Below are positions 1 through 64,000 of a DNA stretch of 64,000 nt, piece by piece. Under the pieces are notes generated by a model. That model did not search any database. It worked only from the letters and a program-made list of their open reading frames with translations, and had not been told where the DNA came from. The position numbers were made by a program, and so were the translations under genes. This DNA is from Zarea fungicola (Eukaryota > Ascomycota > Sordariomycetes > Hypocreales > Cordycipitaceae). Location: contig FWCC01000002.1 of NCBI GenBank assembly GCA_900169235.1, forward strand, positions 1 to 64,000, in the 5' to 3' direction. Numbering within the stretch: position 1 is the stretch's first letter; each line of letters opens with the position of its first letter.

Positions 1-1276
1 AAAAAAAAAAAAAAAGAACCAAGAGGAAAGAGGGGATGTGACTCGAGGGTGAGGCTCCAGGGATGCTTTGTTTGGGCTGACGAACCGGCTGATTGACTCG
101 GAGTGGTTGATGGAAACCGGCTAGTGTGGTGCACATGGCGGGCCGCTGCTCTGGCAATGAGGCGCTAAAATGGCCGCCTTGGTTTGACGCTGTAGGGAGG
201 TAGTGTTCCCTGTACGAGTCCTGTTACCGGCTGCAATATGGCTACTCCGTACCAGTACTGCATACCAGGTAGGCACAGAGTGATGCGTTTAAAATACAAA
301 TGAAAAATGAAAAAAGGTATCGGGTCTATGATGTTTGAATCCAGCTGGCTGGGTGTTCTGCCCATGAGCAACATCCGAGGACTTGAAGAGAACCATAAAA
401 AATGAACAAAATTGGTTTTCTTTCAATCATCTCTGCGGCACTTGCCTACGCAACAGGTTCGTCCAAATCAGCCCCAGAAAATCTACCTTGGAATTTCTTG
501 GTGTGTTTCCTACTAATAAGCTCTTTGTGCAACAGTCAGTATCCCATGTTGCAGGTCATGCCAAGGTCGACAAAGAAATATACTAGCATATTACTAGATC
601 TGTGTGCTTTTCAGCACCTGTTGTGCAAATCCCTGCCAATTCAGCACCAGAGTCAGGCATGCAGCAGGGCAGATCGACATTGACGCGGCCCTATTCTATA
701 CGAAAAAGCTAACGGCAGTCAGTCCATTGGTAGGTAGCCAAGTAGCGAAAGTACATAGACAGCGTCGCAGATAAGACAATGGTGCTCCGTGCTTTGCTTG
801 AGCTTCTAGGGGGTATGTTGCGGAAAGTGGCCCTAGACTCAATCTGGCGCACCCTGTCCACAGTGTGCACAGGCAGGCCAACCCTTTTAGCTGGCCTCTA
901 CTGGGTAAATCTCGCGCCGCTTCATTCACTAGAGCGCATCCCTTTTATCTATACGCAACCAACCCATGCAGCGGCGCGAGAAAAGGGATCTCACATTGGC
1001 TCTCCTTTGCATCCTAGAAACGCGCCATTGGTCCTCTTCAACCTGTGACGGCCACCGGATTCCTTTTCCCATTAAGCCTTGATTCACCTCCAGCTCGTCG
1101 ATTTCCGAGCACACGACGAATGTGCTTCGTGATTGTCCAGTCCGATTAATTTTTTGGCGGCTCTCCTTCACCCCTCGTCCCTCCTTTACGAAACCCGCCC
1201 ATCATCGCGACATCAACGCCGGCTGCTTTTCTCGTCTACCCCTTTCCCCTCCGTTCCTTTGAATATTCTACCGGCC
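1..1276. other. Intergenic region upstream of the MNN9-family gene
   Basis: I see no convincing gene here. The short open frames lack codon-like composition or any recognisable domain. Bases 1-15 are a poly-A run at the window edge. One copy of the 9-mer TACTCCGTA, which recurs in intergenic DNA of this window, lies at 243-251. The last 130 bases are C/T-rich, as is common in fungal 5' leaders, and probably belong to the promoter and 5' UTR of the gene starting at 1277. Confidence 0.6.
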
Positions 1277-2474
1277 ATGGCCCGACCCATGGGGTCAGTT
1301 CGCCTAAAGAAGGCCAACCCTTCAACCCTGATCCTCGGCGCAGTTCTGTGCATCTTCATCATCATCTTTCTAGTCTCGCCCTCTGGCTCCTCCGTTTCCA
1401 GCCGCCTAGCCAGCGTCACTGCCGACCACCACCTCTCCCCGCCAACCTCACCCTATCGAAAATCGAGCCTCAAGAGCGGGAAGAGCAGCCCTCCCCCGGT
1501 ATCTCGCTATGATCTCAACAAGGTCACCGTCACCTCCCAACCGATGCTGCACAAGGAGCACATTCTCGTGCTAACGCCCATGTCCCGCTTTTACCAGGGC
1601 TACTGGGACAACTTGTTAAAGCTCGACTACCCCCACGAGCTCATCACCCTAGGCTTCATCCTGCCCAAGACAAAGGAGGGCAATGCTGCCACCGCCGCAC
1701 TACAGAAGCTGATACAGAAGACGCAGAAGCGCGGCCCGGAGAAGGATCGATTCAAGAGCATCATAATTCTCCGCCAAGACTTTGACCCCGCCATTACATC
1801 CCAGGATGAATCGGAGCGCCACAAGATGGCTAACCAAAAGGCTCGCAGAGAGGTCATGTCCAAGGCGCGCAACTCGCTCCTCTTCACCACACTCGGCCCC
1901 AAGACCTCTTGGGTTCTCTGGCTCGATGCCGACATTGTCGAGACCCCGCCAAGTCTCATTCAGGACCTCGCTGCCTTTGACAAGGACATCATTGCTGCCA
2001 ATTGCTGGCAACGATTTTACGATGAGGACCTCAAGAAGATGTCGGAGCGACCCTACGATTACAACAACTGGCAAGATAGCGAAGCCGCGCAGGAACTTGC
2101 CAAGAAGATGGGTGCTGATGACATCCTCCTCGAAGGCTACGCCGAGATGGCTACCTATAGGACTTTGATGGCCAAGCTGTACGAGCCCGGTGGTGACATT
2201 AACAAGGCCATTCCGCTCGACGGTGTTGGAGGCACTGCCCTTCTTGTCAAGGCTGATGTACACCGTGACGGCGCCATGTTCCCGCCCTTTTCCTTCTACC
2301 ATTTGATTGAGACGGAAGGATTTGCCAAGATGGCGAAGCGTCTTGGAAAGCAACCGTGGGGTCTACCGAATTACAAGGTTTGTCTCCAAATTCTTTTTTA
2401 CTATTCGGCCATGCTCACAGCATCTGTATTCTGACTCGTTTTGGTTTGTTTAGGTCTTCCATTATAATGAGTAA
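1277..2474 (+). CDS. mnn9: Golgi alpha-1,6-mannosyltransferase, Anp1/Mnn9/Van1 family (Mnn9-like)
   Basis: Two exons, 1277-2377 and 2454-2474, encode 373 residues. The intron (2378-2453) starts GTTTGT and ends TTTAG; the second exon adds only VFHYNE and a stop, the typical end of Mnn9-type proteins. The protein is a type II membrane protein: a short basic tail, a hydrophobic anchor at about residues 15-35 (LILGAVLCIFIIIFLV), a serine/proline stem, then a GT-A catalytic domain. The DxD metal-binding motif is seen in LWLDADIVETPP near residue 220. Family members form the mannan polymerase complexes that extend the alpha-1,6 backbone of N-glycan outer chains in the cis-Golgi. I chose the ATG at 1277 because it directly precedes the anchor; an in-frame upstream ATG at 1133 would add 48 residues of C/T-rich leader. 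Family certain; Mnn9 rather than Van1 or Anp1 is likely. Confidence 0.88.
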
Positions 2475-3367
2475 CACATTTTCCGGCGTAATGAATGGGA
2501 GGGGTCTGTTAGTGGTGCATAATTTCTGAATGCATATCTCTGGAAAACTGGTGCCGGCGTTGGGCGATGATGGCTGTGCCATCGGCTCCGGGCCGACAAA
2601 AAGGAGCCATATAAGGCTGGCCCGCCGGCGATAGAACCCAGCGTTTATACAACTTGTCAATCTTGGCGGGATAGGTTTGGTTTAAGCTGTGCAACTCGTC
2701 ATACTTTTTTTGTTTTGATTCGAGACGAGACTATGGAGTGTGGAAGCGATCTTAACAGAAGTGGTGTCAGATGAGATGAAGACTATGGCATTTGCATTTG
2801 CATTTTCTTGTTTTTTTTTTTTTTATCTCGATTGCCATTTTTCGATCGTCTTACCACTTTCTCAACTCCTCCCATTTTCTCTGTTTTCCTCTTTTATTGT
2901 TTTTTTATTCCTTTTTTTGTCAAAAGCTTCTACATGGTTCTTTGTATACTATTATATATTTTTAACATCATCAAAACGGCCCCGTTTTATTTTCTTTCCC
3001 TTGGGCTGGTATAAGGAAGGGAACGGGGGCCAGGGTTGGAATAGACATTTGAAACTATAGAAAATGCAAGCAGCAAATTTGTGAGAACTGTCCTGAGATT
3101 TTTCACTTCTTCGCCAAGTACAGGCGGCTGCACCCAACCTGACTATTTCACATGTTTGGCATTGCAAAACTCAGTGAGTCAAAGTGTTTATCAAAATGAA
3201 GCATGTATTTAGATTCAAAAGTTTCATTCTGTTATCGATGACGTTTCCAATTCTCACACTGTCCAAATATCCAGCATACGTACATGCGTAAAATTAATCC
3301 CGTCGCTTAATAAAAGTGGCATTCTTCCCTTCTTCCCTTCTTTCGTGTCTTCTCTCGTCGTTCCCTC
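2475..3367. other. Intergenic region between convergent genes mnn9 and pex4
   Basis: This is 893 bases between two gene 3' ends. It holds several T-rich runs (2810-2825 and 2880-2925) and no credible gene. It is presumably 3' UTR and polyadenylation sequence for both neighbours. Confidence 0.6.
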
Positions 3368-4021
3368 TTAGGCACCCTCATAGCGACCATAATCTTCGGA
3401 GCACCACAGCTCAACCAGCTTGCGCGTCCCAATCACATCCCCGCCACGCAACAACGCGGCCACATCGACATTGAGCGGGCTATCCGTCTCCGGGCAGCTG
3501 AGAAGCATGCGCACGGCCCGCACGCACTCGAGCACGCTATATGTCGGCGTCCACGCCTCCTTGAGCAGGTCTAGGCAAATCTCGCCATTCTGCAGCGCAA
3601 TATTGGGGTGCACGATTTGTGTCACGAAGCGCATCTTGGGGGGCTTGAGCGGGTATTCGTCCGGGAGTTCAATCGAGATGAGCCATCGGCCGCCTGTTCG
3701 TCGCTCGCATTAGTCTCTTCTTAATTATCCTGGGGCAGGAGGAGGAGGGTTTTTGCCCCTACCATCGTAACCGCTACCGACGCCGCGTCCGTTAATCACG
3801 GCCTCCCAACGCATCATGTCATCCTCGCCCACAGGGCCAAGGCGTTCAATGCCGCGCTCCTCTTTCGACTCGCTTTGCCAGGTCTCGAGCTCCTTCATCA
3901 GGCGCCGCATGCCGGTGCGCGACGTGGAGGAGGAGGTTTCCTTCCTTTTGGAGCCAGAGCTTGATTTGGATACGGACGACGATGTCGGCTTGTCTTTACG
4001 CGAGGAAGATGAGGAAGGCAT
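3368..4021 (-). CDS. pex4: Peroxisomal ubiquitin-conjugating enzyme E2, Pex4 type
   Basis: Two exons, 4021-3763 and 3693-3368, encode 194 residues. The intron (3762-3694) joins GYDG to GRWLISIELPDEYPL within the E2 fold. The N-terminal 40 residues are a Ser/Lys-rich extension. The E2 (UBC) domain follows, with the HPN motif (VHPNIAL) and active-site cysteine in NGEICLDLLKEAWTP. The TYSVLECVRAVRMLLSCPETDSPLNVD stretch is typical of Pex4/Ubc10 rather than general E2s. Pex4, bound to Pex22 on the peroxisome membrane, mono-ubiquitinates the import receptor Pex5 for recycling. A generic E2 remains possible, but the C-terminal half fits Pex4 best. A TATA-like TATAAAAAG lies near 4451, upstream on this strand. 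Confidence 0.85.
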
Positions 4022-4701
4022 TTTGTATGGTATGTGAATTCAATCAAGTATGCGGGTAAAACTGTCGAGGTGTAATGCTGGAGTGGCTCCTTGTGATGAG
4101 GTATGATGCCGGGTTGTAGCGTGGAGGTTGTCCCTTCGGTCGGTACCAGGCTCTGTGGTCGGGTTACAAAGAGCAGTTGTCTGTTTCAACGGGTCGCGGC
4201 TTCGACTGGATGTTGGGTAAATAGGGGGTATATATGTAATAGACACGCTCAGTGTAATTGGTAAGGACGGCGGCTCAAGAAGGAAAGGATGCAGGGATCA
4301 AAAATGTAGAGTTGTACGATCAGAAGCTGTGGTGCAAGGAGAAAGCGAAGCAAAGGACATTGACGCCACAAACGCGGCAGCCATGAGGCCAAGGACTAGC
4401 TCTCTCGGGCAAGCAAGTGCCTAGTGCGGATGCATGCCGAGGTCTGGTACTATAAAAAGCCACAGCCCGCTGAAGGCTCGGGAGGCATGGGCCACAAGCT
4501 AAAACTTCAAGACAATCGTCAGGTTAGTTATACAAGCAAATTTAAGAATCACCGAGTCCTCAATATTCATTGCAGTAGACATTAGTGAATAATTTCAAAT
4601 GATGCAAACCAAGGTATCAATACTCCACAAGAGAGAGGTTCGGCGCCTCTTGTTTCTCTCATACAACTTAAAAAAAAAAATACAATTCGGGGGCTCCCTT
4701 T
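4022..4701. other. pex4 promoter and downstream UTR of the neighbouring gene
   Basis: This interval separates the start of pex4 from the stop of the next minus-strand gene. No gene is visible. The part nearest 4022 is presumably the pex4 promoter, and the A-rich run near 4670-4680 lies in the 3' UTR zone of the upstream gene. Confidence 0.55.
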
Positions 4702-4772
4702 TTATTTCCTCTTCTTTCTTCCTCCATTCGGCGCGGACTTTCTTTTGGTAGGTGAAGAAGACTTCTTCTTGA

Positions 4773-4809
<37 letters not shown>

Positions 4810-6018
4810 CGGTGACACTTCTACAACAATCTCTCTATTCCTCCCTCGCGCTGGCTCTCGAATCTGCGCTCCATTTCCTAGCTCATCGCTTGCCGTATCC
4901 TCTTCACTCGTCTCACTGTCTGCCACTCTGCTCATACTTTGTCGCGCTGACCCATGGCGACTCCTTGTCACGGGCGATGAGCCAGCGTGGCTCTGCTGCA
5001 TATAGGCCATTTCTGAAGAGCTCGGAGCATGGCGCCTTGATGAAACAGGAGCATTTGTTTGATACACGTTTGTCGGATACACGTTTTGCGGATAGCCGTT
5101 TGTTGGATAAGCCTGGCGAGGACCCTCGACTTGGTATTGAAAAGGTTCAAGTGATGAGTTCGGGGTCCATCCGTCCTGGTGTGGCAGGCCACGCGAGTGC
5201 GGTCGTGAGCCAGAGTCGGAAGTATGTCTATAATTTGAAGCATGCTGCGACGAGTGTTGGTGAAACGCAACAGGCGGCGAGCTACCATTTGTATCCCGGG
5301 CTCGACTGCCTGGGCGCTGAATTGTTGATGAGCTCCGAGAGCGAGATTGAGATTGTGGCGGCGGGAAGTATCCCATCGGTGGATTCCGCTGGCCATCGAT
5401 AGAATCCTCGCCGGCAGCAGATGGCATCCGTGACGTCAAAGAGTCCTGGCGTGGGGGGTGGGCGGTGCTACGCTTCTTTTTCGAAATAGGTTCAAATTGC
5501 GAAAGCGGGATGGCGACACGTTGCTCTTTGCGCCTCTTTCGATCACTTCCGCTTCCGCCCGACGCTCTTGCCAATCGTTCTCTCTCGGCACGTTCGGCTT
5601 CCTCTTGCAAGCGCTTGCGTCGGCGTTCAAGCGCAGCTAATTCTTCCTTGTTAAGCTTGACATCAGCACGGCCCTGAGCCTGCGCACGATTAATGCGCTT
5701 GAGTGCCGATTGAATCAGAGCCTCCTCCCTCGCCTGAGGTGACTGCTGTGAAGAACTACCACTCTCGCTGCCCTCTGTATCCTCGTCATCCTCACTGCCA
5801 CTTTCCGAGCTCTCCTCTGAAACTTCTTCGTCGTCGGTGTCTTCATATCGGTGGCCGCGTCTTACAATACCACCCGATCGATCGCCCAAGTCGGTGCCAG
5901 TGAAGCGCAAAGAATCACTGACGAAGCGGGTTTGGCGGCGCGCAGACAAACCCACTCCACGCTCATCACTATTCTCCTCGTCCGAATTCAACTCCTCCAC
6001 CCGGTCATTACCAAACAT
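4702..6018 (-). CDS. Uncharacterised, largely disordered, highly charged protein
   Basis: A single exon encodes 438 residues. I recognise no globular domain. The N-terminus (1-110) is acidic and serine-rich. Residues 110-175 form a basic/acidic helix (ALERRRKRLQEEAERAERERLA) likely to be coiled coil, ending in a bipartite-type nuclear localisation signal (DRKRRKEQR). A long Ser/Gln/Tyr/Pro-rich disordered region follows, including Asn-Tyr-Pro near-repeats (YPTNGYPQNVYPTNVYQTN). The tail has an alternating Pro-Glu tract encoded by a hexanucleotide repeat, then a strongly basic end (KKKSSSPTKRKSAPNGGRKKRK). The composition suggests a nuclear or nucleic-acid-associated protein, but that is inference only. 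Its ATG lies only 98 bases downstream of the stop of the PRA1 gene on the same strand. Confidence 0.7.
4777..4812. repeat. Hexanucleotide microsatellite (GGTTCT)n inside a coding region
   Basis: About six tandem copies of GGTTCT (with one GGTTCC) lie in frame. On the minus strand they encode the Pro-Glu alternation near the C-terminus of the disordered protein. Copy-number change would alter the length of the acidic tract without breaking the frame. Confidence 0.85.
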
Positions 6019-6116
6019 GAAACCATACAGTCCTGCATCCCCGTCTGTCTTCCTCCGCCCGCGCCTCGATGGTCTTCCCCATTGGGGCGCAAATTTGGGA
6101 GCGTGCGGCCGACCAC

Positions 6117-6647
6117 CTAGACCGCCTCCCCGGAAAAAGCCTCATCGATCGGCTTATCCATGAAAGAAGCGTGGCCGAGAATGGCCACGCCAGAAGCACC
6201 AATGAGCCACATGAGAGTCGAGAAAGGCGAGGCGATCAGACCCAGTGGAATGGCGACTATGAGCAGACCTGTATAGAGCTGCGACGATGTGGCACGGAAA
6301 GTGCCGATTTCGAGATCACGTCCGTCGAGGCGGCCAATGAGGAACATGCCACAAACGATGAGAATGATGTCGAAGAGAAGAAGCCAGTTTGTCAGCAAAG
6401 CGTAGATGCTCAGCATAGCAAAGACGACGGCATAGTTGCTGGAGAAATGGCTGAGGTTGTAGTTAACGCGAGACTGGACCTCACCAAAGTTGGAAGGCTT
6501 GGAGAGGCGCTTGAAGTCGAGGAATTCGGAGATGGGCTTGAGGTTAGAGAAGCGGCCGCTTAGGGGACCAGCGCGCAGGCCCTGGAAACGATCCGTGAGG
6601 TTGAGGCGCGACGTTAACACGTCAAGGGGAATCTGGATGCGAGACAT
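6117..6647 (-). CDS. PRA1/YIP3 family prenylated Rab acceptor
   Basis: A single exon encodes 176 residues, the usual length for fungal Yip3/PRA1 proteins. The N-terminal cytosolic part contains the family's conserved stretch (RPISEFLDF-like KPISEFLDFKRLSKP, then VQSRVNYNLSHFSSNYAVVF). Two long hydrophobic hairpins follow (about residues 75-110 and 125-160). PRA1 proteins bind prenylated Rab GTPases and act at ER-to-Golgi membranes. An in-frame ATG 81 bases further upstream exists, but the family begins at MSRIQIPLDVL, so 6647 is chosen. Confidence 0.88.
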   Translation of the reverse strand: MSRIQIPLDVLTSRLNLTDRFQGLRAGPLSGRFSNLKPISEFLDFKRLSKPSNFGEVQSRVNYNLSHFSSNYAVVFAMLSIYALLTNWLLLFDIILIVCGMFLIGRLDGRDLEIGTFRATSSQLYTGLLIVAIPLGLIASPFSTLMWLIGASGVAILGHASFMDKPIDEAFSGEAV

Positions 6648-9600
6648 GCTGGCGAGAATATGTATGATTGTAGAGACGAAAACGGGCGCAGTCGAAACAC
6701 GACGTAAAGGAATAAAGAATGCTAACAATAGATGCTGTGAAAAGTGACAGGGTTAGCCATTGCCTCCAACACTACTGAGAAAGGCGATGCCCGCTCGACC
6801 CGTTCTACTAAAGAGCACGGACAGTCGTGAAGGCAGGGAGGGCAAGCGGTTGTGCTCAAGGAGGAGGGGAAGCTGGCAGTGAAGTAACCTTTGATGGGTA
6901 CCATTGGACTGTAATCAACTGGCAACCTCTTGGCTTGCTCTGTTTGGTTTGTCAACTAGCAAAGCAACCCAAAAGGCGCCACTGAGTAGCTTGAGCCTAT
7001 CAGGATGCGGAGGAGAGGGGATTAATGAGCCTGACGGCCGAGCAAGACACGGCAGAAGCCAGTTCAGGTCCAAAGGGGGTAGGGCGGTTTGAAATGGAGG
7101 GTAGAGCTGTGTGCATCAAATTAATTAGGCAAGAATCACATACCTGCAGATGGTGGGTGGTGTGTAGAGATTGTAGAGGGTGCGGGTGCAAGAATGCGTA
7201 TTGTCGCAGGCAAGTCTGTTTTGTGGGAGTGCAGGTGGAATGCGGCAATCAGGCAGAAAAATGAATTGGGCGTCTGAAAGAAAAAAAAAAAGTTTTCGGC
7301 CGTGGCTCTGGTTTCTTTTTGGACTGGTTGACCCTGTAGAAAGGGAGACTTGACTGGACAGGGATGTGCGTATCTCGTGGTATTATTATATTTTTTGTCG
7401 AAACTCTTTTTTGCTCTGGTCTCCAGGGGCGATCTCAGGGGCAAGCGTTATCGACGTTGTGCCGGAAGGTGAGCCTCGCTGCACAAAGAGGTCAGCCAAA
7501 GTTAGACTAGGAGCCAGGTGAGTCGACGCACCGAGAATAGGTACAAGGTACGGGGTGCTCTGCGTTTGTGGTAGCTGAGAGTCCTCTGACAGAGCACTGT
7601 AACGTGGGTCTTCGGACGCTAAAACGACCAAGTTCGTAGCGTCGTCACAGCGGCGAGCGGGCAAAACGACGGCGCGCTGTAAGGAATTGTTGTAGCCAAA
7701 ACCGGGAAAGTCTTAGTCAGCCTGCGTGCAGCAGCGCGACGAATTGGAAGGCTGATGAGTGATGCAAGAACAGCCAATACCAATAGCCCAAAACTGCGAA
7801 GAAAAAAATTCACTCATCAGCAAGGCTGGTAGGAGAGGCAGCGGTGGTCGTGAGAAGCCTTTTTCCCACTAATGAAATAAAGTGAAAAACAAAGACGGGC
7901 AAAGGCCCGTTGTATGCCCCCAGCCACACAACAAAACCAAACTTCCTGTTTTGCTGCGCCTTTTCGTCTTTTCTCCGTTATGAACCAACTTCAACCTCCC
8001 CCTTCCCACCAGCAAATGGAAAGTAATAGTGGGAAAGTGTGGGTAGATGCAGAAAGAAGAAGAGAAGAAGCAGGAAGCAGGAAGCAGGAAGAAGAGGGCA
8101 AGATATTATTATGTCTAGCTGGCCTGGGTGCGGCAAATCCGGGCCAAAAGTTTTAGGCTTACGATGCACCATGCGACGCATGGATCGAAAATTTGTTTCC
8201 TAGTCCACAGAAAATCCGCTCGACAGACTGGAGCTTTCTTCTTCTTTTTTTTCCTTTTGGACTTTGTCTACCTCTCGATTGGCATGTACATGTGAGCATG
8301 GGGTTCAACACCTCGCAAGCACAAGTCACCGCCCTTTGCGAGCCAAGTACTCCGGTACGTCTTGCTCCATATATATCCTGATGTGTGAAAATGGAGTGAG
8401 GTTTGGAGCTACAGTGGGGTAGTGCCAGCTTTTAGGCTGAACAAGCTCCCTGGCAAGCTTCCCTGCTACACACTTTCCTGACCCCACTGTAGTTTGACGG
8501 CTGGGTTTTTCTGTGTGAGGCAAGAGGAGATATTCAAGACACCACTGGATTCTGCTGCGCTAATTTTTATTTATTTCTTTAAAAAAAAAAATTGCGGTGG
8601 TAATTACAGAAGTTCATTTTCTTTGAACAAAAACTATGCCACCCATTAGACAGATAATCCTTGACAACGCATCTCTGCATTCATGCCTGGCTGCAGCGGC
8701 GGAGTAAGCCCCAGACCCCAGCACAGCACAGCGAGCCAAACGACCCCACTACAACGGGCCGTAGCATCATCATTTTTTCTTTGGTCCCCATCCTGGGCTG
8801 CTGTATGCAATCACAAGCCAGTAGGGGAAAAAAACATTTCAAAATATTTTGCAGCATTGATGTATTGTTTTTCTATGGCGTCTATGCAATGCTAGCAAGA
8901 CAGATGTGAAGAGTTCATCGCATCGCTCGTAATAGGTACATATCAATGATACGTGTTGGCATGTTGGCATGTTGTACCCCGCCGTCCCAAGTGTCGGTCA
9001 GTAATAAAGAAGAGAGACAAAAAAAGGTTGTACAATGAAGTACAGCACCATATGCTTCGCACACAAAAGCGAAAATACTGCCAAAGTAGACGCGCTACCC
9101 CATGCACGTTTCTGTCGCACAGGATACTTGTCCTCTTCTACACCCCCAGAATTGTACCGTTTCCTAAGAAAATTGTCCCACCTCGGGAGGGAAGCGAAAC
9201 AGAACAAGCTGCTGGTCAACCACAGCCAGCTCAAGCCTGGTAGTTGTCTATCCCCTGTTGACTGTGACGACACACCTAAATTTATATTATACGAGTTGCA
9301 TCCATTCGTCTTTTTTTTTTGGGAGTCACATTCTCTTTCCAATACACAATTTACCGAATATTTCCTGATATGTACTCTACATTACAAAATGATCGACGAC
9401 ACACACATATTGTCGCCCAGCTAATAAGCTACTTCGAAACAGCACCATTGCCTTTCCAGTCCCTGCTCGTTGATATACACTTTTTTTGCGATTAATGGGA
9501 ACGTAACATCCGACTCCCAGAGAGAAGGGGGTATATGCAAAAGAATAAAAAAAAAAACATACAACAGAAAGTTGCCGTATAATCAAAGCAAGCACAGCGC

Positions 9601-9648
9601 TACATGCTCTGCTACATGAGAAACTTAACAAGCAGGAAAATAATCTGC
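6648..9648. other. Three-kilobase region without a supported gene
   Basis: No open frame here shows a recognisable domain, and I could not splice neighbouring frames into a plausible protein. The part next to 6648 is presumably the PRA1 promoter. Visible structure includes a purine-rich tandem (GCAGGAA units, about 8075-8092), a 12-bp perfect inverted repeat (8409-8420 and 8481-8492), A-runs near 8581-8591 and 9547-9558, and the 3' UTR zone of the ELMO gene. A non-coding transcript or fast-evolving small gene cannot be excluded. Confidence 0.5.
8409..8492. repeat. 12-bp perfect inverted repeat
   Basis: CTACAGTGGGGT at 8409-8420 is the exact reverse complement of ACCCCACTGTAG at 8481-8492, with 60 bases between. 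Each arm contains GTGGGG, which fits the SYGGRG consensus of the carbon-catabolite repressor CreA/CRE1. The pair could be regulatory, or the arms of a small degenerate element. Confidence 0.6.
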
Positions 9649-11871
9649 TTAAATCTCATAAAAGTAATCATCATCCAGCCCGTCACGGCTCGGCACCACC
9701 CCCGCCCCAGGCGCAGGCCCTTCCAGCACCCCGTCCATGCGTACATTTAGTAACCGAATCTTGAGCCCATAGTCACTCACCAGATTCACTAGCTTGTTCG
9801 TTTCCGCTGTGATGGGCGCCTGATTGAGCAGCATCAGCAACCCGTCCAACCACTCCGACGCCAGGCTGTGGTTGACAGGCCACAGCGCCAGGATAGCATA
9901 CTCGCTGCTATCGCCCCCGCGTGCTGCTTCCGTCGCGTTCACGTAGCTGTAGATTGTGATCTTGGTCGTCGTCGTTGATGCAGCCGAAGACTTGCGAGCC
10001 GCCGCCGCCGGCCTGGTCCCATTTTGCACCGTCGATCCGCTGCTTTGGCTGGCGGCGTCATCATTGGTATTGTTGGCCGTCGAGACATTCGACACGACTG
10101 AGCTTATCGTGCTCAGGTCAATCTTTTCGGTCAGGCTCATCAGGCTGGGATCCTGCGGCGTCTGCTTGTCAAAATCCGCGTAGTGTAGATATCGTCTGTT
10201 ATGGGACAGCTTGGCGAATCGCCATGTCTTCGGTTGTTGCTGCTGCTGCTGCTGCTCTTTGCCACTGCCACCACCCGCCGGAGGCGGGCGCATCGACCAC
10301 GACCCTTGCAGCAGACATCGCACACGCTGCTCCTTGACAAACTGCAGTGCCTCCTGCTTGAGCACCTCGCGCACCTGGTACAGGTGATCACCCCACGTGT
10401 CCTCAAACGCCTGTTCCAGCAGCTCCATCTGCAGCTCCCGCAGCCGTGCCACCTCAAACTCGGCCATGTCGTCCTCGACCTCGAGCACGTCTCGCGTCCG
10501 CGGCGAGTGACCAACCACCTGATCAACGAGTATGCGTACTAGTTCACTGACCTTGTCAAAGTCGTCCGTCTCCGCGCCTGTAAGTTTCCAAAGGCGGAAA
10601 AACGCCTGCAGCGCCGCTGTGTGCAGCCTCGACCACTGTAGTAGAAGTGGCCGGAACAGCTGGTCGTAGTTTTTCCCTTCTAAAGTCTGGTAGCTCTTTG
10701 TGTCTTCCATGTCTGTCTTGTCCACTTCAAAGTGGTCGTACAAGATCATGGTGACGGCCGTACTCGCGTGCGCGATCGGGCAGCGCTCGCGCGGCGGCTT
10801 GACGGCTTGCTCCAGCAGCGTCTTTTGGTAGGCATCCTCAAACTTGCGCACATAGTCGGTCAGGTCCATCATGCCCAGGCAGCCACAAATATCGAACTCA
10901 TGCGCGGGGTTCTCAGTTTCAAAGCCCAGTCGCCGCCATTTGTCCGGGCTATGCCGTTTGCCGCCGCCGCTGCCACCACCGCCGCCGCTGCCGCCGTCCT
11001 TTTTGCTCGTGTCCGCCGATTCGTCACGCGCGTGTCCGTTAATTTCGGGGCTTCGCTCGGGGTTGCTAGCAAGGTGCAGGCTTTTAAGAGCACGTCTGTG
11101 CTCGGGACGGTCTACGTCGACCGCCACCTCACGCCATCGCCGAAGTAGCAGCTTACTGAGAGACTGGAACTCAAGCACGGGGTGTGCTAGATCCTGCAGC
11201 GTGGAACTTTGCATGATCTTGTACACGGCCTTGACAAGGCCCAGGTCATGCAGGCGTTTGATAATCTTGGTCCATTCCTCGCCGGTGCCGTCAAATGTTC
11301 CTGCAGGGGTATTGCTGCTGGAGAGGGCATCCCGAATCAATGCGTTGGTGAGCATGAGGGCGTTGGCGCAAAGGGCATGGTCAGCACTCTGCAGCTGCTG
11401 AACGACGAGCTCAAAGAACTGCGGAAACACGGCAATGGCAGGTCGCAGCGCCCGAAAGCCGTAGTTGCTCGATGTGCCGCCGCGGGTATCGTTTGAGGAT
11501 GACGATTGGGAATGACTGACGAGGGCGACCAGAATCGACATTGCGCCTCGTAGGATATTAACCAGCGGGTTTGTGACGATTAGTTCGACAATGCGCTCGA
11601 CTAGGTCACCCGCGCTGGGGCCTTCGAAAATGTCCCAGCCCATGTCGACCTCGAGCAGCCGGGTAAGCGATTGCAGTGAGTAGGCGAGGGTGTTACCACC
11701 GGCCTCCATAATGAGTCGACGTAGAATGATGAGACCACCTGAAGATATGAAGACGTCGGCAAAGGCAGGGTCGTTGATCGAGGACTGGAGCTTGAAGACG
11801 GCCATTTTGCGGGCAGCGTCCTCATCGCTCGAGAGGCGCGCCAACAGCGCTGGAATATCAGCCTGGTCCAT
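9649..11871 (-). CDS. ELMO/CED-12 domain protein with C-terminal PH-like region
   Basis: A single exon encodes 740 residues. The N-terminal 300 residues form an armadillo-like helical array (LLARLSSDEDAARKMAVFKL, IILRRLIMEAGG). The central part carries the ELMO region (about 300-480; DFDICGCLGMMDLTDYVRKFEDAY, then YDQLFRPLLLQWSRLHTAALQAFFRLWKL). A poly-Gln run near residue 540 precedes a PH-like domain (KTWRFAKLSHNRRYLHYADF ... KIDLSTISSVVSNVS). ELMO proteins partner with DOCK-type exchange factors to activate Rac/Rho GTPases, so a role in actin-based polarity is likely. I chose the start MDQADIPALL at 11871 because the armadillo region begins there; the frame is open for 79 more codons upstream to 12108, but those look like leader. 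Confidence 0.85.
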   Translation of the reverse strand: MDQADIPALLARLSSDEDAARKMAVFKLQSSINDPAFADVFISSGGLIILRRLIMEAGGNTLAYSLQSLTRLLEVDMGWDIFEGPSAGDLVERIVELIVTNPLVNILRGAMSILVALVSHSQSSSSNDTRGGTSSNYGFRALRPAIAVFPQFFELVVQQLQSADHALCANALMLTNALIRDALSSSNTPAGTFDGTGEEWTKIIKRLHDLGLVKAVYKIMQSSTLQDLAHPVLEFQSLSKLLLRRWREVAVDVDRPEHRRALKSLHLASNPERSPEINGHARDESADTSKKDGGSGGGGGSGGGKRHSPDKWRRLGFETENPAHEFDICGCLGMMDLTDYVRKFEDAYQKTLLEQAVKPPRERCPIAHASTAVTMILYDHFEVDKTDMEDTKSYQTLEGKNYDQLFRPLLLQWSRLHTAALQAFFRLWKLTGAETDDFDKVSELVRILVDQVVGHSPRTRDVLEVEDDMAEFEVARLRELQMELLEQAFEDTWGDHLYQVREVLKQEALQFVKEQRVRCLLQGSWSMRPPPAGGGSGKEQQQQQQQPKTWRFAKLSHNRRYLHYADFDKQTPQDPSLMSLTEKIDLSTISSVVSNVSTANNTNDDAASQSSGSTVQNGTRPAAAARKSSAASTTTTKITIYSYVNATEAARGGDSSEYAILALWPVNHSLASEWLDGLLMLLNQAPITAETNKLVNLVSDYGLKIRLLNVRMDGVLEGPAPGAGVVPSRDGLDDDYFYEI

Positions 11872-13485
11872 GGCAGGGGAGGCTAACTTCCTTCGGTGGT
11901 GTTCTAGAGTAACAATCGAGGGTCGGGCAAGAATTTGGGCAAGCTGCCCTCTTGAAGTTGGTTGTGTGCGTTTGCGATCGTCAATGTCGGTTTTCGCTGC
12001 GTCGGTTAAAGGGGGGCCGATTGGATGTGGATGGGATGCGCCACAGTATGGTTGTGCTGGAGCCAGTGTTACAACCAGTGGACCTTTTTTTTTGTCCCTC
12101 CTGAGCAAACGCTGCGAAGAAGAAATCAGTAGGCAACTTTGAATATGGATACCATTATGCTAAGCTGCAAGCTGTAGGATCACAGAGCAAAAGAGGAGGC
12201 ATTATGGGCGACGTTGGTGGGGATGTCGATTCTCTCTGACAAACCCCGGCTGCTGCATGTTGGTTCATGTGCGCACTGATATTAGCGGCCGATAACACTT
12301 TGACAACACGCCGCTTGGACACAAAAAAAGGAAATGCAACATTATGCGGAGCTGTTGTCAAAACACTCTTATATTAAAAAGGTATGTGGCCCGTCAGTGG
12401 GAACAGCGTCTCGTAACCGCAGCTATTACTTGCCACATTCCATTATTACAAGGCTGGGCACTAGCATTCATTACTACATGCTTTATGCTTCGCTGTATGT
12501 ACCACTTACCTTGGGGTAGCCAGGCCCGCAGCAGAAAGAGACAAGAATTGGTCTTATAAGTTGGGCACAATGGTGTCCGGGCTATAATCGCGTGCTGCAT
12601 ACGAGTTGCAGGGATATTTATAGTTTCTCGAATGGTCTCCCGTCGGTTAACAGTAGCCTGGTCTACACATTTCTGGACAAAACGCGACCGGCCGCGGGGC
12701 AACTAAAAAGGGTCCGCCACACAATGTCTTGGCATATTACTTATTCAGGTTTTGTAATTCCTGGTGTCCTCAGTATTTGCCATTAGTGTGCGGACAGGTT
12801 GCTACTTCTGCTACGCTGTGTTGTTTACGGTTTCCGGCTTTGCATTTGCCTTTCGGTCTTGCGACTGACTACTAACACGAATTAGACTCTCATTCGAAGG
12901 CAACTTGGCGGCATCCGTTTTTATAAAGAACATCGTCCATGACGTGAAGGCATCCAAGTGATGATAATTGTTTGTCTACAGTCCGCCTTTTACAGAGTAC
13001 AAAACTTCGGCAAGTCTAGCCGGTGACAGAGAACAGGAAATCTAATCTGTGTACCACCACTACGCAGGGTGTGCACGGCGTAATTGCATCGGAGAAACAT
13101 CCTACCTGCATCAACCTCCACAATTTAGTGTCAAGAATTAGCTTTTTTGGCTCAGTGGATGCATTCTGCCACAACAGGCGAATGGCATCTCTCTCAGAGG
13201 CCACGATGTGTACGGGATTGAACTTGTATATCCGCAAATCAGCCTTGCGCCAGCCACTGTCTTGTCGGTCACACCAGCAAAAAGTCTTGGCAACGACGAG
13301 TACCTAAGCAACTGCCTTGTCTGTGTTCTTATATATATGTAACAGCCCCAATTAGCCTGATCTTTTTTGTGTCATTCCAAAAGTCGAATGCATATAGGTG
13401 TATATGTATATATGTATATATACATACTCGAATTGTCAAATCACCGGTTTTGCTACGCTGCGTTAAATAACTTGGCCGAGTCGAA
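11872..13485. other. Intergenic region between divergent ELMO and tetraspan genes
   Basis: This 1.6-kb interval separates two divergent genes and should hold both promoters. A TA-rich alternating tract (about 13390-13425, TATATGTATATA) lies about 60-100 bases before the start at 13486. No gene is visible. Confidence 0.55.
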
Positions 13486-14415
13486 ATGAATAGCCACCAC
13501 CAATACCAGCAACAGCAATACCAGCAGCCTGGCACATACCCGCTGCCACGGCAATGGACCCCCGCCACCACCGCTGTGTCTCTCTCATCTCAACGGTTGG
13601 CGCCTGGAATATGGTGGTCCAGGATGAGTCTTCGTGTGCTCGCCGTAGCATTTGATGTCGCCGTTATTGCGCTATCCGCATTCTATAATCAGCAATGGAC
13701 TATCGGGCCGCTGATTATGCTTGGTCCCCCTGTCAGTTCAAACTTGAAGCGCATCTCTCAATCCCCAAGGTAATTCTTAATATATACTTATACATCTTGT
13801 CATAGGTCGTTGTATCCGCCCTCTGGTGCTGTGTAGACGTCCTCCTCCTCTGTGTCCGGAGTGACAGATCTGGTATACACCCCAATGCCTGTCTCATCGT
13901 CGACTTCGTACTGTTCCTCGCCCTCGGCGCCCTCTCTGGTGTCATTGCATTTACTCTCTCTCGATTCCACGACTCTGGCTATTACTTTGCGTTTTTCGAC
14001 AACGGCGCCGGGGAGGAATATCTGCGCATAATTCTTGCCTTCGGCATTCTAGCGACGTATGTTTCTGCCAGAAACTGCCATGTGGCGATTTTGTCCACGT
14101 TTTTTTTCTAGCTAACTTTTTTCAAATCCTTTTAGTGTTTTTCATGTTGCCATTTTATTCGCCGCCTACATTCAAATTAGAATTAGGCGCATGAGTGGTC
14201 TAACCCAGCCGCAGATTGTCTACGTGCCAACCAACAATGTGCAGCCGCAGCAGCCGCAGCACCTCGGCGCACCTCCGCCATCGTACGAATATAGCAACTA
14301 CACACTAACCGCGAATCCTCCTACACATGAGATGCAGGCCCGGGAGCAGGTTCAGATTTCGGAGGTTCAAGGTGCTTCACATAGTGAGCTGCCCGAGAAA
14401 AAGATCGTCACGTAG
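13486..14415 (+). CDS. Four-helix integral membrane protein with C-terminal PPxY motif
   Basis: Three exons, 13486-13731, 13806-14056 and 14136-14415, encode 258 residues. The introns are 13732-13805 (GTCAGT...CATAG) and 14057-14135 (GTATGT...TTTAG). The introns were placed because they join four hydrophobic segments in one frame: about residues 47-67, 75-100, 108-130 and 155-185. The N-terminus is Gln/Tyr-rich (YQQQQYQQPG). The C-terminal 75 residues are cytosolic-type, Pro/Gln-rich, with PPPSYEYS, a PPxY motif of the kind bound by WW domains of Rsp5/NEDD4 ubiquitin ligases. The topology resembles MARVEL-type tetraspan proteins of the plasma membrane, but I cannot assign a family. Confidence 0.75.
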
Positions 14416-15017
14416 TTGGCTGCAATATTTCGTCCATATTAGTAAACTAGAACAGTCTAACTGCAGGCTTTAACAGTAGGGAGTCCTGGTTATTTTTCTT
14501 CTTTTGCATAGTAGTTTCACAGCGCTTAGAATTGACATTGAATTTGCAAATTTTATTCATTCACTTTTATACCGCAATCTAAATGCAAGTTACCCATGGA
14601 TGCTCAACACATTTGCAATAAGAAATTCCGGGTGCCTCCACAAACACCGGCCGCTCAGATGCTGGAATTATATGTCCTCGCCATCCTCTCGGCAATCGAG
14701 AAAAGTATGCAAACAATTTACATTCTCCTTTGCACGGAAGAAAAAGCCTACTTGACAAATAAAATAAAAATGGCGCTTTTTTCCTCAATGCCCACCTCCC
14801 ATTTTGTATTCATGCATTTGTTCTAAATCCGTTCATGTGCAGCATTGTCTAAAATCCATCTCTTTTCAAGGGCAAATGAACGCCTCGAAAATAGACTGGA
14901 GCGATAGACATTTTGTTCAAATGCTAAATCGGACATCGTAGTTAAAACATCGTTGTGGCGGTCATACTGGTATCCGTTTACTTTTGTCCTCGTTCTCATT
15001 TCGTTTATAGCTTGTGT
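14416..15017. other. Intergenic region between convergent genes
   Basis: This 600-bp interval separates the tetraspan stop from the last exon of the eIF2 gamma gene. It is AT-rich and holds no gene; it is presumably two 3' UTRs. Confidence 0.55.
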
Positions 15018-16693
15018 TTAAGAGGTGCTGGGCTCAAGAGTAACACCGCTTACAATCAGTTAGTATACGCGATATTTCTATACGCCAAACAAAAAAAACG
15101 TAAACTTACGCAGCAATGTTTGCCCAACCAATGAGTCGCCAGTGCTTTTCAATACGACGGCTCAGAGCAACCTTCTCGCCGATGCTGGTGCAGGCGGGGT
15201 TAATAAGAATCAACTTGGCAGCATCGTTCTTGATGGCGGCAACCTTGGCACCGGTAGAGGTGGAGCCAATGTTGACCATAATGACCTCGTTCTTCGTCAG
15301 CTTGGCAACCTTGGCCTGCTTGCCGTCGGCAGTCTTGACACCAAGAAGTCGGCGGAGGAGATAGAAGTTAATCTCAATCTCGCTATAAATCTCAGGGAGG
15401 CGCCCTTTGAGACCCAGCACGAAACCGACCAGACGATCGGCACGGCAAAGCGTGGGGTCGACGCGGGTACCAACACCGATGAGACCACCAGGAACGGCAT
15501 ACTTGAGGTCGTTGGACTCGGAGTTGAGCGAAACGACGCGGCTGAAAATGGGTGTGCACTTAATTGAGCCGTTCTGGTGGCGGGACACAATGCCAGGGCG
15601 AATCTCAATCTCATCCCCCAGCTTTACAACACCGTGCAGGATACTACCGCCCGCGACACCTCCCTTGAGCTCGTCAATCTCAGCACCGGGCTTGTTGACA
15701 TCAAATGAGCGAATGATAATCATTTGCGGGTGCTGAGTGAAGTCGCGTGGTGGCACCGGAATAGTGTTGACGATGGCTTCGTTGACGGCATCGACGTTAA
15801 ACTTAAGCTGAGCCGAGATGGGGATGACAGGCGACTGGCCAGCAACAGTACCGCGGATGAACTTGAGAATAGACTCGTAGTGCTGCTGAGCTGCCTCTTC
15901 TCTCATCAAATCGACCTTGTTTTGTAGGATAATAACCTTGTCCAACTTCATAATCTCAATAGCAGCCAAATGCTCAGATGTTTGGGGCTGGGGGCAGGGT
16001 TCGTTGCCGGCAATGAGGAGCAGGGCTGCGTCCATGACGGCGGCGCCTGACAACATGGTACTCATGAGAATATCGTGGCCAGGACAATCGACAAAGCTAG
16101 AGTCGTGGTTAGTAGATGCAATCGCGTTGCATACATAACGATTATGTTGAAAATCAACGCGGCACTTACGAAACATGGCGCAGGAGCCTGTAGGTACCGC
16201 CGCAGCCATCGCGCTCGCACGCAGGATCAACCTCCTTGTCACTCTTGTAGCTTCGGTAGCACGTAGGGCGCGGGCAGGCCTGGTTATCGCACTTGTAGAT
16301 CTTGGCATTGGCGTATCCGAGCTTGATGGTAATGTTGCGAATCTGCTCGTTCTTGAAACGGACGGTGTGGACGCCAGAAATGGCCTTGACAACAGTCGAC
16401 TTGCCGTGAGCGACGTGACCGATAGTACCAATGTTGATGGTAGCCTGGCGAGCAATAATTTCTGGCGTCAGGGGGCTAAGGCTTGCGACATCGAGGTCCT
16501 TGGGGTCGGTTTGAGGCGGCAGGAATGGCTTAGCGACCGTCTCCTCAGTGACACCAGGGTTGCTGTTCTTCAGTGCGGGCTTCAGGTACTTGGCTTCCGT
16601 GCCATCGGGAACATTGTTGTTGGCAGCAATGGACTCGCCCGAGTCCGAGTCAGAATCGACGTCGTCGTATTTGCGGTCGCCGTTGGCAGACAT
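15018..16693 (-). CDS. gcd11: Translation initiation factor eIF2 subunit gamma
   Basis: Three exons, 16693-16170, 16096-15110 and 15048-15018, encode 513 residues. GTPase motifs are clear: G1 [10 protein letters not shown]3 DCPGH, G4 NKVD, G5 SAQ. A zinc-knuckle-like insert [14 protein letters not shown]...ACERDGC sits between G1 and G3, as in the eukaryotic and archaeal family. Domains II and III follow. eIF2 gamma binds GTP and initiator Met-tRNA and delivers them to the 40S subunit. Intron 1 has a CTAAC branch site. I add a third exon: the frame otherwise stops at 15106-15108, but that TAA overlaps a GTAAGT donor. A TACTAAC branch site and an AG follow, and splicing yields the tail GVTLEPSTS, matching the family's conserved G(T/V)TLEP ending. 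Confidence 0.95.
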
Positions 16694-18498
16694 GGTGGTG
16701 GTGTAGATTCGGTGAGGCGGGGCAAAATGCGCACGAGATTTGTGGTTTTGTAATGAGCTATTGCAGGGCGGGGTGTCGCAGGGGCGCGCTCAACGAAAGT
16801 AAGTGAAACGTGCGGATCGGATATCTGATGAGACCTAAAAAATTACCCAGCGTACTAATAGGCAATGTTCAGAGATATACGTCGGTGTGGTCGCGGTTTG
16901 AGGGGGTAGGAACTGGGGATTTTGCCTGATGGGTGTCAAAATTCGAAGTGTGCAGTCACCAGAAGCCTATGACTCTTCTGGTGGCACTAAGCCTTTTTAG
17001 GCCTGATAGACGATAAGCTGTTGCCCCTCCATTTTAATCCCACTTGATTTATTAGCAGGCTTCCAGGCCACACATATCCTGGAAGCGGTGCATGAATTAG
17101 TGAAATAAGATAAAAGAAAGAGCGGCGCCAATGCCACCTTTTTTGTTGGAATCAGAGACTCGGAACTGCCTTTATATTGAATATTATCGCACATGTTTGT
17201 AGTCATATTCTGGAAACTGCAGGTTGAAATCTTTGAACGTGTGTGTATGTTTTGGGTTGCAACCAATACGTTACTTACATAGCTGGGTAGTTGTACTTCA
17301 CTTCCCGGTCTCTACAAGTCATCGACTTCACATATACGTGCCGCACAAAACAAATTTACTTTCTCATCTTCATTATGAAGGAATTTCTCTAATAGCTAGT
17401 GTCCGTTCCCGTTGTCTCTAACAGTTGACAGATGTCCCCCAATCATTATCTGGTCAACCAACAACAGCTCAAAGGTTCTGATGGATCAGCCAAAATTCGT
17501 TGCTTCAATGCCTCTGGTGGTATGTGTGAGCTGCATACGAAAAAGCTAAAATAGCTACAAAAAGTGCATTGTTTTTTCTAGGCGCATCTGGTATGTATTC
17601 AGCATTTTGAGTAGGCGTAAAAACAGGGAGACTGTGCCAGAGACGCTTTGAGCGGCCTTGAGAGACTTAAGGGCAAGTCAGAATCCCTTTGCATGAAATG
17701 ACTGAATTAATAGGCATTAAATAATGGCGATCTGTTTTAAAAACGGAATGATTGCAATCTCACGATTTGAATATTACAATAGGAGGTGTGGTGGTATGCT
17801 CAGCCAACAAGATCCACCACTGTCCCAGGAAACCGCTAAAAATAGGTTGATGCGGATGACCCCTGCCTAGAGCCTATTTAAAATAATGGGCTAGTGACCA
17901 GCATAGGCAACAGGTCATAGGGAGATACTGTGGTATTACAAAAGGATAGCAACAGTGGTAAAAAGAAATCATAATGCATTGTGAATGAATCAATAGTATC
18001 GGTTTAATAACGTCTCGGGCCAAGAGTTGTGGACACCCTTGAGTAGCCGCCCGAGTATATACAGTAGCCGCCTGTTCAAACATTCTGAAGGTACATTTCG
18101 CTCTTTCAATTCAATTTTGTCCAAGCCTTTTTTTATTAGGTTCTGATCAATCGATCCCGTAGCGGGTGTTTTCTGAATACCCGCTGATGAGTGTCCTTCA
18201 AAAATGCTCATGAACCTAGGATATAATCACGTATTTAGGGAAGGTGTACAAATGCTCTCGGCCATGTACTGGTAGTGAGTGCGCCCATTGACACCGTGGA
18301 TGACTAAGCTGCAACTGGTCAGCCAAAAGTCTCGAGCGTCCAATGTCTAATGAACAATCAATCTGGCGAGTACGAAATTAAGTTTTTCACATCTGGCTAC
18401 AACGAATCGAGAGGCCTTTTGTTCGGCGCCATTATCCCTTTGAATAGTCGACCGAAATTCAAGAATCAGTCTGCATACACGTGCACACACGACACGCA
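16694..18498. other. Intergenic region between divergent eIF2 gamma and mL59 genes
   Basis: This 1.8-kb interval has no supported gene. The ends should contain the two promoters. A 7-bp hairpin (AGCGGGT 18161-18167, ACCCGCT 18179-18185) lies in the middle part. The remaining sequence is AT-rich and shows no repeat or open frame worth calling. Confidence 0.5.
18161..18185. other. Short GC-rich hairpin
   Basis: AGCGGGT and ACCCGCT can pair around an 11-base loop in otherwise AT-rich DNA. Function unknown. It is not followed by a T-run, so it is not an obvious terminator. Confidence 0.35.
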
Positions 18499-19128
18499 AT
18501 GGCCTCGACGTCGCAGCTCGTCCAAATGGCCAAAAGCCTTCCCGAGCCCCTGCAGCGCTTCCTCGCCCGCTGGCCGCCGGCTGCCATCGTCGCCGCCGGC
18601 GCGCCGCCAACGGCTTTTCAAGAGATTCGCGTAAACCCTTTTGAATTTTACAAGCACCCGGTCACCGGTCGTTTGCAGGACCCCGTGTACTCGGCGCGGC
18701 GGCAAGCCCAGCTAATTAAGCTGGCTCGCGAACACGGCGTCGAGGAGTTGCTCCCGGCCTCCCGCAAGAACCCCGAGCAGCGCCTGGCACACCGCGTCGA
18801 GCATGGTCTGCGTGTCAAGGGTACTGGTGTAGGACAGAAGGTCAAGGGTCACATTCACGAGAGACACATGATTGCAAAGTACGTCTTGAGCTGCTTCAAG
18901 AGCGCGCGGTGTGGTTTCTGGAGAGCACGGGAAATTGAAATACTAACAATTATTGTCTGCAGAATGGAACAAAGGAGAAAAGCTATGCTGGAGATGCCAC
19001 AACTCATCAAAGCCTGGAAGACGGTAAGGAGTCTTTTTTTTTGGGCGAGCCACTTTATTGCTGCATATAAAGTTGCTAACCATGTCGAATAGCTTGGAAA
19101 GCGAAACTTTACGAAATTCCCGAAATAA
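18499..19128 (+). CDS. mrpl25: Mitochondrial large-subunit ribosomal protein mL59 (MRPL25)
   Basis: Three exons, 18499-18878, 18963-19023 and 19093-19128, encode 158 residues, close to yeast Mrpl25 (157). The introns (18879-18962 and 19024-19092) have GTACGT and GTAAGG donors and CTAAC branch sites. The protein is basic and shows the family pattern: FLARWPP near the N-terminus, NPFxxxKHPVTGRLQDPVYSARRQAQLIKLAREHGVEELLP in the middle, and KGTGVGQKVKGHIHERHM before intron 1. It ends TLGKRNFTKFPK. It is a fungal-specific protein of the mitochondrial large ribosomal subunit. Confidence 0.9.
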
Positions 19129-19559
19129 ATGCATGAATAATACAATCCAACGGGCCAAATTACTGTATGCTACTCAAGCTACCGATCTCAGCGTGTATAT
19201 ACCACCGTGTACTACTATTAGACAACCTTGAACAATGATTCCTTTTCGCTGCTGTTTCATCATCCAGCCGAGGCCATTGCCCCTCCATTTGAGAGCCTCG
19301 TTACCACCAAACTAACAACTAAATTGCAGAGTAGCTCGAGAACTCGTCAAGATGGAAACATGTTTCAATGATTCATTTATCTTTAGCAGGAGAGATAGAT
19401 GTTGTTTCAGTAACTCTTTGAATGCATCACGTGACATTTTGTTCAACCTCATCCATCCATCTTCTTATGGGTGAACAAAAAGTCTTATCGCCTGTATAGG
19501 TTTGACATGAACCACTGTTCTTTAAAATTAAAACTTCCACAGCTCTATTTTTAAATCAG
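19129..19559. other. Intergenic region, dph4 promoter
   Basis: This 431-bp interval separates two plus-strand genes. It is AT-rich with no open frame. It is presumably the mL59 3' UTR followed by the dph4 promoter. Confidence 0.55.
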
Positions 19560-20144
19560 ATGCAAAATCCCTCTACGGGGCGTCCGTCTAGGGCAGTCAC
19601 GCACTACGAGATTCTGGACTTACAACCGACTCTCCTCAGCAGTGCAGAGGCTCAGGATGCCGCCCAACTCGTTAAGCGAGCCTATCGCCGCGCTCTCCTG
19701 CGCAACCACCCGGACAAGTCGGCTGCGGCCGCAGCACAGTCACAGCTAGCAACCGCCACCAACAGCAGATTAAGTGGCGGGGCCACAATCTATACAGTGG
19801 ACCAGATCAGCGAAGCCTTCAATGTGCTCTCGGCGCCGCCGAAGCGCAAAGAGTACGATGCTGCGCTGCGCATGTCCAGAGCAGCAGGCAGCGTTGGTGT
19901 GCTTGGGCAGGATGAGGATAGCAAGTTTCAGACGGGCATTGAAAATGTCGACCTAGACGACTTGGGGTTTGATGAGGACCAAGGTCGCTGGTACCGATCC
20001 TGTCGGTGTGGCAATGACCGCGGCTACTCTTTTGTGGAAGAAGATCTTGAAGAAGCGAGTGACGATGGTCTTTTAATGGTTGGCTGTCAGGATTGCAGTC
20101 TTTGGCTGAAGATTCACTTTGCAGTGTTGGAGGACGAGAAATAA
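19560..20144 (+). CDS. dph4: Diphthamide biosynthesis protein 4 (J-domain and CSL zinc finger)
   Basis: A single exon encodes 194 residues. A J domain spans about residues 13-100 (THYEILDLQP...LLRNHPDKS, with the HPD triad, and a YTVDQISEAFNVLS helix). A CSL-type zinc finger follows at about 140-190, with cysteine pairs in RSCRCGNDRGYSF and VGCQDCSLWLKIHF. This architecture is diagnostic for Dph4/Jjj3, which supports the Dph1-Dph2 radical step of diphthamide synthesis on elongation factor 2; the CSL finger binds iron or zinc. The J domain has an Ala/Gln-rich insertion between helices II and III. Confidence 0.93.
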   Translation: MQNPSTGRPSRAVTHYEILDLQPTLLSSAEAQDAAQLVKRAYRRALLRNHPDKSAAAAAQSQLATATNSRLSGGATIYTVDQISEAFNVLSAPPKRKEYDAALRMSRAAGSVGVLGQDEDSKFQTGIENVDLDDLGFDEDQGRWYRSCRCGNDRGYSFVEEDLEEASDDGLLMVGCQDCSLWLKIHFAVLEDEK

Positions 20145-20562
20145 ATACCACAAAATGAGGTCAAGGACGGAGTTACGAGGCGGTGATTTGATGCGAAACA
20201 TCTTCTATATATACCATGCATCTGGAGCTGACAAGTTTTCAAGTCCCGAAAGCAGCATAGGATTGAAATTTATGTTGTGGTGAAAGCAATTTTAATAAAT
20301 TTTTATTGGTCCAAACGGCCACGATAATTAAAGAAGTCCAAAGCAAAACCTCACAAATCAGTCTTGTTCAGGCCTCTGCGAGTCCGTGGGAAAACAAGAC
20401 AAGACAAAAAATCAATAACCCCGTTCTTTGTTTCTGCGTATTCACCTAAACAATGCCGAAGCTGTTGGATAAAACGACGTCTTCCGTCACTCCATAGACA
20501 CCAGTCCGACCGAAAACCTGAGTGCGAAAAAAAGCCCAATGAAGCCTAAATATGGGTTAGGC
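20145..20562. other. Intergenic region between convergent dph4 and 14-3-3 genes
   Basis: This 418-bp AT-rich interval separates two gene 3' ends. No gene is seen. Confidence 0.55.
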
Positions 20563-21386
20563 TTACTCGGCTGCCTTGGTCTCCTCGGCCTTGGGCTCCT
20601 CGGCAGGGGCAGCGGGCTCGTCCTTGGGGGCACTCTCGGTAGGCGCAGTCTCGGCCTCAGAAGAGGTCCAGAGGGTCTAATTTCATTAGAAAAGTAATGC
20701 AGGGATACTTTGGATTTGGTAATTACCAAGTTGTCACGCAGGAGTTGCATGATGAGGGTAGAGTCCTTGTAGCTCTCCTCGCTGAGAGTATCGAGCTCTG
20801 TTGCAGAAAACAAGTCAGCTAGAATTTCCCATGCACAGTGTGTGGAGTAGATGCATACCAGCAATGGCATCGTCGAAAGCCTGCTTGGCAAGGTGGCAAG
20901 CCTGGTCGGGAGCGTTCAGGATCTCGTAGTAGAAAACAGAGAAATTCAGGGCAAGACCCAGACGAATAGGGTGGGTAGGAGGAAGCTCGCTCTGAGCAAC
21001 ATCAGTAGCAGCCTTATAGGCCTCGAGGGATTTGTCGGCAGAGTCCTTGCGCTTGTCGCCAGTGGCGAACTCAGCGAGGTAGCGGTGGTAGTCGCCCTTC
21101 CTGTACTCGGAAATTACGTCAGTACCATTGGGCGAGACAAATGGTAGACCATCAGCAACTTTAGAGGGGCACGCACATCTTGTGGTAGAAGACTTTGGAC
21201 TCGCCGGACTTGGCAGACGGGATCAGGTGCTTGTCAAGAACATCAAGGATGTCCTCACAGATCTTGGCGAGTTCATCCTCAATCTTCTGGCGGTACTCCT
21301 TGATGAGAGTTACCTGGGAAGAGTTACCCTTGGACTCCTCCTTCTGCTCGATAGAAGTGACTATTCTCCAAGAGGCACGGCGGGCA

Positions 21387-21424
<38 letters not shown>

Positions 21425-21622
21425 CTCTTCAACAGTCAGGTCGCGGTCCTCGGAGGCGACGATTTTCATGTTTTCGACCATCTCTATAGGCGGAACACGT
21501 TAGCGCGACCAATGAATTACTTTATTTTCACCGGGGAGGCCGGGTGGTAGCACCAACATACCCTCGTAGCGCTCAGCCTGCTCGGCGAGCTTGGCCAGAT
21601 AAACGGCATCTTCGTTACCCAT
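20563..21622 (-). CDS. bmh1: 14-3-3 protein
   Basis: Five exons, 21622-21562, 21483-21177, 21100-20859, 20797-20727 and 20676-20563, encode 264 residues. All four introns (50-78 nt) restore the family sequence across the joins ([49 protein letters not shown]). Phosphopeptide-binding residues lie in the usual places: the [20 protein letters not shown] helix, [11 protein letters not shown] and [10 protein letters not shown]. The acidic Ala/Pro/Glu tail (about 25 residues) is variable in fungi. 14-3-3 dimers bind phosphoserine/threonine motifs on many signalling proteins. Several fungi carry two paralogues; I cannot tell which this is. Confidence 0.96.
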
Positions 21623-24364
21623 GGTGCTGGTTTTAGGTCTGTTTAAGAAATAGCTGTTAGCGGAGCGGCGATGGGAGGCGTTTGAAGTAGGGTGACGATT
21701 GTATGGATGAAAAGGGGGACGAAGAGGGGACGCAATTAGCAAATAGGTCAAGGGCAGGCACTGCTGATGTTAGGTGCAGAGGCAAGATAGCCCCGCGTCA
21801 GATGAGGGAAAGGTGAATTGAGAATTGAGGGTCAGTTAAGTAGCAAGCCAGAGCCATGACGCTGCAAAACCTGCGCGCACGTCACCGCATTCTGAGGGCG
21901 ACAGCTGCACAGTCAAAGCCTCCCCCGCTCCTTGGGCGGCTCTAGTGGGGGTTGGCCCTGTGACGCCAGTGCGAACGACGCGGTAGAGTAAACACAGTGC
22001 GGGCGCAGCGGCATGGCCAGTTGCAAGGCATCGCAGAATATTGCTCAAGGATTGCTTTGCAGAATAATACAGCGGCCGGCTATATCGTCGAAGGTGGCTC
22101 GCTCTGAGGACGCCAGTCTAGGCGATGACGACGGGAGTATTGCTCGCGTAGCGGGAGGGAGGGGTTCGGAAGAAGAGGGTAGAGGTAGCCAAACATGACG
22201 GGAGCCATTCGGCAAAACGTACCAAAGAGAGAGTCAAAAGTATTGCGGGAGGTTGTAGATGAATGAATCAAGATCGGTGGTTCGGTGGTGAGCTTGTCCG
22301 GGGTGGTGTGTGGAAAAGTTCGATACGATGCGGGAGGCGGAAATTGATTTGTTTGTTGGGATTATGTAGCAGCCAGAGCAAGGTCTGGTTCAGGCTGAGG
22401 AGAGACAGAGCCCGAGAAGATGGGTCACAGGCGGCTGAGGGAACGCGAAGAAGTTGGAAAGTTGGTATCTGGCAAGTACTTTTGTAGATAAATAACTAGA
22501 AAAGATACATAAAGCCTCACTTTTAGAGGTACCCACCTATCTTGGATACCCTGTCACCTGTTTTGCCAGTTGCAGCTTGGGGGCAGTGGCAGTGGCCAGT
22601 GGCTACTACTGGTACCTGCTGCTCAGACTTTATTGCCCACCAAACTACTCCGTACCTTCCTCCCTATCCGCGCCACTCATGCAAGAAGCGATGCTCCTTT
22701 TCGGTCCTAACTGATAGTCTCGTTGCAGTATGTAATACATATTTACAACACAGCTACTAAGACCTCCCCTGATTATAATTGTCAATGCGTGAGTACCTAG
22801 GTATGTACACTGTACCTGCCTAGCAGTTCTCAGAGTAGTCGTGTGCTGAGTGCTATCTTCTGTGTTTAAACAACTGCACGAATTACAGCCTGAGGCCTCG
22901 GCGCACACTCAGAAAGGTGCCGTACATTTGAAGTCAGCCGACCACCCTGATCTACCTTAGAGGTACTTTACAAGGTACACTAGCAGCGTACCAATACGCA
23001 AGCAGGGCCGCACCTTATTAAGCTAAGTAGTCGGTACTTTTACTTATGTACCTATCTCGGTAGGTACCAACCTAGGTACCTGGCTACTGACCCATTGGAC
23101 GGGGCAGTAGCAGTTGTTGATGAATGGCGATGACAGTATGGATAGCTAATTTTTAATTACAGGATGGGAGGCGTTTTTGTTTCTCATTGTATTCGTTCAA
23201 AGGGCATGCTTGTATTGCACCTGCTGCTCGCCTCCCAGTGGCTTATTGCGTTGCCGCATTGCACTGTACCTTGGTACTTCTGCTAGTACTCAATCCAATT
23301 ACGGAGTACGGCCACTCACTCTTATTGTAATGCCGTGTAAATAAATCACCTCTCGTCTTGATTGCAGCACCCCGGCGCGCTCAGCAGGCACCAAAACGTC
23401 AGAGACGGGATTTTTGGTCAAGTTGCTCGTTCCATAAATCTCATTCTTCTAATGGTAGAGTTACTGAGTATGTCACTTCAATACCGAACTGCATACCTAC
23501 CACGATATCCTTCCGCTCCTTCCGATTAGAGAGAAATAGTACTGATGCTGAAACACACACAGGACAGACCCATCCTTGGCTGCTTTGGCAGACTTAGCGA
23601 CCAATCCAGCCCAGGCCATCTTCGCAGTTCATCCGCCATCGCGCAAGCCGGGTTATATTCTGTTTTTGACTTGTTTTATACCACTACAAGCTGTTAAACG
23701 TGTTTAAATCAATATCTACAAGACACTGTCCAATATGATTCAGATGGCAAAGGGCTGCTTTCTGTCATCAGGGCTTGATGTAGCTTTCACAGGCTTATCT
23801 GAAACCTATTTTTTTCTGGGTAAGGCCAGCATTTCAAGTTTAAAACTAATAATAAATGATTCAGGAAGTCCTGTAGGCCAGGCGGTTGATGCTAGAATCT
23901 GCCAGCCATGCAACCCTAACGCAGCGAAATTGGACAGTTCCCAGGCTCATTCTGGCGAAATATTCGGGCTTATTGGCATCTGTTTTCAAAATGTCATTGA
24001 TTCATTTTCGGGTGATGCTACTAATTCTGTTTCCGTACCAGTAAATCAGGCAATTGCGCAAGGCTGTGGCCTCATTAACAGGGTGCCCCAGCCCCGCCGC
24101 AATAGAGAGGTACTCAGGCTCCCCTTTGCATCCTATACAAACTAGTTGTAACGGGCTATCAATCCGCCCATCTGAAAAGCAATAGTCTTAGCATCCGACC
24201 TGAGAATGAGCTTACCTCATGCAGCAGCTTCCCCCAACCCAAACCACACCACCTCGGCGGCGTAACCACGTCACTGACATTGCACTTCCTTCTCTTGCAC
24301 CTATTCCCAGGACTCAATTCATCAAAGACACATTTTCATCCTCTCCTAAACCACCTACGGTACG
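21623..24364. other. 2.7-kb region between divergent 14-3-3 and IF1 genes
   Basis: The 14-3-3 promoter and leader occupy the left side. From about 22520 to 23310 the DNA is unusually rich in GTAC, GGTACC and CCTAGG palindromes. Two copies of the 9-mer TACGGAGTA or its complement lie at 22646-22654 and 23300-23308. An open frame on the plus strand (23735-24145, 136 codons) has no recognisable domain or upstream promoter signal and is not called as a gene. Confidence 0.5.
22520..23310. repeat. GTAC-rich low-complexity block
   Basis: GTAC, often as GGTAC, TACC or TAGGTACCT, occurs far more often here than chance allows (about one per 256 bases expected). Dense runs lie around 22785-22820, 22960-23010, 23030-23085 and 23265-23310. 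There is no exact tandem period and no open frame. Confidence 0.65.
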
Positions 24365-24877
24365 ATGCTTCGCACAACCTTTGCCAAGACGGCTGCCTTC
24401 CGTCCCATTCGCACCGCCGCCTTTTCCACCACGGCCCGCGCAATGGCTGAGGGCGACACTGGTGCTCCGTCCAAGACTGGCGGCCAAGGGTAAGAAACCT
24501 CCCCCCCCTTCCCCCCTTCCCAAAAAAGCGAACCCGAATATCAATCTATTTGTTTGTAATTACACTTTTTCTTGCTGACATATGAATCTTGTTCCACCGG
24601 CACAGCGATGCCTTCCAGCGCCGCGAGCGCGCCAGCGAAGACTACGCCATCCGACAGCGTGAGAAGGAAAAGCTGCTCGAGCTAAAGCAGAGACTCGCCG
24701 AGCAGCAGGAACATCTTCAGCGCCTCTCTGAGCACATGTACGTCTTTTCCAGTGCTCCAGAAATACATCTCCTTGGTTTCTTGGCGAATTGATCTCAAGC
24801 ACCTGTTCAACTGGATCCACTACTGACACAGACTTAGCGACGAGATCACGAAGGATCAAGGCGGCGAGAAGAACTAA
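24365..24877 (+). CDS. inh1: Mitochondrial F1F0-ATPase inhibitor, IF1 family
   Basis: Three exons, 24365-24489, 24606-24737 and 24838-24877, encode 98 residues. The introns are 24490-24605 and 24738-24837. The first 27 residues are a cleavable-type mitochondrial presequence: Arg-rich, no acidic residues, ending FSTTARAMAEG. The inhibitory helix follows (GGQGDAFQRRERASEDYAIRQREKEKL), then a coiled-coil dimerisation helix (LLELKQRLAEQQEHLQRLSEHIDEI). IF1 blocks ATP hydrolysis by the synthase when the matrix becomes acidic. The length with presequence is normal for fungi. Confidence 0.93.
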
Positions 24878-25223
24878 AGCCAGCTAGCAGTTTTCTTCTT
24901 CGGAATTCCGGCTCGAGCGACTTTCCAAAATTATCAATCTAGCTCCCACATCTCGGTTCCGCAGTACTGGTGACAATAAAGCACTCGCTCTTCCCGCATT
25001 TCGTCTAAATTAGTGTACAAGTACATACAAATGTGACATCAATCCAACTCTCTCACCATTAAAAATGGGCACCCGTGGCTCTCATTGCGCACTACGCACT
25101 AGCTATTTGGTCCATTGTCTTTAAAATGTACTATCCCAATTGGTTTCCCGTTGTCCATAAAACTCCATTTGTGCCCTGCAAAAGCAAAGTCATATAAGGC
25201 GCCAGCCACAACGAGGTGACCCT
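24878..25223. other. Intergenic region between convergent inh1 and nsp1 genes
   Basis: This interval is 3' UTR-type sequence. It may also contain an alternative last exon of nsp1 on the minus strand (25175-25121), described with that gene. Confidence 0.5.
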
Positions 25224-27185
25224 TTACCTGCGAGCCATGTATGAGCGATAGAAGCTCTCAGCCGCGTCGCTTTCCACGCCTGCATAATTGTTGGCCATAC
25301 TATTGTTTGACTTTTGCGCCGATGCCACCTTGGCCTGGAGCGCAGTGGCGTTGGCATCAATCCATTGGAGCTGTGTAAGATGACCGTTGAGAACACGCAC
25401 TATTTGGCTCAGCTGGAGTATTTCTGTTAGCATTCAATTTGCTTCTGGTGTAATGGCGTAACCACATACCGGGTCCTCAGTCTTGGTTCCCTTGTTTAAG
25501 GTTCCTGAAATATCATTGATCTCCTTGACCATCTTGGAGAGATCACGCGACTTCTCGTCGAGCTGCTGAGTCAACTTCTCGGCAAGTTTATAGGTACGCT
25601 CGCGCTCTTGGTCTGGTCCAGCGAGGTGCTCGCCAGGACCAAGCTGCTTGGCAAACATATCTTGAACTTCGGATTCGTAACGACTGAGCCAGGCCTCGAG
25701 TTCCTCCTGTTGGCTCTCCACAGCAGCGAGTTGTCTCTCAATCTCGTGGCTGGCACGCTCGGCTTCGTATGTATCCAAATAGAGCTTCTGAATCTTCTCG
25801 CCATTGTCTACCAAGTTTCTGTCCCAAGTAGAGACCACTGTGGCCTGTTCCTTGAATTCTTTCTTGTACCTGGACAGATCAGACGCCCATCGAGTCACAA
25901 TATCCTCCATGGTCTTATTCTTCAGTCGAGCGATTTGAGAAGGCGGTCCGGCGGTAGAGGCACCAAGCGGAGCAGTCGTACTTGTGCTCGTTTGTGCTGG
26001 CACGGCAGGCTTGGCACTACCAAACAGGCCTGAGGAACCTGCTGCAGTCGTAGTAGCCGCCACTGTAGTTGAGGATGCGGCTGGAGCAGCATTAGATACG
26101 GCCGGAGTAGCAGTAGTTGGCTTGACACCACCAAATAAGCCTCCAGCGGTACCAGTGGTCGATGGAGCTGCGGCAGCTGTTGTCGCTGCAGGTGCGGCTG
26201 ACTTTGCGCCAAAAAGTCCACCCACAGCTGGAGTTGCAGTTGCTGCTGGTGCGCCTGAAGAAGCTGTAGCGCCTCCAAAGAGCCCGCTGGAGCTGGGAGC
26301 AGCAGTCACCGTTGCGGCAGCGCCTGGGGTAGATGTATCAGAGCCAGCGGCAGGCTTCGCCCCAAACAGAGAAGTTCCTACGGCCGGGGCAGCGGCTGCC
26401 GATTGTGTAGCCGTAGCAGAACCTCCAAGGAATGGAGAGGATGAACCAGCAGTAGATGCTGGCTTTGCGCCACTGAAGAGACCTCCACTGGGTGCAGCTT
26501 GCTGGCCACCGAACAACCCAGCGGAAGCTGGTGCTGTTGTAGCTGCTGTTGTCGTTGCCTGAGTACTGGTGTGCTTTGCCCCGAACAATCCACCGGGGGC
26601 CGAGGCAGGCTTTGTAGCACCGCCAAACAGTCCCCCAGCTGCAGATTTGGCTACGTCAGTAGGAGGCGCTCCAGCTGGTGTAGTTGACGGCAGCGCAAAG
26701 GCGGGCTTCGCCGGGGTCGCTGCAGCACCGAAAGCTCTGGGTGCGGTGAGGTTACCTCCGGATGAAGGAGCTTGAGCGGAAGTTGTGACAGCAGTGCTAC
26801 CGCCGAATAGTCCAGTCGAGGGCTTAGTCGCGCCGCCGAACAATCCACCAGTGGCAGGAGTAGTAGTAGCAGCAGCACCGCCAAATAAACCACCACCAGC
26901 CGGGGCCGAGGCAGGCTTTGCGCCGCCAAATAGACCCCCGGCGGCAGTCGATGGTGTCGTAGAATTGCCTCCAAATAAGGAAGGCGTAGTGGGCACTGCG
27001 GATGCCGCGCTGCTAAAGAGGTTCTTGGGAGTGCTGTCAGAGGTACCAGCAGCAGCCGGCGTTCCAAATGCAAACTTGGGGGGGTCTGAAGCGGTGGCCC
27101 CCGCTCCGAATAGACCACCAGCTGCTGGCGCTGATGATGTTGTGTTGCCAGTCGCGCCGCTCGATGTTCCGAACGTGAATGACAT
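25224..27185 (-). CDS. nsp1: Nucleoporin Nsp1 (Nup62 homologue), FG-repeat protein
   Basis: Exons 27185-25470 and 25412-25224 encode 634 residues. Residues 1-400 are a Ser/Thr/Ala/Pro-rich disordered region with more than 15 FG motifs, mostly GLFGG or SGLFG, which line the pore channel. Residues 420-634 form the Nsp1 coiled-coil domain (IARLKNKTMEDIVTRWASDL onward) that anchors it with Nup57 and Nup49 in the central channel. The intron (25469-25413) has a GTATGT donor and CTAAC branch site. The frame stops after SYMARR, but the stop overlaps a GTAAAG donor. Splicing 25227-25176 to an exon at 25175-25121 would replace the end with AQMEFYGQRETNWDSTF (651 residues). Either end is possible. Confidence 0.9.
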
Positions 27186-28450
27186 TGTGGCGAGAGGTCA
27201 CGAGTGCGTCGAGATGTTGCTCGCGTACGGCAGCGACAACGGTCGTGTCTTTTGAGTTTTGTGGGGGGCAGCGTAATATCTGTCAGTTAATTGGTCCTGG
27301 CTCTAGCAGACACGACTCAACTGTGAAGTTGGGATAGCTGAGTGTGGTTGCGGATGGATGCAATCCAAACTGCAGATCGAGGAGCTTTTTTTTTAACGAA
27401 GGTGAAGACCGGAGAGAGAAGGCTTGCATGGTTGGCGTGGCTGGTGGAACCGCAATTGATGCTAAAAGCTACTTAGGGCCGCCGCTTTTAAGCGGAGCAG
27501 CCAAATGGTAATGAGGATACTCAAGCAACAAGTTACCCGTTTTACGATGTTTTATTTATGCAATGGGAGGGCTTGAAGCCACTCTGTCTTGCGCTTTCTC
27601 ATTTTGTTACTTTATTTTTCGGATGGACGGAGGGGGGTCCTCGAAGCAGCTTCATTAGAGGAATCAAACGACACTACATGCTCATTATATTGAATATTTA
27701 ATAGCATGGACAATGAGTCTAGCCAATTGAGTAACAATTAAGTATCGCCATATAATTACCAAAACCGAGAAATATAGCCACTCAGAAAGGACGACAAGAA
27801 AAAAAGAAAGAAGAAAAACTACTCATCCATGCCTAAATATCTGCCATGACAGTAATTAAACCGCACTGTCTGGGAGTAATCACAATGTAGGGTAGCTCAT
27901 TCCGCCACAAAAGCAGCGGCATTGGCGGCTTTCGCTTTCACCAAGTTCCGCTGTCATTTGAAATCCAACAACGTCGACGAACTCGCAAAAACCACATAAA
28001 TACAATGCGAAATTTCAGTGATATAATTAAAAGCCAAAGAACGATACAGAAATCAGAAGCGTAATGTGAAACCGAAATATGCCAGGAAATCGCGAAAAGA
28101 GCTTCTATGTCATCACGTGCCGCGCAGGCCACGAAGCTACTGGTGGGAGCTTGCTTGACATCCACTGCAGGTTCGACAGGTGGTGGGTTATGATGCCCCT
28201 AGCATCCCGCAATCTTGCAAGGAACGTCATTTCATAATACGTATATCAGAACTCGAGGTCGATCGCCTAGACATGCTGGCACCCCCTCCAGAACCGTGAA
28301 CTCAGAACCGCACACACCGACCGCTCATATCCCGAACACCAGTCAGTCTTTGTATTCCTGAAGCTGATCGCCGCAGCCTGAACTGGGTGTACCTGGGCTG
28401 CTCTAGATGAGCTAGAATCATATGCGACCGATACCTGCAAACTAGAAGCT
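27186..28450. other. Intergenic region between divergent nsp1 and LAA2-like genes
   Basis: This 1.27-kb interval should contain both promoters. I see no credible gene. A 14-base match to the central part of U6 snRNA near 28039-28052 is not extended and is treated as chance. Confidence 0.5.
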
Positions 28451-29802
28451 ATGGCGAGTGAAAGGAGCCTGCATCCTCCACATAAAGTCTATTCAACGGA
28501 TTCGTTCGACCCAGAGCCGCAACAAGGTCAGTTCAAGAATCTTCGCCACCAAAGGCGACCTTACCGATGGCATTAACCCGTCCAAAGTAGAAGATACGTC
28601 AGATTCTGATGACCAATTCATTGATGCCCGATCAGGGCCAGCCACACCGAAACCCCGATCCCCAGCACCTATATTGAGAACGAAAAACTTGGAAGTGACA
28701 TCCAGTACTCTGGTCGAAACCGCACAGGAAGGGGGTGACGAGGAGGCTTCGTGTCAAGAACGGGCTATCTCTGGCCAAATAGATACCGGAGAAACGTATG
28801 GACCTGAAGAGGCAGATGATGCGACGCCAAATGGAGAGGATAAAGACGATCCTGAAGATAATACCGACAAAGGCGACGATTTTGGTGACGATTTTGATGA
28901 CTTTGAAGAAGGTGGCGGCGACGACGACGGCTTCGACGACTTTGATGAAGATGACTTTGCAAAACCAGAACCACCAGCTGCGCCAGGAGCGCAGACGTTG
29001 CCGACATCGCAAAATAAGCCTGCACCATCTGTGAGTTGAAGACAGCCAATGGCTCCCGTCGCCCACATCTCTCGTGCTGACAGAGTACTAGCCCATGCCC
29101 GACTTTGAAGGCCTCAGCCCTAATGAAGTTCTTGCCGCGACGGAGGATCTAATAAACACATTATACCCACCGGAGGTGCTTGAAGTACCTGCGCTCCAAA
29201 CGCTACCAAAGGACTCCTCTATTTTCATCAACCCGCGCTCCGCCTCTCTATGGTCGCAACTTGTTGCGCCGCCTCCCCTCGCACCGCCTGATTGGATCCG
29301 GTCGCGAACTAGACGCCTATTTCTTGTCTCACTTGGAGTTCCTGTCGATCTCGACGAAATCCTACCAGCTTCAAAGCAGAAGAAACTCATACTCCCCTCT
29401 CTCAATCTCACATCATCATCACCGCGCGGATCTACTGACATACGCCACGGTGGCAACGGTGTTTCCAGACTGAAGCATGGTGATGGCAATGCGTCGTCTA
29501 CATCCTTGGACTCGCAGGGCAAGCCATCGGCTTCCTCAAAATCTCGAAGACGCCAGCCAGCGCAACCCGAGCTCGATCTCGTTGCCGCTCGATATCTCTG
29601 TAACACGACAGATGAGGCCCTGGACGGAATGACTGACGAGGAGCTCAAGGCACATGTTGATAAGCTGCAGGCCATGCAAGGCACGGCCGAAGACATACTA
29701 GAATATTGGAAGAAACGCACTGATGAGAAGCTTGGCGACCGGGAAGCTTTTGAAGGCGTTATAGAAAATTTGGTTAAACATGCTCGAAAAGTACGGAAAT
29801 AA
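28451..29802 (+). CDS. LAA2-like (YBL010C/DUF5102 type) clathrin-adaptor accessory protein
   Basis: Three exons, 28451-28526, 28588-29030 and 29092-29802, encode 409 residues. Intron 1 (61 nt) was inferred because it joins MASERSLHPPHKVYSTDSFD to VEDTSDSDDQFIDARSGPATP; the alternative of one longer first exon has a weaker start. The middle is very acidic with clustered Phe-Asp motifs (DDFGDDFDDFEEG, DDDGFDDFDEDDF), which resemble the acidic phenylalanine motifs bound by the AP-1 gamma-ear. The C-terminal half (237 residues) is predicted helical, with a conserved-looking NTLYPPEV...LWSQLVAPPPLAPPDWIRSRTRRLFLVSLGVPVDLDEILP and a terminal coiled coil. The assignment to the yeast Laa2 family is from pattern memory. 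The likely role is AP-1 trafficking between trans-Golgi and endosomes. Confidence 0.72.
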
Positions 29803-30096
29803 GGGCAAGGCTAAAGAGCTCGGCCAATTCGGTTAGATGTTACCAGATACACGTACTGCATGTGCAAACATTGGCGAATACAGCATTGAAAATTTGAATA
29901 AACTAATCAGCCACATACCGGCTACATTTTGAACATTTGCAAAGCCCCCCCCTCCTTCTAAATAAAGCGATCAAGAAGCCAGGTATTTGAGTTGAAACCA
30001 GGGAAAGGCAGAGACTAACTTCCGGCAACGGAAATCGAGTCCACTTTGCTATAAGCTATATAAGCAAAAATTAGTCTCCGACCCTCATCGCATCAA
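29803..30096. other. Upstream region of the split tRNA gene
   Basis: This interval follows the LAA2-like stop. It contains TATATAAG at 30057-30064, 33 bases before the tRNA start, a spacing used by TFIIIB-directed promoters in several fungi. No gene is visible. Confidence 0.5.
30057..30064 (+). promoter_or_regulatory. TATA box upstream of the initiator tRNA gene
   Basis: TATATAAG ends 33 bases before the first tRNA base. Upstream TATA elements at this distance assist Pol III initiation on tRNA genes in fission yeast and some other fungi. Its use here is inferred. Confidence 0.5.
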
Positions 30097-30119
30097 AGCA
30101 ATTTGGCGCAGTGGAAGCG

Positions 30120-30174
30120 GTAAATACTCCCTAGGATCCACTGGATCTCCTGTCTTTATACTAACTGGTATCAG
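30120..30174 (+). other. Spliceosomal-type intron 1 within the tRNA
   Basis: 55 nt, GTAAAT donor, TACTAAC branch sequence at 30159-30165, CAG acceptor. This matches the size and signals of the mRNA introns in the neighbouring genes. Its exact removal rebuilds the GCGC strand of the D stem. Confidence 0.8.
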
Positions 30175-30196
30175 CGCCGGGCTCATAACCCGGAGG

Positions 30197-30256
30197 GTAC
30201 GTCTACCATCACTGGTCTTAGTCAACCATACGAGCATCAACTCTAACCTCGATTAG
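30197..30256 (+). other. Spliceosomal-type intron 2 within the tRNA
   Basis: 60 nt, GTACGT donor, CTCTAAC branch sequence at 30241-30247, TAG acceptor. Removal leaves a 5-base variable loop (AGGTC), the same length as in yeast initiator tRNA. Confidence 0.8.
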
Positions 30257-30284
30257 TCGCACGATCGAAACGTGCAATTGCTAC

Positions 30285-30294
30285 TTTTTTTTTT
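30285..30294 (+). terminator. Pol III terminator of the tRNA gene
   Basis: A run of ten T begins two bases after the discriminator base, the normal position and form of a Pol III terminator. Confidence 0.8.
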
Positions 30295-30990
30295 GCCCGT
30301 CTCAAACACTTGCCAGCATATTCTTTTGTCTCGCCACATGCAGCTTTAATATCGCTGAAGTGCCACCGAAAGTCACTGAAAATGTCCGCAAATGGCCAAA
30401 ATGAATATTCTAAATGTAAAAATCCATTACTTTATCATATTTCTCTCGTCTTCTCTTTATCCACTCTGATGTACATTCATTTGAATGTAGTCACGGTGCC
30501 TACGTGAATCTAGACACCAGGCACTAATAATTATTTTTCATGCTGCTGCAAGAGAAAGCGCATTAAGCTCTGCACCTCTGACTAGAAAGTAGCATGTATA
30601 AAAGAAAAGGCGACTACTCAGTGTAGCCAATCGAATACCAGCAACCTGTGCTGGTGCTGTTGACTGATGGATTGATGCCTCTGCGAGTCTAATCCGATGC
30701 GAAGAGTACCAAAGCCTTCAGATTACAAAAATTTACGTCGTGCAGGGAGTGCTCCCAGATACCGAGAATTTCCAGCGACATACAAATGGGATCCAATATC
30801 GAAATTTTATGTTACAAGATATTAAATGAGTGGTGAATAAGAACGTATCACTAGCAAAAGAAGTAGAAGCATTAGAAGATAGCTGAGTAACGTATAGAGC
30901 GGTAGCGCGGACTCTAAAACCAGGCTCCACAACCTCAAAGCTAGCTTTCTTCACTTCCATTATTCTTCTTCTACCACAATAGCTGCAAAG
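30295..30990. other. prp28 upstream region
   Basis: About 700 bases between the tRNA terminator and the prp28 start. It is AT-rich with no open frame of note; presumably promoter and 5' UTR. Confidence 0.55.
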
Positions 30991-33072
30991 ATGCCTCTCG
31001 ACGTGGAGGAACTATTACGGAAGAAAAAAGCAGCAGATGCCGCCGCTGCAAAACCTCGGTTCATACCTAAGCGGGAACGGGAGCAACTTGCCGCGGAAGA
31101 AGCCAAGCAAAAAGATGAACAAAGGAAGAAGAAGGCTGCTCTAGATGCGCAACAGCGCGCTGAGCAAGATAAAAAATGGAAAGTACGGGCAGAGGCCTCA
31201 AATCCCAGCAACAACAAAACAACAAGCGTATTGCCGGCTGGATCGCGCAGCACGAATGGCAAACGGTCTGCGGAACAGATCGAGGCCGAACAACAGCGAG
31301 CGCGCTACTTAGGCCCCGAGGTCAACCAACATTCAACTTTCTCCGCACAGAAGAAACGCATGCGCAGGACCGAGAACAAGTTCAAGTTCGACTGGGACCC
31401 GAGCGAGGATACCACTCGCGTTGACGACTCTGTGTACGTCGGTTTCCCCGGCGGCTCACTTGCAGGCGTCGGCGGCGACTACAATGAGGACGCCGAGGAG
31501 CGTGTCAAGAACTACGCGCGCAGAATGGAGCAGCACGATCCGAAAGGTAGAGAGAGAGCCAACGCGCTCTTGGAGAGGTTCTACCGCGAACGTGAGATAA
31601 AACACGAAGCAGACAAGAAGAGAGGGTTTGGGCAAACGTGGACGGAGAAGGAGCTCCATAAGATGCGCCCGAATGACTGGCGTATATTCAAGGCAAATTT
31701 CAGCATCTCGATGGGGGGTGCAGACCTGCCAAACCCCATCCGCTACTGGAATGAGTCGGGCCTGCCACATAATTTGTTGGAGATTATCAAGGACGTGGGC
31801 TATGATGAGCCGACGCCGATTCAGCGCGCCGCCATACCGATTGCATTACAGGCTCGTGATCTGATTGGTGTTGCCGTGACGGGTTCTGGAAAAACGGCCG
31901 CCTTTCTCCTCCCTCTGCTCGTCTACATCGCCCAACTCCCACCCCTCAATGAGGCCAACAAAAACGACGGGCCCTATGCCCTCGTGCTGGCACCAACCCG
32001 CGAACTGGTGCAGCAGATTGAGAAGGAGGCCAAGAAGTTTGGTGGCCCCCTCGGTTTCCGAAGTGTCAGCATAGTCGGTGGTCATTCACTGGAGAAGCAA
32101 GCCTTTGAGCTGAGCAAAGGCGCAGAGATCATCGTAGCGACGCCAGGTCGCCTTGTGGACTGCATCGAGCGCAGGCTGCTCGTGCTCTCGCAGTGTTGCT
32201 GCGTCGTCATGGACGAGGCCGACCGCATGGTTGACATGGGCTTCGAGGAGTCCGTCAACAAGATCCTCGACGCGCTGCCCGTCTCCAACGAGAAACCCGA
32301 CACAGACGAGGCTGAAGACGGACACCTCATGCAGCGCTTCATCGGCGAGAGTCGCCGCTACCGCCAGACTATGATGTTTACCGCCACCATGCCGCCAGTC
32401 GTCGAGCGCATCGCCAAGAAGTACCTCCGCCGCCCAGCCATGGTGACGATTGGCAATGCCGGCGAGGCCGTGGATACGATCGAGCAACGCGTCGAGTTTG
32501 TGTCTGGCGAGGACGCCCGTAAGAAGCGCCTGCAGCGCATCCTAGCGTCTAACATGTTTGCACCGCCGATTATCATCTTTGTCAATATCAAACGCAACTG
32601 CGACACTGTCGCCAAAGATATCCGCGCCATGGGCTGGTCGGCAGTTCCGCTACACGGCTCCAAGACGCAGGAGCAGCGTGAGGCAGCTCTCGCGTCCCTT
32701 CGCTCTGGTGAGACACAGGTACTTGTTGCTACGGACCTGGCTGGTCGTGGTATCGATGTAGCCGATGTCTCGCTCGTCGTAAACTTCAACATGGCGACAA
32801 ATATCGATAGCTACATCCATCGCATCGGTCGTACTGCTCGTGCGGGCAAGAGTGGCGTAGCCATTACATTTTTGGGCAACGAGGACGCGGATGTCATGTA
32901 TGATCTAAAGCGCATGCTCACCAACAGCCGTGTCTCAAAGGTCCCCGAGGAGCTACGGAATCACGAGGCGGCCCAGTCTAGGCAGGTTAAAGGAGACTTT
33001 TGGAAAGACGAGGATGATAATAATGGCAGTCGTGGTGGCAGCAACAGAGGCCGTGGTGGTGGAAGACGATAG
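30991..33072 (+). CDS. prp28: DEAD-box pre-mRNA splicing helicase Prp28
   Basis: A single exon encodes 693 residues. The N-terminal 200 residues are charged and coiled (MPLDVEELLRKKKAADAAAAKPRFIPKREREQLA), a Prp28 signature. The helicase core shows the Q motif (GYDEPTPIQRAAIPIALQ), motif I AVTGSGKT (about residue 292), Ia PTREL, II DEAD in VMDEADRMVDMGFE (about 405), III TAT, and VI HRIGRTARAG (about 610). It ends in an RGG-type Gly/Arg tail. Prp28 displaces U1 snRNP from the 5' splice site so that U6 can pair there, a step in forming the active B complex. The gene itself has no intron. Confidence 0.95.
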   Translation: MPLDVEELLRKKKAADAAAAKPRFIPKREREQLAAEEAKQKDEQRKKKAALDAQQRAEQDKKWKVRAEASNPSNNKTTSVLPAGSRSTNGKRSAEQIEAEQQRARYLGPEVNQHSTFSAQKKRMRRTENKFKFDWDPSEDTTRVDDSVYVGFPGGSLAGVGGDYNEDAEERVKNYARRMEQHDPKGRERANALLERFYREREIKHEADKKRGFGQTWTEKELHKMRPNDWRIFKANFSISMGGADLPNPIRYWNESGLPHNLLEIIKDVGYDEPTPIQRAAIPIALQARDLIGVAVTGSGKTAAFLLPLLVYIAQLPPLNEANKNDGPYALVLAPTRELVQQIEKEAKKFGGPLGFRSVSIVGGHSLEKQAFELSKGAEIIVATPGRLVDCIERRLLVLSQCCCVVMDEADRMVDMGFEESVNKILDALPVSNEKPDTDEAEDGHLMQRFIGESRRYRQTMMFTATMPPVVERIAKKYLRRPAMVTIGNAGEAVDTIEQRVEFVSGEDARKKRLQRILASNMFAPPIIIFVNIKRNCDTVAKDIRAMGWSAVPLHGSKTQEQREAALASLRSGETQVLVATDLAGRGIDVADVSLVVNFNMATNIDSYIHRIGRTARAGKSGVAITFLGNEDADVMYDLKRMLTNSRVSKVPEELRNHEAAQSRQVKGDFWKDEDDNNGSRGGSNRGRGGGRR

Positions 33073-33327
33073 AAGTTCCTGAGGAATAGAAATAAGCAAA
33101 TGACACCAGACAGGCTTTACAATTCAATAGCTAATGAACACAACCTACAACCAAGGCGGCCTCGCCTATGCACAAAAAAGTCAAACAAGTCGCCTCTATA
33201 TTTCACTAAAGTGGTGTCTGTCTTGTCCTCCAATCATAAAACAATTAAAACAAATAGTCCCCCATGAAAATCCGGTGCAAATGTAAAATCGTCCTCTATA
33301 TTTTTGTCCTACTGCCTATGTGGTAGG

Positions 33328-36300
33328 TCACTCCAGCTTGAGCTGCTCAAACTGCTTAATTGTGGCCTCGAAGCTTGTTAGTTCCTGCTTGGCATCCGCC
33401 AACTTCTTCTCATCCGCCTCGCGGACAGCCTCGGAGGCCTTCGCAAGGTAGACGGCATCGGCAAGTAGCTTCTCCTGGCGCTGGATGCTCGACTTGGCCT
33501 TATCCAGCTTCTTCTGTGCCTTGGCAATCTCAGCATCCATGTCAACACGGCCCTTGACGTGCAAGAAGACGGTGGCGGCAGTCGAGACTGGATAGGCGAC
33601 GCAACCTGCGGGCCGGGGATCATCGGCTCCAATGACATGGATCTTGCTGACGGCCTTCCCGGCCAGAGAGGTGATGGAACTCAGCTCCTTTGTGCAAGTC
33701 TCCTGGGCAGTGGTGGTGTATGTTTGGATGATGACTATGTTATTTTGGTCAGATGCATTCTGGTTTCAATATGGCGCGACTCATTCGCTCGAGACATACC
33801 ATCGGCATTTTCCTTGATGAGATACTCGGAGGTAAGAGAACGAGCAGCTTTGACGCAGTCGAGAACGAGTTCGTAAGCAGTCTCCGATGCAGGGTCGTCC
33901 AGGACAGCGTTGTAAACGGGATACTTGGCAATCATGATGGACTTGGTTTCATCGCTGGGGCGGCGAGGCATTCTCTGCCACATCTCTTCGGTAAGGTAGG
34001 GCATGAAGGGGTGGATCATGGTCAGGGCTGTCTCAAGAGCAGTGTATAGAGTTTGAATAGCCGAGTCTCGTTCCTCAGGGGTACCATCGCGGATAATAGA
34101 TTTTGAGTTTTCGATATAGACGTCGCAGAGCTCACTATACCAATACTTGTAGACAATTGAAGTGGACTTGGAGAACTCTCTCTCGGCAATTGCAACGTTG
34201 ATGTCACGTGCAGCCTGGTTCATCTTGTGTAAGATCCAGCGCTCAGCCAGCGTCTTGCCAGGGATGGCACCGTCCTTAGCGGGAATAAAGTCTGCTGGCA
34301 AACTGCCAAGAACGTACTTGGTAGCTTGGAACTGCAGAAATGTTAGCAGTCTGTTAGCAGTTATGCTTTCTGACTATGCTACTTACAATCTTGTTGCAGA
34401 ATTTACGGTAGCCATGGATCCTATACTTCTGATTAGAGCTAATCCATCTTTAGGAGGACCTCGAACTTACACCTTGACTTCCAAGTTGATATCAGCACCT
34501 CCAGTAGTGGCATTGATCATAGTAAATCGCAGGGCATCAGCACCACACTGGGGGATGCCATCAGGGAAGGCAGTCTTCTGGTACTTGGTAGCTCTAGCAA
34601 CTTCGCTAGGGTGCAGGTTGCCAAGTTGGAGCTTGTCGTGCAGCTCCTGTAGAGGAATACCAGCAATGACGTCCAGAGGATCGACAACGTTGCCAAGACT
34701 CTTGCTCATTTTGCGGCCTTCTGAATCGCGGACCAAGCTATGGCAGAAGACTTCTTCAAATGGGATCTTGCCTGTGAGCCTCAAGCTTAGCATAATCATG
34801 CGAGCAATCCAGAAGAACAAAATATCCCAGCCGGTTTCCAAGATGCTGGTGGGGAACAGTGTCTCAAACTCGTGTGTCTTCTTGGGCCAGCCGAGTGTGC
34901 TGAAGGGCCATAGACCCGAAGAGAACCAAGCTGCGAAAGTCAGTCATCATGTTTGAAGCTCGTGAAGTGTCAAACTTACTGTCCAAAACGTCCTCGTCCT
35001 GCTCAAGGGTATACTTCTTGTCGCCAAGCTTGGCCTTGGCCTTGGCATCAGCATCCTCCCTTGTGCGGCCAGAGAACCAAAGCTCTTCCTCGGGAAGGTC
35101 AGAGCCTCCCTCGACCTTGGCAAAGTAGACCGGGCATCTGTGACCCCACCAAAGCTGTCTGGAGATGCACCAGTCGTTAATATCCTCGAGCCAGCGGTAG
35201 TAACTCCTCTCGGCCGTTTCGGGTCGGATCTTGATTTTACCGTCCTTAACAACCTGAATGGCAGGCTCGGCGAGCTCCTTCATCTTGACCCACCACTGGG
35301 GCTTCATGATAGGTTCAATAACGTCCTTCGACTTCTCGCACAGAGGAACCTTCATAGCGTTGTCCTTCTTGTCGACGTAAAGGCCCTTCTCCTTAAGAGC
35401 CTCCTGGATGCTATAACGGACATCGAAGCGCTTCTGACCCTTGTAGGGACCAGCATTCTCATTCATCAAGCCATCATCGGTAAGGATGCTGATGAACTCG
35501 AGGTTGTGTTTCTGTCCGAGGGTGAAATCGTTGGGGTCATGTGCAGGAGTTAGCTTGACAGCACCAGTGCCGAACTCCCGATCGACGTACTCGTCAGCGA
35601 CTATGGGCAGTTTTCGGCCAGGGATAAAAGGATGAACAGCGTTCTTGCCAATAAGGTGAGAATAGCGAGTGTCCTGGGGGTGAACAGCAATACCAGAATC
35701 ACCTAGCATGGTTTCGATACGGGTAGTAGCGACTTCAAGCGTCTCATCCGAGCCTTCGATAGGGTACTTGAAGTGAACAATGACACCAAACTCAACCTTC
35801 TTCTCGTATCCTGGGACATCAAGCAATGTACGTCCCGTCAACTCCTTGTTCTCGACTTCGAGATTGGACAGTGCAGTGTTGAGCTGTGTACACCAGTTAA
35901 CAAGTCTGTTGGCTCTGTAAATGACACCTTCCTCGTGCAGGCGGACAAAGTTTTCTGTGACGGCAGCATAACGTGGCTCGTCCATGGTGAAGGCCTCGCG
36001 AGACCAGTCAAATGAGCCACCCATTTTAGTCAGTGCCTTGTTAATGCGCTTGTGGTAGTCTTCCTTCCATTCCCAGACAGCCTCGATAAACTTTTCTCTG
36101 CCAAGATCGTGACGAGTTTGCTTATTGCGACGCCAAAGCATCTTCTCGACAACGGACTGAGTCGAAATACCGGCGTGGTCAGTGCCGGGGACCCATAAGG
36201 TGGTCTTGCCATGCATACGGCTCCAGCGAATCATCAAATCTTGAAGCGAGTCGGTAAGGGCATGGCCCATGTGTAGCGCACCGGTAACATTTGGAGGTGG

Positions 36301-36889
36301 ATGGACAATGACGAAGCTACCAGCATCCTTGACGGAGCCATCGGGCTTAAACTCGGGTTTGAAGAAGCCCTCCTTCTCCCACCAGCTATACCATGCCGAC
36401 TCGACGGCAATGGGGTCATATGCCTTGAAATGGGGATCTTCAAACGATCTAATTCGCTTCTTTTCACCTTCTGGTGTATCTTCGACATATGGGGGAAGAT
36501 CCTCTTCGCCAACCTTCTCCTTCTTCGCCTTCTTCTCTTTATTTGCGAGGGCGTTGGCGGCCTGCAGAGCAGCCTTGGCCTTTTTTGCTTCGAGCTTTGC
36601 GGCTTTCTCGGCGTTTTTGCGCTCTTTCTCTACTTGATAGGGTGTCACTTTAAGTTCTGCCAGTCTAATTGGTCATTCGGATCCGGGGTTTCTTACACTC
36701 CTTCTCGGTCTTTACCTTGGGTGCCTCAGCTCCAGCTGAAGCACCAGCGGATGGGACTTGCGCGGGATTGCTAGGCGCAGCAGCACCTTCAGCTGTTCGC
36801 CATACAGAGTTAGCCCGTGCATATTATCCAAGATCCATAGCGGTATTGTGTGCCATACTGGGGATTGTGCTACCAGGGTTGGTAGCCAT
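33328..36889 (-). CDS. vas1: Valyl-tRNA synthetase, probably dual cytosolic and mitochondrial
   Basis: Seven exons, 36889-36859, 36792-36697, 36647-34980, 34930-34471, 34420-34387, 34331-33800 and 33734-33328, encode 1075 residues. All six introns (49-66 nt) keep frame and restore family sequence (for example [24 protein letters not shown]). Class Ia motifs are present: HMGH in [15 protein letters not shown] (about residue 167) and KMSKS in [17 protein letters not shown] (about 671). Between them is the editing domain. The C-terminus is the ValRS coiled-coil arm ([24 protein letters not shown]). The acceptor at 36648 (TTAAAG) is the only local AG that keeps the frame open. The first AUG (36889) gives a cytosolic-type N-terminus; the frame stays open upstream with an Arg-rich leader, described separately. 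Confidence 0.94.
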
Positions 36890-37345
36890 GATTGCACGTG
36901 TGGTTGTCAAGGGTCGTCGCGGGGAAACAGATCGCACTCGAAGTGCTCTAACAGCAAGTCTAAACGTCGTTCTGAATGGTTATGCTGAAGCCCGAAAAAT
37001 TGGGCTTCAATCACTGACGTAAATATACCCCTTTGAGAGTTGGCTTCGTGACTCAAAAGGAATGAGTCTATGGTGCGGTTTCGCTGTGAAGAATTCAACA
37101 CTAATAATAATTTGAGTCACCGCGAAAGTTTTGGTCTGTCAATGTGGTGCAAGGTGGGATGAGGGGCAATATTTGTGGCTGGAGCTTGCGCCACAAATCT
37201 GTGCCACACTTTGATGACCCAACTTAGCAACCTGGTAACCGAAAGTTAAGTCTCCGGAACCTGCCTTTTTGAATTTATCATGGTTTTCAGCCTATGTCAG
37301 ATTTGGCTCGTGTTTTTGTAATTAAATGACTCCTACTCATGCAGA
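36890..37345. promoter_or_regulatory. Bidirectional promoter region between vas1 and a mitochondrial-type gene
   Basis: This 456-bp interval lies between two divergent genes. On the minus strand the first 90 bases are an open, AUG-free, in-frame extension of vas1. A perfect 8-bp inverted repeat (TGAAGCCC 36986-36993, GGGCTTCA 37002-37009) sits just upstream of that extension. Confidence 0.55.
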
Positions 37346-39003
37346 ATGATTCATCGGATCATTCGTCGTCGCAGTGCGTTGTGGCTGTCACGGCGCCCCC
37401 TAAACCCTCACCGGCCGTTTTCCAGTGAAACGGGAAACGACCAAGTACAATTTACATATGCGCTTGCAAACACATCAAGAGTGAGAAAATATATGAAAAT
37501 ATATCAAGCAAATTTATCAGCCCATTTTCTGACGGATTGTTAGGATGCAATATCACATATGATGGATGACATTGCCTCCAAGGCTCTGTCTGCAAACTCT
37601 TCCAACCACGACGCAGCTGTTGTCCTCGCCACGCCAGAATTTTCCAAACATTTGCACAATGAGGAATTTATGAGTAGTATGGCAGTTTTACTTGCTGGAA
37701 GTAGCAGCCCTAATAAGTTTCATGTTTTGGGGGCCATTGTGGACCATATAGCTCCTCAGCTCGGAGTTTACCAGACTTCGCCTGGCATATCTGTCCTGAG
37801 AGGACACCTGGACCAGATGCTACCAAACTTGTGGCAGGAAGAGCCAAAGCGGTCTGTGGAAGATAACGATACTGTATCGGCCTTATCGTTTTCTATTGGC
37901 GTACCGCAAGTGACACTGCCACTGGCGAGAACAATGTTTCACAACAACAGAGCCTCGACGCTTGTGGCTTCATCTTTTGACATATCGGGCGGTGTAACAA
38001 GAATGGAGAAGCAGTTGGATAGATACTCACAACAAGTCTTCGTCGCCGATAATGACCTGCCGCAAAACATTGGCAAGCTCGGGTTATGGGCACCCTTGTT
38101 GCCTTTGACGCAACCACGGCTGATAGCTGCCAGCTTTGGAAATATTGTTCGCGGCGTAGAGATTGATGATCAGTCGATCCCAGCCTCTACGGAGCTTGAG
38201 GACGCCGTGAACTCGTTCTATGCACGATCTGAAAACAGCACTGCGGCACTCACGGGACCAGTTGGCATTTGGGCCTTGGTTACGCCAAAGAGTGACTCAA
38301 CAAATGCCGCCACTTCCTGGCTCAATAGCAGCCCTATCCCCCTCTCTGTCGATTCAACACAGTCTAGCATCCAGGAACTGACGATAAAGACGGCTGCATA
38401 TCTGCATAAATCGCACCAGCGCGGTGCCCGTCTTCTCAAAGTCTGTATGTAAAATTAGGTTTATTATGTCAACCAGAGATTTACCGCTTCTGAGGATGAC
38501 TGACACTAAATTATCTCATTTTAGTGAGTGGCGGTGGCGGCTGGGGTGCCAAAAAGGGACTGCTGTCTCTTGACCCCCAACACACGCACTTTTCTCTATC
38601 TGATGAGGAAGAAATGCATCGTTTCGTGCAGTCAGTCAGTGACTCGAGCTTTGCTCCGATAGGCTCGGCCATTCAGTTTCTTATGTCGCTGGACGAGGTC
38701 CCTGGCATGCCAGAATACCTCCCACCTAGTATTGTCTTTGGCGTGCCGGGTTCCAAACAGGAAATCTCGACGCGGCCGAAACAGGCTTTCACGGGTGGAC
38801 ATTTTGGCGCGTTATCGAATCAGGGTATTTTTGTCTCGGCACCCCCTAGCGGAACAGCTGATACTGAAGGCCTTCCAGACGAAAGAAAACTCTCTGTTCC
38901 TAACTCACGTTTATTTGTCGCTGAAGGAATTGATGAGCAAACAGGCGGTTTTGGTAAGATGTCGACATTCGCGGAGGCGGGTCTCTTGGCCTTGCTACTG
39001 TAG
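37346..39003 (+). CDS. Uncharacterised protein with mitochondrial presequence
   Basis: Three exons, 37346-37480, 37544-38444 and 38525-39003, encode 504 residues. Introns are 37481-37543 (GTGAGA...TTAG) and 38445-38524 (GTATGT...TTTAG). The N-terminus (MIHRIIRRRSALWLSRRPLN, then PHRPFSSE) is a clear mitochondrial targeting sequence: many arginines, no acidic residue before position 28. The mature part has AVVLATPEFSKHLHNEEF, then a central region with FVADNDLPQNIGKLGLWAPLLPL, and after intron 2 a Gly-rich motif SGGGGWGAKKGLLSLDP. I do not recognise the family. The ATPEF...VLGAIVD arrangement faintly recalls FIST-type sensory domains, but I would not assign that. Gene and targeting are well supported; function unknown. 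Confidence 0.8.
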
Positions 39004-39159
39004 AATACTCACAAAGGCGCTGTAAAATGTACAATAGAAAGCCGAAGTTTGACTTTAGCATCGTATCACATACATAAATGTTTTAACAAATAAGATGACT
39101 TGGTGGACGTTGACGATGCGCCATCTCAGTAAGCAAACTCTATGATCTAGCTGCCACAT

Positions 39160-42541
<3,382 letters not shown>

Positions 42542-45500
42542 GGTACTTTTATTCTCTGCTGGTTTTTTATTTTATTTTTATTTTTAACTTCAGCGAGAAG
42601 AATCACTGGAGTTTTGAAGCTGTTTGTTTTCCATGGGGTGCCGTTTTGAAGCCAATCGTTGGTCGTGAGGAAGCAGTGATGGCGTCAAGGTCTACCAAGG
42701 CCTGGCAAAACGCGAGCAGCAAGCGCGACGGGTGTTTTGCGCGTTCCAATGGTTCACGTCATCACGTGCAATCAGGGAGGCGCGCCGGCCAGTGTGGCTC
42801 ATGGCTCATATTAGTTAGCGGTGGCTTCAAGAACCACCTACCTCGGGACCAAGCACAAGCAGGGCTTGTACCATTGTACCAGATACCTGATCAGGAGACC
42901 AGTACCTGGCAGCTGGCAGGCCATCTGGCATTCGGCATCAGCCACTGAGCTCCCGATTTACAGGCATCTTTTGCCCCACGTCCAGCATTTTGCGACACGG
43001 CTGACTTGCCGCGCTATCCAGTGCAAGTCTTATTACTGACTGCATCCCTTGTGGTCAAACTGCAAGTAATAGACGAAAGCGCAGATTAGGGAAAAAATGC
43101 GCAAGGTCGCTTTTTTTTGACACGTCTGTGGTATTTGAGATCAATTGTCTCACTTTTCTTCAATTTTTCTTTTGGGCTACAGTTCCTGCACCTATTCCTT
43201 ACAGCGGTCGCGTGACTGATTGATCCTCGGCCATTCGGTGACTACCAGCATCCTCGACGACGATGGCTGGGTCGTCTGTCATGGCAAGACGGTCGGGTAC
43301 ACGGTACTTTAGATGGAAACCTGATGTTGTGGTGTGGTGCAAAGCTGCCCCGACCCTCTGAATCCTCCACTGGTGAAAGCTTCCAATATGGTTCATTGAC
43401 GCATAGATATTGCCTTTACCACTGCCTGGTACTAGGTTTAGAAACCCCTGTGTTTTTTTTCCATTCTTGACTACTAATTCTGTATTGTATAAGAAAGACA
43501 CACTGGACTGAGGGTTTGCTATGTCCGGTGAAAATTAATTTTAAGCTCATTATTGGGCAGCTGAGGGTCACTTTCAAATTGCCCCGTTCTTGCAAGCCAC
43601 ATTCAAGCCCCCCAAAAAATAATTATTTTACGTCTCAATTTGTGCTTGATAGGCACAGCGGTCTGCTACCTAGCAGGTAGGTCCTACGGATGTCGCCTGA
43701 CCGCCGTTCGCCAGCTGGTGATAATAAGCCTTCAACGCAAACTCTATAGCCAGGCATCCGTCGAGTACACAAACCTTAATTGGTTGGTAAACTCATCCGA
43801 TTCAGATGCCAAGGGGGCCAGAGCGCAGGTACGGGCATAGGTAACTATAGGGTGGTGACTAGTTGAGGATAATACTTGACATGGCGAAATGCCCTAACAC
43901 AGCAAACGCGTTGCAAATAAGCCAATAGTCGCACAGTACGGGGCGAGAGCAAATAAAACTAGGTAGTGTAGAGTGGCAAGTTTATGGCATCTCGCCAGAA
44001 TTTGGAGCTACAGCTTGCATGGGACCGGGAGAGATTTTGCTTGGGCTGATTAAAGTGTGTGGCGCATAAATGGGTGTATTTACTGATCAGGAAGCACTCG
44101 ATCGTGGGCGACATCCTTAGTTATCCATACGTAGAAGACATTTCGTATGAACATGGGTTCTCACGCGGCATGTTCGGGTCATCAAGACAGATTGGAGAAA
44201 AGGTATTTTGCAAACCGCCAACTATCAGAGGCAAATTGTGATTGTGCGAAGCTCATTTACGTGAGGACGGACACACGGCTGTTCGGGAGCAAATTTTTGC
44301 CCCAGATTGCATTTATTGATGAACGGTCGCCCAGTTGATGCTGCCCCCATACTTGCATAATTGGCTGTACTGGGGCAGGAGTGTAGCGCTATTCGGCAAC
44401 AGCTGAAAAAAAAATACCATAAAGCATAGCATGCAAAAATCACTTCACTCTTCTGCTCTTTTGCACCTGGACAACAGGCAAAAGCAGCAAATTAGGTCGA
44501 GTTATATATGGCCGAGCAACTGTTAGTGTTGCCATGAGGTTGGCTCAAGAATGCGACAACGGGGCACGATTACCGAATCGTCGTCCTTTTGCGGGCCGGG
44601 GGCCTTGACTAGCAGCTCTAGTATGAGACACACGCCGCACACCCCTCCAAAACATGACGACCGCCTCGAAATGGGCGAAGCAGAGAGAAGGAGAAGAAGA
44701 AAAAGAAAAAAAGATACCCGCTAAAATCTCTGTTGCTGCCTTCACAACTCAATAAACAACGGAGAAGCACTCTAAAATTAATGGAGCAGCTGCAATTCAA
44801 AATTCCACCTGCAGTCAAGATTGATTTCTTCATCGAGGCGACTACAGTTGTCGATCAAAAACCCATCTGCTCACGCAATCACGGTATTTGCGGGCGGCTG
44901 GTAGCCCCATCTCCCCATGCGTCAGTCCCATCCACCCATGTAACCCAGCGACGGGTTTTAATTTACAGGGCGTTGGAGCTGCATACAGGCTATCGGCCAC
45001 ATGAAATTTACCTGGCAGGGCATTAAGAATTACACAATGCAAAACTCGCTTCATTAAGTTACCCATTTACAGCAGTCACGACAAATGACGCATGGTATTG
45101 CCAGTCCCGCAAACACAGTTGTGCCAGCCCAACGGTACTGATGCTTAGATACAACCCAACTTTGGGTTCTTCCTATTTTTTGAAATCCCCCCCCTACCCT
45201 TCTTGATCGTTATTTTCTTTACACTAGTGGGTGGGCGGGTCATCTATCGTCTTCTCTGCCTTTTGTGTACTCCTGGTATTTAGAGACCTCGTGCAGAAAT
45301 CGGCATTCACCCACTTTAAAGCTGGAAGAAAAGTTCGCTCTAAAAAGATAGGTCGGCCAGTAAGTGCCACGGTTGGCAATACGCAGGCAAGTACTAGCCC
45401 ATGCCTACCTACCCCATAGCACCTTGGTAAATGAACCACATACATACTGGCAGCTCACCTTGCCCCTGCTCATCTGATTTCTAAACACAGATACGCAGTA

Positions 45501-47388
45501 CATGTTGGCAAGAAAGTTACCCTCCTATTGTGGTGTCTTTGCCGGTTCCCAGACTGGGCCAGATGAAGGACCTGCCCGCGTTCGCGTTTGGCACCTGCCC
45601 AAGCATTCATGGATGAAGGGAAAAACCAGGATATGTGGCCTCTTCTCGCTGTCACCATTGTATTGTGTTCTGGTGATCCAGTAGCTCTTACGCACAAAAC
45701 CCATAGTTTGCATCATCATAAAATCAATCGCTCACATCAACACCGTGCGCTGCGGGTCTATTGCTGCAAAATCGTATATACAAAATCTCAGAATAAGAAG
45801 GATCAAATCAAGCCTGGTGGTGCCAAAAATGATGACTGGAAATTGGCACTTCCTGAATTTAAGCTCATGCGGTTTCATCTCAGCAAGGGTGCTTGAGCAG
45901 GCGCGATGCTAAATGTCGCACAAGCACCTCATCGAGGAGTTTACTAGACGCCACACAGCGATGGTCAGCATCGCTATGAAGCTAAAGGGATCCTTCCGTT
46001 CTACCACTTGAGCTGGCAAAATGGACAGCGACGGGCAAAATCCAGAGTACTCGGCCAGCGACTGACCTGTCGAAGAATGCTGTGGGTAGCAAAGCACGAC
46101 AGCTGAGCCATGAATGCGCCAAAGTCCAGCAAAGATCAAAATGCCATTTAACATGCACAGTTGGGGGACATGGATGGCAATCAAGTGTAACAGGCCATGG
46201 GCCGCAGTTTATGGACAGCAAAGCGGGAACAAAAAAAAGCTGCGCTCCCAAAGTTGTGGGATTACGAGGGAATCGGTCGCGGTAGAAACCAACGTCCTAC
46301 TCTGCACCGTCCGTGCTTGTTTGCGATATTACAACCACGTCGGAGTCCAGCGCATTGGTAGGCTGAAGGGACAGGGTCAGGCCAAAACAAAGACACAAGA
46401 ATAACTAGGTAGAAAAAAGAAGGAGCGCCTATACTTCGTAGGTATTACGGAGTAGCAGGAAATAGAACAACACGGAAGGGAAAAAGGGCCTGCTGGCGTT
46501 CCCTCGCATAGTTTGGTTACGATCCCTCTTTCATTCAACTGTGTCTGACCAGCGGGACCTGTGGATCCATGAGCAACACTTGTCGCTCAAGGGTGTGCCA
46601 AGTCGATATAAAGTTTCTGCCATCTGATTTCTACAAAGTTAGGTATAAAGATCCGCAAGATTCAAGCCTAGCTGCTAGTGGTAACTTACAATATACTTAT
46701 AGTAGGCCGGTGCTCCACCCCCCATAACAAGGGTGGCAACCTGGTGGATGCTGGGGCCAGTTTGTGGGATTTCTGAGGCAGTTTATAGGGCATTTAAAGC
46801 CTGGAGCTTGGGACGCCAGGTAGTGCCAGGGGTACATGGACTGGCACGCAAAACCCCGTAGGTGGCGTATGTACCAAAATAAGAGGCTGCTAGCGCCTGG
46901 CAGTGATTGAGTGCCTGCAGCACCCACCAGCGAGTGCCACCAACCATGCCTGCTCGGGCCTGCAGCACCCGTCTCCTTGTAGCTGGAAACGACCTATTAG
47001 GTAGGAAGCCTACTAGTATCGACCAAAGCCAAGCCCGTCCTGGCCTGAACCAGGGCCGCCGCCGCCGCCTCGGGGACGTTTCTTCTTCTCGGCGCCAGCA
47101 GGGAATCACATCCACGCCTTCTTCTTCCACTCCTCCAAACCTTTTCCTTTTCTTCCCTGCCTCATCTCACATCCAAAGATATTCTCTCCACGCGCCTTGC
47201 GGCTCAGGCCACTACCTGAACCGCCCCTCTCCTTCTATACACTCACCACGCGCCTTGAATTTCTCCTTATACTACGCGTCCTATTCTTTGCGCCTATCCT
47301 GCTGCTCTTGCTCGGTACTGGGGTATGCCATAAACGCAACGCCTGCCTCATCTCATCGCGGTCTCGACGTTGAATGCATGGTGCCACC
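42542..47388. other. 4.8-kb region without a supported gene
   Basis: This is the longest gene-free stretch in the window. The side next to 42541 is the helicase promoter; the last 300 bases are C/T-rich and form the SNT2 leader. I found no domain-bearing frame, no terminal inverted repeats and no clear AT bias of the kind left by RIP. It holds one TACGGAGTA 9-mer (46446-46454), a nearby direct repeat GCCTGCAGCACCC (46912-46924 and 46960-46972), and C-runs near 45187. A long leader, a non-coding RNA or decayed mobile DNA are all possible. Confidence 0.5.
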
Positions 47389-50300
47389 ATGGCCCAGCAA
47401 AGTGTAAGTTTTGCCCTTTATTGAAACACCGTTTTTTTTGTTGGCCTGCGTCGCCGCTTTTCACTTTCAACCTGTTTTCTTCCAACACACCCGAGTCCTG
47501 GTCTCTTATAACACATCTTTCACTACTCAACCTGTGTTCCTTCACACCACTCACCTCAACCAAACACTCAGCGATGCCACTTGCACGCACCTCAGTTTTC
47601 CAGGTTTCGCTGCTAACAACACCGCCCTTTACCCTTCTCAGGATTCGCGGACATTAGATCCAGATTCCAAGACCAGCGCGGAAACCATGACCACTTCGTC
47701 TGGTGCTACGGGCTCGGACAGGGACGCTGGCGCAGATGGTGCCGCGCCATATGGGACTCGCTCCCGCAACAGAGGTGGCAACTCCCGGCCTAATTATGCC
47801 GAGGATAAAGATATTGAAATGGATAATTATGAGTATTATGACAAAAATACGAATGAAGCGCCCAAGAAGTCGTCGCGCTTAGCTGCCTCTACCACCAATG
47901 CCGATGCACCACGCGCCGTGGCCGGGCCTCGCAAGCCTTTGGCCACGACCGCACCAGGCGATGACTCCAAGGCTGCGCAATCCCCGGCCGCCAATTCGAA
48001 TGCAAACAGCAATGGACAGACGGCAGGGGCAGGGGCAGCATCTTCATCATCATCAACATCGATAGCGGCGTCGCGCAAGCGTAAGGCTACGAATGTGCCA
48101 GCTACGCAGCCTGCGGTCACTGCGCCGGCGCTGCGGCGGACAGCCAACACAGTGCAAAACACCACATCGGCTTGGCCTGACAGCAATATGCTCACATTTG
48201 ATAACTGCAAATCGCGCCCGCAAAATGGGCGAATGGTGGCAGACGACGGGACGGTGCTGGAAGCAAATGGTAACACCCTTTGGGGATCCACTCCTGTGGC
48301 ATGGCAATTTCACAACAGACGACTAACCCTGCTCATATAGATCATGTGTACCTAGTGTGCGAACCGCCAGGCGAGCCTTATTATCTGGGACGCATTATGG
48401 AATTTTTGCATCCAAAAAATGATACGTCGCGGCCAGTGGACGCGGTGCGCATCAACTGGTTTTATCGGCCCAAGGATATTGGGCGCAAGGTGACGGACAC
48501 TCGGTTGGTATTTGCCACGATGCATTCCGACGTTAGCCCTCTAGCTGCACTACGTGGGAAGTGCCAGATCCGGCACCGCTCCGAAATCGACAACTTTGAT
48601 GAGTATCGTAAGATGCCCGACTGCTTCTGGGTTGAAAAACTCTACGACCGCTACATCCAGAAGCATTACGACCTGATTCCAACCAAGCTCATTGTCAATG
48701 TACCAGACAGAGTTAAGAAGGTGCTTGATGAGCGCTGGAAATTTGTCTTGGTTGAGCAGGGGCGAGGCAAGGAGCTGACTAGCGCCGTTAAGTCGTGCAA
48801 GCGCTGCAGCGGGTACTGTGCAAGGTATGTGAGATTTTATCGTCTTTGTGTCAATATTTTTGTTCTTTTGTTTTCTGCTACACTCTTTGTTTCCCTGATG
48901 CAGTTGGCTGTTGTTACTGGCTCTGCCTAGTGCGCCTTGACAGGGTGGTGCGGGTGCGCGGGTGCAGCTGCAGCCTGAGCTGTAGGTGTGGCGTGGCAGT
49001 GGGTGTGGCGAGGTTGGGTGTGGGCAGAATGGACAGATGTGGGAGAAAAAGCCAAACGGCAGAGAAAGTGGTGAGAGGGGCGAGGCAAAAGCATGGAGGA
49101 GAGGCGTGAGCGCGTGGGTGTTCTACCGGTCGGACAGACAAGGGCCGCCCGATAGACGGCTACCAGCACTCGCCTCACCTCACCTCACTCTGCAGTGTTG
49201 TCTGCACAGTCTTTCAGTGCGCACTTCCTTCATCCAGACTTTTTCCTTCACTGGCCCTCTTATTTCTTTCTTCCTTTTTTTTTCTTGGTATCGTTCAGGG
49301 CCTATTTTTTTTGGCCCTCTTCCTACCTACCTGGCTGGCTCCACCTTCCACCCTGGGCTATCCAAAGCACTGCCAAACCAACCAGCAGCCTGGCCACATC
49401 CCAGCCGCAGCCCGGTCGCCGCCAGCTTTCGCCTGTGGCCGCCAACTGCCCACCAAAACCCACGCCCCTTGTCCCGACCCCACCCTCCCACATACCCAGA
49501 ACGGCATTCGTCTGCACACTAGGCCTTGTTTCTACTACTGCCCGCATTGCACTACTCCCACAAAATGCTGGCTTACACGACCACGCCTCATCACCACCTT
49601 CATCGCAGACTGCCATATAACATGACCACATAACGTCGCATCACCATTGCATACCATGCCTTTGTATTTCTCTTTATTTGGCCATTTAACCTAATTCTGC
49701 CTTTCTATCCCTTCTGTTGAACATCTTTATTATCTATTAGTATGCTAACTTGGCTATAGCACTGACTCCGTTGATTGCGCCGTTTGTCGCTTTACATATC
49801 ACATGAACTGTGTCCGTCCACCACTGCTAAAAAAACCATCGCGTGGCTTTGCCTGGTCATGTGCTGCGTGTAGCCGCGCCCAAGAACGAAAACTCGAGGC
49901 CCGCCACACCACCAACCAACCGGATGGCGACGATGACGACCTTCTGGACGACGACGACGACGACGTCCAAGATATTGACACAAATCGAACCACACCAGAT
50001 GAAGATGCACAAGTTCACCACCAGGGAACCCCCGAACAGATCTACCAAGCTAGTCTCTGGCCTTGGCGATATCTGGGAATACATTGCAAGCCTGAGGACG
50101 CTCTTGACTACGACGATCGTATATATCCCCGCGCCAGCACTCGCGTCGGACCCAGAAACCAAGCTACGGTTACCGCCTGGCCAGGTCGGCCCGTAGAATA
50201 CGTCAAGCCCATCGAAATTAAGCGTGGTAAGGGCGGACCCAAGGCTGCCAAAGATGCCCAAGATGCTGAAAAAGCACTACGTGGTAAGCGCCCCAAATGG

Positions 50301-53300
50301 GTCCAGGATGAGCCTCCTGGCTATACTACACGAGGAGAGGATTACGAAGCCGATGACCCACGGTGCACTGCTACTCCGCTTTGGATTCCACCGACGGAAA
50401 AGGATGCCGCAACAGCCGAAGCTGTGATTGACTACATGGACGTTGCCAGAGATACGGCAAAAGCCCTTGGCCTACCCAAACAGTGCACTAATTTGCAGGA
50501 TGTCGCTATAAATGATTTATATCATCAACATTACCAGGCCGATAAGGCTCTTGCTGAGCTCAAAAAGACGCCTATGCGTAACTTCAAGGAACCTCGTCTG
50601 ACAACAACGGAAGAAAAGAAATTCGAGGAGGGTATTTCAAAATTTGGCTCAGAACTCTTTCTTGTCAAGAAACATGTCAAGACAATGACTCCTGGAGAAA
50701 TTGTCCGCTACTACTACACTTGGAAAAAATCAGACCGTGGTAAGCAAGTCTGGGGCAACTACTCTGGACGCAAGGGTAAAAAGCAGGCCAAAAAGGCTGA
50801 TGCAATTGCCAATAAAATGGCGGATGACGTTGCCGACAATGACGACGACTCTGCCTTCGATATCGTCAAGGCTGCCGAGAAGAAACGGAGCTTCATTTGC
50901 TTGTTTTGTGAATCGACAACCTCGCGACAGTGGCGAAGAGCACCCGGCTCCATGCAAGGCTTGCTTGACGAGAACGGCCTTGCCAAGCCGCCGTCCAAGG
51001 ATAAAAGTCACCAGCCTGTCATTGCTCTATGCCGACGATGCGCTGAGTTGTGGCGTCGCTACGGTATTCGTTGGGAGGACATTGATGAGATTACCAAGAA
51101 GGTCACGTCAAGTTCCAAGGCTTACAAGCGTAAGCATGATGAAGAGCTTCTAAAAGAGCTGCAGGCTGCCCAGGAGCATGGCCTGATGACTCCTGACCGT
51201 GAATCTACGCCGTTGAGTGGCACCACCAGTGCCAACGGCGTGGAGCCTGCAAGAAAGCGGCTCAAGGTACCCATTGATAGAGACTTTGACGCTGCAACTT
51301 CAGATGGGGGTAGCGTTTCCGGGGGAGTCGCTGCAAAAAAGAAAGAGAAAGAAAAAGCCAGTGAGGCTACGCCGGTTCCTGAAATGCCACAGGCCAGAAC
51401 GCTACCATGCGCCATCTGCAATGAGTTACAGCCCCTCGGAGACCAGCATGTATCCTGCCGAGAATGTCGCTTGACTGTCCACCGCAACTGCTATGGCATC
51501 CTAGATAATAGGAACACAGGCAAATGGCTCTGTGACATGTGCACGAACGACAAGAATCCACAGGTCTCGATTCATTACAAATGCGTCTTGTGTCCTGTCG
51601 AGCATACCGAGCAAGAATTTGTTGAGCAACCGAAGCTTACCCATCATAAAAAAAAAATGTCTGACAAGGACCGTGAACGTGAGCGCCTCGAGGTTCTACA
51701 AGCGCGCAAGGCTGCCGATCACTATCGAAAGCGACAGGAGGAGCTGAACCGGCCCGTCAACCCTCGGGAGCCATTGAAACGAACAGCGGACAATAATTGG
51801 GTTCATGTTACGTGCGCAGTCTGGACCCCCGAGATAAAGTTTGGCAACGCCAAGGCTATGGAGCCCTCAGAAGGCATACCCTCTATACCTAGGCTTCGAT
51901 ACGACGAGGTCTGCCATGCATGTAACCAAGGCGGCAATGGAGCTTGCATTCCCTGTCATCACTGCCGCACGACTTTCCATGTCGAATGTGCTCGACAGCA
52001 GGGCCACCTTCTCGCCTTTGATATTGCCCCAGTCAAGAGTTCCAGGAGGGACCAGTTCAACATAGTGAACATCGATGGCGAGAGTGGGACCATGTCAGCC
52101 ATGCTGTGGTGCAAGGATCATATCCCGACCAAGACGATTGCCCATAAGATGCATGAAATCGTTGGGGATGACGGCCTCAATGCCCTGCAACTTTACGTCC
52201 AGAATTTCAAGCAGGCTGACTTGACCCTGACTGGTACTGTGCGAAAGGCAAATCTCATGACGATGGCAGCTAAGGCTGGCGGCGCTTCGTTCCCTCCTGC
52301 TCGAAGGATATCCTCGACCGCAGCGCCGAATGGTGGCCCAGCTGCTGGAGCTGCTGCTGTAGCCAATGTTGACAATCAACCTCCAGCTGCAAATGCAAGA
52401 GAACCAGGGGAGAAGGTTTGCATCAGTTGTGGCGTTGATACTACACCGCGATGGTGGCCAATTGACATGAACCAAGAGAGGCAACTCACCAACGGGCATT
52501 ATGGAGCTATTGGATCCGAAGCGCAGAAGTTTGTCGAGCAAAGAAGGTTTCAGTGCCATAAATGCAAGAAACTCGCGAAAACCCCACGCCCACATTCAAG
52601 TGCAGCGCCAATGTCAACCCCAATGTCGCGACCGCCATCTTCTCAGTACTCTTCGCAACTTCCTGCGACTATGCCCTCGCTTCGTAGTCCACCCCAACCT
52701 CCGCCACTGACATCCGAATACCGCGACCACCGCTCAGTGAGCCATGCCTCAGTGTCATCTCATGGACCTCCGCCTCTACCTCACCCCGTGCACACCCCAA
52801 CTATCTCGCAGACACATGTTACTGGGGCGCGACCAGCTCACCCTCCGTCTCATGCTTTCCCTGCAATTCCACCATCCGCACGCACCAGCCACTACGATTG
52901 GAATCATGCCTCAAGTGGCCTGAGTCGCCACTCTCCGCCAGCCCGCCACTTAAACGGTGGCCCGCCACCAATGCATAGCGGACCGTCCCCGCCAATATCG
53001 TCTTTGAGGCCACCACCAATTTCTGGACCACCCCCGCCGGTTGGCATGGGACTCGGTCTCCAACGCTCACCTGCACCCATGCCGATGTACCCAGGCAGCC
53101 TGCCACTCTCACCACGTCGCCTAGGAGGACCACCGCCACCGCCTCCTGCGTACGTCCCGCCATATCATGGCTCACACGGAGTGCACGGTCCCGTATCTCA
53201 TACCTCCTCACACAATGTCACAAATGCCGGGCCACCACCTCCACCGCCACGGGACTCCTTTGCGCATGGTCTACATCCCCAGCGGTCACAGTATCAATCG

Positions 53301-53426
53301 TCAGTGCATGTGAGTGCCTCTGGTCCTCTAGGTGGACTGCCGCCTCCTCAGCCGCGAGAGCCGCGGCCCGACGTGCGACCAAGCGGCGCCAGCGCGAGTC
53401 CCTCGCTGCGAAACCTGCTTTCGTAG
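47389..53426 (+). CDS. snt2: Chromatin regulator Snt2: BAH, PHD, SANT, GATA-like and extended PHD fingers
   Basis: Four exons, 47389-47403, 47642-48269, 48341-48824 and 49760-53426, encode 1597 residues. Domain order: BAH (about 225-350, HVYLVCEPPGEPYYLGRIMEF), PHD1 (about 365-415, CKRC...CAVC...HMNC...CAAC), SANT (about 650-705), GATA-like finger (CLFC...CRRC, about 752), PHD2 (CAIC...CDMC, about 923) with an extended PHD (CVLCPVEH...HVECARQQGH), a second GATA-like finger (CISC...CHKC, about 1263), and a Pro-rich tail. In yeast, Snt2 works with Ecm5 and Rpd3 deacetylase to reshape stress-response promoters; in filamentous fungi it affects hyphal growth. The five-codon first exon (MAQQS) is inferred from a GTAAGT donor and frame. 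Intron 3 (935 nt) splits PHD1, whose cysteines line up only if it is removed whole. Confidence 0.9.
48825..49759 (+). other. Exceptionally long (935-nt) intron inside SNT2
   Basis: GTATGT donor, GCTAACTTGGCTATAG branch and acceptor. The left half is G-rich on the coding strand (about 48940-49110) and the right half C/T-rich (about 49150-49520), like the leaders of other genes here. An in-frame ATG at 49803 lies just after the acceptor, so an internal promoter producing a shorter Snt2 is conceivable. Confidence 0.65.
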
Positions 53427-54327
53427 TCAGTTTGTACTTGGTTGGGCACTGCAGCTCGATTTATCCACTTCCTTTGCGTAACGCAGCCACTTGGTCGTTG
53501 CCCTGTATAGTACTGAAGCTTGAAAATGAAAGCAGTACAAGCTTTGGTTTACATTGAGCACTGTCTTGAAAGATTTCATTTTTATCGTTTATTGGGTATC
53601 CAGGAGGAGGGCTTGGCGTTTTGATGTTTGGACCGGGAATGGAGTTGTGGTGTTTGCAACGACTTCTTATGGCTAGTTGTTTACTGTTTCTAAATACTGG
53701 CACACACCGAATGGATGGTTGAATAATTTGCTGATTGACAGGAAGATGACCAACCGGGAACAGAGAACACCTGCTTGCAATTGGTGGCGAGAGATGGCCA
53801 CGAACCGACTTAGACCAAACTATAGAATCGGGTTGTATTTTAATTATTGGAGGTAGAAAAAGAATATGGAAATCAAACAATTTGAGGTTTTAACCAAATA
53901 TGGTTGTTGTATGCCAATGGTCAAGGACGCATCTCATATAACATGGACTGTTTTTTTTTTAGCCATAGACAAATACTTTACATATGTGATAAGTTCATGT
54001 GTAACCTAGATGGAGATCTTGTAAGTCCTAATAGCGCGCCCGTACTTTTAATCAAACTCTATTCTTCGTTTACGTGCTGCGTACGGGGTGGTAAACTTCA
54101 GGCTTCAGCTCACAATGCACTTACGCGCACGCATATAAGGCTACGGCTGACGCGTTCCATCCCGTCTATAATCCGTATAGACAACTGACAAATACGACCC
54201 AGCCCACCAAAGAAGAGGCAAAATTTTGGGGAAACTATTCGTTCTTCTTTCCTCCACCCTAAAAGGCTTACATTTACTTTCTTCTGGATTAACATTTGAT
54301 GCAAAAACCCGTTTTGATATAATCGCG
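53427..54327. other. Intergenic region between SNT2 and the S9 peptidase gene
   Basis: This 900-bp interval contains the SNT2 3' UTR and the peptidase promoter. No gene is visible on either strand. Confidence 0.55.
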
Positions 54328-56418
54328 ATGGTCGGCGACGCTACCTTTGACAAGGAACTGGCCGAAACCCTGATAGATCTCAAAGTGCCCTCGGAGATCA
54401 AATTCTCACCCAACGGCAAGAGAGTGGTGTATTCGGCCGGCCGCCGCGAAAAAGTGCGTCAAGGCAAGCACTTTGTCTCGAGCCTGTGGCTTGCGTCGGC
54501 CCGGGTGCCTGCTTCAGCGCGGCAGCTCACGCTGGGCTCCTACAATGATGCTAGCCCGCGGTGGCACCCAGACGGCAACCGCATCTTCTTTCTATCGGAC
54601 CGCAGCCAGGCGGGTAAGAAATACGGCGTGTGGGCTCTGCGTCTAGATGGTGGCGAAGCGACGGCGATTACGCCAACGGATGGTGAGCAGGGGATTTCTT
54701 GCTGGCAGATGTCGCCGGACGGCGGCACGGTGGCGTACCTGACGGCCGACGAGAAGAGTGAGGAGGAGAGGAAAAATGCCAAAGATGGCGAATCGGAGCC
54801 GGATGTGTGGGACGAGAAGTGGGAATATGCCCGGCTGCGGCTTGTCGACGTTGAGACCAAGGAGACGCGCGACCTTGTGCGTGTAGACCGACACATTACG
54901 GAGTTAAACTGGAGCCCGGACGGCAAAGATATCGTCTTTCGGAGCAAGAAAAACACAGAAAGCGAAGAGGCCTTGATTACAGGCAACACAATCTCGATTG
55001 TTCAAGTCGAATCCGGAGTTGTCAGGGATCTCTGTACCGCAAAGGCTCTACTGGGCGGCCTGGAATGGGCGCCAGACGGCAAGATTTATTTTGTATGCGT
55101 TGCGCCAATGGGGAAAGCACTCGGTGGCGTCACAATATCTGCTATTGACACTGCAGAGGACACGCCTTCGGCCACGATCGTACGAGTGGCCTACGGGGAG
55201 GAGGATGATGCCGTCAATGTTCGCGTCGTAGGCGGGAGGATCGTCGCGAAGCGTGACAAGCGCCTCAGCAGCATCATAGGCGAAGTTGGTGGTTTGGATT
55301 ATTTTAGCCGGCAGCCGAGTGTGTTTGGCGACTGGGACGTGTTTTTTGATCCAGTGAGTGGTGACATATCCCTCGCGACGAGTCTATCGAGCGTGAATGA
55401 GCCGGAAGAGGTCTTTATTCTTAGTAGGAATGGAAATGACATGGTTCAGCTTTCAGACCATGGAAAGGCATTCATAGACAGAAGAACAACGGCGAAGAGG
55501 GTTTTTGGGTCACATAGGGTGCTCAAATGCCCATCAGCCGATGGTGAAGTCGAGATTGACGGGCTATACCTCATGCCCACATCAACTATGCCAGATGAGC
55601 ATGAAGAGCCAAGGGAGCCGTTCCCGACCATTGTCCTGATCCACGGCGGGCCCAACATGAAAAACAGCGCCGCCTTCGATGCGTCGGGCCAATACTGGGC
55701 GACGTACGCGCTGATCCAGGGCTACGGTGTGCTCCTCCCACAGTACCGCGGCTCCAGCGGACGCGGCGAGCCTTTTGCGCAATACAGCCGCCTTGGCGTG
55801 GGTACGTACGACTACAGCGACGTCATTTCTCTCACGAATGCCGCCGTCACGTCCGGGCTCGCGGATGCGAAGCGGCTCATGGTCGGCGGCTGGAGTCAGG
55901 GCGGCTACCTCACATACCTGTGCAGCGTGCGCAACGGTCAACACAGTTTTGGATGGACGTTTCGCGCAGGCATCGCAGGCGCGGGCGTGACGGATTGGGA
56001 CAGCTTGTGCATGACGTCGCGAGCTGGCGCGGTGTTTCAGCCGGAGCTGAGTGGCGAGCGGGCGCCGTGGTTGATAAGTGACAAGAGAGACACGACGGCA
56101 AGGAACGGCAGCGCGATTTGGGAAATGGCCCATGCCGTGGAGGAATCGAAGCGTAGAGGAAGAGAAATTGCCATTCCGCCGGTGCTGATCCTACACGGAA
56201 CGGAGGATAAGCAGTGCTCAACTACTCAGGCTGTGGGGTTTCATCGCGGCGCGAGGGCGCACGGATTGCAGTGTGAGTTTGTGCGGTACCCCGGGGAAGG
56301 ACATACGATCACAGCGCGGAGATTTAGGATTGACATGCTAGAGAGGTTTGCAAACTGGTGTCATCGATATATCGGCCCTGGTGGCGCGACTATGGCTGAG
56401 AAGGTGACGGAGGAATAG
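54328..56418 (+). CDS. S9 family serine peptidase (acylaminoacyl-peptidase/dipeptidyl-peptidase type)
   Basis: A single exon encodes 696 residues. The N-terminal 400 residues form a beta-propeller with repeated SPDG/SPNG turns (IKFSPNGKRVVYSAG, SPRWHPDGNRIFFLSD, WQMSPDGGTVAYL, LNWSPDGKDIVFRS). The C-terminal alpha/beta hydrolase has the oxyanion HGG (VLIHGGPNMKN), the nucleophile serine in GGWSQGGY (about residue 521), the acid in LHGTEDKQC (about 626) and histidine in GEGHTI (about 658). There is no signal peptide or membrane anchor, so the enzyme is probably cytosolic and removes N-terminal residues or dipeptides from short peptides. I chose MVGDATFDKELAETL at 54328 because it is the first ATG in frame; the open frame upstream lacks one. 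Confidence 0.88.
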   Translation: MVGDATFDKELAETLIDLKVPSEIKFSPNGKRVVYSAGRREKVRQGKHFVSSLWLASARVPASARQLTLGSYNDASPRWHPDGNRIFFLSDRSQAGKKYGVWALRLDGGEATAITPTDGEQGISCWQMSPDGGTVAYLTADEKSEEERKNAKDGESEPDVWDEKWEYARLRLVDVETKETRDLVRVDRHITELNWSPDGKDIVFRSKKNTESEEALITGNTISIVQVESGVVRDLCTAKALLGGLEWAPDGKIYFVCVAPMGKALGGVTISAIDTAEDTPSATIVRVAYGEEDDAVNVRVVGGRIVAKRDKRLSSIIGEVGGLDYFSRQPSVFGDWDVFFDPVSGDISLATSLSSVNEPEEVFILSRNGNDMVQLSDHGKAFIDRRTTAKRVFGSHRVLKCPSADGEVEIDGLYLMPTSTMPDEHEEPREPFPTIVLIHGGPNMKNSAAFDASGQYWATYALIQGYGVLLPQYRGSSGRGEPFAQYSRLGVGTYDYSDVISLTNAAVTSGLADAKRLMVGGWSQGGYLTYLCSVRNGQHSFGWTFRAGIAGAGVTDWDSLCMTSRAGAVFQPELSGERAPWLISDKRDTTARNGSAIWEMAHAVEESKRRGREIAIPPVLILHGTEDKQCSTTQAVGFHRGARAHGLQCEFVRYPGEGHTITARRFRIDMLERFANWCHRYIGPGGATMAEKVTEE

Positions 56419-57205
56419 AACCGTAATAGCCATGCAGAGCGGTCAGTCTTATAGTGATGACAGACACATTATGTTATTATACCTCAAGTTTCAAGGAAAT
56501 CCATGTATTAAAAGAGACTTTTTTTTTAATTAAAATAATTAAAATAATTAATAATTAATTAGTTGCAAGACTGACCATCTCATGTTTTGGCGTGAAGGTT
56601 GACAAGCTCCGTTATGGCTAAAGGGGCTATCGCTCTCTGCTGCAAGCACCGATGTGCCAAGAAATGGGATAAAGCGAGGTATACACTTAAATGACGCTGA
56701 GAAATGGATTTATGTACTGAGGTGCTGATCGTTTCGAGACCAACTGGCCGTTTCTGGACTTATCAACTGAACTGCGTTGGCCCAGCGCTGACTAAAACCT
56801 GGTCAAGCGACAGGCTACCGGTAGGAGCTGTGAGTCCGAGACATTCCTACGCCATTTACATCCTGAAATGATTATCAGCAGCAAAATGAAGAGCCAGGTA
56901 CATCGAAATTGAACATTGTGGGTGATTCCAGCAGGTGGTTTTCTTGCACTCAATTCAACACACCAACCTCGTCGCACCGTTACTATCTTGAAAACGTTTC
57001 CGCGCCACGGGTACGGGGATACGCAGCCCAGAGCGCCACTGCTGACAAGGACGGAACACGTACGGAGTACCTAGTCAAACAGCGACAGCTCAGCCTCGCT
57101 AAACCTGGTTCCTTCCTTGCCTTCAACGACGACGACACTTGATAATCTTTGGCGTGACATTGAATTGGCCTGGCAGACCACACGTAAATATAGCTTCATT
57201 TCACA
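56419..57205. other. Intergenic region upstream of the ENV7-type kinase
   Basis: A tract of AATT/TAATTAA repeats follows the peptidase gene (about 56519-56565). A TACGGAGTA 9-mer lies at 57061-57069, about 140 bases before the kinase start. No gene is called. Confidence 0.55.
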
Positions 57206-58660
57206 ATGGCGCAATTATTCCTCGACGTCATCTACTCGTTTGGCAATTGCCTGAGCTGTTTTCCCGGTTCCCCCACGCTCAAAGTCAACAGCCGTAGCTT
57301 CAAGATCCTGCAATTGCTTGGTGAGGTGAGCTTCCCCAAAACCAGAACCAACTCTCATTATCTCCCTCCCTCATGGTATTGTCTTGCCCCTGCGCCCGGC
57401 TGACGTTTTCTGCTTTCCTTTATAGGGCGGCTTTTCCTATGTCTACCTTGTGGAGGACACTTCCAGCAAGGAGCTCTTCGCCCTCAAGAAGATTCGCTGC
57501 CACTTCGGCGCCGAGTCGGTACAGCAGGCTATGCGTGAGGTAGATGCCTATCGCCTGTTCCGCCATGTCCCCAACATCATCTCCTCCTACGATCATGCAG
57601 TCGCGACTGACCGCGGCGCCTCCGAAGAAGCCACAAAAACTGTCTATGTCCTGCTGCCGTATTACCGTCGCGGCAACCTCCAGGATATGATCAACGCCAA
57701 CCTCGTCAACCACGCTCGTTTTCCTGAACGACATCTTATGACGCTGTTTCTGGGTGTCTGCACCGCGCTGCGCGCCATGCATGATTACCATGCGCCGCCG
57801 GCGGAGCGCATGGAGATGGGCAACGAGGCCGATGATGCACACCACAACGATGAGGGACCAAGCAGTGGCGGTGGTGCCGGCAGGGGAGGCCGTTCATTGG
57901 CGAAGCGCACAGAACAGGATGAGGAGACGGAGCAGGAGCGGCCGCTGATGGAGTCAGAGAACAAGTTTGCGCAAGGCGGCAAAGTAAAAGCATATGCGCA
58001 TCGCGACATTAAGCCTGGTATTTTAAAAACCATACCCAGCAGCCCCTAACCTATTTCTCGATGCCATTCCTTGCTAATGTACAATTCACCCTGCTAGGAA
58101 ACATTATGATTGATGATACTGGGTCGGATCCAATACTCATGGACCTCGGCTCCGTCGCGCCTTCCCCGATCCCCGTCACATCTCAATCTGTCGCCCTCCA
58201 GATCCAGGAGACGGCTGCCGAGCACTCCACCATGCCCTACCGCGCTCCCGAGCTCTTCGATGTCCAGACGGGTGCTGTCATTGATACCAAAGTCGACATT
58301 TGGTCCCTCGGCTGCACATTGTTTGCCTGCCTAGTTGGCAAGTCCCCGTTTGAGATGCGCTCAGACGAGACGGGTGGCACCCTCTCGCTGTGTATCATGG
58401 GCGGTGATTGGAGATTTCCCGACCAGTCCCCCAACGGTGCCAAGCGCGTCAACAGCATCCAGACGGCAAAGGCCAAGGCAGCCGGAACCGCTGTTGGTGA
58501 AGGCTTGTCGGCTAGCGACACCGCCATTAGTGAACGTATCCGCGAGATTGTCCGCGCATGCCTCAAGGTTGAGCCTACGGAACGACCCGACATTCATCAG
58601 CTGATAGCCATGGTGGAAAACGTCATTCAAAACCTACCGGGGGGGGACTATGAATCGTAG
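57206..58660 (+). CDS. env7: STK16/ENV7-type serine/threonine protein kinase
   Basis: Three exons, 57206-57325, 57426-58017 and 58098-58660, encode 424 residues. Introns are 57326-57425 and 58018-58097. The N-terminus has Cys residues before the kinase domain (GNCLSCFPGS), matching the palmitoylated start of Env7/STK16. The kinase shows LGEGGFSYVYLVED, the ALKK lysine, AHRDIKPGN, DLG in place of DFG (normal for this family) and YRAPELFD. Between the LRAMHDYH helix and HRD there is an insertion of about 65 residues, acidic and Gly-rich. Yeast Env7 is a vacuolar membrane kinase that restrains vacuole fusion. Intron 2 falls in the catalytic loop (KP|GN). Confidence 0.9.
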
Positions 58661-58968
58661 GCACGCAGCCAATCTTATCCATTTGTATACGTATATTGCC
58701 ATGACAGCCTCCGTTTCCGCTCTTTTGCTTCCGCCTTCTTTCTACATTACTTTTCACGTGGGATATGGGAGTCTTCACTTTTTTTCTTTTTCATCTAGGA
58801 TAGCCTGCAACAGTAGCTTTTAGGAAAGTGCCTTGATATTATCTACTCAGGATGGGTTTGACCTAACAATGCCATAACACAATAATTTGTCCTCCACTGC
58901 TGCATTCCTACAATAACAGAACCCTGTCATTCTTCATCCGCACACGCACACCCAACTTCATTGTCACC
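58661..58968. other. Intergenic region between convergent env7 and ams1 genes
   Basis: A 308-bp interval of 3' UTR-type sequence; nothing further is seen. Confidence 0.55.
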
Positions 58969-61900
58969 CTAAAGCTGAAGCTTGAAGGTGGCAACCTCAA
59001 ACGGCCGCAATTTAATGTCAAACTTGCCGCCGCTAAAAGGTACATCCTCGTTCTCATCTTCTAGTAGGCTGCACTTGGACACACGCTTGACGTCAAATGC
59101 CGTCTCGATTGTGCCTCGGCTGTGGCCACCAAGCGACTCATACAGGCGCACAATCACGCTCTTTCCAGGATTGACACATAGGCCGTCCCGGCGGCTCACA
59201 TCCTCATCGTCGTGGCCGCGCTTGATAGTATCCAATATCAGCGAAGCAGATTCATCGATATTAACCAGTCTAATCGGAGCGCCACCGAGGTTGTTAATCG
59301 TAGCCTTGGATGCCGAAAGCACCTTGAGGGGTGTGTTGAAAGCATATCCAGCTCTGACAGTGGCCGAGGATAATGCGCCCTTGTGAGGGAAGATAGCCCA
59401 GCGGATAGAGTGCTTACCCATATCGGCGTTTGCATCAGGGGACTTTGGGGCGCGGAGGAGGGAGAGGCGCATCACTTTGCCAGCAGTGGCAAATCCGTAC
59501 TTGCTGTCGTTTAGAATAGAGACACCGTAGTTATGCTCCGATAAGTCGGCAAATTTGTGACAGCAGACCTCGAACTTCGCCATATCCCAACTCGTATTGT
59601 AATGAGTGGGACGCTTGGTAATGCTGTAGGCAGTTTCGTAGGAAGCCTCATTGTTGACAATGTTGACGGGGAATTCGACCTTGAGGAACTTGGAGTTTTC
59701 ATGCCAGTCAACCTCAGCAGAGCACTCGATCCAAGACGGCTGGCCCTTGAGCGAAGCAGAAAGGCTTATATATGACTTGAGGGAGCTGTCCTTGCTGATC
59801 TTGATGTCTGTGACCAAGGTGACGCGATGCGGTTTAACTTCATGTACGTGAGTTTCGCCGTACTCGACGTCCCTCTTGGTCTCAAGGTGATAGACCTCCA
59901 CATCCCAAGCCTCCCAGTATAGGGGAATGTCATCAAAGATAACATATTTGTTTGCCTTGGCACCCTTTTCGACAATCTCGCGATCGTTGAGACGGTCATA
60001 CAGCGAGGTGATGCAGCCGCCCTCGACAACGACTCTGAAATGCTCATTCTGGAGAACGTATTGGTCCTTGGTGACTTGGCGCAGTGTGACAGCAGGCTCG
60101 TTGCCCTGTGTCTTGAACGACCGGACCGGCAGTAGCTGGCCATCTCCGCAGGCAACGCCAACTTCTGTCTCAGAAATCTCGACAATCTCCTTACGATGCC
60201 AAGGCAGGGTATTAAGAACGACTGACTCCTGTACAGTGGATGCTCGGACATCAGAGGCGTCAAAACTCTGATACAGCTCTTTCAAAAGTCGGTGACCAGT
60301 CTTGAACACGTCAGCATAGAGCTTGTCGGAATCATCGTAGCACATCTCAATTGAGCTACCGGGAAGGCAATCATGAAACTGGCAGAGCAGGACAGTTTCC
60401 CACATATTATCAATGTCCTCGGTAGGATACTTGTAATTTTTGTTCTTGATGGAAGCAATAGTTGCAAGCTGCTCAATATCCCGGAGCATCACTTCGGCCT
60501 TGCGGTTGTAATATTTGTTGTTGGCCTGGGTGGTGTATGTGCCACGGTGAAGCTCAAAGTACAGCTCACCATACCATGTGGGGAAGTCGTCGACCTTTGA
60601 GGTTAACCGATCAAAGAAGTCATCGACTGAAAGGCCCACCTTGAGCTTGGGAATGCCACCAATGGTATTGCTGATGCCAGCACAGCGGCGCAGCTTCTCA
60701 AAGTGCTGCCACGTAGGGCCACCGCCGCCATCACCCTTTCCAAAAACGAGGAGTGAGGAGCTGTCAGTGCGCATCGTTTTGTGCTGGGAAATACTCCTGC
60801 GAAGATCACCAAACTCGGCTTCTGAGGTGTATGTTTCTGATGGAGGCATGTGGCAGATGACTTGACTGCCATCTGGACTGACCCACATGAAGGTAGTGTG
60901 AGGGAAGTTGTTGATATTGTTCCAACTCAGCTTCTGCGTCATGAAACGATCCATGCCAGCGAGACGGCAAAGTTGTGGCAGCTGGCTAGAGTAGCCAAAA
61001 GTATCGGGCAGCCAGAAGGTGCGGCTACGGGAGCCAAACTCAGACTCAAAGAATCGTTGGCCGTAGAAGAATTGACGGACGAGTGACTCTCCACTAGGCA
61101 TGTTGGTATCGTGTTCGACCCAGCTACCACCAATGGGGTGAAACTGGCCCTCCTTGACCTTGGCCTTGACACGCTCGAATGCGCGAGGGTAAAGTGTCTT
61201 GAGCCACTTATACTGCTGTGCTTGGGAACAAGCAAACTGCGCCTCTGGGTAGCGATCCATGAGATCACACTGACTGGACCAAGAACGGCAGACCTTGCGC
61301 TTGGTTTCATTGAAGGGCCAGAGCCAGCAGCTGTCAATGTGACAATGGCCAATACCGAAAACGACAGGGTCCTTGCCAACCTCGTAGACACGATGAGAGT
61401 CAACATCGGGGCCAATCACCTCCTGGGCAATCTTTCGGCACTTGAGAATAGAATCTTGATTATTGACCTGGAAAGTACCAATAATCTTCATGGCGACAGT
61501 CAAAGCCTTGTTCTGCTCTGCCGAGTTTTCGGGAAGTTCGCGGGCCGCGTCACCAATCTGCCAAATATCAAAAAGAAGCATGCGGGCTTCGTAGTTGACG
61601 GCGGCGATGGTAGCGTTGGTCAGAGTAAAGTAGCGGTTTGGGTCCGGGGGGGTGTTGGCGTTGGTGCCATCCGGGGCATTGCCAAACATGCCGTTGCAGG
61701 CCATTTCTACATAGATGACATGCTCCTTGGCATCGCGGAAGGCGTCTGGGATTACCCACTCAATGCGTTCACCGTTTCCAGTGAGACCTTGAAGAGGCAT
61801 TCCATCCTCGGACCAAATCATGCCCTCATTGTTGGCGTCCCATTCGAGAATAATAAATTCTTCATCGGCGATCTCGTGAGGGATGGTTAGGATGACACGG

Positions 61901-62287
61901 AACCAGTGAGTGGTCCAAGAAGGACCAAATGAGTCGCCAATGTGAGCTTCTTTGAATTCGTGAGACATGGCCTCTTCGAAAGTAGGCCTTTCCTGGCCTT
62001 CAGCAGCCCATGTGGAAAGCTTGATGTTGGGCTCGCCCGTATAGCGGGCATTGAACATGTTCCTGCACCATGTTAGTTCAAGGCATTGTATTTTCGAGTG
62101 GAGGAGAAAATGACGGGAGAAAGGGACAAAAAAAAACTCACGCCAACAGGTTGACCTTATCATACTGCCCAGACTTGTAAAAGGGCTCGATACGGCCCTG
62201 GAGAATGCTTGTCTTGGCTACGCCGATGGGCCGGTCGGCGAAGACAGGGTAAGCACCTGCGCTCTTGTGGTCATGGCCGCCACCCAT
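58969..62287 (-). CDS. ams1: Vacuolar/cytosolic alpha-mannosidase, GH38 (Ams1)
   Basis: Two exons, 62287-62142 and 62062-58969, encode 1079 residues, near yeast Ams1 (1083). The intron (62141-62063) has a GTGAGT donor and CTAAC branch site. The GH38 catalytic domain begins near residue 275 with GIGHCHIDSCWLWPFNETKRK (zinc-binding His and Asp); the nucleophile region is FWLPDTFGYSSQLPQ (about 400). C-terminal beta domains follow. No signal peptide is present, in keeping with direct cytosol-to-vacuole delivery of Ams1 in yeast. It trims free oligosaccharides and vacuolar glycans. The start MGGGHDHKSAGAYPVFADRP is the first ATG that joins in frame. Confidence 0.94.
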
Positions 62288-64000
62288 AGTGTCAACGTCG
62301 AAAGTGTGACCGGGAGCTGGGGGAGCAGATCGATTGGAGAGACGACGTAGTCTTGGCGGGAGAGGATGAGAAAGGTAAGAAGCTGTAGAATGGCGCGGGC
62401 AATCGGCTGGTGGTGGACTGTGGAAACTGGCGTTGGAGCTGTTCAGTCAAGGGTTTAAGTAAGTAGTTGGATAGAACCGCAATTGAAAACCATATGAGAG
62501 AAGAGGAAAAATGAGCTTCCTTGAAGCGACGCCACGTGGTGAGCTTTAAGAAGAAATGAAGTCGCTTGGGGAAGGTGGCCGTAAGCCATGCAACCTTGAC
62601 GAGCGATTGTGGAGGAGGGGAAGCAACAAGCTGGGGGAGAAGCGACAGTGTATGAGCTAGTGGAGGAGGATGGCCAAGCTTGTAAGTACCTAGCTGGTTC
62701 GGTGGGCAGTTTGGCGGGGCCAGTGAAATGTCCACTGTGGTTGCGGCCGGGACGGAGTCTGGAATGCCCTGTGTGCCTGTAATAAAGCCTCTAATGAGGT
62801 AGTCTGTACAGAGTACGGAGTACAGAGAAGATTTCTGTATTGAGGGAAAAGGGAGGCTGGGGATTAATTTGTTTGGTGGTTTGGTGGTTTGGTGCTGCTT
62901 GACAATACTGCAATCAGACAATCTGGAGATGCTGTACCAAGGGCGCCAAGTGGACCCGAGGCTGTGCGGGCAGCAGCCACTGCAGGGACACATGTAGAAT
63001 TTTGGGGCAGCGCTGGGGAACAAACGAACTTGGAGCTTGCTTCAGAGAGACGCTTCTTTGGGGAGATGGAGGGGTAGAGGGCGCAGCACCAACTTCAGTG
63101 GCGGGAGTGTTCCGGTACCCGAGCAGTGGAGTGGCCTCTGTCCACTCAAAGCTGCAACGGGAACGAGTGAATTCAAATGTAACTGACTGATGCTCAACAT
63201 ACCTCATTTTTAGCGGCCTAACATGGCTCTTGTTAGATTTCAGCTGGGGAGGCCGGGTCGAATAGTAACAAGACCAGATGCCCGAATCGGAGCAGACAGA
63301 CGAAGAACGGGCGATTCGACGAGCCAGGGCACAACGAAAAAGAAGGACACGGCGCCTAAGCCGTCTCGGTATATAGGGAAATATATTTATGTATGTGACA
63401 GCAGGCGACGTCGTTGTTGCACAATCGCAGAGGAGAGGTGCTTGATCATTACAAAGCAGCAGAAAATCAACGCCAGCAAGTGGAAGCCAAAAAGAAAGAA
63501 AGAATGAGAGATAATGGGATGTCGGTGGTCAGGGCACGCCGTTGAGGAAATGAGATGAGATGCTGGGTTCAAAGTCTTGGCGTGTTCATCCAGTTATGTA
63601 GCATCTTGCTGGAAGCCATGATTTACAGCCATTGCGGCAGGCGAGACTGCCTCTGCCTCTACTGCACCTCCCACAGGCCTACTAGCAGGAGCCAGGGGGT
63701 GAGCTCATTTTTATTTTAATTTCAACATTCGGTAGCCACTGGGGGGGGTTATTTGGTTGTGGCCGCCTGCCTAATCTTTGTCCTATCTAGAGTGCTTTCT
63801 GGCTGGGCGATTGAGACACTTTCCCAGTACACGCACACTGCGCAACCAGATGCATGGAACAGGCAACTGATTTATTCCACCATACGTAGTTCATTTTTGG
63901 TGACACGTATTTAATTAACGTGATCTGCATGTACCGAATAATACAACAATTTAACGTGGAATCCTTTCAGCTGTGCTCTTCATAGCATCGTTTCACTACC
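62288..64000. other. ams1 upstream region to window end
   Basis: No gene is supported. The DNA holds a TACGGAGTA 9-mer (62814-62822), a GGTGGTTT short tandem (about 62876-62893), and a purine-rich stretch near 63470-63510. The left side is presumably the ams1 promoter; the rest may belong to genes beyond the edge. Confidence 0.5.

Follow-up and report, generated by a model that had tools for sequence, protein, structure and literature searches.

Eleven introns of spliceosomal type split nine tRNA genes in a fungal draft genome: three initiator-type tRNAMet genes, one tRNALeuUAA gene and five tRNAAsnGUU genes. The best explanation (probability about 0.92) is that all nine are functional tRNA genes, transcribed by Pol III, that carry ordinary U2-type spliceosomal introns, which the spliceosome would remove. 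The anatomy of the genes, the identity or covariation of the joined exons and the conservation of the splice signals can be read directly. The draft genome comprises 43.1 Mb in 456 contigs, and the stretch of DNA analyzed here (the window) is positions 1-64000 of one of them, contig C181. In the preliminary description of the window, one split tRNA gene was reported and was interpreted as an initiator tRNAMet gene with two spliceosomal-type introns. This interpretation is partly supported: it was right in kind but understated the extent, because the phenomenon extends to nine genes and three isotypes, among which the tRNAAsn and tRNALeuUAA genes are the stronger cases.

The split initiator gene in the window lies on the plus strand between a LAA2-like gene (29095-29799) and a PRP28 gene. 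Exon 1 (30097..30119) contains tRNA positions 1-24, namely the 5′ acceptor strand and most of the D-arm, with the A box starting at 30104. Intron 1 (30120..30174, 55 nt) is located at site 24/25 and runs from GTAAAT through TACTAAC (30159-30165) to CAG; the same site is split in the genes on contigs C435 and C362. Exon 2 (30175..30196) covers positions 25-46, including the CAU anticodon. It is followed by intron 2 (30197..30256, 60 nt) at site 46/47, which has the form GTACGT ... CTCTAAC ... TAG and is also present in the C435 gene. Exon 3 (30257..30283) supplies the end of the variable loop, the T-arm with the B box GATCGAAAC (30263-30271), the 3′ acceptor strand and A73. A T10 run resembling a Pol III terminator is present at 30285..30294, and a TATATAA sequence at 30057..30063, approximately 34-40 bases upstream of the gene, may be an upstream Pol III (TFIIIB) element. 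The neighboring PRP28-like protein (30991-33072, plus strand) is 71-72% identical to its best named matches, from Cordyceps javanica, Aphanocladium album and Beauveria, which places the fungus in the Hypocreales, close to Cordycipitaceae. PRP28 is a spliceosomal helicase, and the fact that its gene adjoins a split tRNA gene is probably a coincidence.

Eukaryotic initiator tRNAMet is characterized by A1:U72, a GGG:CCC anticodon stem, A54, A60 and the CAU anticodon. When the three exons are joined, the resulting 72-mer forms the cloverleaf of tRNAMet(cat), in which the acceptor, D, anticodon and T stems are all paired, and it possesses all of these features together with the AUCGAAA T-loop. Moreover, the genome contains an uninterrupted gene (C113:21764-21835; Rfam tRNA model score, 64.4 bits) whose sequence is identical to the joined exons at 72/72 positions. 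Because of this identity, the exon boundaries of the window gene are fixed without any structural assumption. The exon and intron coordinates in the preliminary description proved exact to the base, and its account of a fully paired initiator tRNA interrupted by two GT-AG introns of 55 and 60 nt with TACTAAC and CTCTAAC branch sites was confirmed. ARAGORN and Rfam (at the gathering score) detected no tRNA in the window. After the gene was known, a cloverleaf scan that tolerates introns was designed, with the requirements of a 7-bp acceptor, a 5-bp T stem, an A box and a span of ≤300. It gave one match in the window itself, whereas 100 Markov-1 resampled windows gave no match.

The likeness of these introns to the mRNA introns of the window, which had also been pointed out, holds. 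The window encodes a valyl-tRNA synthetase on the minus strand (closest solved structure, 1gax), and manual reading of the conserved protein places four introns in its gene, at 34979-34931, 34470-34421, 34386-34332 and 33799-33735. These introns are 49-65 nt long, begin with GTAAGT or GTATGT, contain CTAAC, CTAAT or CTGAC and end with YAG. An ORF-bridging prediction gave eight mRNA intron candidates in the window. Because it agrees with our reading at 33799-33735 only, one of the four sites, the other three introns rest on the protein reading; two further candidates in this gene differ in their ends. The eleven tRNA introns have the same make-up. They are 55-75 nt long and are located at sites 24/25, 28/29, 34/35 and 46/47. 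GT-AG ends and a purine at position 3 are found in all eleven, position 5 is G in 8/11 and position 6 is T in 10/11. The three introns with A at position 5 (GTAAAT, GTGAAT) have a weaker 5′ site. The 3′ end is CAG in eight introns and TAG in three, and every intron has a CTAAC or CTAAT branch site whose branch A is followed by 10-12 nt.

Genes for initiator-type tRNA were searched for in the whole genome with the anticodon arm GGGCTCATAACCC. The search gave 457 places (4 exact, 21 with one mismatch and 432 with two mismatches) against 571 for the reversed-pattern control. The four exact places are the intact gene on C113, the window gene on C181 and split genes on C435 and C362. The C435 gene has exons identical to those of the window gene and carries both introns at the same two sites. 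The C362 gene encodes a second initiator-type tRNA (A1:U72, A54 and A60) and has a single intron, at 24/25. One of the one-mismatch places, C175:34799 (region L017, L108), is an intact gene that is related to the C362 gene and has C33 and A57. Thus, three of the five initiator-type genes found are split. This count comes from 30 fetched loci, which include all exact and one-mismatch places and 5 of the 432 two-mismatch places, so that an initiator gene differing from the pattern at two positions would have escaped. In these 30 loci, only the C113 and C175 genes are readable as tRNAs by ARAGORN. A second pattern search gave 31 places against 20 for the reversed control; its three exact matches are split genes, and 30 of the 31 places were fetched, the exception being on C433. 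By manual reading, a separate gene pair (C124 and C343) encodes elongator tRNAMet, and both genes have an ordinary intron 3′ of the anticodon; the ARAGORN labels differ.

The preliminary description inferred that this essential tRNA needs the spliceosome. However, uninterrupted genes exist in the same genome: the C113 gene is identical to the joined exons, and the C175 gene is an intact initiator-type variant. Therefore, dependence of the initiator tRNA on the spliceosome is not supported. The intact C113 gene has an ATCAA leader in common with the split gene, and two unread bases (NN) separate it from a long T run. On account of this leader and T run, it possibly arose by retrocopying of a precursor that had been spliced.

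The dependence argument fits tRNAAsnGUU better, and probably tRNALeuUAA, because all five tRNAAsnGUU genes found are split. Each carries one intron at 28/29; the three type-1 genes are clustered on C175, and one type-2 gene is located on each of C323 and C391. In the trailers of the type-2 genes (L117, L119), a short hairpin-like repeat, AACATGTTGTG ... CACA[AG]CAT, precedes the T run. In the tRNALeuUAA gene on C98, a 58-nt intron (GTAAGC..AACTAAC..CAG) is located at 34/35, inside the anticodon (U/AA). This gene additionally has a 17-nt canonical intron at 37/38, a position that none of the eleven introns occupies. When the 58-nt intron is removed, ARAGORN reads the sequence as Leu(taa); when it is left in, the program gives a UGU anticodon, although the rest of the molecule is Leu-like and its variable arm is long. 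All seven joined sequences submitted to ARAGORN were read as tRNAs of the expected type (the three identical type-1 tRNAAsn forms were entered once).

Intact counterparts were searched for in several ways. With the joined type-1 tRNAAsn as a DNA query against the genome, the exons were found apart and an intact copy was not found. The joined tRNALeu query found only the C98 exons and no close intact tRNALeuUAA gene. A search with the tRNAAsnGUU anticodon arm and variable loop (≤2 mismatches) gave exactly five places, all of which are the split genes; because the reversed control also gave five, the identity of the places counts in this search and not their number. When an A-box-type D-arm and a B box were required 80-110 bases apart, the first pattern gave one place, the tRNALeu gene on C98 (control, 1), and the second gave ten places (control, 2), five of which are the tRNAAsn genes. 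A further pattern search gave 108 places against 252 for the reversed control, and six of the 100 matches listed are the tRNALeu gene and the five tRNAAsn genes. Pattern counts alone are weak, as the controls of 5 against 5 and 1 against 1 illustrate, and what counts as evidence is the nature of the loci found. A scan of 294,308 bases of fetched loci gave no further split gene in addition to the nine. Scans of IMG/VR for split A-box sequences gave 0 and 1 contigs; the single hit (L123) reads as phage-type coding DNA and was rejected as a chance match.

Several of these genes, including the one in the window, escaped the tRNA searches used here. None of the five tRNAAsn genes is listed in the whole-genome Rfam tRNA search, and ARAGORN with introns allowed overlooked the C435 and C362 genes and misread the C98 gene. 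The Rfam list also lacks a tRNAGlyUCC at L097 118-190 (minus strand), which ARAGORN detects. Because the whole-genome tRNA search is thus incomplete, the number of split genes is at least nine, and the evidence against an intact tRNAAsn gene comes from the joined-query and anticodon-arm searches. An intact tRNAAsn gene could be missing from the draft or could have been overlooked.

The split genes might be non-functional copies, in which introns landed in spare tRNA genes while intact genes supplied the cell. The intact C113 gene, identical to the window exons, and the intact variant on C175 would be in keeping with this idea. However, the exons of the split genes are unchanged while most intron bodies drift, and we consider the idea improbable. 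In addition to the 72/72 identity described above, the exons of the type-1 tRNAAsn genes are identical at 74/74 positions in all three pairs. The cores of their introns, with the splice signals removed, are at the shuffled mean in two pairs (20/40 and 19/40 columns), and in the third pair 22/34 columns match (0.65), which is above the best of 50 shuffles (0.61). Of the 10 possible pairs of tRNAAsn introns, nine have core alignments that do not exceed the best of 50 shuffles. Between C181 and C435, the core of initiator intron 1 has drifted, and 20 of 37 columns match, against a mean of 0.45 and a best value of 0.56 over 100 shuffles; intron 2 is less informative on drift, because it is still alike at 51/60 positions. 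Compensatory changes are also seen in the stems. Type-1 and type-2 tRNAAsn differ on both sides of 7:66 (G-C to A-U) and 28:42 (C-G to U-A), which pair across the intron, and of 29:41 and 50:64, which pair within exon 2. Between the initiator-type forms iMet A and iMet B, the compensatory pairs are 6:67 and 7:66 across the introns and 12:23 within exon 1. Thus, the exons are the same or compensated and the splice signals are kept, whereas most intron bodies have drifted to shuffled-level similarity. Because the exons are unchanged and no intact tRNAAsn gene (nor a close intact tRNALeuUAA gene) was found beside the split ones, pseudogene status fits poorly.

Another possibility is that the introns are removed not by the spliceosome but by the tRNA splicing endonuclease acting at non-canonical sites, as in nucleomorphs, Cyanidioschyzon and archaea, where a bulge-helix-bulge (BHB) structure may be recognized. 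In the BHB structure, two 3-nt bulges at the exon-intron junctions flank a central helix of 4 bp. At the eleven introns, only 0-3 of these 4 pairs can form (the maximum, 3/4, in the two copies of initiator intron 2), so that the full helix is present at 0/11 junctions, whereas GT, a branch site and YAG are present in 11/11. Endonuclease removal is therefore very improbable, even though non-canonical tRNA introns are known in nucleomorphs and Cyanidioschyzon according to PMC4090602, and even though the tRNALeu gene has a canonical 37/38 intron as well. Since introns of this type belong to Pol II transcripts, one could also propose that Pol II transcribes these loci within longer transcripts and that the tRNA-like exons are spliced without yielding a tRNA. 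This proposal is scarcely credible in view of the internal A and B boxes, the exact tRNA ends and the occurrence at several unrelated loci. The A box, B box and T10 run of the window gene are those of a Pol III tRNA gene, and the other split genes have a T run of ≥5 within 60 bases downstream. Furthermore, a similar intron seems to be present in the U6 gene of this genome, and U6 genes are known to be of the Pol III type. The U6 snRNA gene on C377 (L125, approximately 1500-1660) has an apparent 59-nt intron, GTAAGT..CACTAAC..CAG, with the junctions AAGGAT/GTAAGT and CCCAG/GACACGC; this is a manual reading against the U6 sequence, and the Rfam match runs unbroken into the proposed intron. A B-box-like sequence, GTTCGAAAC, is located within this putative intron, and the U6 gene of fission yeast has its B box within its intron. 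Two U3 matches cover the model end to end.

The split genes thus look like Pol III genes and are probably transcribed as such. Inside the introns, the longest T run is 1-3 nt in eight cases, whereas one intron has a T4 run and two have a T5 run; the T5 runs are in the tRNALeu intron and one type-2 tRNAAsn intron, and the T4 run is in the other type-2 tRNAAsn intron. In some organisms, such runs could end Pol III transcription early, which may concern the tRNALeu and type-2 tRNAAsn genes.

Under the spliceosomal explanation, a precursor would be transcribed from the internal A and B boxes up to the T run. The GT-AG introns of 55-75 nt would then be taken out by the spliceosome, and the joined exons would fold into a normal cloverleaf and undergo tRNA end processing. 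In the tRNALeuUAA precursor, the intron at 34/35 presumably leaves first, because it interrupts the anticodon, and the tRNA endonuclease would then cut the 17-nt intron. Initiator tRNA would come from both split and intact genes. In contrast, tRNAAsnGUU and probably tRNALeuUAA would be made only from split genes, and because of this, their supply would be tied to splicing. From these sequences, we consider it likely that all cytosolic tRNAAsn and tRNALeuUAA are spliceosome-dependent, that the Leu anticodon is assembled by the spliceosome before the endonuclease acts and that introns invaded Pol III tRNA genes several times.

If this is true, the decoding of whole codon families is tied to splicing capacity. 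Spliceosomal processing of essential tRNAs appears to occur in the same genome as ordinary tRNA introns. Several questions become testable: how efficiently the spliceosome acts on very short Pol III precursors without a cap or poly(A), how the spliceosome and the tRNA endonuclease share one substrate (tRNALeuUAA), and how splicing defects affect translation. Fungal tRNA gene sets that apparently lack tRNAAsn may conceal more split genes.

In the textbook account, introns of nuclear tRNA genes are located at position 37/38, where a protein enzyme, the Sen endonuclease, cuts them out and tRNA ligase then acts. The introns described here share a nuclear tRNA host with them, and the tRNALeuUAA, elongator tRNAMet and tRNALys genes of this genome carry canonical introns. 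The spliceosomal-type introns differ in position (24/25, 28/29, 34/35 and 46/47), in length (55-75 nt), in their splice and branch signals and in that two can occur in one gene. PMC8450103 states that a eukaryotic tRNA gene has at most one intron, and PMC4090602 treats non-canonical eukaryotic tRNA introns as rare; the string "spliceosom" occurs in neither text. We found no report of spliceosomal introns in nuclear tRNA genes in the open PMC literature, a scope that excludes most subscription journals and bioRxiv preprints. Judged from that literature, their novelty is likely but not proven. The introns of nucleomorphs, Cyanidioschyzon and Thermoproteales resemble those described here in lying in the D-arm, the anticodon stem and other sites outside 37/38; however, they are of endonuclease type, many with BHB, whereas the introns here have spliceosomal signals and no full BHB helix. 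Introns of mRNA type occur in nuclear rRNA genes of ascomycetes. These are likewise spliceosomal introns in a stable non-Pol II RNA, but the host is a Pol I transcript and not a tRNA. The introns of fungal U6 snRNA and U3 snoRNA are also short spliceosomal GT-AG introns with a fungal branch site in small structured RNA genes; PMC5832005 names U3 and U6 as the only small structured RNAs in which an intron is known to occur frequently. In the present case, the hosts are tRNAs of three isotypes, split at four positions and once inside the anticodon, whereas U6 and U3 decode no codons.
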